Shown here: piece after piece, positions 1-37,454 of the stretch
Numbering within the stretch: the stretch's first letter is position 1
Layout: every line of letters starts with the position of its first letter
Assembly: GCA_029225085.1 (NCBI GenBank)
Contig: JAQXVU010000036.1
Location: 1 to 37,454 of the forward strand
Direction: 5' to 3'
Length of the DNA: 37,454 nucleotides
Source: Eggerthellales bacterium
GTDB taxonomy: Bacteria; Actinomycetota; Coriobacteriia; Coriobacteriales; Eggerthellaceae
Notes under the pieces: model-generated
Seen by the model: only the letters and a program-made list of their open reading frames with translations
Database searches by the model: none
Told to the model about the DNA's origin: nothing
Translations under genes and position numbers: made by a program

Positions 1-210
1 TCTGCCCTGTTCAGCGGTTTCATTCTGAACAGCTGGTACGTGGTGGGCTTCGTGGTTCCCCTGACCCTGCCCGGTGCTTTGGCTGCCTACGCTGCGGGCT
101 TGCCCCTCGATTTGGTGCATGGCACGGCGACGGTGGTGTTCGTCTCTGCCCTGTATCTGCCCTGGCGCAGGAAGCTCACGCGCATTAAGCGGAAGTTCGA
201 TCTGAGCTGA
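1..210 (+). CDS. ECF-type transporter S component, C-terminal fragment
   Basis: The open frame enters from the left edge and stops at TGA 208-210, leaving 69 residues of a membrane protein. The visible part holds a hydrophobic segment (SWYVVGFVVPLTLPGALAAY), then DLVHGTATVVF, then a basic tail (PWRRKLTRIKRKFDLS). A DL-H-x3-T-x2-F motif followed by a hydrophobic helix and a PW-R-K-x2-RIK-KF tail is what I remember at the C-terminus of actinobacterial ECF (energy-coupling factor) substrate-binding S components. These sit in the membrane with EcfT and the EcfA ATPases to import vitamins or related micronutrients. The substrate cannot be read from this piece, and the N-terminus and any partner genes lie outside the window. 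Another polytopic membrane protein with a similar tail is possible. Confidence 0.55.
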   Translation, partial: SALFSGFILNSWYVVGFVVPLTLPGALAAYAAGLPLDLVHGTATVVFVSALYLPWRRKLTRIKRKFDLS

Positions 211-380
211 TGCGTCTTTCTGTGGGCGATGATCCCTGTGGCGGCGAGGCTTCAAGCCCTCACTTCTTCCACAGTGCCCTCTTCCAAATACCCCTATTCA
301 CCTGGGGAAATAGAAAACCCAAGCGCCGCTTGATGTTTGAAATGCGTCGCAGTCACCATACTGAATCCTGTCATTAACGC

Positions 381-428
381 AAGCCTCACAAGAGGCGAAT
401 CGAGAAGCCTCATACGAGGCGGAAAGAC
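381..428 (+). repeat. Two tandem 24-bp mini-hairpins in a leader region
   Basis: Positions 381-404 and 405-428 are near-copies (AAGCCTCACAAGAGGCGAAT and AAGCCTCATACGAGGCGGAA at their starts). Each folds as GCCTC-loop-GAGGC with a four-base loop (ACAA, then ATAC). They lie directly in front of the ribosome-binding site of the gene at 440. They could be a small RNA regulatory structure or a simple duplication. The rest of 211-439 shows no gene that I can support. Confidence 0.5.
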
Positions 429-439
429 AGGAGGCAATC

Positions 440-1411
440 ATGACCGCATTCCATTTTACCCGCGACTTGCACGAGTCTGAGGACACCCGAGCTCTCGTAT
501 GCGAGCGCGAGAAGATTCGAGACCTGAGGGACTGCATGCTCGATGACAAGGCTTGGGAGGGCCATACCCGGGAAGAGGCTCTGCAGGCAGTGCTGAGCTT
601 TCAGATGCCAGACGGCAGCTTCTCTCTGGTCAGCGACTATCACATTCCTTCCGATGCTCGCGTCGATTTCATATACGACCCCTCGTATTTCTGCTGCCAG
701 ATTCTTCTGGACGAATACCTGCTCACGAAGAATGAGGCGGCCGCCGAAGCGCTGAAGACGGGCCTCGATTTCTGCTGCGGCAGGGATCTGCGGGGCCATG
801 GGTACGAGGACACGCGGGACCTTCTGAGGAACCTGAAGGACTTCGCCTATGCCGGCGCCACCGTCGCTATGGTAGGGAACCTGGGTATGAGCAAGAGATT
901 CAACAGCCTTATCAGGCGTGAGGTCAGGAACTGCCGCCAAGCTCTGCAGATGGGTCACACGTATGCGGGCTGGAGCGAGAACTACGTTATCGACATGATG
1001 GAGGTTTCCGAGCTCTACGGTCGAGATGAGGTGCAGCGCATCTTCGTGTACGGAACTCTCATGAAGGGCATGCCCAACCACCACCTGGTTCAGGACAACT
1101 GGTATCGCGGCACGGCAACGATCAGGGGCTTCAAAATGTACGACTTGGGCGCCTTCCCCGGCATCGTGAAGACCGAGAACGAAGAGGATGTCGTGTTGGG
1201 CGAGTGCGTCAGCTGCGATGCTGCCACTATCAGGCGCCTTCATGAGCTCGAGAGCGAGGGGTGCTTGTACCGCTTCAAAAAGGTGGAAGTGCAGGACGAG
1301 GAGGGCTGCTTCCATAGGGCTTGGGCGTACGAGCTGATTCATCTGCCTAAGGACGCGAAGGAGATTCCCGCTGATCAGCAGCCGTACCCCCGCTATGTAG
1401 AAGAGCGCTAA
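440..1411 (+). CDS. Gamma-glutamylcyclotransferase-like domain fused to a helical N-terminal domain
   Basis: A 323-residue protein, ATG start with AGGAGG six bases upstream. Residues about 200-323 form a GGCT/AIG2-type domain: it begins RIFVYGTLMKG (the family's YGTL/YGSL substrate loop) and carries LHELESEGCLYRF, where Glu271 is the likely catalytic acid. Such domains cyclise gamma-glutamyl amines or peptides, releasing 5-oxoproline or a related product, in the cytoplasm. Residues 1-195 are all-helical in appearance, with FQMPDGSF and a GLDFCCGRDLRGHGYED segment reminiscent of alpha/alpha-toroid (prenyltransferase or cyclase-like) repeats. That half is recognised only by style. The usual GGCT domain is about 120-150 residues, so this is a genuine two-domain protein. 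The downstream gene is convergent, so the gene appears monocistronic. The substrate is unknown. Confidence 0.75.
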   Translation: MTAFHFTRDLHESEDTRALVCEREKIRDLRDCMLDDKAWEGHTREEALQAVLSFQMPDGSFSLVSDYHIPSDARVDFIYDPSYFCCQILLDEYLLTKNEAAAEALKTGLDFCCGRDLRGHGYEDTRDLLRNLKDFAYAGATVAMVGNLGMSKRFNSLIRREVRNCRQALQMGHTYAGWSENYVIDMMEVSELYGRDEVQRIFVYGTLMKGMPNHHLVQDNWYRGTATIRGFKMYDLGAFPGIVKTENEEDVVLGECVSCDAATIRRLHELESEGCLYRFKKVEVQDEEGCFHRAWAYELIHLPKDAKEIPADQQPYPRYVEER

Positions 1412-1501
1412 GGGACGGAATTGCCCGTGGTGTCAAGGGCGCCATGGGCGAGACGGGCTGGCGGTGGCGTGATGCTGAACGGCACCAGAAAGCGATGCGC
1501 T

Positions 1502-2560
1502 CTATTGGGCGAGGCGGATGTCGATGACCTGATCCCAGCAGAGGATGGTCACCGCGCCGCCGTCGCCCTCAATGCCAAGGCAGTGGTTCAGGGTCGTGCC
1601 TTCTGGTGCCAGCATGCAGGTGTCGGGGTCTTTCAGAATGCTCTCGCGGTGCAGGTGAGCGATGCGGCCCGTGACGGTTTGCTCGGAGCCGTTCTCATCT
1701 TGGCAGAGTACCTGCACCGCTTCACCGGACTTCTCTAGGTACAGCCAGTTGATGGAGTGCTGGGGATGGCCGTTGATGATGCGGCTGTGGGATTGGCGCG
1801 AGGGGGAGGCGTTGGGCCCCGATGCTGCATCCTCTCGGGTGTCCCCTATAAATTCGGGGCGCACTTCTTCGTGGAAGTGAATGCCCTGGTCAGCCAGGCG
1901 TTCGTCGATCTTCTCGCAGGCATAGTCGCTGAGCTGTCCGTGAATCATGGCAGACAGGTCCTGCAAGATAGCGGCGTGGGGGTCGCTGGGGCTCAGCTCG
2001 TTGGCGCGCGTGCCCAGCGCTTGCAGTAATACGTAGGCTTCCGACAGGTTCAGGGGAAGCATCACCGGGTGCACCGTGGTTTGCAGCTTGCCGCCGCGGG
2101 CGGGGTTCAGGGTGATGGTCATGTCGCCTATGCGCAGACCATCGCGCAGGGCATTCAGGCGCTCGGCAATGGCTTGAGTGCTGCAGAGGAAGATGTCGTT
2201 GGCCAGCTGCTGCTGGGTCTTGGGTTCGTGCAGTGCCTTCATGAGCAGCAGGTCTATGTCGGTGTCAGTCAGGAAGGACCGCTGCAGGGTGTAGTCGTTT
2301 TCGGTGAGGCCGGCTGCCTGCAGGGCTTGTACCAGACGGCGCGCGTCTTGGTAGAGGGCCAGCCGCTCATCGAGGGAGAGACTCTTGGCGTATTCCGCAA
2401 GATTGCCGGTGAATCGGGGATAGACTTGGTCGAAGTCTGCGCAATCACAGTTAGCAAGGCTGGTTCCGAGATAGCTTCGGAAGAATTTGCACAGGGCCAC
2501 ACCTTCGGAGGATTCCTTGGAAGCCGCGAGGTTCCTGGCGGCAAAGGTCTGCAGGTTCAT
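1502..2560 (-). CDS. Putative HTH regulator with a WYL-like C-terminal region
   Basis: About 352 residues. I chose the ATG at 2558-2560 because GGGAG precedes it by four bases. The frame is open up to 2686 and an ATG at 2585-2587 is an alternative, but neither has a comparable ribosome site. The middle contains a helix-turn-helix-like stretch (QQLANDIFLCSTQAIAERL, then IGDMTITL) typical of a winged-helix reader head. The C-terminal part has short beta-rich blocks (INWLYLEKSGEAVQVLC, TILCWDQVIDIRL) suggesting a ligand-sensing domain of WYL type. Both assignments are pattern-level. It is cytoplasmic, with no membrane segment from the chosen start. It is divergent from the MFS gene at 2783, about 220 bases away, so it could regulate that transporter. 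No operator is evident. Confidence 0.55.
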   Translation of the reverse strand: MNLQTFAARNLAASKESSEGVALCKFFRSYLGTSLANCDCADFDQVYPRFTGNLAEYAKSLSLDERLALYQDARRLVQALQAAGLTENDYTLQRSFLTDTDIDLLLMKALHEPKTQQQLANDIFLCSTQAIAERLNALRDGLRIGDMTITLNPARGGKLQTTVHPVMLPLNLSEAYVLLQALGTRANELSPSDPHAAILQDLSAMIHGQLSDYACEKIDERLADQGIHFHEEVRPEFIGDTREDAASGPNASPSRQSHSRIINGHPQHSINWLYLEKSGEAVQVLCQDENGSEQTVTGRIAHLHRESILKDPDTCMLAPEGTTLNHCLGIEGDGGAVTILCWDQVIDIRLAQ

Positions 2561-2782
2561 GGGGCTCCCATCTTTCGGAACGGTCATGGCTTCATTATGA
2601 AGGTTGTCGAGGCTTGAAGCTAAGGCGAGGGTGATGTGGCTGAGCGGCATATAGAGCAAATGGATAAGGACGAATGGCCATTTCATAAGGTTTCAGGGTT
2701 AAGATGGCGCCGCCGCGATCGGCCAGTGCGCAAACTGCCTAAAGGCTGTCCTGTCCGCTTCAATTGCTTCAAAGGAGTTCGC

Positions 2783-4114
2783 TTGCCAATTAGCAATCCG
2801 ATACAGAATCAGGGAGATGAATCGGTGCAGAAGCCCAAGGGCTCCTTCCACTATGCCTTCGCCATCGTTGCTTCCTGCATCGCCATCACCTGCGTTCCCT
2901 GCGCTCTCACCTTAAGCTGCGCGGGCATCTTCTTCACGCCGGTTTCCGAGTACTTCGGGGTACCGAAAGCTCAGTTCACCCTGTATTTCAGCGTGCTGAA
3001 CCTGGCCATGATGGTCATGCTGCCTATTGCAGGCAAGCTCATGAACAAGATCGATTTGCGCATCTTGCTCTCTGCTGCCGTGATTGTGAACGGCGTGACG
3101 TACTTGGTCATGTCTCAGCTCACCGAGGTCTGGATGTTCTACGTCGCCGGCGTGTTCCTTGGCATTGGCACCGCGCCCCTCATCTACCTGGCCATTCCCA
3201 CCCTCATTAACAACTGGTGCACGAAGAAGGTAGGCTTCTTCGTGGGCCTGTGCATGGCTTTCACCGGCATTGGAGGCGTAATCTTCAATCCCGTTGGCAC
3301 TGCGCTCATTGGCTCCGGTCCCGACGGGTGGCGACTGGGCTATCTGGTTTTCGGCATCATCATGCTGGTGGCGACGTTGCCCTTTACCCTGCTGGTGGTG
3401 CGCTCAAAGCCTGAGGATAAGGGATTACTGCCCTACGGCGCTGAAGTGGGGGATACGGAAGAAGCCTCTGCGGAACCTGCGGCAACGACTGGAGTTTCAG
3501 CGGCTTCCGCGATAACGGGCGTTTCCGCCAAGAATGCTATGGGCACGTTGGCTTTTGCCCTGGTGGCGGCTTTTGCCTTCCTCATTACGATGAATCAGAT
3601 GGTGTATCAGTTCTTGCCTTCCTACTGCCAGTCTTTCGAGGGGACCGATATCGCTCTGATGGCAGGTGCCGTGGCCTCTGCTTGCATGGCGGGCCAGGCC
3701 ATTGGCAAGGTGGTTCTTGGCGTGGTGAACGACCGATCCACCAAGGGCGGGTTATTCCTGGGTGTCGGCCTGGGCATCGTCGGCGTTGTGGCTATGATGC
3801 TCGTTCCTCAGGTGATCGTTCTGATGGTGGGCGCGTTCCTCTTCGGCTTCGTGTATGCCTGTACAACGGTGCAGGTGCCGTTGCTCACTCGTACGGTGTT
3901 CGGCTCGAAGGAGTACACCCAGATTTACTCCCGCATATCTACGGTAGGTGTCTTAGGCGGCGTGGTGGCCCCGACTTTCTGGGGCATTATCGTCGATCTG
4001 CCTAACGGTTTTACCCTTATGTTCGCGCTGAGCTTCGTGGTCATGGTCGCTTCTCTTGCGCTGAGCTTGCTTGCCCTTCGCCAGGTGAAAAACCTTCAGC
4101 GTTATGTGGAATAA
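2783..4114 (+). CDS. Major facilitator superfamily permease
   Basis: About 443 residues if translation begins at TTG 2783, which has AAAGGAG five bases upstream. A GTG at 2825 with AGGGAG eight bases upstream is nearly as good and gives 429 residues. The frame is also open back to 2636, but that stretch reads as basic non-protein sequence. Twelve hydrophobic helices are visible in two halves, split by a polar loop at about 3440-3530 rich in Ala/Glu/Ser. The helix 2-3 loop (AGKLMNKIDLRIL) matches the MFS G-x3-D-R-x-G-R-R region loosely. The protein is a proton- or ion-coupled importer or exporter in the cytoplasmic membrane. The closest remembered style is the oxalate/formate antiporter-type (OFA) branch, but the substrate is not inferable. 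A strong hairpin terminator follows. Confidence 0.85.
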   Translation: MPISNPIQNQGDESVQKPKGSFHYAFAIVASCIAITCVPCALTLSCAGIFFTPVSEYFGVPKAQFTLYFSVLNLAMMVMLPIAGKLMNKIDLRILLSAAVIVNGVTYLVMSQLTEVWMFYVAGVFLGIGTAPLIYLAIPTLINNWCTKKVGFFVGLCMAFTGIGGVIFNPVGTALIGSGPDGWRLGYLVFGIIMLVATLPFTLLVVRSKPEDKGLLPYGAEVGDTEEASAEPAATTGVSAASAITGVSAKNAMGTLAFALVAAFAFLITMNQMVYQFLPSYCQSFEGTDIALMAGAVASACMAGQAIGKVVLGVVNDRSTKGGLFLGVGLGIVGVVAMMLVPQVIVLMVGAFLFGFVYACTTVQVPLLTRTVFGSKEYTQIYSRISTVGVLGGVVAPTFWGIIVDLPNGFTLMFALSFVVMVASLALSLLALRQVKNLQRYVE

Positions 4115-4155
4115 GGCTCTGAGGAGCTCGAACGATTGCCGCTTAGGAAGCAGGA

Positions 4156-4195
4156 AGGCCCCCGATGCTTAGGCATCGGGGGCCTGTTGCGTTGG
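4156..4195 (+). terminator. Rho-independent terminator of the MFS gene
   Basis: A 13-bp perfect stem (AGGCCCCCGATGC at 4156-4168 with its complement at 4173-4185) closes on the four-base loop TTAG. A modest T/G-rich tail follows. It lies about 40 bases after the MFS stop codon. Confidence 0.8.
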
Positions 4196-4247
4196 GCGGA
4201 AAGGCAACACAAACACAGAAAGGAACAGAGGCCCAACGCTCCTAGTG

Positions 4248-4291
4248 AAAGGAGGAGAGAGCAGGTGAAATGGTGGTGTCAAACCTACTAG
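4248..4291 (+). other. Possible eight-codon mini-ORF with a strong ribosome site
   Basis: AAAGGAGGAG (4248-4257) is followed seven bases later by GTG 4265 and the frame fMet-K-W-W-C-Q-T-Y, stop at 4289-4291. An 8-bp inverted repeat (GAGAGAGC 4255-4262 with GCTCTCTC 4306-4313) encloses it. Tandem Trp codons under a consensus Shine-Dalgarno resemble an attenuation leader peptide, but no plus-strand gene follows. Chance or a relic is quite possible. The remainder of 4115-4491 holds only the two terminators listed here. Confidence 0.25.
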
Positions 4292-4341
4292 AAAGGAGAT
4301 AACCCGCTCTCTCAATGACAGTGACTAGTATAGGGGGCTCT

Positions 4342-4374
4342 AAAAAATCGAGTGTCCCTATAGATGGACACTCG
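4342..4374 (-). terminator. Rho-independent terminator of the SMR pair
   Basis: CGAGTGTCC (4349-4357) and GGACACTCG (4366-4374) form a 9-bp stem around CTATAGAT. Read on the minus strand it is followed by ATTTTTT (4348-4342), so it ends transcription from the SMR genes 118 bases upstream. Its core resembles the 18-bp motif found in two promoters of this window. Confidence 0.75.
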
Positions 4375-4491
4375 AAAACATTTCAAAATATGTTTGTCGC
4401 TTTCGATGACCCGAATTGGCTTGGTGCTCGAATAGGCCAAGTGCCTGAGTCGGTTGGGAGCTCTAGTCGCCCATAGCAGGTCTCTTTGGGA

Positions 4492-4866
4492 CTATTCGGT
4501 GCCTTGGTTCATGAGGATGGTTCCGGTGATGACCAGAATGATGCCCAGTGCGATGGTGAGGGTCATGGCGTCATGCCAGATGACGATGCCGATGATCACC
4601 GTGCCGATGGTGCCGATGCCGCCCCAGATGCCATAGGACAAGCCCAGGGGTAGAACCTCCAGAGCCTTGGTGAACAGGGCGAAGCAGATTGCATAGAAGA
4701 CGAACAGAGCAATGGTGAAGGGAAGGATCGTCAGAGCCTCGGACAGCTTCATGCAGGTAGTAGCGCATAGCTCGAAGAAGATGGCGTCGAAGAGCAAGGC
4801 CCAGGCCTGCTTCTTGGTGAGCTTTTTTTCGGCAGCGTTTGCGCTTGCGTTCTTGATCTCGCTCAT
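4492..4866 (-). CDS. Small multidrug resistance (SMR) family transporter, second subunit
   Basis: 124 residues with four hydrophobic helices, the SMR size once a polar N-terminal extension of about 20 residues (rich in Ala/Lys) is set aside. The first helix has FFELCATTCMKLSEAL, where the Glu is the conserved proton/substrate-coupling acid of EmrE-type proteins. The third helix has LPLGLSYGIWGGIGTIG, the family's packing motif. SMR proteins work as dimers in the cytoplasmic membrane and exchange protons for cationic drugs, guanidinium or quaternary amines. Here the start codon lies one base after the stop of the neighbouring SMR gene, so the two are translationally coupled. They most likely form a heterodimer of the EbrAB/YkkCD kind. 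The substrate cannot be told from sequence. Confidence 0.85.
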   Translation of the reverse strand: MSEIKNASANAAEKKLTKKQAWALLFDAIFFELCATTCMKLSEALTILPFTIALFVFYAICFALFTKALEVLPLGLSYGIWGGIGTIGTVIIGIVIWHDAMTLTIALGIILVITGTILMNQGTE

Positions 4867-4867
4867 G

Positions 4868-5182
4868 CTATGCCCCCATCCTCAGAAGAACGACGCCGAT
4901 GATAATGAGGATCATGCCCAGGGTCTTCTTGAAGGTGAACTTCTCGCCCCAGATGATGCGACCGACGATAGCAGTGAGGACGATGGCGACGCTGCTCCAG
5001 ATGGCGTAAGTAAGGCCCAGCGGCAAGGTTGCCAGCACCAGCGCCATCATGCTGAAGGATACGGCGTATCCCACGACGATGCCGATGATCCACCCTTTCT
5101 TTCTGAAGCCGTCGGACAGTTTCATGCAGGTGTCGGCGAATACCTCGAAGCAGATCGAGGTCGCCAGCATAGCCCATTCCAC
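4868..5182 (-). CDS. SMR family transporter, first subunit of the pair
   Basis: 104 residues from GTG 5180-5182, which has AGGTGAG about four bases upstream. A GTG three codons earlier (5189-5191) is possible but overlaps its own ribosome site. The protein starts MEWAMLATSICFEVFADTCM, a typical SMR first helix with the essential Glu in the F-E-V motif, and continues with LPLGLTYAIWSSVAIV in helix three and a C-terminal hydrophobic helix. It leads a two-gene operon ending in the terminator at 4342-4374. The leader (5183-5330) was checked for guanidine-riboswitch sequence signatures (ykkC types) and none was convincing. Confidence 0.85.
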   Translation of the reverse strand: MEWAMLATSICFEVFADTCMKLSDGFRKKGWIIGIVVGYAVSFSMMALVLATLPLGLTYAIWSSVAIVLTAIVGRIIWGEKFTFKKTLGMILIIIGVVLLRMGA

Positions 5183-5331
5183 GTTTCTCACCTCTCGTTA
5201 ACTCATATGTGTAAGGACTCGGTGGGGCATTCTACCTGCGCCATGTTTTATTGGAAGAGCCTTTACCAGGTATCCATAAGCTTCACTGGGATTACATAAG
5301 AAGAGGTGCCTGAATGGAAGGTTGTGGAGGG

Positions 5332-5404
5332 GGCTGCTGGGAGGGCCTCGCCCGGCCCCACCCGCTTCGCTCTGGGAAGGCCGTGCGCGACCCCCCCAGC
5401 AGCC
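5332..5404 (-). repeat. Hairpin repeat element, copy 1
   Basis: Arms GGCTGCTGGG (5332-5341) and CCCAGCAGCC (5395-5404) pair perfectly. Between them lies a 29-nt core at 5354-5382 that, read on the minus strand (it begins GGCCTTCCCAGAG), is identical to the core of copy 2 at 6561-6589. The outer arms of the two copies are unrelated in sequence. The rest of 5183-5503 shows no gene. Confidence 0.8.
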
Positions 5405-5503
5405 TTGGGCACCCTTCCAGTTCGGCTGATGCCCTGTTTGAAAGTTGTTCGAGGGGGTCGTGTAACGCTTTAGGTTCGTACCGTATTGGGGAAACTGTCT
5501 TGG

Positions 5504-5533
5504 TAAAGAAAGAGTCCCTCGGGCGAGGGACTC
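5504..5533 (-). terminator. Terminator of the secreted-protein gene
   Basis: GAGTCCCTC (5512-5520), loop GGGC and GAGGGACTC (5525-5533) form a 9-bp stem. On the minus strand it is followed by TTTCTTT. It sits eight bases past the stop codon at 5541. Confidence 0.85.
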
Positions 5534-5540
5534 TGGGTGA

Positions 5541-6368
5541 TTAGCTTTCGTAGTAGTTGGCGAGCTTCTTGGGAGACTTTTTCAGGGGAGCTCCTGCGGA
5601 ATAGTAGTAGCTTCCATGCTTCGTGTAAGGATAGATCTTGGTGGATTTGATCTTTGCCGTTGCGGTTGCAGGATAGCCATAGTAGTTGAACTGGACATAT
5701 CCGTTGATGCTGCCGGAAGTTTTTTTCTTCCTGTCGGAAGCAATAATTTCGTTAGAGGAGTTGGTTATTCCCAGCCAGGTGACGCTGAGGCGTACCTTGG
5801 CTGTTGCGACGTACCCCTTTGCGCCCTTTGTGGTGTGCCAGTAGAAGCTGGTGTTAGAGCTCCGATTTCCCTTATAGGGCTTCAGAGCCGTCCAATAGGT
5901 TTTTGCTTTGGACGTGGTGGTTTCGGAATAAGTTCGGGTTTTGTATTCGTAGTCAACCCAGTAGCCATCTTCGTCGAGAACGTCGATCTCTTCGTCTATG
6001 CAATAGCTGACCTTGGATTTGACTTTGTATTGGTACTTGGTATTTGGCTTCAGGTTCTTGACGGTGACGTATTTGTAATCATTGCCACCGTTGTTGTGAA
6101 GGGTCTTGATTTTCTTCCAGCTTCCAGAGCCCTTCTTTTGGTACAGATACGTGGTTACTTTGATGTTGTAGCAATCGTCGTCGGAATAAAGCGCATCGAG
6201 CTTGGTGTAGTCGATCGTGACGTAATTCCTGTTATAGCCAGCTTCGGTCTGCTTTGCGATATACGGCCCGGAGAACGCGAAGGCGCTTGTGGCGAGCACG
6301 AGGGATGCTGCCAAGGTTGTTATGAGCATGGCGAAAGCGAGCCATGTCTTATTCAGTGCTTTACTCAT
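5541..6368 (-). CDS. Secreted protein with fibronectin-type-III-like region, function unknown
   Basis: 275 residues from ATG 6366-6368, preceded by AAAGGGG at five bases; seven extra upstream codons are open but lack a ribosome site. The N-terminus is a classical Sec signal peptide: a basic start, a hydrophobic core (FAMLITTLAASLVLATS) and an AFA cleavage site. The mature protein is rich in Lys, Tyr, Ser and Thr. It contains a YKYVTVKNLKPNTKYQYKVK stretch typical of a fibronectin type III strand pair, and a second block around YVATAKVRLSVTWLGITN that may be another such fold. No catalytic motif, LPXTG anchor or transmembrane tail is seen. Two lines counted by eye are 40-47% G+C, well below the ~70% of a sampled sbcC line. 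The gene is flanked by inverted copies of a hairpin element, which suggests acquisition or mobility. Confidence 0.7.
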   Translation of the reverse strand: MSKALNKTWLAFAMLITTLAASLVLATSAFAFSGPYIAKQTEAGYNRNYVTIDYTKLDALYSDDDCYNIKVTTYLYQKKGSGSWKKIKTLHNNGGNDYKYVTVKNLKPNTKYQYKVKSKVSYCIDEEIDVLDEDGYWVDYEYKTRTYSETTTSKAKTYWTALKPYKGNRSSNTSFYWHTTKGAKGYVATAKVRLSVTWLGITNSSNEIIASDRKKKTSGSINGYVQFNYYGYPATATAKIKSTKIYPYTKHGSYYYSAGAPLKKSPKKLANYYES

Positions 6369-6537
6369 GATGTCCCCTTTCTCTTGCACTGGTGGTTAGC
6401 TTAGCTGTTGTGGGCAACGGTTACTTTGACCTGGGGTTTTAGGCCGAATAACTATGTGAATGGATGTTTGGAATCGCATGCGACAGGTGGCTTCCGGCGT
6501 ATCGGCGCGAGTGAGGTCTGTTCGCTATGGCAAGTGC

Positions 6538-6612
6538 GGGGTTGTCGGAAGGCCGAGTCTGGCCTTCCCAGAGCGAAGCGGGTGGGGCCAGGTCCGGTTC
6601 TTCCGACAACCC
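6538..6612 (+). repeat. Hairpin repeat element, copy 2
   Basis: GGGTTGTCGGAAG (6538-6550) and CTTCCGACAACCC (6600-6612) form a perfect 13-bp stem around the 29-nt core at 6561-6589. That core is the exact reverse complement of 5354-5382. It lies 36 bases beyond the sbcC stop. It has no T-tract, so it is not a standard terminator. Confidence 0.8.
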
Positions 6613-6647
6613 TCAGCGGTTTCCAATTGCGAACGCGGAATCTGGTC

Positions 6648-9600
6648 TTACGCTTCGATACGGATAGAGGATCCTTGGCGGCTGCGGGTGACGAGAATCT
6701 TCTTGTCGATGTTGGCCTTCAGCTCTTCCACATGGCTGATAATGCCGATGAGCTTGTTGCCGGTGGAAAGGTCGGCCAGCATGCTGATGGCGTTGCCCAG
6801 GGACTCTTGGTCGAGCGATCCGAAGCCCTCATCGATGAACATGGTATCGAGCTGAATGCCGCCAGCGTGGGCTTGCACTACGTCGGAAAGACCCAGGGCC
6901 AGCGCCAAACTTGCTTCGAAGCTCTCGCCACCGGACAAGGAGGAGGCGTCGCGAGCCTGACCGGTGTAGTTGTCTACTACATCTAGGTTCAGGCCGGTTG
7001 CGCCCGAGGACTTGCCCGTCTCTATGTGGCGCTGCAGCTCGTAGCGACCGCTGGTCAGGGGCTTGTAGCGGCGGTTGGCGGCTTCGATGATCTGGTCGAA
7101 GTAGATGCTCTGCACGTAGGTCTCGAAGGAGATGCGGGCGGTGCCGGTTTGCTTGCCATTGGCGATGTCGGAGAGCTCGCGGACGGTGCCGTACTCGGCC
7201 TCTAGGCTCTGGCTCTGCTTCTGCAGGGCTTGAGCTTTGCTGAGGCACTGCTGATTGGTGCTGATGCGGGCGGAAATCTGGGCGACTTCTTCGTTGAGCT
7301 TGTTGCCCCGCTCATGGCTGGCAGCCTGCTTTTCCCGCTCTTCCTGCAGATTGGTGGAAGGAGCCTCTGCGATCTGCTTGGCAATCTGATCGATCTGACC
7401 CTGGGTAACGGCTAAGGAGTTGGTGGCGGCATCGAGGGCCTTCTTGGCGGCATCGCGAGCGGCTTTCAGCTGATTGGCCTGGTCCTGGGCCTGCTGAGCC
7501 TTTTCGGCGGCTTCGGCTTCACCGGTGAATTCCAGGTTTTCCTGCAGCTGGGCAACCTTTGCTTGGGCAACCTGCAGGGCGGCGGAGGTCTGGGCGACCT
7601 GCTCCTTCAGCTCCTGAACCCTCGCAGTGGCCTGAGCCTCGGTTTTCTGGGCGAGCTCCTGCTTCTTTTGCGCGGTATCGAGAGCCTGAGCGTCGGACTG
7701 GGCTTGTGCTCGGGCGGCAGCTGCCTGATTGGCGATTTCTTGGGCTGTGGCGAGGGCCTCCTTTGCCTGCTGCAGGGTGCCTTCGTCGAGGTCGGCAGCA
7801 AGGGTCTGAGCCTTGGCGCCTGCCTGAGCTGCGGCGGTCTTGCAAGCGGATGCGTCGTCCTGAGCTGCGGCCAGGGCCTTTTGGGCAGCCTTGGCATCTC
7901 TGTCCGCTTGCTGAGCGTGTTTCTGGGTGAGCTCTAGGAGCTTCAGCTGCTCCTGTGCCTGGTCACAGCGCTTCCGGGCAGCCTCTTGTTCTTCGGTGGC
8001 CTGTTGAATATCGCGGGAGATCTTCTCCTGGTCGCCGTGTTCTGCCTGGTGATCGGCCAGGGCTTTCTCCCTGTCTTCAAGGGTGGCTTTCTTGGCGGCT
8101 GCGGCCGCAGATGCCTCGTCGGCGGTTGTCCGCAGCTGCTCGGATGCAGCCTGCGCGGCCTTCACTTCGGCATCGGTGGGCACGGACTCAGGATGGCAGG
8201 CAGGGGAGGGATGGGAGAGGGAGCCGCAGACAGGGCAGGGTGCGTTTTCCTCGAGCTTTTCGGCCAGGGTGCCCGCGGCGTCTTCCATCTGAAGGGTTTG
8301 CATGCGGATGACCAGATTCGCCTGGGTTTCGTAGGCCTCTTTCGCCTGGGTGAAGATGGTTTGAGCGACGACGGTATCCTGGCGAGCTTGCTCGCAGCGG
8401 CTCTGCAGCTGCTGCTGGGCGTTCAGAAGCGCGGTAAGGTCGCTGGTCTTCTGCTGTGCGGCGGCAAGGGCGTGCTTTGCCTCGGTGGCCTGAACGGGGG
8501 CATCCTGCAGGGATTCTACCTGGGCTTGTGCCTCCTGCAGGGCTTTGGCTGCCTCGTCGCTTCGGGCTTGGGCATCCTGCTGGGACTTCTGAGCTGCAGC
8601 GAGCTTACCTTGGGCATCCTGTGCGGCGACCTGAGCTGCTGCTGCGGCTTCATGGCGCTCTACCTGGGATTTCGCCTGGGCAAGGTCGTTGGCGGCGCGG
8701 TTCTCGGCAGCCTTTGCCTCCGCCAGAGCCACTTCGGCGCCAGCCAGGCTCTGCAGGGTGTCGTTTGCCTGGGCCAGGTCGGCGGCAGCTTGCTCCTGGG
8801 TCTTTACGGCGTCCTTAAGGCCGGCCTGCAAAGAGGTGAGTTGGGTCTTGGCGGCACGTGCATCCTTTTGGGCTGCGGTGAGGTTGGCGTAGTTGGGCAG
8901 GGTGGAGCGAATCGCGGCGGCCTTGTCGCGCAGCTGTGCCTGCTCGTCGTCGCGGGCAACCTGCTGGTCGAACTCCTTTTGCAGCTGGGGCAGGGAGCCC
9001 TGCAGCTCTTTGGCCTGCTTGTTCAGTTCGCTCAGTTTGGCCTGGGATGCCTGCAGGGATTCGGCCTGGGTGATGCGGGCCTGGCAGGCGGACCAGATGG
9101 CGCGCTCCTGGTTGGTCTTTTCTTCCAGATCTGCCTTAGTCTGCTCATCGTCGGTGATTTGCAGCTGCAGCTGCTCGGCCAGCCACTGGCTCTGTACGGC
9201 ATCGCCGCTGATACGACGCTGATTCTCCTGGTCGCGGGCGCCGTCTGCGGGGAAGGAGGCCTGTTCTGCCACCAGGCGCAGGCTGTCCTTGGCAGCGCGA
9301 TAGTCCTTGTCGAGGGCGGTGCTGCGCTGCAGGAGCTTCTCCTGGAAGGTCTCGTACATGCGGGTGTCGAAGAGCTTGCGGAAGATCTCGGCGCGCTCCT
9401 TGGTCTTGGCGGTGAGCAGACGGCGGAACTCGCCCTGGGCAATCATGACAATCTGTGCGAACTGGTCCCGGTCGATGCCCAGCAGATTTTGCACGGCCTG
9501 CTTAACCTGGTTGTCCTTGCTGACCACCTTGCCATCGGGGTATTCCAGCTCGACCTTTGCGGCTACGTTTGCCAGATCGCCGCTCTTGGTTTTGCGCTTG

Positions 9601-9917
9601 GCCTGGCGCTGGTACTGGGGGTTGCGGCGGATGCGGTAGTCCTTGCCCTGGTAGGAGAACCACAGCTCGACATAGGTCTCGGCGGCGGGGTCGGCGAAGT
9701 GGCTGCGCAGGGTGCTGATGGCGCGGGCGCTGTTCTTGTCCGAGCTAGAAACGTCGCCGAACAAGGCGTAGGAGATGGCGTCGAAGATGGTGGTCTTGCC
9801 GGCACCGGTGTCGCCGCAGACCAGGTACAGGCCCTGGGAGCCCAGCTGGTTGAAGTCGATGGTGGTCTTGCCGGCGTAGGGACCGAAGGCGGAGATGGTG
9901 AGTTTCGTTGGTCGCAT
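6648..9917 (-). CDS. sbcC: Exonuclease subunit SbcC (Rad50-like SMC ATPase)
   Basis: 1089 residues, ATG start with AAAGGAG seven bases upstream. SbcC is the ATPase arm of the SbcCD complex, which opens hairpins and trims protein-blocked or broken DNA ends. The N-terminal head has the P-loop GDTGAGKTTIFDAISYALFG and an R-loop (LRSHF). Long Ala/Gln/Glu/Lys coiled coils fill most of residues 200-890. They are interrupted near residue 560 by a zinc-hook CPVCGS that dimerises two molecules. The C-terminal head carries the ABC signature SLSGGESFEASLALALGLSD (about residue 990) and Walker B/D-loop MFIDEGFGSLD (about 1020). The gene follows sbcD after 145 bases in the same direction. Antisense frames over the coiled coil are long only because of its low-complexity GC-rich codons. 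Confidence 0.97.
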   Translation of the reverse strand: MRPTKLTISAFGPYAGKTTIDFNQLGSQGLYLVCGDTGAGKTTIFDAISYALFGDVSSSDKNSARAISTLRSHFADPAAETYVELWFSYQGKDYRIRRNPQYQRQAKRKTKSGDLANVAAKVELEYPDGKVVSKDNQVKQAVQNLLGIDRDQFAQIVMIAQGEFRRLLTAKTKERAEIFRKLFDTRMYETFQEKLLQRSTALDKDYRAAKDSLRLVAEQASFPADGARDQENQRRISGDAVQSQWLAEQLQLQITDDEQTKADLEEKTNQERAIWSACQARITQAESLQASQAKLSELNKQAKELQGSLPQLQKEFDQQVARDDEQAQLRDKAAAIRSTLPNYANLTAAQKDARAAKTQLTSLQAGLKDAVKTQEQAAADLAQANDTLQSLAGAEVALAEAKAAENRAANDLAQAKSQVERHEAAAAAQVAAQDAQGKLAAAQKSQQDAQARSDEAAKALQEAQAQVESLQDAPVQATEAKHALAAAQQKTSDLTALLNAQQQLQSRCEQARQDTVVAQTIFTQAKEAYETQANLVIRMQTLQMEDAAGTLAEKLEENAPCPVCGSLSHPSPACHPESVPTDAEVKAAQAASEQLRTTADEASAAAAAKKATLEDREKALADHQAEHGDQEKISRDIQQATEEQEAARKRCDQAQEQLKLLELTQKHAQQADRDAKAAQKALAAAQDDASACKTAAAQAGAKAQTLAADLDEGTLQQAKEALATAQEIANQAAAARAQAQSDAQALDTAQKKQELAQKTEAQATARVQELKEQVAQTSAALQVAQAKVAQLQENLEFTGEAEAAEKAQQAQDQANQLKAARDAAKKALDAATNSLAVTQGQIDQIAKQIAEAPSTNLQEEREKQAASHERGNKLNEEVAQISARISTNQQCLSKAQALQKQSQSLEAEYGTVRELSDIANGKQTGTARISFETYVQSIYFDQIIEAANRRYKPLTSGRYELQRHIETGKSSGATGLNLDVVDNYTGQARDASSLSGGESFEASLALALGLSDVVQAHAGGIQLDTMFIDEGFGSLDQESLGNAISMLADLSTGNKLIGIISHVEELKANIDKKILVTRSRQGSSIRIEA

Positions 9918-10062
9918 GAATGGCTCCTTTGCAAAAGGGTTCGCGCGGTGACGAGGTAGGGCGGAAAGATGGAAGAAGGCTGGGGATCGGCACCGAAGAC
10001 CGACTGGGCAATATTTTCGAGGCTCGGCTGCTGAGAACCCAGCTGCGCGGGTTAACCGGGCG

Positions 10063-11244
10063 TTAGCTGGTCTTTCCCGCTTCTTCCAACGCTTCCGTGA
10101 GAAGCTTGGTGGCCAGAGAGCGTTGGTCGTCAGTGAGGTCCTTGCCCGCTTGGCTGTAGAAGAACTCGGCGAACAGGGCTTGGGGGTCTATGTCCTGCGA
10201 GGGCTTCAGGGGAGCGGTATCGCCGAGGGTTCGCTGGGTGCGGGTGTTGTCGTAGTCGATGGCCATGACGTTGGGATACACCTGGCGAATGCGGGCCAGG
10301 GCGTCGATCTGGGTGGTCTCGTCGGTGAGGACCGCATAGATGTAGTCCTGGTTGTTGGCGGCGTAGGCCACCTGGTCGGAGATGAGCTCCGCCAAGGGTC
10401 CCTTAATCTGGCGCAGGTCCCGCAAGGGGGTCAGGGGCAATTGCTGGAAGGTGACACAGGCGCCGGCTTCGTCGTCGGGATGCTTTTCGCCCAAGGTCAC
10501 CAGGGTGGCGGATTTGGCGAAGCGGGCCTCGCTGATGTTGTATTTCAGCAGGCTGCCTGCGTAGCGCACGGTGTCGCGGCCAATGCGCTGGGGGCGATGC
10601 ACGTGGCCGAGGGCTACGTAGTCGAAGGCGTCGAAGGCGGAGGCATCTACGTTGTCGACGCCGCCCAGGCTGATCTCGTCATCGGCGCGCTCGGGGCTTG
10701 ATCCTCCTGCGGTGACGAACTGGTGGGCCACCAGCACGTTGCGCTGATCGGGGGAGAGAGGGCAGGCTTCTAGCACGGTGCGAATGGCGGCGGTGTAATC
10801 GTTGCCGATCTCCGCTTCGGGGAAGAAGCGGCGCACGTCTACCGGGCGCAGGAAGGGAAGCAGCCAGAAGGTGACGGGGCCGTGCTCGTCTTCGAGGGTC
10901 AGGTGGGTGACGTCGCCAGCGAAGACGGGAGGCAGGTGCAGGCCTTGCTTGGCCAGCAGCTGGTTGGCGTAGGCGATGCGCTCGGCGGAATCGTGGTTAC
11001 CGGGGATGCCCAGACAGGGAACGCCCAGCTCAGTGACTTGGGTGATGAACCAGTCGAACAGTTCCACCGCCTCTTCGCTGGGGGAGGTCTTGTCGTAGAT
11101 ATCGCCGGCGAGCACCAGGGCATTCACCTTGTGCTCGGTGATCATGGCCAGCACCTGGGCCAGGGCATGACGCTGGCATTCGGCCATGTTGAAGCCGTTT
11201 ACGTGCTTGCCGATGTGCAGATCCGAGAGATGCAGGAACTTCAC
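10063..11244 (-). CDS. sbcD: Exonuclease subunit SbcD (Mre11-like nuclease)
   Basis: 393 residues starting at GTG 11242-11244 with AAAGGGGG upstream; the first residues MKFLHLSDLHIGK fix the start. Calcineurin-type metallophosphoesterase motifs are all present in order: DLHIG, GDIYD, GNHD, a later VAHQF and GHVHRPQ. Together they ligate two Mn2+ ions. SbcD supplies the 3'-5' exonuclease and endonuclease activity of the SbcCD complex. The C-terminal part has the capping domain (around LKPSQDIDPQALFAEFF). It precedes sbcC on the same strand, the standard order. The divergent double-nuclease gene at 11561 lies 316 bases away, making this a DNA end-processing cluster. Confidence 0.96.
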   Translation of the reverse strand: MKFLHLSDLHIGKHVNGFNMAECQRHALAQVLAMITEHKVNALVLAGDIYDKTSPSEEAVELFDWFITQVTELGVPCLGIPGNHDSAERIAYANQLLAKQGLHLPPVFAGDVTHLTLEDEHGPVTFWLLPFLRPVDVRRFFPEAEIGNDYTAAIRTVLEACPLSPDQRNVLVAHQFVTAGGSSPERADDEISLGGVDNVDASAFDAFDYVALGHVHRPQRIGRDTVRYAGSLLKYNISEARFAKSATLVTLGEKHPDDEAGACVTFQQLPLTPLRDLRQIKGPLAELISDQVAYAANNQDYIYAVLTDETTQIDALARIRQVYPNVMAIDYDNTRTQRTLGDTAPLKPSQDIDPQALFAEFFYSQAGKDLTDDQRSLATKLLTEALEEAGKTS

Positions 11245-11393
11245 CTTTGCCCCCTTTATATGCGATTGCGCTTGTCGCTGTGCGGTTTCACCTGTCGCTG
11301 TGCGTGCATTGCGCTCGCCGCAGTTTGCATTTTCTTCGTTTTACGTGCGGTTTCGTTCTGCATGAGATGGTAACAAATGATGGTATGGCTGAG

Positions 11394-11412
11394 TGTCCCG
11401 TTATAGGGACAG
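11394..11412 (+). promoter_or_regulatory. Inverted motif TGTCCCGTTATAGGGACAG, putative operator
   Basis: TGTCCC and GGGACA flank a six-base centre. Its reverse complement, CTGTCCCTATAACGGGAC, occurs intact at 32881-32898 in front of another gene. Here it lies about 20 bases upstream of a TATAAT box (11432-11437), where it would overlap the -35 region of the promoter for the gene at 11561. Confidence 0.6.
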
Positions 11413-11431
11413 TTCTGCAAAAGGGCCTGGG

Positions 11432-11437
11432 TATAAT
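11432..11437 (+). promoter_or_regulatory. -10 box TATAAT of the double-nuclease gene
   Basis: A perfect TATAAT lies 124 bases upstream of the start codon at 11561. No good TTGACA lies at 16-18 bases upstream; the inverted motif at 11394-11412 occupies that position, so an activator or repressor may act there. The leader between them is GC-rich and folds readily (around 11470-11520). Confidence 0.5.
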
Positions 11438-11560
11438 GAGTGCCGAACGAACGTGAAGCCTGTTATTGCAGCGCGCAGCGCGGCATCCGCCACAGGCGAT
11501 GTGAACCGCCGTGCGGCGCTTGGGCCGTGATACGAAGAGCGAAGAAGTAAGGAGCGAGGT

Positions 11561-13057
11561 ATGTATCTGTCGAAGTCTCGGTATTGCAGGGGCGTGCAGT
11601 GTCCCAAGATGCTCTGGATGGAATCCCACAAGCCCGAGCTCTTCGATGACAGCGTCCTGAATCAGGCCATTCTGCAGACTGGTAACGAGGTGGGCGATCT
11701 GGCCATGGGCTACTTCGGCCCCTTCATCGAGGTCCCCTTCCGCGAGCATGGCAAATCCCGCATGCTCGAAGACACCTGGCGCTTCCTGCAGGATGCTCGG
11801 GCAGGCCGCGGACCGGTGAATATTGCCGAGGCCTCCTTCGACTTCAACGGCAACTTCTGCAGCGTCGACATTCTGCGGGTAGAGGGCGACGGTGTGCATA
11901 TCGTCGAGGTGAAATCTTCCACCCACTTAAACGACATCTACCTGCACGACATGGCCTACCAGACCTGGGTGCTGCAGCAGTGGGGGCTGAAGGTGCTCTC
12001 TACCAGCCTTATGCACGTGAACCCCCAGTACGTGCGCAACGGTGATTTCGACCTTCACCAGTATTTCGTGGTGGAAGATTACACTGACGAGGTGGCTGCC
12101 ATGCTCCCCGAGATCGCCGATCGGGTGGAACATCTGAAGGCCGTTGCCGATCAGGAGGCCGAGCCTGCCTGCGCTATTGGCTGCCAGTGCAGCAAGCCCT
12201 ATGCCTGCGGTTATCAGCAGTGGTGTTGGCGTGAGGTGCCACAGCCCAGCGTCTTCGACCTGAATCGCATGAGCACCAAGAAGGCCGTGAGTCTGTACGA
12301 GGAAGGGGTGCGCACCTTCTCTGACCTGCAGGAATGCGGGGTGAAGTTGAATGCCCGCCAGCAGGTGCAGGTAGAGACGGAGCTGTCCTGCAAAGATCTG
12401 TCAGTGAATAAGGATGCGGCCCAGAGCTTCCTGCAGGGGCTGACCTTCCCGCTGTACTTTCTCGATTTCGAGACCTTTCAGCCGGCGATCCCTCCCTTCG
12501 ATGGCGTGCGTCCCTATCAGCAGATTCCCACCCAGTATTCCCTGCATGTTCTGGAATCCCCTGATGGCCTGCTGACCCATAAGGAGTTCCTGGCAAAGGC
12601 GGGGGAGGATCCTCGACGTGCTGTTGCCGAGCATCTGGTGGCGGACATTCCTGCTGGCGTGTGCACGCTGGCCTACAACATGTCCTTCGAGAAGGGACGC
12701 ATCGCCGAGCTCGCCAAGGCGTTCCCCGACCTGGCGGACCAGCTGCTGGCCATAAACGAGGGCGTGGACGACCTCATGAAGCCCTTTGCGGCGGGGGATG
12801 TGTATGTGCGTGCCATGGGAGGCTCTAACTCTATTAAGGCGGTGCTGCCGGCCCTGTTCCCCCATGACCCTGACCTCGATTACCACGCGCTTGAAGGCGT
12901 GCATAACGGTTCTGAGGCTATGGCAGTGTATGCGCAGCTGGCTGATATGGCCCCTGAACAGGCGGAACAGGTTCGCCAGCAGCTGCTTTCCTATTGTGAG
13001 CTCGACACGCTGGCCATGGTGAAGATCTATCAGTTTCTGATAGAGGTAGCGCGCTAG
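11561..13057 (+). CDS. Predicted double nuclease: Cas4/RecB-like domain plus DEDD exonuclease (DUF2779-like)
   Basis: 498 residues, ATG with AAGGAGCGAG upstream. The N-terminal half (to about 225) is a PD-(D/E)XK nuclease: Asp103, the E-V-K triad at 116-118 (HIVEVKSST) and MAYQTWVL as the trailing Q-x-x-x motif. Cysteines bracket it, Cys9 and Cys14 at the start and Cys204, 208, 210, 216 and 222 after it, as in the Fe-S-stapled Cas4/AddB nucleases. The C-terminal half is a DnaQ-like exonuclease: LDFETF (Asp302, Glu304), AYNMSFEKGR (Asn373-Glu376) and YCELD (Tyr478, Asp482), the DEDDy pattern. I recognise the arrangement as the DUF2779 family, of unproven function. DNA repair or defence is inferred from the domains and from the divergent sbcDC neighbours. 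No CRISPR array or other cas gene is present. Confidence 0.8.
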   Translation: MYLSKSRYCRGVQCPKMLWMESHKPELFDDSVLNQAILQTGNEVGDLAMGYFGPFIEVPFREHGKSRMLEDTWRFLQDARAGRGPVNIAEASFDFNGNFCSVDILRVEGDGVHIVEVKSSTHLNDIYLHDMAYQTWVLQQWGLKVLSTSLMHVNPQYVRNGDFDLHQYFVVEDYTDEVAAMLPEIADRVEHLKAVADQEAEPACAIGCQCSKPYACGYQQWCWREVPQPSVFDLNRMSTKKAVSLYEEGVRTFSDLQECGVKLNARQQVQVETELSCKDLSVNKDAAQSFLQGLTFPLYFLDFETFQPAIPPFDGVRPYQQIPTQYSLHVLESPDGLLTHKEFLAKAGEDPRRAVAEHLVADIPAGVCTLAYNMSFEKGRIAELAKAFPDLADQLLAINEGVDDLMKPFAAGDVYVRAMGGSNSIKAVLPALFPHDPDLDYHALEGVHNGSEAMAVYAQLADMAPEQAEQVRQQLLSYCELDTLAMVKIYQFLIEVAR

Positions 13058-13078
13058 GCGTCGGGCGCGCCTGTTTTG
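13049..13078 (+). terminator. Possible terminator overlapping the double-nuclease stop
   Basis: GCGCGC (13049-13054) and GCGCGC (13065-13070) can pair across a ten-base loop that contains the stop codon. CTGTTTTGG follows. The stem is short but all G-C. Confidence 0.35.
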
Positions 13079-13149
13079 GTGAGCCTTTCACGTGGCGATG
13101 CATTTGGGCGCCTGGCTCGGGCTCGTGTGGAGTAACGAGCTTTTCTATA

Positions 13150-13182
13150 CTGGTCTTACTCTGGTCATAAACTGGTCATATC
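13150..13182 (+). promoter_or_regulatory. Three CTGGTC direct repeats at 11-bp spacing upstream of pdxS
   Basis: CTGGTC starts at 13150, 13161 and 13172, each followed by an AT-rich five-base spacer. The second and third read CTGGTCATAAACTGGTCAT, close in style to a PhoB box, and 11-bp direct repeats are typical of OmpR/PhoB- and SARP-type winged-helix regulators. The last copy ends 18 bases before a TATAAC box (13201-13206), so a bound activator would touch the -35 region. Confidence 0.65.
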
Positions 13183-13200
13183 ACTTTGTTGAATAGTGGT

Positions 13201-13206
13201 TATAAC
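13201..13206 (+). promoter_or_regulatory. Putative -10 box of pdxST
   Basis: TATAAC sits 64 bases upstream of the pdxS start and 18 bases after the repeat array. No consensus -35 is present at the proper distance, in line with activator-dependent initiation. Confidence 0.5.
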
Positions 13207-13269
13207 GGCAATGCCAGCATAAACCTATGATTTTCTGCATGCACTACTACCTATTGAATGGAGAACATC

Positions 13270-14151
13270 ATGGCTGAGATCACCGAGCGCCAGAAGCTGA
13301 ACCGTCAGCTCGCCCAGATGCTGAAGGGCGGCGTGATCATGGACGTAACCACCCCTGAGCAGGCCCGTATCGCAGAGGCTGCAGGCGCTTGCGCCGTTAT
13401 GGCCCTCGAGCGCATCCCAGCTGACATCCGCGCAGCTGGTGGCGTGAGCCGTATGAGCGACCCCAAGATGATCAAGGGCATTCAGGAGGCTGTCAGCATC
13501 CCCGTTATGGCCAAGGTCCGCATCGGCCACTTCGTCGAGGCCCAGATCCTGCAGGCCATCGAGATCGACTACATCGACGAGTCTGAGGTTCTGACCCCTG
13601 CTGACGACACCTACCACATCGACAAGACCGCTTTCGACGTTCCCTTCGTCTGCGGTGCCCGTGACCTGGGCGAGGCTCTTCGCCGCATCGGTGAGGGCGC
13701 AACCATGATCCGCACCAAGGGCGAGCCTGGCACCGGCGACGTGGTACAGGCCGTTCGCCACATGCGCAAGATGCAGCAGCAGATCGCTCACGTGGCTGCC
13801 CTGCGCACCGACGAGCTCTTCGACGAGGCTAAGCGCCTCGAGGTTCCCTATGACCTGCTGAAGGAGGTTCACGACACCAAGCGTCTGCCTGTGGTGAACT
13901 TCGCTGCTGGCGGTGTGGCAACTCCTGCCGACGCTGCTCTCATGATGCAGCTGGGTGCCGAGGGCGTATTCGTGGGCTCTGGCATCTTCAAGAGCGGTAA
14001 CCCCGCAAAGCGCGCTGAGGCCATCGTGAAGGCTGTCGCCAATTATCAGGACGCAAAGCTCATCGCCGAGCTGTCCGAGGATCTGGGCGAGGCCATGGTG
14101 GGCATCAACGCCGATGAGATCGAGCTCATTATGGAAGAGCGTGGCCGCTAA
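13270..14151 (+). CDS. pdxS: Pyridoxal 5'-phosphate synthase, synthase subunit PdxS
   Basis: 293 residues from ATG 13270, with GGAG seven bases upstream; the ATG four codons earlier has no ribosome site. PdxS makes pyridoxal 5'-phosphate from ribose 5-phosphate, glyceraldehyde 3-phosphate and ammonia, using ammonia channelled from PdxT in a 12+12 cytoplasmic complex. Key residues are visible: Asp25 (GGVIMDV), the Schiff-base Lys82 ([14 protein letters not shown]) and the swinging Lys150 in [12 protein letters not shown]. The phosphate site is [13 protein letters not shown]. The C-terminus is of normal length. Its TAA stop shares a base with the ATG of pdxT (TAATG), so the two are translationally coupled. 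Upstream direct repeats suggest activator control. Confidence 0.98.
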
Positions 14152-14750
14152 TGGCTTCTCAGAAGGTGGGCGTCCTGGCTGTTCAGGGCGCCTTCGCTGA
14201 GCACGAGGCTATGCTGGCGAAGCTGGGGGCCGAGACCGTACAGCTTCGTCAGGCCTCTGACCTGGAAAAGCCCTTCGACCGTCTCATCCTCCCCGGTGGT
14301 GAAAGCACCTCCCAGGGCCGTGTGCTGCGGGACTTGGGCATGCTCGACACGCTGCGTCAGCGCATTGCCGATGGTATGCCGGTGTTCGGCACCTGTGCCG
14401 GTCTCATTCTGCTGGCACAGCGCATCGACGAGGTGAACGGTGATGGCAGCGTGGTAGATGAGCAGCATAACTCTACCTGGTTGGCCACTCTTCCCGTGAC
14501 CGTGCGCCGCAACGCCTACGGTAGGCAGTTGGGCAGCTTCCACACGGTGGCTCCCTTCGAGAGGCTGGGGGAGGTTCCCATGACCTTCATCCGTGCGCCC
14601 TTTATTACCCAGGCAGATTCTGAGGTGCAGGTGCTTTCCGTGGTGAACGACAACATCGTGGCGGTGCGCTACGGCAATCAGCTGGGCGTTTCCTTCCACC
14701 CCGAGCTCGACGAGAGCCTCGAGATTCACCGCATGTTCCTGTCGTTCTAG
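14151..14750 (+). CDS. pdxT: Pyridoxal 5'-phosphate synthase, glutaminase subunit PdxT
   Basis: 199 residues. PdxT hydrolyses glutamine and passes ammonia to PdxS. The class I glutaminase triad is complete: Cys82 in FGTCAGL, and His183 and Glu185 in SFHPEL. The oxyanion loop LPGGEST (about 47-53) and the start VGVLAVQGAFAEHE are also typical. The start overlaps the pdxS stop by one base. The gene ends in CTAG shared with the stop codon of the convergent response-regulator gene, leaving no room for an intergenic terminator. Confidence 0.97.
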   Translation: MASQKVGVLAVQGAFAEHEAMLAKLGAETVQLRQASDLEKPFDRLILPGGESTSQGRVLRDLGMLDTLRQRIADGMPVFGTCAGLILLAQRIDEVNGDGSVVDEQHNSTWLATLPVTVRRNAYGRQLGSFHTVAPFERLGEVPMTFIRAPFITQADSEVQVLSVVNDNIVAVRYGNQLGVSFHPELDESLEIHRMFLSF

Positions 14751-15550
14751 TCCTGTACGCCCACGGTGCTCATGAGGGCGATGCGAGTTGCTTGAGCCCA
14801 GGGATACTGGCTCATGTATTCGCCGTGGAAAGTCGACTTGTCAGCCGTTCCGTCCATCCAATCGTAATAATCGCACTGCACTCCTGAGGCTAAGATGCCG
14901 ATTTCGCCGCGATGCCTGAGGAGCACCTGATCCTGGCCGATGCTTGCAAGAGTGTCGGCCAGATCTTTTCTCAGCTGCTTGTAGTAGGACTCCTTGCCTG
15001 TGGGGTCCTTGAAGAGGGTGGCCATGACCTGGGTGTTCTGACACCAGGCGCCTTTTCGGTCTACCAGATAGGCGAGAAGCTCCTTGCTGCGGCGATACTT
15101 GAAGGACAGGGGCACGCCGTTGTAGAACACTTCGAACTCGCCGAAGGCTCTGATGACCAACCCGGAATACACGGGCTTCGGTTCTTCGGGCTTGTCGTTG
15201 AAGCGCAGGTTGTCGAGCTCCTGCTTCACCTTGGCGGCGGTTACCGGCTTAGTGATGTAGCCCGAGGCGCGCAGCTGAAAGGCCTCTACCGCATATTGGC
15301 TGTAACCGGTGGTGAAGATGAGGTTGGCGGACGGGTTAATAGCGATGAGCTCCTCCGCCAATTGCATGCCGGTCATGCCAGTCATCTGAATATCGAGGAA
15401 TGCCACGTCGAAGGGGTTGTTCCGGGCGTACTCGAGGGCGAGCTTCGGCTTGCGGAATCCCTCTACCTGGGCATCGGGGGCAGCTTTGCGAATGGAGGCC
15501 ACAAGGCCCTGCAGGGCGATGTCTTCGTCGTCTATGGCGATGATTCTCAT
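14747..15550 (-). CDS. Response regulator with SARP/OmpR-like DNA-binding domain
   Basis: 267 residues from ATG 15548-15550 (start MRIIAIDDED); the open frame runs further upstream but inside the kinase gene. The receiver domain has Asp7/Asp8, phosphoacceptor Asp53 (VAFLDIQM), Thr80/81 and Lys101 (YITKPV). The C-terminal part begins IRAFGEFEVFYNG and LSFKYRRSKELLAYLVDRKG. This is the winged-helix beta-hairpin/helix pattern of SARP-like regulators linked to LytS-type kinases, rather than a LytTR domain. The start overlaps the kinase stop by four bases (ATGA), so they are made together. Direct repeats 11 bp apart at 13150-13182 are the kind of site this fold binds, which makes pdxST a possible target (inference). 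Confidence 0.88.
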   Translation of the reverse strand: MRIIAIDDEDIALQGLVASIRKAAPDAQVEGFRKPKLALEYARNNPFDVAFLDIQMTGMTGMQLAEELIAINPSANLIFTTGYSQYAVEAFQLRASGYITKPVTAAKVKQELDNLRFNDKPEEPKPVYSGLVIRAFGEFEVFYNGVPLSFKYRRSKELLAYLVDRKGAWCQNTQVMATLFKDPTGKESYYKQLRKDLADTLASIGQDQVLLRHRGEIGILASGVQCDYYDWMDGTADKSTFHGEYMSQYPWAQATRIALMSTVGVQD

Positions 15551-16845
15551 TTTGGCTCCGTTCCGGGGAAGAATACGGTGGCGGTGGTGCCCGCCCCTGG
15601 TTTGCTTTCTATGGTAAGGGTAGCGTTGCACATGGTGCGCAATCGCTCTGCGGTGTTTTCGAGGCCTATGTGGGAGCTGGTGCTGGGCTGCATATCGTCT
15701 GCGTCGAAGCCTACGCCGTCATCGGAAACGCAGACCAGCCATCCCTTGTTACCTTGCCACGCCGAAATAGTGACGCTGCCGCCGTCTTCCTTCTGGCAGA
15801 TGCCATGCTTCACGGCGTTTTCTACCAGGGGCTGAATGCTTAGGGGCGGTACGAAGAACTGGTCGCAGCGAATGTCCTCATGAACTTCCAGATCATCGCC
15901 GAAGCGCATCTTTTCGAGCGCCAGATAGGTCCTGATGTGCTGCATTTCTGTTTCGAAGGGGATGAGGCGGCCGCTGCCGATGGTACTCAGGTTCATGCGC
16001 AGGTAATCGCTGAACTCGCTGACCATGTTCTGAGCCTTTTCAGGGTCTATGTCGATGAGGTGGTAGATGCTGTTCAGGGAGTTATAGAGGAAATGAGGCT
16101 GAATCTGACTGAGGGCCACATCGAGCCTGCTTTGGGCAAGCTTCTTCTCTTGCTCTACCAGGATCTGGCTCTTCCTGATGTTGCTGATGATGTAGGAGAC
16201 GAACACCAGCAGGGAGACCATCATCGAGAAGCCTACGTTGTTCATCTTCACCACCAGAAGCGCCATGAGGACGATGATGATCAGATACAGCATCGGGAAC
16301 ACCAGGGTGAAGGTGTCCATTTTGCGTCGATGCTTGATGAGAAAGGCCATGTCAGCTATGAGGAGAGCGCATGCGGGCAGAGCCATGATGAGGTGCAAAA
16401 TGGGGTCGTCGAAGGGCTCGCTGGGATCGACGATGGAGATGGGGCCACCCGGCAGAGCGATGAGCCAGACGCCCATGGCCACGAGGAAGGTGGGCATGGC
16501 AAGGTTCTTCAGCTCGAAGGTTATCTCGGCGCGGCGCTCTAGGAGGTTTACGGTGAAGGTGTGGAAGGCCATCATGGCGCCATAGTCGCAGGCCACGCGA
16601 AGAGTGATGGCAAGCAGTACGACGGTTTCTCCCAAGGTCACGAACTCGGGTATGAAGGTGATGCCATCTATGACCAGAAGAATGGCTACCAGGATGGTGA
16701 AGATGAACTGATGGTGCCGAGGATGGGGGTTCTGCTGCTCGGAGATGAAGACGCCGATAGCGGTGAGAAATATGAACTCAGCGCAAACGAAGTCGATGAC
16801 AGCAGCGGTGCCGAAGGAGGAGATGGAGGTAAGAAGCTCTTCCAT
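15547..16845 (-). CDS. LytS-type sensor histidine kinase
   Basis: 432 residues. About six hydrophobic helices occupy residues 1-215 and form an unclassified membrane sensor with almost no extracellular domain. The cytoplasmic part is a His_kinase (LytS/YehU) module: ALSQIQPHFLYNSLNSIYHL with the phospho-accepting His near residue 247, then PLVENAVKHG (N box) and VSDDGVGF and HIGLENTAERL (G boxes). Such kinases sense cell-envelope or metabolite signals and phosphorylate the response regulator encoded next. It starts nine bases after the stop of the diguanylate cyclase gene and overlaps the regulator by four bases: one operon of three genes. Confidence 0.92.
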   Translation of the reverse strand: MEELLTSISSFGTAAVIDFVCAEFIFLTAIGVFISEQQNPHPRHHQFIFTILVAILLVIDGITFIPEFVTLGETVVLLAITLRVACDYGAMMAFHTFTVNLLERRAEITFELKNLAMPTFLVAMGVWLIALPGGPISIVDPSEPFDDPILHLIMALPACALLIADMAFLIKHRRKMDTFTLVFPMLYLIIIVLMALLVVKMNNVGFSMMVSLLVFVSYIISNIRKSQILVEQEKKLAQSRLDVALSQIQPHFLYNSLNSIYHLIDIDPEKAQNMVSEFSDYLRMNLSTIGSGRLIPFETEMQHIRTYLALEKMRFGDDLEVHEDIRCDQFFVPPLSIQPLVENAVKHGICQKEDGGSVTISAWQGNKGWLVCVSDDGVGFDADDMQPSTSSHIGLENTAERLRTMCNATLTIESKPGAGTTATVFFPGTEPK

Positions 16846-16854
16846 GTCCGAACC

Positions 16855-18411
16855 TTAGGAACGGCGTCTGTCGCGACCAAGAGACTCGTAGTAGCGACGT
16901 TTGTCCTCGTACATGGCCAGGTCAGCGCGCTTCGAGAGCTGATCGAGGCTCATCTCGGGCTCGTCAGAGAAGAAGGCGACGCCGATAGCTAGGCTGACGT
17001 GGGTGATGGGGCCCTTGTTAAAGGCCGCACAGCGCTGCTTCAGCTGATGGGCGGCTTGCTCGTACTCCTCGTGGGTGCACTGCAGAATGGCGGCGAACTC
17101 GTCGCCACCCAAGCGATAGCTGTGACCAAGGCTCTCGAAGGCGGCCTTAACGCAGGAGCCAGCGCCGGCTAGGAGCAGGTCGCCTGCTTCGTGACCCAGG
17201 GTGTCATTGGTGTGCTTCAGATCGTTTACATCCATGATCACGATGGCCAGATTATCAGGCACTTCGCTCTCCGAGAGGGCCAGCAGGTTCTGGAAGTAGG
17301 CACGCTGATTCAGCAAGCCAGTCAGGGCGTCGGTGACCGAGATGGCTCGCAGCTCGGCGGCGTAGAGCTTTTCTTCCTGAATGTCGGTGAAGGTCAGCAG
17401 CAGGGTGTCGGGCTGACCGTTGCCATCTTCATCGACGATGTTGAAGGATGCGCGGCGCCAAAGCCCTTCTTTGCTGGTGAACTCGAAGGAGATGTTGGAA
17501 TGCGCCTTCATGCGCTGGGCCAGTGTTTCGAAGTTCATGAAGTGCAGCATTTGCTCCTGATAGTTTTCGGAGACCAGGGTGGTTACCAGGGAGCGGAGCT
17601 GCTGGGGGATGGGCCCCTTGTGGTTAAGGCAGGATCTGACCTTGGGGGTAGCCGAAACGATGACAAGCTTCTCGGTTGGCAGATCGATGAAGAGGGCGGC
17701 TATGAAGGATTCTGAGAACGAGGTGATGATGCGCTGGTGCAATGCATTTTCGCTGGAAGTTTCTACGAGGGCGCTGCTGGTGTCCTGCTGCAGGAATTCG
17801 GTGTAGTGCACCAGCAGGAGGGCGGTTCCCAGGATAAGCGTGAGGTTGGTAACGCGCATCTGGCTGTCTATAGCCTGAAGCAGGGTTCCCGTAATGACGA
17901 AAAAGGTGATGAGGATCAGGGAGAGCCTGTTCTTATGGGCACGTTTGCTTCCGAAGGAAAGGAGAGCTGCCACGAAGATGCCCAGAGAAACCGCCACCAA
18001 GGCAAGGTAGAGAACGTAGAGGGGGCCATGGTGGTAGTAGAAGCCGCCATCGAGGTAGAAGGTCAGGCCGAAAGGCAGCGAGACAATCTGCAGTGCGACA
18101 TTTAACACGATGGGGATCAGGGCGAGTTTCAGCTGCCTGTCGCTGAGAATGTTGGCAGCGATGAGGATGGCTACGGTGGGAGTGAGCGTGTAGTCGGCGA
18201 ATTTTGCTGCGCAGAGCAGGGCTCCGTTGGCGATGGGGTTGCCGGAGAGCTGCACGCCTGCCCATTCGGAGATTATTACCACGGCGAGAACGGCGGTCAG
18301 CGTATAGAAGATGCTCTTGTTTCGCCGGGGAAGCTGATTGTTCTCATGAATGAGGGTAGCGAAAATGACCAGAGCGAACAGAAGGATAAAGGTTGTTGCG
18401 TTGTAGAGCAT
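16855..18411 (-). CDS. Membrane diguanylate cyclase (GGDEF domain)
   Basis: 518 residues, ATG with AAGGAGGTG six bases upstream, the strongest ribosome site of the operon. Six to seven hydrophobic helices fill residues 1-220. A PAS-like sensory stretch follows (around 260-340, with VSATPKVRSCL and WRRASFNIVDEDG). The catalytic GGDEF domain starts SVTDALTGLLNQRAYF and has an intact YRLGGDEFAAIL at about residue 430, so it should condense two GTP to cyclic di-GMP. The usual RxxD inhibitory site just upstream is absent (FESLGHS there), so product feedback at that site is not expected. No c-di-GMP receptor or EAL/HD-GYP protein is encoded in this window. It leads an operon with the histidine kinase and response regulator. 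Confidence 0.93.
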   Translation of the reverse strand: MLYNATTFILLFALVIFATLIHENNQLPRRNKSIFYTLTAVLAVVIISEWAGVQLSGNPIANGALLCAAKFADYTLTPTVAILIAANILSDRQLKLALIPIVLNVALQIVSLPFGLTFYLDGGFYYHHGPLYVLYLALVAVSLGIFVAALLSFGSKRAHKNRLSLILITFFVITGTLLQAIDSQMRVTNLTLILGTALLLVHYTEFLQQDTSSALVETSSENALHQRIITSFSESFIAALFIDLPTEKLVIVSATPKVRSCLNHKGPIPQQLRSLVTTLVSENYQEQMLHFMNFETLAQRMKAHSNISFEFTSKEGLWRRASFNIVDEDGNGQPDTLLLTFTDIQEEKLYAAELRAISVTDALTGLLNQRAYFQNLLALSESEVPDNLAIVIMDVNDLKHTNDTLGHEAGDLLLAGAGSCVKAAFESLGHSYRLGGDEFAAILQCTHEEYEQAAHQLKQRCAAFNKGPITHVSLAIGVAFFSDEPEMSLDQLSKRADLAMYEDKRRYYESLGRDRRRS

Positions 18412-18534
18412 GGCTGCACCTCCTTCTGACTCGTCTCTAGCTCACTTGATTAATTCTACTTGAAAGGTCATGGGACGAGTGTCCAGCAATGTACACAGTG
18501 CCGTGAATGTTCAAAAAGAACTGAATCACGGAAC

Positions 18535-20634
18535 CTACTGAGCCAACAAGCTCGTCAGATTGCCCTGGCTGAGGATGGTCACCTTCTGGGTGGCACGGGA
18601 AATGGCGGTGTACAGGCGGTGGCGGCTCACGTCGCTGTCGTCATACACGCTGTCCTGGGCATCGGGGATGATGACCTGGTCGAATTCCAAACCCTTTGCG
18701 AGGGCGATGTTCAGCAGCAGCACGCCAGACTCGGGTAGGGGCTCCTTGCCGTCCATGACGATGATGGGCAGGTCGGCCAGTTGCTTCTCGAGCCAATTGG
18801 CGCGGCGCTGGTCTGCAGCGATGATGGCGCAGAGCTGGCCTGATGCAGCGGCTTCTTCCACCGCGGAATGTAGGGAGGCAAGGTAGTCCTGGTCGGAGTC
18901 GCAGGCGATGAACACGGGGTCAGTGCCTGGGCGCTGCACCGAAGAGGTCTTCACCCGCTCGTCGGGAGCCATGAGGCTGCAGAACAGGTTGGTGATCTCC
19001 GGGGAGGAGCGGTAGCTGGTCATGAGCTGGCATTCGGACACGGAGCCGCGGGAGGCCTCGAAGATGTCGCGAATCTGGGAGAAGGTGGCAGTGCCTTCCT
19101 TAATAGCCTGGTTCTCGTCGCCTAGAAGCAGGAAGTGGGCGTTGCTGAAGTAGCGGGCCAGGACCATGAGCTGGGCCTGGGTATAGTCCTGCACTTCGTC
19201 TACCATGACGAACTTGGCGAAGCGGTTGCCGCCGCCAGCGATGGCCAACTTCAGGTACAGCCACTCGGCGCTGGTCAGGTCCTGCTTGCCTAGCAGGCGC
19301 ATGCCGATGCGGTCGATGCGCAGCCACTCGCCGTTGTCGATGGCCTCCTTGCAAGGAGCGTAGCGATATTCCAGATATTGGCGGGCGTACTCGCGATAGT
19401 CCTGGTCGGAGGCGGGCTGAGGCACATGACCGAAGATATCCACCTTTTCCTCGTAGGGCAGGCTCATGAACTCGTCGTGGATGTCCTCGGAGCGTTCCAG
19501 GCGGTTGATGCGATCCTGCAGCTTTTCCTGCAGCTCCTCGGCGGTGAGGTTGGCGCGACGGATGCCGCAGGGGAAGCGCTTCAGGCGATCGTAGGCGGCA
19601 CGGGCCTGGGAGGCGGGGATGACCTTCTCCTTGCCTACGCGGATGTCCTGGAAGTCTCCGGGCTCTAGCTGGAAGGTGGCCAGGTTCTCGTCGATGCGGC
19701 GCAGGGTGTCGGCTGAGGCGTCCTTGCCAAGGCCGCGGTCGCCCAGGCCCAGGCTCTTCATGAGATCGTCCCAGGTCAGGCTCTGGGGGTTCGTCTCGCC
19801 CATCTCCGGCAGCACCTCGTTAATGTAGGCGCGGAACACGGGGTTGGGGGTCAGCAGGTATACGTCCTTGGGGTCGAGGCTGTCGCGCTTCTGATAGAAG
19901 AGGTAGGCGATGCGCTGCAGCAGCACGGAGGTCTTGCCGGAACCGGCAATGCCGTTCACCAGCAGGGCGGGGACGTCTTCGTGGCGCACCACTAGGTTCT
20001 GCTCTTTCTGAATGGTGGCGGTGATGTCGGAGAGCTTGTCGTTGCGACCCTTCGAGAGGCTGGCCAGCAGCAGGGGGTCCTCGATAGCCACCGTGGTGTC
20101 GAAGTAGGCGTTCAGCTTGTCTTCGGTGATGTCGAACTGGCGGCGCAGCTTCAAGTCACATTCGATGACGCGACCGTTGGCATGGTAGCTGGTCTTGCCA
20201 TCGGACTGGTTGTAGTAGGTCTCGGCAACGGGGGAGCGCCAGTCGACGATGAAGTGGCGGCTGCTGTCGTCGGTGATGCCGGTGGTGCCGATGTAGAGCT
20301 CCTTGGGCTCAGCGCCGGGGCGGAACTGCAGAGCCACCTTGGCGAAGTAGGGCTGGCGCTTCAAGGTCTGGGCCTTCTTCAGGCGCTCCGTGTCTAGATC
20401 CGTGGCCATGTTGTAGTCGTCGATGATCTTGTTCATGGCCTCGTATTCAACGTAGGTCTCAAGATTCACGCCGTTGCCGAAGTCGAGGGACAGATCCTCA
20501 CGCATGTCGGCGCGATCCTTGGCGGCCTTGGCCAGGCGATCCGAGAGGGCCTTCTTGGTCTCGGCCTCTATCTGCTCGAGCTTCTGGTAGGTCTCGGTGA
20601 GATGCGCTTGCTCTTCTTCGAAGATGGGATCCAT
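18535..20634 (-). CDS. helD: HelD-type superfamily 1 helicase, RNA polymerase recycling factor
   Basis: 699 residues, ATG with AGGAG nine bases upstream. The N-terminal 60 residues are charged and coiled (EEEQAHLTETYQKLEQIEAE), as in HelD, where this arm enters the RNA polymerase secondary channel. A HelD-typical block follows with FIVDWRSPVAETYY. The helicase core has Walker A GIAGSGKTSVLLQRIAYL at about residue 230, FVMVDEVQDYTQAQ (Walker B), LLGDENQAI and the C-terminal AKGLEFDQVIIPDA and LYTAISRA motifs of UvrD/Rep-like proteins. In Gram-positives HelD uses ATP to strip stalled RNA polymerase from DNA. The gene stands alone between a convergent-free spacer and the GGDEF operon, with no clear terminator. 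Confidence 0.9.
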   Translation of the reverse strand: MDPIFEEEQAHLTETYQKLEQIEAETKKALSDRLAKAAKDRADMREDLSLDFGNGVNLETYVEYEAMNKIIDDYNMATDLDTERLKKAQTLKRQPYFAKVALQFRPGAEPKELYIGTTGITDDSSRHFIVDWRSPVAETYYNQSDGKTSYHANGRVIECDLKLRRQFDITEDKLNAYFDTTVAIEDPLLLASLSKGRNDKLSDITATIQKEQNLVVRHEDVPALLVNGIAGSGKTSVLLQRIAYLFYQKRDSLDPKDVYLLTPNPVFRAYINEVLPEMGETNPQSLTWDDLMKSLGLGDRGLGKDASADTLRRIDENLATFQLEPGDFQDIRVGKEKVIPASQARAAYDRLKRFPCGIRRANLTAEELQEKLQDRINRLERSEDIHDEFMSLPYEEKVDIFGHVPQPASDQDYREYARQYLEYRYAPCKEAIDNGEWLRIDRIGMRLLGKQDLTSAEWLYLKLAIAGGGNRFAKFVMVDEVQDYTQAQLMVLARYFSNAHFLLLGDENQAIKEGTATFSQIRDIFEASRGSVSECQLMTSYRSSPEITNLFCSLMAPDERVKTSSVQRPGTDPVFIACDSDQDYLASLHSAVEEAAASGQLCAIIAADQRRANWLEKQLADLPIIVMDGKEPLPESGVLLLNIALAKGLEFDQVIIPDAQDSVYDDSDVSRHRLYTAISRATQKVTILSQGNLTSLLAQ

Positions 20635-20846
20635 GGTTGCTGCTCCTGCTGTGTGTCTTGCCCCATTCTCATGGGGCGAAAAATGAGTCTAATAACTTTA
20701 CCTGAAGCGGGACTGCTGTGCCGTGATAGTTTGGTGAATCCTTTGAAGATGGACGGGATGATCCTTGGTGTTCGTTGTGTGAAGGAGAATCACGCGGGGG
20801 AGTGTGGCCTAAAGAGGGATTCCACGGAGGGGAGTATGCCCAAAAA

Positions 20847-20878
20847 GGAAGCTCCCGTGCGGGGAACACGGGAGCTTT
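20847..20878. terminator. Bidirectional-looking hairpin terminator
   Basis: GCTCCCGTG and CACGGGAGC form a 9-bp stem around CGGGGAA. TTTTT follows on the plus strand, and TTCCTTTTT follows on the minus strand. It is most likely the terminator of the symporter gene whose stop is at 21011. The remainder of 20635-21010 contains no gene I can support. Confidence 0.65.
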
Positions 20879-21010
20879 TTGTCGGGCTTGCTTGCGAGGA
20901 GCCCGGTATCCGAACAGGCACCCTAGTGGAGGGGGAGGCGCCTGTGGCTATGACAAGCCGAACTATCTGTGGCTTATTCGGCTAGGTGTCAGTTTCCGAT
21001 CAGCTGTCAA

Positions 21011-22462
21011 CTACTGAGCGTTGGGGACCAGGTCCTCGGTGCCTGCAGTTGCCTGCTCGATGGCTACGCGACCGGCGGCATCGCCCTGGTCGGTTTTCCA
21101 GTCGACGCTGGAAATCTTTGCCACCAGGCTGCTCATGGCGATGAGCGCGATGGCGTTAGGCAGAACCATCAGCATGTTGAACATGTCGGCCAGCTCCCAA
21201 ACCAGGTCGTTAGAGAGCAGGCAGCCCAGGAACACGAACACTACGGCGATGGCACAGAATGGCTTTACGCCCTTGTTGCCGAAGAGGTAGCGAACGTTGA
21301 TCTTGGCGAAGAGGTTCCAGGAGATGATGGTGCTGAATGCGAAGAACAGCAGGCAGATGGCGACGAAGGCGTTGCCCAGGCTTCCACCGAAGAGGGAGCC
21401 GAATGCCAGCTGAGCCATGTTGGTTTTGTCGATGCCGTCATACATGCCCTGTGCAAGTGCGCCGTTGCCGGTGTAGAGCACGCAGAGAACAACCAGAGCG
21501 GTGATGGTAACAACTACGAAGGTGTCGATGAACACAGCGACGATAGCTACGGTGCCCTGCTGATGAGGGTTCTTCACGTTTGCCTGAGCATGTGCGTGAG
21601 GGGTAGAACCCATACCTGCCTCGTTAGAGAACAGGCCGCGCTTAGCGCCCTGGCTGATTGCGGCGATAAGGCCGAAGGTAACGCCGCCGATCTCAGCCTG
21701 TGGGTTGAAGGCGCAGTAGAAGATCATGCTGAAGACCTCGGGGATCACGGTGATGTTGGCACCGATGACGATGAGGCCGCCGATGATGTAGATGATTGCC
21801 ATGATGGGCACCAGCTTCTCAGTTACCGAAGCGATGCGCTGGGTAGAACCGAAGAACACGAAGCCGGCCAGGGCGCAGATGATGAGGCCCATTACCCAGG
21901 TGGGGATGCCGAATGCGGTGTTGCAGGTGCTGGCGATGGAGTTCGACTGAACCATGCAGCCCATGATGCCCAGGGCAAGGATGATGGCGATGGCGAAGAA
22001 GCCTGCCAGGAACTTGCCGAACTTGCCGCGGAAGGCGGTGCGGATGTAGTACACAGGACCGCCGTGTACGATGCCATCTGCATCGACCTTACGGGTTGCC
22101 TGAGCCAGAACGGCCTCGGCGTAGTTGGTGGCCATGCCCAGGAAGGCGATGAGCCACATCCAGAAGATAGCGCCTGGGCCACCGATGAGGATAGCGCCGC
22201 AGGCACCGACGATGTTGCCGGTACCAACCTGTGCAGCAACAGCGGTTGCCATGGCCTGGAAGGAGGACATACCGCTTGCATGCTTCTTGCCCTTAAGGGT
22301 CAGGTTGCCGAACATGTTCTTCAGACCCTCGACAAAGCAGCGAATCTGAACGAACTTGGTGCGGATAGTGAAGAACAGACCCGTACCAATAAGAAGAATG
22401 ATGAGAACGTAGTTGGAGAGATAGTTATTGATGGTTTGCACGATCAACAGAAGCTCATCCAT
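21011..22462 (-). CDS. Sodium:alanine/glycine symporter, AGCS family
   Basis: 483 residues with about eleven hydrophobic helices. AGCS hallmarks are present: FRTKFVQIR-like segment (TIRTKFVQIRCF), MATAVAAQVGTGNIVGACGA (the sodium/substrate site), GGPGAIFWMWLIAFLGMATN, and VHGGPVYYI. A later region reads GLFSNEAGMGSTPHAHA, another strongly conserved AGCS block. It imports alanine and/or glycine with Na+. The start is an ATG with AAAGGGGG nine bases upstream. That ribosome site can pair with an upstream strand, and a glycine riboswitch lies ahead of it. Glycine itself is therefore a likely substrate and probably shuts the gene off. No other gene shares the transcript. Confidence 0.96.
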   Translation of the reverse strand: MDELLLIVQTINNYLSNYVLIILLIGTGLFFTIRTKFVQIRCFVEGLKNMFGNLTLKGKKHASGMSSFQAMATAVAAQVGTGNIVGACGAILIGGPGAIFWMWLIAFLGMATNYAEAVLAQATRKVDADGIVHGGPVYYIRTAFRGKFGKFLAGFFAIAIILALGIMGCMVQSNSIASTCNTAFGIPTWVMGLIICALAGFVFFGSTQRIASVTEKLVPIMAIIYIIGGLIVIGANITVIPEVFSMIFYCAFNPQAEIGGVTFGLIAAISQGAKRGLFSNEAGMGSTPHAHAQANVKNPHQQGTVAIVAVFIDTFVVVTITALVVLCVLYTGNGALAQGMYDGIDKTNMAQLAFGSLFGGSLGNAFVAICLLFFAFSTIISWNLFAKINVRYLFGNKGVKPFCAIAVVFVFLGCLLSNDLVWELADMFNMLMVLPNAIALIAMSSLVAKISSVDWKTDQGDAAGRVAIEQATAGTEDLVPNAQ

Positions 22463-22463
22463 G

Positions 22464-22506
22464 TCTTACCCCCTTTGCTATATCGAAGCTTGCCCCTGGG
22501 GTAAAA
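22464..22506 (-). promoter_or_regulatory. Shine-Dalgarno-sequestering stem (expression platform)
   Basis: On the transcript UUUUACCCC (from 22506-22498) can pair with GGGGUAAGA (22472-22464), nine pairs including one G-U. This would cover the ribosome site of the symporter. No poly-U follows, so control would act on translation. Confidence 0.5.
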
Positions 22507-22566
22507 CGATGCGCCACCTGTCGGCATGATGCGACTCGCGCCCTCCGCGCGAAGTGTATGTGGCAA

Positions 22567-22645
22567 CTTCTGTCCGTTTGCCTGAGAGTTTCGGCTCTCG
22601 CTAAGCCTTGCCCCGTCGGCACCTGTTAATCAGGTTCTCCAGAAG
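22567..22645 (-). ncRNA. Glycine riboswitch aptamer
   Basis: Read on the minus strand the segment runs GCTTCTGGAGA, then a small hairpin (ACCTGATTAACAGGT), then GCCGACGGGGCAAGGC, a short stem, then ACTCTCAGGCAAACGGACAG. These match the conserved core blocks of gcvT-type glycine aptamers, and CTTCTG/CAGAAG closes P1. Only one full aptamer is seen. A GCCGACAGGTGG stretch further downstream may be a vestige of a second (ghost) aptamer. It controls the AGCS symporter; for transporters such switches usually turn expression off when glycine is bound. Confidence 0.9.
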
Positions 22646-22794
22646 CCCGCTCCACCACCGGTTTGCCCTATGCATTCCGACGGCTTCATTACGAACAATG
22701 GCACTTTACCATCGTGGCGATAGAATGGTATTTCCAACGGGTTAACGAGTAGAATTTCGCTGTGTGTGGTGATTCTGAGGAGAAGGAGGCTTAT

Positions 22795-23124
22795 ATGCCC
22801 ACTTTTACCAAGGAGCGTCTTGACCAAATTGAAAGCAAGATGCTTGAGTTCATGCATTTCGTGGCCGACCGCAACGGAGGAGGCCTTCCTTCCTGCTTTC
22901 AGCCTTGTGGCCGCATTCTGAACAACATTCAGATTTGCAAGGAGCACGACTACGCAAATATGGAAGAACTGACTTATGTGGTGCAGAGCGATTGGTATGC
23001 CACCCAGGACCCTCTGCGCGGTCTGAACTCCTTTACGGTTCCCTGTGATTCCCTGCAGGAGCGTGTGGAATTTAACAATACCTACGCTAACTATATTAAG
23101 GATCTGGAAGTCCTCATTAAATAG
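22795..23124 (+). CDS. Small conserved-looking protein of unknown function
   Basis: 109 residues from ATG 22795 with AAGGAGG five bases upstream; eleven earlier codons are open but have no ribosome site. The protein is soluble and acidic, with no signal peptide or membrane segment. It begins with a charged helix (FTKERLDQIESKMLEFMHFV) and includes two Cys close to the middle (SCFQPCGR) and one later (VPCDSLQ). I do not recognise a family. It is divergent from the glycine-switched symporter and ends in a strong terminator, so it is a single-gene transcript. Confidence 0.75.
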   Translation: MPTFTKERLDQIESKMLEFMHFVADRNGGGLPSCFQPCGRILNNIQICKEHDYANMEELTYVVQSDWYATQDPLRGLNSFTVPCDSLQERVEFNNTYANYIKDLEVLIK

Positions 23125-23163
23125 GGAACCTGCTAATCCTTTGTTGCGTGAGAAGAACGCTCG

Positions 23164-23196
23164 TCGGCCCCTTACTTAGTAAGGGGCCGGTTTTTT
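23164..23196 (+). terminator. Strong rho-independent terminator
   Basis: CGGCCCCTTAC (23165-23175) and GTAAGGGGCCG (23179-23189) pair perfectly over an ATT-type loop, followed by G and TTTTTT (23191-23196). It closes the 22795 gene. Confidence 0.92.
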
Positions 23197-23246
23197 GGAA
23201 TGGAAGCGCTGCGCTGTGCAGCGCGCGCAAGCAGGTGCTGCGCGAT

Positions 23247-23780
23247 CTACTTCTCGAGGAAAGCTCCGATTTCTTCTACATTCTCAGAGAAGAAGATGCG
23301 ATCGCGGTACTCCTGGGGCAGGTAGCCGGCGTTGACGATGTTTTTCAGTAGATCGCTCATGGGCTGGTAGAAGCCCTCGGTGTTCACGAAGGCGCAGCCC
23401 GAGGAGATGAGGTCGAGGCGGATGAGGCTCAGGATGTCTGAGATCTCGTCGATGGTGCCAGGGCCACCGGGAAGGGCCACGAAGGCGTCGGCCAGCTCGA
23501 TCATGACGTTCTTGCGATCGGCCAGGGTTTCGACGAAGCGGTACTCGGTCAGGCCTTCGTGCTGGCGCTGCTTGATGGTGGGAATGTCGGGGACCACGCC
23601 GATAACGGGAGCTCCAGCGGCCAGTGCTGCATCGGCCACGGTTCCCATGAGGCCGGACTTGCAGCCGCCGTACACCAGGGTATGGCCGTGGGCGCCGATG
23701 TAGGCTCCCAGGTCGCGGGCGGCTTGCTCGTGGGAGGGAATGAGCGCGGGGGAGCTTGCGCAATAGACGGCGATGTTCAT
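23247..23780 (-). CDS. LOG-family Rossmann protein (nucleoside 5'-monophosphate phosphoribohydrolase-like)
   Basis: 177 residues, ATG with AGGAGG four bases upstream. The signature ALPGGPGTIDEI (family PGGxGTxxE) is at about residues 103-114. Also present are the N-terminal IAVYCASS strand-loop, LVYGGCKSGLMG, and DRKNVM, in the position of the family's ERK-x2-M. Proteins of this family (TIGR00730/LOG, also called lysine-decarboxylase-like) cleave AMP or cytokinin-type nucleotides to the base and ribose 5-phosphate. In bacteria their role is often nucleotide salvage. Cytosolic, probably dimeric. It follows a ribbon-helix-helix-like gene on the same strand with a 95-base gap, so the two may be co-transcribed. 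No decarboxylase activity should be inferred from the older name. Confidence 0.9.
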   Translation of the reverse strand: MNIAVYCASSPALIPSHEQAARDLGAYIGAHGHTLVYGGCKSGLMGTVADAALAAGAPVIGVVPDIPTIKQRQHEGLTEYRFVETLADRKNVMIELADAFVALPGGPGTIDEISDILSLIRLDLISSGCAFVNTEGFYQPMSDLLKNIVNAGYLPQEYRDRIFFSENVEEIGAFLEK

Positions 23781-23875
23781 GGGTCCTCCTGGAGTCGTTG
23801 CTATCGGTGGGGTTCGAGCTGGCCTTGCCGGCGCGGTTGTCAGTGTGGTTGGCGCGTTTTCGGTGGCGCGGCGTC

Positions 23876-24241
23876 TTAGTCTTCGTCCTCGTCGCTGTCG
23901 TTGTCAGCGTAGTCGTCGTAGTCGGCGTTCACGTAGCAGGCATTTCCGGCTAATTCCACCTCGAAGCCTGCCTCGCCAAGGGCCTGCACCTGGGATTGCC
24001 ATTCCTCGAGGGAGTCGACGAACTGCATCTCGTCGTCTTCCCAGACGATGAGGTAGCGCTCAGCGGCGCGGGCGTTCTCGAGGTCCCGGCGGATGAGGCT
24101 CTTGATGTAGCCCATGCGATTGCTCTGCAGCTCGAGGTACTCCCAGAGGTCTTCCTCGGAAGGGTAGAACTTCACCGTCACGCGGCGGACGTTCTGGGCC
24201 TCGTACTTAGCGGAGGCTCGTTTTTGGGCTTCACTTACCAT
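23876..24241 (-). CDS. Ribbon-helix-helix-like protein with acidic tail
   Basis: 121 residues, ATG with AAGGAG six bases upstream. Residues 1-55 (KRASAKYEAQNVRRVTVKFY, then YIKSLIRRDLENARA) match the N-terminal pattern of small Arc/MetJ-like proteins in Firmicutes and Coriobacteria: a basic strand followed by two helices ending at an RRDL. This implies a DNA-binding dimer, though no target can be named. The rest has VWEDDEMQFVDSLEEWQ and a C-terminal run of Asp/Glu (DYADNDSDEDED). The acidic tail could mimic DNA or tune binding. It precedes the LOG-family gene. A toxin partner is not apparent, so a toxin-antitoxin role is not supported. Confidence 0.65.
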   Translation of the reverse strand: MVSEAQKRASAKYEAQNVRRVTVKFYPSEEDLWEYLELQSNRMGYIKSLIRRDLENARAAERYLIVWEDDEMQFVDSLEEWQSQVQALGEAGFEVELAGNACYVNADYDDYADNDSDEDED

Positions 24242-24315
24242 AGTTCTCCTTGTTCAACGCAGCGTGAGAGCTGCGCAAAGTTCATGTTGGCGCAGCGTTG
24301 GGGCTGCGTGGTGTC

Positions 24316-24406
24316 TGCGTTTGGCGTGGCGCGCGGGCTGTGCAAGGTGCTCGGGTTCGTTTGGTGCGGGCAGTGCAGCGCTTGCGTTTGGCGTGGCGCG
24401 CGGGCT
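24316..24406. repeat. 24-bp direct repeat pair next to the EamA stop codon
   Basis: The same 24 bases (start TGCGTTTGGCGTGGCG, end GCGGGCT) occur at 24316-24339 and 24383-24406, a 67-bp period. The second copy reaches the stop codon of the EamA gene. The spacer 24242-24405 contains no gene. Confidence 0.85.
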
Positions 24407-25305
24407 CAGCGAGATTGTCGCTTCATTGTACTCTCGGGAAGGCTGAGCACCACGACGCTCGTCAGAATCAACGCCATGCCCACAAGCTTCAGAACTCCCG
24501 TGGAGTCCCCGAATACGAAGATGCCGATGAGGGAGCCCACCACGGGTTCGGCAGTTGCTAGGATGCCCGCGCGGCTTGGTTCTAGGTGCTTCAGCCCCTG
24601 GTTGTACAGGATGTAGGGCAGCAGCGTGCAGAGGATGCCGATGCCTAAGGCGTACCAGCAAGCGTTGTTGGTGTTGGCGGCGAGGGTGCTGACGATCTGT
24701 CCGCAATCGCTGAGGGCCAGCGAGCAGGCGGCCGCCATGACGAAGGTGTAGAAGGCCATGGTCAGCGGGTGGTAACGGCGCAGTGCCACGGTGCCGAAGA
24801 TGGAATAGGTGGCGTAGAAGAATCCCGAGGCGATGCCGATGAGCAGCAACAGAGGCGTGAGCTGGGCGGATCCTCCTAGGACGCCAGCTACCAGTACACA
24901 GCCCGCCATGGTGAGAGCTAGGGCCACCAGCTTTCTGGGGGTGATGCGCTCCTTGAAGAAGAGGGCGCTCATGAGCATGACGAACACCGGAGAGGTATAC
25001 AGCAGCACCACGGCGATGGATGGCTCCGAGTGTTGCACCATGGTGAAGTAGCAGAGGTTGAACAGCGTCAGGCTTACGATGCCGGTGCCGAAGAACATCC
25101 AGAGGTCTCGAAGGCGAATGCGGAACTTCTCACGGTCAGTGAAGAGCAGCAGGAGGCCTAAGCCAACCGCGCCGACGGTCATGCGGATGGCGGTGATTTG
25201 CACGGAGTCGAGGCCGGCGGTGTTCAGGGCACGGGTGAACAGCGAGATGCAGCCCCAAAGGGTTGCTGCTGCAATGACGCATATGGTTGCTCGGGACGTG
25301 CTCAT
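24406..25305 (-). CDS. EamA/DMT-type membrane transporter
   Basis: 299 residues with ten hydrophobic helices in two repeated halves, the standard drug/metabolite transporter plan. Motifs include AAATLWGCISLFTRAL in helix 1, SEPSIAVVLLYTSPVFVMLM in the fourth helix of repeat one, and ILATAEPVVGSLIGIFVFGD in repeat two. The latter two are the EamA TSPVF and EPV blocks. Such proteins export or import amino acids, nucleosides or sugars; which one cannot be read. The ATG has no good Shine-Dalgarno, so a different start is possible, but the hydrophobic N-terminus begins at once and fits. It is transcribed alone or weakly linked to the upstream FMN-barrel gene 183 bases away. Confidence 0.88.
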   Translation of the reverse strand: MSTSRATICVIAAATLWGCISLFTRALNTAGLDSVQITAIRMTVGAVGLGLLLLFTDREKFRIRLRDLWMFFGTGIVSLTLFNLCYFTMVQHSEPSIAVVLLYTSPVFVMLMSALFFKERITPRKLVALALTMAGCVLVAGVLGGSAQLTPLLLLIGIASGFFYATYSIFGTVALRRYHPLTMAFYTFVMAAACSLALSDCGQIVSTLAANTNNACWYALGIGILCTLLPYILYNQGLKHLEPSRAGILATAEPVVGSLIGIFVFGDSTGVLKLVGMALILTSVVVLSLPESTMKRQSR

Positions 25306-25365
25306 GGGCAGACAGCCTAGCAGATTCGCGAGCCTCGTGGGTTTCAGGCAGAAGATTTGGTTTGC

Positions 25366-25400
25366 GGCGACGAAGCGATTCTTCGCCGCCGCAAGGTTTA
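25366..25400. other. Long GC-rich hairpin between two minus-strand genes
   Basis: GCGGCGACGAAG and CTTCGCCGCCGC pair with one mismatch over a short loop. The plus strand then reads GGTTTATTTTT, but no plus-strand gene precedes it. On the minus strand it lies upstream of the EamA gene without a T-tract. It may be a processing or attenuating structure. Confidence 0.4.
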
Positions 25401-25429
25401 TTTTTCGTCAGCTATGGCTGCCGGCTGCG

Positions 25430-25493
25430 GCTGACGATGGCAGCCGTAGCTATTGGCTGCAGCTGATGATGGCAGCCGTAGCTATTAGCTACA
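25430..25493. repeat. Two 32-bp tandem repeats overlapping a stop codon
   Basis: 25430-25461 and 25462-25493 are head-to-tail copies differing at a few bases (each contains GATGGCAGCCGTAGCTATT). A third, degenerate copy precedes them at about 25407-25429. The last unit covers the stop codon of the FMN split-barrel gene. Confidence 0.85.
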
Positions 25494-25902
25494 GCTCGAT
25501 GACCTCTTCGCGACCGCGCTCGGATGCAAGCAGGGAGGGGAAGGTGATGTCGAAGGCCACGGCGTTCTCGCCGAAACCGCGCAGCATGTGCACGGCGGAC
25601 TCGCGCTTCTGAACCAACTTCCCCTTCAGTTCCTCTAGGTCCTCGGTGCTAGGGGTGACAACAGCCTGGTTGCAGCGAACCTCTAGCTGAACATTGGGGC
25701 TGGGGACCGTTGCGAAGGCAACCTTGTTGTTGGCCTCGAACTGGGCGATCTTGGCGGACTTGCCGTTGGCGATGAACACGACCTTATCGCCGTATACCAG
25801 GTGATCGATCATGCGGATGCAGGGCTGGTCGCCATCGGCACTGGCCAGCATGATGAAGGGGGAGTCAGCGATGGCCTGCAGCGCTTGCTCTTTCGTGGAC
25901 AT
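25489..25902 (-). CDS. Pyridoxamine 5'-phosphate oxidase-like (FMN split-barrel) protein
   Basis: 137 residues, ATG with AAAGGA eight bases upstream. The pattern FIMLASADGDQPCIRMIDHL, VVFIANGKSAKIAQF and KVAFATV is the PNPOx/FMN-binding split-barrel fold. It has a first strand pair carrying ASADGDQP, then a turn after which K(S/T) contacts the flavin phosphate, then VQLEVRCNQAVV. Family members are cytosolic flavoenzymes or heme/F420-related reductases. In gut Coriobacteria and Clostridia this short type has no defined substrate, so true PdxH activity should not be assumed, especially as PdxST already makes PLP here. It stands next to genes without obvious metabolic link. Confidence 0.8.
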   Translation of the reverse strand: MSTKEQALQAIADSPFIMLASADGDQPCIRMIDHLVYGDKVVFIANGKSAKIAQFEANNKVAFATVPSPNVQLEVRCNQAVVTPSTEDLEELKGKLVQKRESAVHMLRGFGENAVAFDITFPSLLASERGREEVIEL

Positions 25903-25949
25903 GTTCGTTCCTTTCTCTTGGAATTAGCCGGTATGGAATTGGTCTGGGC

Positions 25950-26027
25950 TAGCGCAGGGGCTGGGCACTCGGGCTGCACGTGCTCGGCCCGCGATACGCG
26001 CTCGTTTGCGTTAGCGCAGGGGCTGGG
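25950..26027. repeat. 16-bp direct repeat duplicating the end of ydbT
   Basis: TAGCGCAGGGGCTGGG is at 25950-25965 and again at 26012-26027, where it spans the last codons and stop of the ydbT-like gene. The spacer 25903-26010 has no gene. Confidence 0.8.
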
Positions 26028-27882
26028 ACCATTTGAACCAGATCTCGGCATCATCGACGCTCAGATCCTTCAGAGAAATCTGAGCACCGGTTCCTGCGGC
26101 GGAGTTTGCTGTAATGGTCTGCACCTTTGCCAGACGCTGCAGGGGGTTGTCGTGTACCTTGCAGGACTGCATCTTGTTGCGGGGAATGATCTCGGTGGTA
26201 ACGGAGAGGCCGCTGTTCACGACCTTGGTGCATTGCAGGCCGAAGGTCACCTGGGACTCCCTGAACCACAGGATGCCCCGAGGGATGCCGACTAGAATCA
26301 TGAAGGCGAAGAGCAGCAGCAGAGGGATGGTGATGATGTCTACTGCGGTAAGCAGCAGCTGGTCTTCCATATCAGGGTTGGGACCTGCGATGAAACGGCA
26401 GCAAGCCACTATCAGCAGAGTTGCAAGGCCGCCCCAGAATCCTCCGTTGCACCAGATGGTGTGGCGCAGAACGCTGCGGCGAAGGGCGACAGGGGCGGGC
26501 TTCAGGCCCACGGTGCACTCGGTGGGGAACTCAGGGATGAGGCCTGCCAGGAACTCGTCTACCTCGCTGACCTTCATGAAGGGGTGAATCAGCAGGGTGC
26601 CAGAACCTTCGTTCTTGGAATCCTCTGCGTTGGTTCCTTCAATCTTGCCCAGCTCTACCTGGCAGTAGCCCAGCAAGCGGCGAATGAAGCCCTGTTTAAT
26701 GTGCACACTCTGTATGCGGGCCACGTTAATGCCGTGATAGTTCCTGCTCAGGAGGCCATGCTCTACTTCCACACGGTCGCCGACGCGACGAACGGTGAAG
26801 CCGCCCAGGTTCACGATGGTGCCCACGATGGCGATGGCCCACACCAACAGCAGCGCGCCAAGGACGCAGGTGACGATGAGGGGCAGCATAGACATGAGAG
26901 TGTGGGTGGCCAGGGAATCGGCGGCTGCGCCCGCCGCGGAATCGAGAGCGGAATCGATGGCGCCATCCACGAAGTCCCCGACGAAGCCGCCCACGGTGTC
27001 GCCGAATGCCTGAATGGTAGAGACGATGGAGCACACGCCCACGATGGCTGCGGCGATGAGGCCGCCGAAGATGGTGTTGGCATTGGTGATGGCTCCCAGG
27101 ATGAGCTCTTTGGTGCTCAGCTTCCTTTGGAAGGTGGGGTCGAGCTTCAGGGAGGCGGGGGAGAACACGCCGGGCAGATCCTCTAGGAAGCCATCGACGG
27201 CGTCGAGAGGGTTGGAAGGCCCAGCGGTGGGAACGTTTGCGGGAACGGGTGCGCCGGGGACGCCTGCAGATGCGGTGGAAGCGCTGGCAGCGACAGTTGC
27301 GGTGGCACTAGCGGCACCTGGCGCCGCGCCTGCAGCGGCGGCGTTTGTGACGTCCGAAACCCCTGCGGTAGCGCCAGTTTCAGCGGCGTAGAGAGCTCGT
27401 GCCTTGCGGGTGAGCAGGTCGATGCGGAGGGTTTCCGCATCTGCCTTGGTCAGGTAGGGGAGCTGGGTCGATTCGTTCTCGGAGCCAGCGGCGGTGTCGA
27501 TCTTCACGGTGCACAGGCCCAGAATGCGCTGGATAATGCCCTGCTTCTGGTCGATGCCCTGAATGCGGCCATAGGGGATGTGCACGGATTTCTTGAAGAA
27601 GATGCCCGAGCGCACGTCGAAGGTCTCGGGGCAGCACTGGTAGGTCAGGTGCTTCCACCCGAGCCAACGCAGAAGCACGGTGATGCCGGAGACCAGGACG
27701 ATGAGGACGGCCAGCGCGATAAGGGTGAACGCGGTGCCGAAGAATGCCAGTCTCAGGTCGCCGTCGGAAACGAGCCCTGCGACGAGGGGGAAGAAGGCGA
27801 TGGCGCCGAAGAATAGCACTGAGAGGATGGTGGTGATAGATCCCAGCCAGATATAGCTGTGATGTACGTGCTTGGGTTCCAT
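26011..27882 (-). CDS. YdbT-like membrane protein with repeated bacterial PH domains
   Basis: 623 residues. Two hydrophobic helices begin the protein (LGSITTILSVLFFGAIAFF, then LIALAVLIVLVSG). A bPH2 block follows with PETFDVRSGIFFKKSVHIPY and IQGIDQKQGIIQRILGLCTV. Two more such blocks appear: VEVEHGLLSRNYHGINVARI with VHIKQGFIRRLLGYCQVEL, and VTFGLQCTKVVNSGLSVTTE with IIPRNKMQSCKVHDNPLQRL. This is the YdbT plan of three PH-like domains separated by paired membrane helices. A long Ala/Thr/Val/Pro-rich linker at about residues 170-235 is extra. Its function in envelope homeostasis is unproven in any bacterium. The ATG overlaps the ydbS-like stop (TAATG), so they are translationally coupled. 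Confidence 0.87.
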   Translation of the reverse strand: MEPKHVHHSYIWLGSITTILSVLFFGAIAFFPLVAGLVSDGDLRLAFFGTAFTLIALAVLIVLVSGITVLLRWLGWKHLTYQCCPETFDVRSGIFFKKSVHIPYGRIQGIDQKQGIIQRILGLCTVKIDTAAGSENESTQLPYLTKADAETLRIDLLTRKARALYAAETGATAGVSDVTNAAAAGAAPGAASATATVAASASTASAGVPGAPVPANVPTAGPSNPLDAVDGFLEDLPGVFSPASLKLDPTFQRKLSTKELILGAITNANTIFGGLIAAAIVGVCSIVSTIQAFGDTVGGFVGDFVDGAIDSALDSAAGAAADSLATHTLMSMLPLIVTCVLGALLLVWAIAIVGTIVNLGGFTVRRVGDRVEVEHGLLSRNYHGINVARIQSVHIKQGFIRRLLGYCQVELGKIEGTNAEDSKNEGSGTLLIHPFMKVSEVDEFLAGLIPEFPTECTVGLKPAPVALRRSVLRHTIWCNGGFWGGLATLLIVACCRFIAGPNPDMEDQLLLTAVDIITIPLLLLFAFMILVGIPRGILWFRESQVTFGLQCTKVVNSGLSVTTEIIPRNKMQSCKVHDNPLQRLAKVQTITANSAAGTGAQISLKDLSVDDAEIWFKWSQPLR

Positions 27883-28370
27883 TACAGCTCCTCGCGAGCC
27901 AGGCGAGCCTGTTCGGCGATGGCGCCACGCAGAGCGTCAGCCTCGTCTACCACGACGCCGGGAATGGTGTGGGAACCGGCAGCGGTAGAAACGGTGACCG
28001 ATGCCAGACCGAAGGCGCGCATGAGGGGGCCCTGGTGCGTATTGGTGTCCTGCACACGGATGAAGGGGACCAGCAGCTGGGTGCGCCAGATGATGCCGTG
28101 GCGAATCTCGAGCTGATGCTCGGTCATCTCGTAGCGCCAGCGAGCGTAGCGCAGGTTGGGCAGGATGCCGCAGAAGATGACGAGGCAGGCAACGAGGATG
28201 ATGCCGAAGACCAGGGACGTGGTGCCCATGGCGTCGGGGAAGTCCTCGAAGCAGATGAGAGCGCCCAGACCCCAAAGGGGAAGGATGATGACGAGGGTCA
28301 GGAGCAGCGCGCTGATCGTCCAGACCGCTTTGATCTTAGGGTCGAGCTTGTTGGCTGGCGAATCGAGCAT
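27882..28370 (-). CDS. YdbS-like membrane protein with a PH domain
   Basis: 162 residues, ATG with AAGGAGG five bases upstream. Two membrane helices (VWTISALLLTLVIILPLWGL and LVFGIILVACLVIFCGIL) are followed by one bPH2 domain: YEMTEHQLEIRHGIIWRTQ, LVPFIRVQDTNTHQGPLMRA and FGLASVTVSTAAG. This is the partner of YdbT; the pair is a common two-gene operon in Gram-positive bacteria. Co-localisation in the membrane as a complex is inferred from the operon. No promoter elements were identified upstream within the 165-base spacer, which otherwise contains nothing I recognise. Confidence 0.88.
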   Translation of the reverse strand: MLDSPANKLDPKIKAVWTISALLLTLVIILPLWGLGALICFEDFPDAMGTTSLVFGIILVACLVIFCGILPNLRYARWRYEMTEHQLEIRHGIIWRTQLLVPFIRVQDTNTHQGPLMRAFGLASVTVSTAAGSHTIPGVVVDEADALRGAIAEQARLAREEL

Positions 28371-28535
28371 GGGGCCTCCTTGCCTCGGATGTGTATGAAC
28401 CTAGCAAGAAGATTGTACCAAGGCTGCAGGGTGCTGCCATGGTCAGGTGGAATGCGCTTGCCAGCGCGCACGGCGTTGGGCCCCTATGTCGGCCACCAAG
28501 GGGTTGCGGATGATTTGCAGGCGGGCTTTTCGCGC

Positions 28536-29243
28536 TTACTTGCGCTTATTGCCGACGACGAAGTAATCCTTGCTTTCGCCATCCTCGCTCTTTCGACCTT
28601 GGAGTGGGTGGTTCTGGGATTCGGTTTTCTTTCCTAGATCCTCGGCTCCAGCTTTGAAGGCGGCCTTGGCGCTTTTCGCGCCCAGGTTAAGAGCGGCTTT
28701 GCCAGCTTCTGCGGCAGCCCGACCAGCTTCCTTAGCCATGGGGATGGCGACCTTCTCGGTGAATTCCTTACCCGCTTCTACGGCAACATGACCAGCTTCG
28801 GTAGCGATGCGGCCAGCTTTCTTGGCGGCAGGGGCTGCAACGTTTTCCGCGAAGTCCTTGGCGGCGGGAACCGCCTTGTTCTCGGCGAAATCCTTCACCT
28901 GGTCGACAGTGTCGTACACCGCTTTCTCGACATCGACAGGGGGCTCTTTGCCGGTGGCTTTCTGGTAGCCCTTGGCAGCCAGGACGGCTCCTCCCGCAAT
29001 GGCGGCAACGCCTGGTCCGGGAAGAATGAGCATGGGGACACCTGCTGCGGCGACGACTCCGCCAGCCACCATTTGCCCAACGCCCTTGGCACGGTCTTCA
29101 GGGGCAACTTCCACCGTTTCTATATCCTCGCACTCCAGAATTTCGGTCTGATAGATCTCGGTCTGCTGCGTCTGATCGTATGAAGGGTCTTGCAGTGGTT
29201 CGGCTTCGTAGCGGCCCTTTGGCTGCCAGTTCGGAAATGCCAT
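28536..29243 (-). CDS. Alanine-rich repeat protein with one glycine-rich hydrophobic segment
   Basis: 235 residues. The acidic, Gln/Tyr-rich N-terminus (about 1-45) is followed by a Gly/Ala-rich hydrophobic stretch (MVAGGVVAAAGVPMLILPGP, then GVAAIAGGAVLAAKGY). It then has helical repeats of 11-12 residues: KDFAENKAVPAA, KDFAENVAAPAA, KKAGRIATEAGH and KEAGRAAAEAGK. Such Ala/Lys/Glu repeats form amphipathic helices as in apolipoprotein-, LEA- or phasin-like proteins and may bind membranes or granules. The C-terminus is basic. I recognise no named family. Its ribosome site can be hidden in a hairpin (29245-29269). Confidence 0.7.
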   Translation of the reverse strand: MAFPNWQPKGRYEAEPLQDPSYDQTQQTEIYQTEILECEDIETVEVAPEDRAKGVGQMVAGGVVAAAGVPMLILPGPGVAAIAGGAVLAAKGYQKATGKEPPVDVEKAVYDTVDQVKDFAENKAVPAAKDFAENVAAPAAKKAGRIATEAGHVAVEAGKEFTEKVAIPMAKEAGRAAAEAGKAALNLGAKSAKAAFKAGAEDLGKKTESQNHPLQGRKSEDGESKDYFVVGNKRK

Positions 29244-29244
29244 G

Positions 29245-29269
29245 AGGTTCCCCTTTCGCTAGGGAACCT
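29245..29269 (-). promoter_or_regulatory. Hairpin masking a ribosome-binding site
   Basis: On the minus strand AGGTTCCC pairs with GGGAACCT, eight base pairs, enclosing part of AAAGGGGA just in front of ATG 29243. A TATACAAT sequence at 29277-29270 could be a -10 box. If it is, the transcript would start inside the left arm, so hairpin and promoter cannot both be fully right. Confidence 0.4.
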
Positions 29270-29342
29270 ATTGTATAGGGGGCGCGGTTCTGCGGTTACC
29301 TGGGTGAGGGAAGCCCGCTGAAACTCCACGTGGGGTTTTGCG

Positions 29343-30092
29343 CTACAGGGGGCGCACTCTTGTGACGGTGAGGGTGTCCGAAGAGCCCTGGAATTCCACT
29401 TCGAAGCCTGCATAGGCCAAGGTGTATACGCGGCCCTCCTCATGATGCCCTACGGGGCGAGGGTCCTGCTGCAGCACTTCCATAAGGCCGGGGCGCTTTT
29501 CGGCGGGAACCTGGGCTAGCAGGTCATTGGGGAATTGCACCGTGAGGCCCTCGCGGCTGATCTGGGCAGTGAAGCCGGCCGTTGCCTCGGGGTGGCAATC
29601 GGCGTAGGGGATGTAGGGCTTCACATCGAGGATGGGGGTGTTGTCCCGCAGGTCGGCGCCGAGCACGTGCAGCACCGGGCCCTCGGGGGTTATTTCCACA
29701 TGGCTAAGGCGCACGCTGGAAAGTCCGATGGGATTGGGACGGAAGGGCGAGCGGGTGGCGAAGACGCCCATGCGCTGGCTGCCTCCCAGCTTGGGTGGGC
29801 GCACGGTGGCGCACCAGTTCTCGTTGGTGTGCACCAGGCCATCGTTTTGCACGGGGGTGGCGGTGTCAGCGGCTACATCGGCGGCGGTTCCTCCGGTCTC
29901 GCCGTTCTCGAACTGCCACAGCAGCCACAGGTGGCTGAAGTCCTGCAGGCCCCGAACCGCTTCGGGGACGGCGTACTCGGGCTCGAAGATGATGCGTCCC
30001 TGCACGTTGGGGGCCAGACCGCTCTGACGGGGGATGCCGAACTTCTGGGGGAGGTCGGTGCGGATGTGGGCGATGGGGCAAATGTCTGACAT
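29343..30092 (-). CDS. trmO: tRNA (N6-threonylcarbamoyladenosine37-N6)-methyltransferase TrmO (TsaA)
   Basis: 249 residues. TrmO uses S-adenosylmethionine to methylate t6A37 of tRNA-Thr(GGU). The family sequence is clear: IAHIRTDLPQKFGIPRQSGL near the start, GRIIFEPEYAVPEAVRGL, LWLLWQFE, then the SAM/tRNA-site block MGVFATRSPFRPNPIGLSSV, HVLGADLRDNTPILDVKPYI and PYAD. A Gly/Thr/Ala-rich insert (about residues 68-85, TGGTAADVAADTATPV) and a C-terminal domain (LLAQVPAEKRPGLMEVLQQD) match the longer form of the family. The start ATG has only AAAGGA at eleven bases, weak but consistent with the conserved N-terminus. It stands alone, divergent from the NSS transporter. Confidence 0.95.
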   Translation of the reverse strand: MSDICPIAHIRTDLPQKFGIPRQSGLAPNVQGRIIFEPEYAVPEAVRGLQDFSHLWLLWQFENGETGGTAADVAADTATPVQNDGLVHTNENWCATVRPPKLGGSQRMGVFATRSPFRPNPIGLSSVRLSHVEITPEGPVLHVLGADLRDNTPILDVKPYIPYADCHPEATAGFTAQISREGLTVQFPNDLLAQVPAEKRPGLMEVLQQDPRPVGHHEEGRVYTLAYAGFEVEFQGSSDTLTVTRVRPL

Positions 30093-30289
30093 GGTCGTGC
30101 TGATCCTTTATCTGTAGAAGGAGCCTCCGGGAGACTTCGGCGTGTGCGCGACGAGGTTGCTGTCCGTGCGGGGTAGCCCGCTTGTCGCAGTGCGTTTGGA
30201 GACTTTCTTTCTCGCTTCGGCGTGTTTTGCGCGTGGTGCGTTGCGTCATGTGTCATTATGCATGAGTTGTATTTTAGGGAAGGTTTCAC

Positions 30290-31720
30290 ATGGCAACGGA
30301 AAAAATGGTAAAGGGCGGGGGCTCTGAAGGCTCTCAGCGCGAGGTATTCGGATCTCGCATCGGCTTCCTGTTGGTAGGCGCAGGCTGTGCAATCGGCTTG
30401 GGCAACATCTGGCGTTTCCCCTACATTACCGGCGAGTATGGCGGCGCGGCCTTCGTGGTGCTGTACCTGATCTTCCTGGCTATCTTCGCCCTTCCCATTC
30501 TCATTATGGAATTCACCGTTGGTCGCGGCAGCCGCAAGGGCATCGCTCGCAGCTTCGATGTGCTCGAGAAGAAGGGCACCAAGTGGCATTGGGCCAAGTG
30601 GATTGGCCTGGTGGGCAGCTATCTGCTCATGATGTTCTATGCAACCGCAGCTGGCTGGATGCTCGACTTCACCGTGAAGAGCGCCACGGGTGCCTTCGAG
30701 GGTCTAGACGCCTCGGGTACCGCAGCAGTTTTCGGGGGCATGCTCTCTAACCCCACGGAGATGATCGGCTACCTGATCATCGTGGTGCTGGTAGGCGTGG
30801 TGGTCTGCAGCTTCGGACTGCAGCGCGGCATCGAGAAGGTCACCAAGGTCATCATGTCCGCCCTGTTCATCCTGCTGGTCGTCCTGTGCGTTCGCGCCGT
30901 TACCCTTCCTGGTGCTGGCGCTGGTCTTGAGTTCTACCTTATGCCCGACTTCGGCAAGCTCTTCGCTGATGGCGCCGCAGGCTTCTCGAATGCGGTGTTC
31001 GCCGCCATGGGCCAGGCCTTCTTCACCTTGGGCGTTGGCGTGGGCTCTATGAGCATCTTCGGCAGCTATATGGACGAGAAGCGTTCCATCACTGGCGAGA
31101 GCGTTCGTATCGCGGGTCTCGACACCCTGGTCGCTCTCATGGCCGGCCTCATCATCTTCCCCACCTGCTTCTCCTTCGGCGTAGAGCCTGATTCTGGCCC
31201 TGCGCTGGTGTTCATCACCCTGCCTTCCGTCTTCCAGCAGATGTGGATGGGCCAGCTGTGGTGCACCCTGTTCTTCCTGTTCATGAGCTTCGCCGCTCTT
31301 TCCACCATCATCACGGTGTTCGAGAACATCATGGCCTTCAGCATCGACCAGTGGGGTGTCGAGCGCAAGAAGGCCTGCCTGGTGAACGGCATTCTCCTTT
31401 TCATTCTGGGTCTGCCTTGTCTGCTGGGCTATAACATCCTGGCCGACATTCAGATCCCCGGCATCGGCGACATTCAGTCTATCGAGGACTTCATCCTGTC
31501 TAACAACATTTTGTCTATCGGTGCTCTGGTCTTCCTGTTCTTCTGCGTAACCAATAAGGGCTGGGGTTGGAAGAACTTCCTGGCCGAGGTGGACAAGGGC
31601 GAGGGCATGAAGTTCCCCGCTTGGGCTCGCACCTATGTGACCTACGTGCTGCCTGTTCTTATCGTGATCGTGTTCGTCGGCGGTTGGATTCCCAAACTGC
31701 AGTTCTGGTTCGGGTTCTAG
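30290..31720 (+). CDS. Sodium:neurotransmitter symporter (NSS/SNF) family transporter
   Basis: 476 residues, ATG with GGAAGG six bases upstream. The first helices contain RIGFLLVGAGCAIGLGNIWR and FPYITGEYGGAAFVVLYLIF, the NSS unwound helix-1 substrate/sodium site and following loop. PILIMEFTVGRGSRKG follows. Eleven to twelve helices are visible, of the bacterial LeuT/TnaT type. A later block FFTLGVGVGSMSIFGSYMDE is the helix 6 site. It should import an amino acid or indole-like compound with Na+; the exact solute is not determined. The gene is followed after 13 bases by a deformylase-like gene, so they share a transcript. A TAT-rich stretch 30-50 bases upstream of the start may be the promoter, but I cannot fix a -35/-10 pair. 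Confidence 0.95.
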   Translation: MATEKMVKGGGSEGSQREVFGSRIGFLLVGAGCAIGLGNIWRFPYITGEYGGAAFVVLYLIFLAIFALPILIMEFTVGRGSRKGIARSFDVLEKKGTKWHWAKWIGLVGSYLLMMFYATAAGWMLDFTVKSATGAFEGLDASGTAAVFGGMLSNPTEMIGYLIIVVLVGVVVCSFGLQRGIEKVTKVIMSALFILLVVLCVRAVTLPGAGAGLEFYLMPDFGKLFADGAAGFSNAVFAAMGQAFFTLGVGVGSMSIFGSYMDEKRSITGESVRIAGLDTLVALMAGLIIFPTCFSFGVEPDSGPALVFITLPSVFQQMWMGQLWCTLFFLFMSFAALSTIITVFENIMAFSIDQWGVERKKACLVNGILLFILGLPCLLGYNILADIQIPGIGDIQSIEDFILSNNILSIGALVFLFFCVTNKGWGWKNFLAEVDKGEGMKFPAWARTYVTYVLPVLIVIVFVGGWIPKLQFWFGF

Positions 31721-31733
31721 GAAGGTGATGCAA

Positions 31734-32144
31734 GTGATTCGTCCCATCATGCGTGACCCAATGTTTTTGGGGCTTCCTTGTCAGGAGGCCACTCTGGCTG
31801 ACTTGCAGGTTGGCCAGGACCTGCTCGATACCCTGGCGGCTCACGCACATGAATGTGTGGGCATGGGTGCGAACATGATCGGCGTTCGCAAGCGGGTCAT
31901 CGTCTTCGACGACGAGGGCACTCGCAGGCTCATGTTCAACCCTGAGCTGGTGAAGGGTTACGGACCGTACGACACTGAGGAAGGCTGCCTGTCTCTGACG
32001 GGGAAGCGGCCCACCAAGCGCTTCAAGCGCATCGAGGTGTCCTATCAGGATGAGGCCTTTAAGCCTTGCAAGGAGACGTTCACCGGTTGGACGGCGCAGA
32101 TCATTCAGCATGAGATCGACCACTGCAACGGCATTGTGATTTAG
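31734..32144 (+). CDS. Peptide deformylase-like protein with atypical motif I
   Basis: 136 residues from GTG 31734, which has GGAAGG eight bases upstream; ATG 31728 and GTG 31725 are in frame but too close to it. Peptide deformylases remove the formyl group from nascent Met. The metal ligands are intact: Cys85 in EEGCLS and His126/His130 plus the catalytic Glu127 in QHEIDH. Motif I, normally G-x-G-L-A-A-P-Q, reads GMGANMIG, so the usual oxyanion-stabilising Gln is replaced by Met. Short deformylase-like proteins with G-M-A-A-N-M-I-G motifs are widespread in Clostridia and may act on other N-acyl substrates. It probably rides the NSS transcript. No methionyl-tRNA formyltransferase neighbour is here. 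Confidence 0.85.
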   Translation: MIRPIMRDPMFLGLPCQEATLADLQVGQDLLDTLAAHAHECVGMGANMIGVRKRVIVFDDEGTRRLMFNPELVKGYGPYDTEEGCLSLTGKRPTKRFKRIEVSYQDEAFKPCKETFTGWTAQIIQHEIDHCNGIVI

Positions 32145-32226
32145 GGCGGAAGGCGGCAGCGGATGTAAATCGCTGCGGGATATCGTCCTTTGAATCGCCG
32201 CACTAGTATCGTTTTTAAGACGGAAG

Positions 32227-32280
32227 GTGACCCAGGTTCTAGCAAGCGAACTCGCTAGAACCTGGGTCACTCTGTTTCTT
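32227..32280. terminator. Long hairpin terminator shared by convergent genes
   Basis: A 17-bp perfect stem (32227-32243 with 32254-32270, beginning GTGACCCAGGTTCTAGC) has a ten-base loop. TCTGTTTCTT follows on the plus strand. It lies after the deformylase-like gene and nine bases past the stop of the minus-strand frame ending at 32279, so it may serve both. Confidence 0.75.
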
Positions 32281-32478
32281 ACGACGCGTGCTTCGTGTGG
32301 TTAGGTTCTTCAGCGTTCACCCAGATTACGTTGGGGTAGCCTTGCTTGCGGCTCTCTTCCTGCTGCTGGGCTTTGAGCTGGCAAGCGCGCAGGTACGCAT
32401 CGAGAAAGGCGCTGCTGCTGTTTAGGTTAACATCGCGGAAGGCGCTGCTGCCATCTGGGCCGACATTGTGAAAAGCAT

Positions 32479-32541
32479 CGCGGCTGTCCCAGCGAACGTC
32501 GTGGGAGGGTTCGCCGCGGCTGTCCCAGCGAACGTCGTGGG
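32479..32541 (-). repeat. 36-bp-period direct repeat inside the frameshifted gene
   Basis: The same 27 bases (ending CCAGCGAACGTCGTGGG) occur at 32479-32505 and 32515-32541. The period of 36 bases is twelve codons and encodes the HDVRWDSR block twice on the minus strand. Confidence 0.85.
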
Positions 32542-32609
32542 CGCGCTGGTCTCGGCGAATCTTATCAGCACACGTTTCTCCCTCATTTCCGACCCAATCC
32601 TCGGTCTCT

Positions 32610-32813
32610 CTATCCGCGAAAGGGGTCGCGGGCTGGGACCTCCTGGCGAAAGTAGCGGACGGGGTGGAAGAGGGGGTCGATCAGGTAAAAGATGACGCGT
32701 CCGAAGGCTCCGCAGTTCTTGGTGGCGCCGCTGAAATACAAGACCAGAGCTGCGAGGATGGTGCAGATGGCTGCGGTGACAAGGGCGTCGATGGTGCTCA
32801 GAGGAATATACAT
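32610..32813 (-). CDS. Single-helix membrane peptide, 5' part of the frameshifted gene
   Basis: The 67-residue product that would be made if no frameshift occurs. It has one strong transmembrane helix (residues 8-27), a short loop (SGATKNCGAFG) and an amphipathic second helix (VIFYLIDPLFHPVRYF). The C-terminus after that point (QEVPARDPFRG) looks arbitrary. It belongs with the entry for 32279-32813 and has the 18-bp inverted motif about 70 bases upstream. Confidence 0.6.
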   Translation of the reverse strand: MYIPLSTIDALVTAAICTILAALVLYFSGATKNCGAFGRVIFYLIDPLFHPVRYFRQEVPARDPFRG

Positions 32814-32880
32814 GCTTGCTCCTTCGGTCGTTTCTCTTCGTTTTCGTTGAGGAGAGAATACTCGCTCATATGCGCTATAT

Positions 32881-32898
32881 CTGTCCCTATAACGGGAC
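32881..32898 (-). promoter_or_regulatory. Inverted motif, second copy, putative operator
   Basis: CTGTCCCTATAACGGGAC, the exact reverse complement of 11395-11412. In both places the motif has the same orientation relative to the gene that starts downstream (here the minus-strand gene at 32813). A chance 18-bp identity is very unlikely. Confidence 0.6.
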
Positions 32899-32971
32899 TT
32901 TCCACGTTTATTTTTCCCAATTCTGAATTTTGCAAAGCTATGGGAACAGGAGCACGAAACTTCGTATAAGG

Positions 32972-33000
32972 TTCACAAATTGAAGTGATTGTCCTATAGT
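32972..33000 (+). promoter_or_regulatory. Promoter of the Ntn hydrolase gene
   Basis: TTCACA (32972-32977) and TATAGT (32995-33000) are 17 bases apart, a good sigma-70-type pair. It would give a leader of about 220 bases that includes the 15-bp repeat array. Confidence 0.5.
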
Positions 33001-33130
33001 ACGCAGCGGTAAATTTTATGAACTAATTGAGCTATTCGGATTGCCTCGAAGCTCGACCAGACCGCGTGGCTCGCATATGTCGTAGGGCTCGCGGATTGGC
33101 CACAGATTGTTGGGCGCAGAACTTGCGCGG

Positions 33131-33190
33131 TCGAAGGTGCACGGGTCGAAAGCGCACGGATCGATGGCGCACGGGTCGAAAGCGCGTGGC
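33131..33190 (+). repeat. Four 15-bp tandem repeats in a 5' leader
   Basis: TCGAAGGTGCACGGG, TCGAAAGCGCACGGA, TCGATGGCGCACGGG and TCGAAAGCGCGTGGC follow one another without gaps, ending 39 bases before the start codon at 33230. They are not part of a plausible gene, although the minus strand reads as FDPCA pentapeptides. Confidence 0.85.
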
Positions 33191-33229
33191 TTTCGGCGGA
33201 ATCCGAATGCTCGGACGAAAGGATGAAAC

Positions 33230-34462
33230 GTGAGCAAGGCAAAGAAGATCGTCATCGGTGTGGTGGCGGTTCTGCTGGCTCTGGTGGTTGCTGCCGCTGC
33301 AGGTATCTTCGCTATGTGGCACAACGAGCTTTCCACCGTTGCCTCTATTACCAAGCTGGCCGACGCCGATGAGGAAAACAGCGCAGGTCCTGTGTACCTC
33401 ATGGATGTCAGCGGTGACTATTACTTCCCTGAGTATCTCGAGCAGGGCGGCGCCTCTAACGACGACGAGCTCATTAGCTTCGTTATGGGCAACATCACCA
33501 AGGGCATCATCCCCATCAGCATGAAGTCTCCTGAGATCGGCTGCTCTTCCTTCACCTGTGGCACCGACGACGGAGCCCGCTGCTTCGGCCGCAACTACGA
33601 CTTCGGTGGAGCAACCACGGGCCTCATCGTGCGCACGAACCCCACCGACGGTCGCTATGCCAGCATTAGTAGCGTCGACTTGCGCTTCCTGGGCATCAAC
33701 GATGGCGCCGAGCTCAGCTCCCTCATGCAGAAGCTGACCTGCCTTGTCGCGCCCTATGCTCCGCTCGATGGTATTAACGAGGCTGGCGTATCCTGCGGCA
33801 TCTATATGTCCTACCAGGGCCCCGAGGACGGTGTGGTGTCTACCGATCAGACCACCGACAAGCCAGACCTGACTTCCACCACTATGCTGCGTATGATCCT
33901 CGACTACGCTGGTTCCGTAGATGAAGCTGTGAGCTTGGTGCGGCAGTACGATCTGCACGATAGTGCCGGTACCTCCTTCCACTACATGGTGGCAGACAGC
34001 ACGGGTAAGTCTGCAATTCTGGAATGGGTTGCAGCGGATGACTCCACCGATACGGACGGCACCAAGCGCGAGCTGAAGGTTTATTACAACGACGACGATA
34101 GCGCTCTGGGCAAGATGGAGGCTGCCGACGAGTTCCAGTACGTGACCAACTTCGTGGTGACTCCTGATTACTACAGCAACGAGGAGGACATGAAGGGCCT
34201 CGACCGCTACCAGGCCATTCAGGCTGCCATTAACGGTTCCGGCGACAACGAGGCCGGTATCGTCAGCACTGATGAGGCTATGGGCGTGCTGCAGACCGTG
34301 GGCCGCCGCAGCTGGGATGCTAACAACGGTCTGAGCGATTCGAATAGCATTACCGTGTGGTCCGCTCTGTATGATCTGACTAACAAGTCTGTGACCTGGG
34401 TGAACAACGAGGGCTTCGGTGACGAGAGCAACGTCTTCACCTTCGACTTCTCCTATCGCTAA
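33230..34462 (+). CDS. Membrane-anchored Ntn hydrolase (linear amide C-N hydrolase/acyltransferase-like)
   Basis: 410 residues, GTG start with AAAGGA seven bases upstream. One N-terminal helix (VIGVVAVLLALVVAAAAGIF) anchors or exports it, so the enzyme acts outside the membrane. Around residues 104-125 is GCSSFTCGTDDGARCFGRNYDFGG. The Cys105 nucleophile, Arg121 and Asp124 match the N-terminal Cys-nucleophile hydrolases (penicillin V acylase/bile-salt hydrolase and acyltransferase-like). A later GINEAGVSCGIYM block is also typical. Cys105 is internal, so self-cleavage before it would be needed to free the catalytic amine. The C-terminal part (VWSALYDLTNKSVTWVNNEG) is the closing strand pair of this fold. 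Substrate unknown; bile salts, N-acyl amino acids or beta-lactams are possible and not distinguishable here. Confidence 0.82.
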   Translation: MSKAKKIVIGVVAVLLALVVAAAAGIFAMWHNELSTVASITKLADADEENSAGPVYLMDVSGDYYFPEYLEQGGASNDDELISFVMGNITKGIIPISMKSPEIGCSSFTCGTDDGARCFGRNYDFGGATTGLIVRTNPTDGRYASISSVDLRFLGINDGAELSSLMQKLTCLVAPYAPLDGINEAGVSCGIYMSYQGPEDGVVSTDQTTDKPDLTSTTMLRMILDYAGSVDEAVSLVRQYDLHDSAGTSFHYMVADSTGKSAILEWVAADDSTDTDGTKRELKVYYNDDDSALGKMEAADEFQYVTNFVVTPDYYSNEEDMKGLDRYQAIQAAINGSGDNEAGIVSTDEAMGVLQTVGRRSWDANNGLSDSNSITVWSALYDLTNKSVTWVNNEGFGDESNVFTFDFSYR

Positions 34463-34508
34463 GATGTGGAAGACGTCTTACGGCGAATAGATACTGCAAA
34501 GTAATGAA

Positions 34509-34548
34509 CGGGGGGGGAGCTGCACATGCAGCTCCCCCTCCGTTATTT
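34509..34548 (+). terminator. Terminator of the Ntn hydrolase gene
   Basis: GGGGGAGCTGCA and TGCAGCTCCCCC form a 12-bp stem over a CA loop, followed by TCCGTTATTTC. It begins about 50 bases after the stop codon at 34462. Confidence 0.85.
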
Positions 34549-34633
34549 CAGCAACTTCGTTTCTATTTCGACGGGTTTGCGATCGCTTTTGCCGATTCCA
34601 CGTGCTTTTGCTTGCCGATGCTGCACTGAGATG

Positions 34634-34927
34634 CAGAATCGGCGTTGAGATGCAGAAACGGCGCCTTAGTGCAGAACTAAGTACAAAAAAATCCGGTCGT
34701 TTTACAGAAAAGGCGCCTCAGTGCAGAAGATCGGGCTCATCGTGAAGGCGCGGCAAAAGCTGCATCGTGAAATAGACCGATCGTTGAATTGAGTTGCCAG
34801 GACAGAATCTCGGCTTGGCTCCACATCGTCAAAGTTTTGTCCCTCTTCGTGCGCGATGAGATTGCGGAGGTCAGGTGTTCTGAGATTCTGTCTCTGCACA
34901 AACTTCTGCACTGAGGGGCTGTTTCTG
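34634..34927. repeat. Cluster of 24-bp repeats with 19-bp overlap and one inverted copy
   Basis: Copies at 34634-34657, 34653-34676 and 34705-34728 share CAGAA-x2-GGCG-x2-T-x-AG-x2-CAGAA. The first two share their CAGAA ends. A reversed copy (TTCTGCACTGAGG, then CTGTTTCTG) is at 34904-34927. The whole stretch 34560-35096 is AT-richer than its surroundings. Short minus-strand frames here (for example 34702-34911) are not convincing genes. Confidence 0.7.
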
Positions 34928-35096
34928 TTTTTGAGGTCAAAAAAGCTGCATGTGGCATTTCTTCGTCTCTGTCGCGAGGAACCCCTTGAGAATTCTGGAG
35001 TCTTTATCGGCTGTAGGGCTGCTTACCTGGAAAACGCTGGTCTTCGGACGCGTATTCTTTTCGTTCAGAAAACTTGCTCTAATTGACTTTTTCACG

Positions 35097-35128
35097 AAAA
35101 AACAGGCGTTGACCTGGGTCAACGCCTG
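35097..35128 (-). terminator. Terminator of the small membrane-protein pair
   Basis: CAGGCGTTGACC (35103-35114) and GGTCAACGCCTG (35117-35128) form a 12-bp stem. The minus strand then runs into TTTTTT (35102-35097). A second, damaged copy of the same arm (TTGACCTGGATCAACGCCTG) lies about 32 bases nearer the gene, at 35159-35178. Confidence 0.88.
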
Positions 35129-35223
35129 AAATTAGACACACATTTTGTCCGCTAAGCCTTGACCTGGATCAACGCCTGAAAAAGAGCGACGTTGTTTGTT
35201 CGGCTCGTTGCCTCAGTGAAGCC

Positions 35224-35736
35224 CTATTTCTTCTCGGCGGGCTTGGCCTTGCCGGGCTTCTGCTTCAGAACCTCATTAAGCTGGGCCTTCTCCTGCTTTT
35301 CCACGATTTTCTGAGCTGCGGCAAGATCGTCGGCGGTCGTCGTCCACTTGGTGGTCTCCTTTTTCTTCTTGCCGTCCTTGCCCTTCTTCTTAGACTCGAT
35401 GACCTCTACCTCGACGGTATCCTCATATTCCAAGGCGCTATCCTCGCGCTCCTGCTTGGCACGCTCGTAACGGGCAACCTCGGCGTCCTTGAACGCCTTC
35501 TTCTCAGCCTTGGACATGTGCTTGATGGCGGTGCGCTCGGTCTTGGCTTCCTTAGCCTTGCGGCGGGAGGCCAGCAGGCTCATGCCCGTCCAGAGGATAG
35601 AGACGCCCACGCCTACCGTGATGTTCAGGTACCAGTTAATCTCGTCGCCCATCATGGTGTTGAAGATGCACATGGTGCCGGCGATGACGGCGGCGATGGC
35701 CACGAAGTACAGAAGGCGGGACAAAAGCTCGTTCAT
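35224..35736 (-). CDS. Two-helix membrane protein with charged cytoplasmic tail, paralogue A
   Basis: 170 residues, ATG with AGGAG four bases upstream. Two transmembrane helices (LLYFVAIAAVIAGTMCIF and YLNITVGVGVSILWTGMSLL) are joined by a short loop. A long highly charged tail (residues 56-170) follows, rich in Lys/Glu/Ala and beginning SRRKAKEAKTERTAIKHMSK. The block HMSKAEKKAFKDAEVARYE matches KNLTKAEKKAYAEAAAARKK in the next gene, so the two are paralogues. Function is unknown. The tail could bind nucleic acid or ribosomes, or act as a scaffold. The two genes are 72 bases apart on one strand and probably form an operon closed by the terminator at 35097. Confidence 0.75.
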   Translation of the reverse strand: MNELLSRLLYFVAIAAVIAGTMCIFNTMMGDEINWYLNITVGVGVSILWTGMSLLASRRKAKEAKTERTAIKHMSKAEKKAFKDAEVARYERAKQEREDSALEYEDTVEVEVIESKKKGKDGKKKKETTKWTTTADDLAAAQKIVEKQEKAQLNEVLKQKPGKAKPAEKK

Positions 35737-35808
35737 GATGCTCCTAGGAATGAAGCAGGGCCCTGAAGGCCCTGCGAATGTACGCGTTGTGTTGGTAGTA
35801 TAGCGTGT

Positions 35809-36120
35809 TTACTTTTTCTTAGGCTCAGTCTCGCCGGCTTCTTCACGCTTCTTGCGGGCGGCGGCTGCCTCGGCATAGGCCTTCTTCTCGGCCTTGGTGA
35901 GATTCTTCATCTCCTTGCGCTTCTTCTCCTCGTCGCGGATTGCCTTGTTGGTGAAGTACCAGTCGATGAGGATCCAGCCGACGATGAGGATGAGGGCGAT
36001 GGTGAAGTTGCCAACCCAGTCGATTGGCTGGCCGGAGAAGATGTTCAGGAAGATGCCCAGGCCAAAGAAGATGGCGAAGAAGCCCAGGTAGCGAAGGACG
36101 GTCTTTGCATCGAATTTCAT
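35809..36120 (-). CDS. Two-helix membrane protein with charged tail, paralogue B
   Basis: 103 residues from ATG 36118-36120, preceded by AAAGGAAG; the frame is open to 36321 but that extension is GC-rich, Arg/Gln-heavy and has no ribosome site. Helices LRYLGFFAIFFGLGIFLNIF and VGNFTIALILIVGWILIDWY flank the loop SGQPIDW. A Lys/Glu/Ala-rich tail (EEKKRKEMKNLTKAEKKAYA, ending KKK) follows. It is a shorter paralogue of the downstream gene, with the same helix spacing and the same TKAEKKAYAEA block. I recognise no named family. Confidence 0.75.
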   Translation of the reverse strand: MKFDAKTVLRYLGFFAIFFGLGIFLNIFSGQPIDWVGNFTIALILIVGWILIDWYFTNKAIRDEEKKRKEMKNLTKAEKKAYAEAAAARKKREEAGETEPKKK

Positions 36121-36408
36121 AGGGTAGCTTCCTTTCCTAGGCTGGCGGATAGGCGTGGTGAGCAATCGTCTATGGCTGTGGCGCAAGTCGCGTTGTTGGC
36201 TTAACGTCTGTGGCCTTGCGAGCAAACGCGGCGCTTGCCGAATCGTTTGTTGCAGTATCGCGTTAGCGATGCGTGTGCTTTGCTTTGCCTGCTGGTTAAA
36301 ACGCTCCACAATATAGCGCATTACCAGGTGCCTTGCCCTCCCCTAAAAATAAGTACACGGCAATACCAGGGAATTGAGGGGGCGGTACATGGGTGGGGCG
36401 GTGTGTTC

Positions 36409-36570
36409 GTTGCAGAGTTCGTACCGGCGGCTCGAGTGCGTCGCCCGGTCGCATGGGGGTGCATCCTTGTCGTAAGTTGACCTATGACGCTCGAGTGCAT
36501 TGTACAGTCGCACGTGGGGGTGGTGTATTCGTTGCAAAGTTGACGCTTGCCGTTCGAATGCGTTGCGCAG
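36409..36570 (+). repeat. Three diverged repeats of about 60 bp
   Basis: The landmark GCTCGAGTGC at 36430 and 36489, and GTTCGAATGC at 36552, each sit about 20 bases after GTTGCA/TGTCGTA-AGTT and before a (C)GCA-x-GGGGG run. The copies are 59 and 63 bp apart. This array fills the space upstream of the DUF5662 gene. The rest of 36121-36639 has no gene I can support. Confidence 0.6.
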
Positions 36571-36639
36571 CCATGGGCGGGAATTGCTAGAATCACAACG
36601 TTGTATAAAACGACCGATTTGGCGGAAAAGGGGGCCCTT

Positions 36640-37218
36640 GTGTCGAAGGTTCGCAACGGGTGGAGGCATTTCAAGACCATTACGCACCATAAGCTGGTGG
36701 TCATGGGCAATTGCTTTCGCGTGGGACTGTATCGCCAGGGGCTGACCCATGACCTCTCTAAGTACTCGCCCACAGAGTTCCGTGTAGGTGTGGAATTCTA
36801 TCAGGGCGATCGGAGCCCCAATACCGAGGAGCGCCGCGTGAGGGGCTACAGCACCGCATGGCTGCATCATAAGGGCCGCAACAAGCACCACTACGAGTAC
36901 TGGATCGACATGGTGGGCAATCGCGATGCCCGTTTCGAGGGCAAGCCCATGCCAACGCGCTATGTGGTCGAGATGTTCTGCGACCGCGTGGCCGCCAGCA
37001 AGGTGTATCAGGGTCCCAAGTACACGGATCGCTCGGCCCTGGAGTACTTCCAGCTCGAGCAGACCGCTGGCGAGCTGCTGATGCACGAGGATACTAAGCG
37101 CCTTCTGACCAGGCTCCTCACCCTTCTCGCTGATGAGGGGGAGGAAGTGGCCTTTAAGACCATTCGCCGCGATATCGTGAAGGCCCGCTATGTGGAAGGC
37201 CCCAACGGCACCTTCTAG
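36640..37218 (+). CDS. DUF5662 family protein
   Basis: 192 residues from GTG 36640, which has AAGGGGG five bases upstream; the frame is open for 31 codons before it without a ribosome site. The protein is soluble. The family's conserved block is clear: GLYRQGLTHDLSKYSPTEF, WLHHKGRNKHHYEYW, MPTRYVVEMFCDRVAASKVY and a C-terminal helix pair. The His/Asp pattern (THDLSKYS, LHHKGRNKHH) is reminiscent of a metal-dependent HD-like phosphohydrolase, but no enzymatic function has been shown to my knowledge. It is the last gene of the window and lies alone after the repeat array. Confidence 0.85.
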   Translation: MSKVRNGWRHFKTITHHKLVVMGNCFRVGLYRQGLTHDLSKYSPTEFRVGVEFYQGDRSPNTEERRVRGYSTAWLHHKGRNKHHYEYWIDMVGNRDARFEGKPMPTRYVVEMFCDRVAASKVYQGPKYTDRSALEYFQLEQTAGELLMHEDTKRLLTRLLTLLADEGEEVAFKTIRRDIVKARYVEGPNGTF

Positions 37219-37379
37219 TTATCGGCGCCGATTCCCGATGCGCAAGTTTTGGAAGGTGTCGGTAGGCCGATTCTGGTTTCCGGTGGCGATGGGTTTCGGC
37301 GCCGTGCAAGGGCCTCTGGCGATTAAACCTCACGAATAAAGGGTTCCCGAGGAACTCCCGATCGGAGTAGTTCGGCTGT

Positions 37380-37454
37380 GGTGGGGGGGGGGGCGGCGGC
37401 CCCCCCCCCCCCGCCCACAGCCGGGGGGGCGGGGCGGGGGGCGCCCCCCCCCAC
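37380..37454. other. G/C homopolymer tract at the window end, probably poor sequence
   Basis: Runs of 12 G, 14 C and similar fill 37380-37454 with hardly any other base. Natural DNA of this genome has nothing like it elsewhere. The arms GGCTGTGG and CCACAGCC around it recall the hairpin element at 5332 and 6538, so a strong hairpin may have spoiled the read. 37219-37379 holds no gene I can support. Confidence 0.6.

Follow-up and report, generated by a model that had tools for sequence, protein, structure and literature searches.

The two hairpins found on either side of a predicted secreted-protein gene in the window (the whole stretch of 37,454 nucleotides analysed here) are members of a dispersed family of about 30 copies, and do not form a local pair. 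This family is probably a lineage-restricted, REP-like stem-loop repeat, which is non-autonomous, has been multiplied to about 30 copies and is kept mainly as a 3'-end structure. The fixed apex, the compensated arms, the placement at gene ends, the lack of copies in divergent gaps and the occurrence in one genome only support this reading, and the multiplication itself is an inference from copies that are nearly identical although their sites are unrelated. The features of the region are collected in Table 1.

Table 1. Position of the two window hairpins, their parts and the adjoining genes.
Feature	Position	Strand	Description
Hairpin copy 1	5331-5405	+	Left arm about 5331-5353, right arm about 5383-5405; antisense to each adjoining gene
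Covariance-model match, copy 1	5326-5415		E 1.4e-13
Copy 1 outer stem	5332-5341 with 5395-5404		10 bp, perfect
Copy 1 arm pair enclosing the 10-bp stem	5332-5357 with 5379-5404		26 nt, 85% complementary
Copy 1 29-nt core	5354-5382	+	Loop CCCGCTTCGCTC closed by CCA/TGG pairs; GAA bulge; GGCC inner stem
Ordinary intrinsic terminator of the secreted-protein gene	5510-5535	-	Terminator scan; independent of copy 1
Orphan gene, predicted secreted protein	5541-6389	-	282 aa from GTG
Covariance-model match, copy 2	6529-6617		E 7.7e-15
Hairpin copy 2	6539-6612	-	On the sbcC strand; foot about 35 nt past the sbcC stop codon
Copy 2 outer stem	6539-6551 with 6600-6612		13 bp, perfect
Copy 2 29-nt core	6561-6589	-	
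sbcC, exonuclease subunit	6648-9917	-	Copy 2 in its 3' region

Direct reading and a repeat search agree with the preliminary description in that the core of copy 1, GGCCCCACCCGCTTCGCTCTGGGAAGGCC, is the exact reverse complement of the core of copy 2, and both perfect outer stems that it reported, one of 10 bp and one of 13 bp, are present in the sequence. In window shuffles, the expected number of matches to a 23-nt piece of the core at three mismatches or fewer is 0.00, and the match between the two cores is far beyond chance. Single-strand folding of the window copies is better than that of nearly all shuffles, with z values of -3.2 to -5.0. The stem sequences had been considered unrelated; this is refuted by the full arms, which show 81% complementarity from one copy to the other along 52 nt, and alignment with other genomic copies shows that the arms of both window copies derive from one arm type, GTCGGGAGAACCGAGTCCTGGCC.

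A search of the organism's own genome with the core, allowing up to three mismatches, gave 20 matches, and 0 with the reversed control pattern, while a shorter pattern gave 28 matches. The first covariance model, built from 24 copies, found 29 copies in this 1.93-Mb genome, and the second, with a hand-drawn structure, found 31, one of which, C34:6601-6691, duplicates another match on its reverse strand. Two copies are suspect: at C70:28 the sequence of the right arm known from window copy 1 runs as far as the end of the contig, probably through assembly overlap, and C44:3664 shows two arm types joined. The earlier suggestion of a family of elements is thus borne out by dispersed copies (20 by core, 29-31 by covariance model), and the search of genome and relatives proposed along with it gave about 30 copies within the organism's own genome but not a single one in the other genomes of the order. 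The hairpin family was absent from 394 other genomes of the order, which represent 123 genera and include none of the same genus, and the covariance model found it in 0 of 137 other genomes within the bacterial family, which comprises 48 of these 123 genera; these large scans ran with Infernal's stricter filters, which very divergent relatives could escape. Furthermore, the exact core had no match in GTDB r220 or IMG/VR, the hairpins matched no described Rfam family at gathering or permissive thresholds, and a literature search on such repeats in Coriobacteria found nothing relevant.

From the centre outward, the apex shows a 12-nt loop, CCCGCTTCGCTC, three SCA/TGS pairs and a GAA bulge on the 3' side. 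Outside the apex an inner stem of 4-7 bp gives way to internal loops, beyond which lies an outer stem 8-13 bp long, and the whole hairpin spans about 66-75 nt. The loop and the bulge are nearly invariant among copies; the arms vary with compensation and fall into two main types: A, GTCGGGAGAACCGAGTCCTGGCC, and B, GGGCCNCCGAGAAARCTCTCGCATCC. Inner-stem variants are GGCC/GGCC, ATCC/GGAT, GTCC/GGAC and GCCC/GGGC, and the compensated changes in other copies include C-G to G-C and GGCC to ATCC/GGAT. Covariation of the outer arms, a check raised by the preliminary description, was found: pairing is seen in 89.2% of the arm cells but in 33-46% after sliding of the partners, and both sides have changed in 64 cells, where shuffles give 20.8 +/- 3.4. 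The structure was drawn from the tested sequences, which is a bias in its favour, but the excess over the slid controls and the number of double changes go beyond that bias.

If a single RNA strand were under selection, the departures from Watson-Crick pairing should contain more G-U than A-C. The outer helix shows 18 G-T and 13 A-C cells, and the inner stems show 0 G-T and two A-C among 192 cells; wobble asymmetry gives no signal of RNA-strand selection in either of them. The lack of a G-U excess over A-C is compatible with a DNA hairpin or with correction of the arms by template switching. In addition, in the flanks 36-75 nt from the core complementarity is higher in matched than in mismatched pairs (0 of 5000 permutations), so the palindromic symmetry extends past the family consensus. 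The outer flank sequences differ between copies, and shared repeat arrays give part of this outer symmetry.

The gaps between genes were classified with a retrained gene caller, counting those with called genes on both sides, and background gaps were taken from the copy-bearing stretches sampled around the hairpins. The 19 copy-bearing gaps are distributed as follows: 11 are convergent, eight are tandem and none is divergent. The other gaps of the same stretches comprise 23 convergent, 184 tandem and 33 divergent. Most copies are solitary and adjoin unrelated genes. Of the 22 copies that have a facing gene end, 17 are in sense orientation to the nearest one (p = 0.017), and 16 of these 17 lie 41-201 nt past the stop codon of the facing gene; five copies, copy 1 included, are antisense, and four copies are found without any facing gene end. 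An additional intrinsic terminator was predicted at one of 16 gene ends with a sense copy, at three of six with an antisense copy and at 42 of 142 other ends, a weak contrast between sense and other ends (Fisher one-sided 0.036, two-sided 0.071). A T-rich stretch past the foot (at least five T in seven) is found in only two of 24 copies, and an ordinary intrinsic terminator is ruled out by the missing U-tract in the other 22.

In the window, copy 1 is located beyond the secreted-protein gene's own terminator, and at the sbcC end no terminator was found besides copy 2. The sbcDC operon is present in four other genera, where the DNA behind sbcC is unrelated. One of these stretches, L214 (G012), shows unrelated perfect hairpins behind the sbcC of another genus at about 9600-9900, such as GACGGCTTTTGCGC...GCGCAAAAGCCGTC, which perhaps belong to a separate palindrome family there. 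The window also contains a glycine riboswitch aptamer, at 22560-22652 on the minus strand.

According to the favoured reading, the hairpin would spread within one lineage as a non-autonomous palindrome, and its folded apex, with loop and GAA bulge, would be the recognition feature of an enzyme which is lost or was not found in the genome. Surviving copies would be mainly those located where they are harmless, or those that serve as the hairpin of a transcript 3' end, in which case a sense copy may replace the normal terminator or shield the 3' end of the mRNA. No match to a Y1 transposase (PF01797) was obtained in the own genome, with positive controls, although a gene could have been missed in an assembly of 91 contigs; a reverse transcriptase (PF00078) gave no match in it either. 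Both were rejected as the driver since they are absent from the genome. The RNA role in this reading has against it the T-rich stretch after two of 24 copies only, the lack of any sign of RNA-strand selection and the weakness of the terminator contrast; the antisense orientation of copy 1 and four other copies also speaks against the reading.

A second explanation, which we consider rather unlikely, is that the hairpins are purely selfish or formerly mobile palindromes with no host function. Their location at gene ends would then result from the loss of insertions from promoters and genes, and arm pairing would persist because transposition acts on the hairpin in single-stranded form. The absence of divergent gaps among the 19 that bear copies, the mosaic association with other intergenic repeats and the nearly complete Watson-Crick pairing of inner stems, which a DNA hairpin favours, are consistent with it, but it predicts neither the sense bias nor the scarcity of other terminators at sense copies, and a candidate enzyme of Y1 or RT type is absent.

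The distance past stop codons and the sense bias, together with the single additional terminator at 16 sense ends and the constant loop and bulge, would also suit a useful cis-acting structured RNA, either an unusual terminator or a stabiliser of the mRNA 3' end, copied to many genes with mobility as an incidental property. We regard this as unlikely: the T-tract is missing in 22 of 24 copies, G-U is not in excess over A-C, five copies are antisense and four lack a facing gene end, and the structure is conserved in no relative.

It is improbable that the arms are matched by mutation and not by selection, through fold-back template switching in replication, which would copy one arm from the other and let palindromes grow and remain perfect around a conserved seed. 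Double changes of the inner stems without wobble intermediates point to such a process, as does the complementarity of the distant flanks in matched pairs, even though the flank sequences vary from copy to copy; nevertheless, the GAA bulge and the inner internal loops persist where correction should erase asymmetries, and shared repeat arrays account for part of the outer symmetry. Quite improbable, in our judgement, is a further reading in which the 21-nt apex is conserved and fold-back copying, primed from the hairpin itself, rewrites flank from flank, so that each insertion would build arms of its own and give nested, locus-specific palindromes beyond the consensus.

The gene between the hairpins starts more likely with the ATG at 6368, which is preceded by AAAGGGGAC, than with the GTG. 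Its GC content of 0.483 is the lowest among 227 genes in the sampled stretches (mean 0.596, sd 0.029), so the gene is indeed AT-richer, as had been noted. The protein shows no match in Pfam or NCBIfam and no relative in 59 other genomes, and the gene is plausibly acquired or an orphan. An acquired or movable unit had been suggested for this gene, but a movable or invertible cassette carrying this gene is very improbable: the exact inverted cores on both sides and the low GC content and lack of relatives of the gene favour it, whereas the arms are self-matched within each copy, copies are mostly solitary, about 0.5 pairs within 1.2 kb are expected by chance from 29 copies in 1.93 Mb, and copy 2 belongs by position to sbcC. 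Exchange at the cores would pair the arms of one copy with those of the other; as both are self-matched, no such exchange has taken place after the last time the arms matched. Nothing ties the secreted-protein gene to the hairpins, and the pair is two independent copies.

The usual mark of REP-like repeats is a conserved foot; a Y1 transposase also defines one large group of them. The family described here is a variant of REP-like repeats that falls outside the RAYT-associated REPs, since it agrees with the gap preference of REPs and with the description of stem-loop containing sequence (SLS) families, and it fails in the GTAG, size and transposase features. Most REPs occupy convergent and unidirectional gaps close to 3' ends (PMC3733652), and the distribution of copies over 11 convergent, eight tandem and no divergent gaps shows the same placement as RAYT-associated REPs. 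As in the REP/BIME systems with RAYT (TnpAREP), the elements are short intergenic palindromes in tens of copies, placed at gene ends and in convergent gaps, with a mismatch or bulge in the stem and in mosaics with other repeats (PMC3733652, PMC8266576). Unlike them, GTAG is found in 0 of 24 aligned copies, the hairpin measures about 66-75 nt instead of 20-40, the conserved part is the apex and not the foot, and the Y1 transposase is absent from the genome. TnpAREP enzymes read a foot tag plus stem irregularities and sometimes loop bases (PMC8266576), and the apex-centred conservation is comparable only to this reading of stem irregularities and loop, not to that of the foot tag.

The CGTC-tagged REPs, which include the Neisseria dRS3 and the rickettsial RPEs, are also palindromes that lack an associated transposase gene (PMC3733652). 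The motif CGTC is present in 14 of 24 copies, many of class A, while nearly all class B copies and both window copies lack it; in contrast to those REPs, it lies here mostly inside the arm and not in an unpaired end tag, and the stems are far longer. A survey which listed 67 previously undescribed SLS families, defined by sequence clustering in 40 genomes (PMC2267715), deals with genome-specific, multi-copy intergenic repeats with a common predicted structure, and the likeness to our family is one of description (PMC2267715). The hairpins also resemble MITEs in being non-autonomous, multi-copy, palindromic and intergenic. In a MITE one expects conservation of the terminal repeats; in this family the centre is fixed and variation is greatest at the outer ends, and no target-site duplications were seen by eye at the hairpins. 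Mitochondrial double-hairpin and other hairpin elements are dispersed, apparently mobile and restricted to single lineages; the likeness to them is by description, and they differ in belonging to organelle genomes, whereas a single hairpin is found here.

Other repeats were observed in the same genome. Part of another dispersed repeat, also intergenic and about 310 nt long, lies at window 34641-34960; it has 20 matches in the own genome, and its copies are about 70% identical to one another. Composite noncoding repeats of about 1 kb were found at L182:7751-8772, L184:11526-12428, L186:8448-9724 and L181:7027-8303; they start with a type A hairpin and hold the inverted motif CCCCGGTAAATGACC / GGTCATTTACCGGGGAATCC, and several of them reach contig ends. 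Furthermore, L179, L181, L186 and L194 contain short arrays of GAGGGCTCGCGCGATGCCGCACCCCGC-like units directly upstream of type A hairpins. Tandem hairpins of different arm type, 67 nt apart, are located at L187:5834-5921, and the end of a related acyl-ligase-like gene at C12:84548 also bears a hairpin copy. As copies are present at both acyl-ligase-like gene ends, the gene end may have duplicated with its hairpin.

This family is open to testing, since a small genome contains about 30 copies of it and two of these are only 1.2 kb apart or less. Its restriction to one lineage and its fixed apex with compensating arms, in a genome with neither Y1 transposase nor reverse transcriptase, prompt one to ask by what means palindromes of this kind spread and what brings them together at gene ends.
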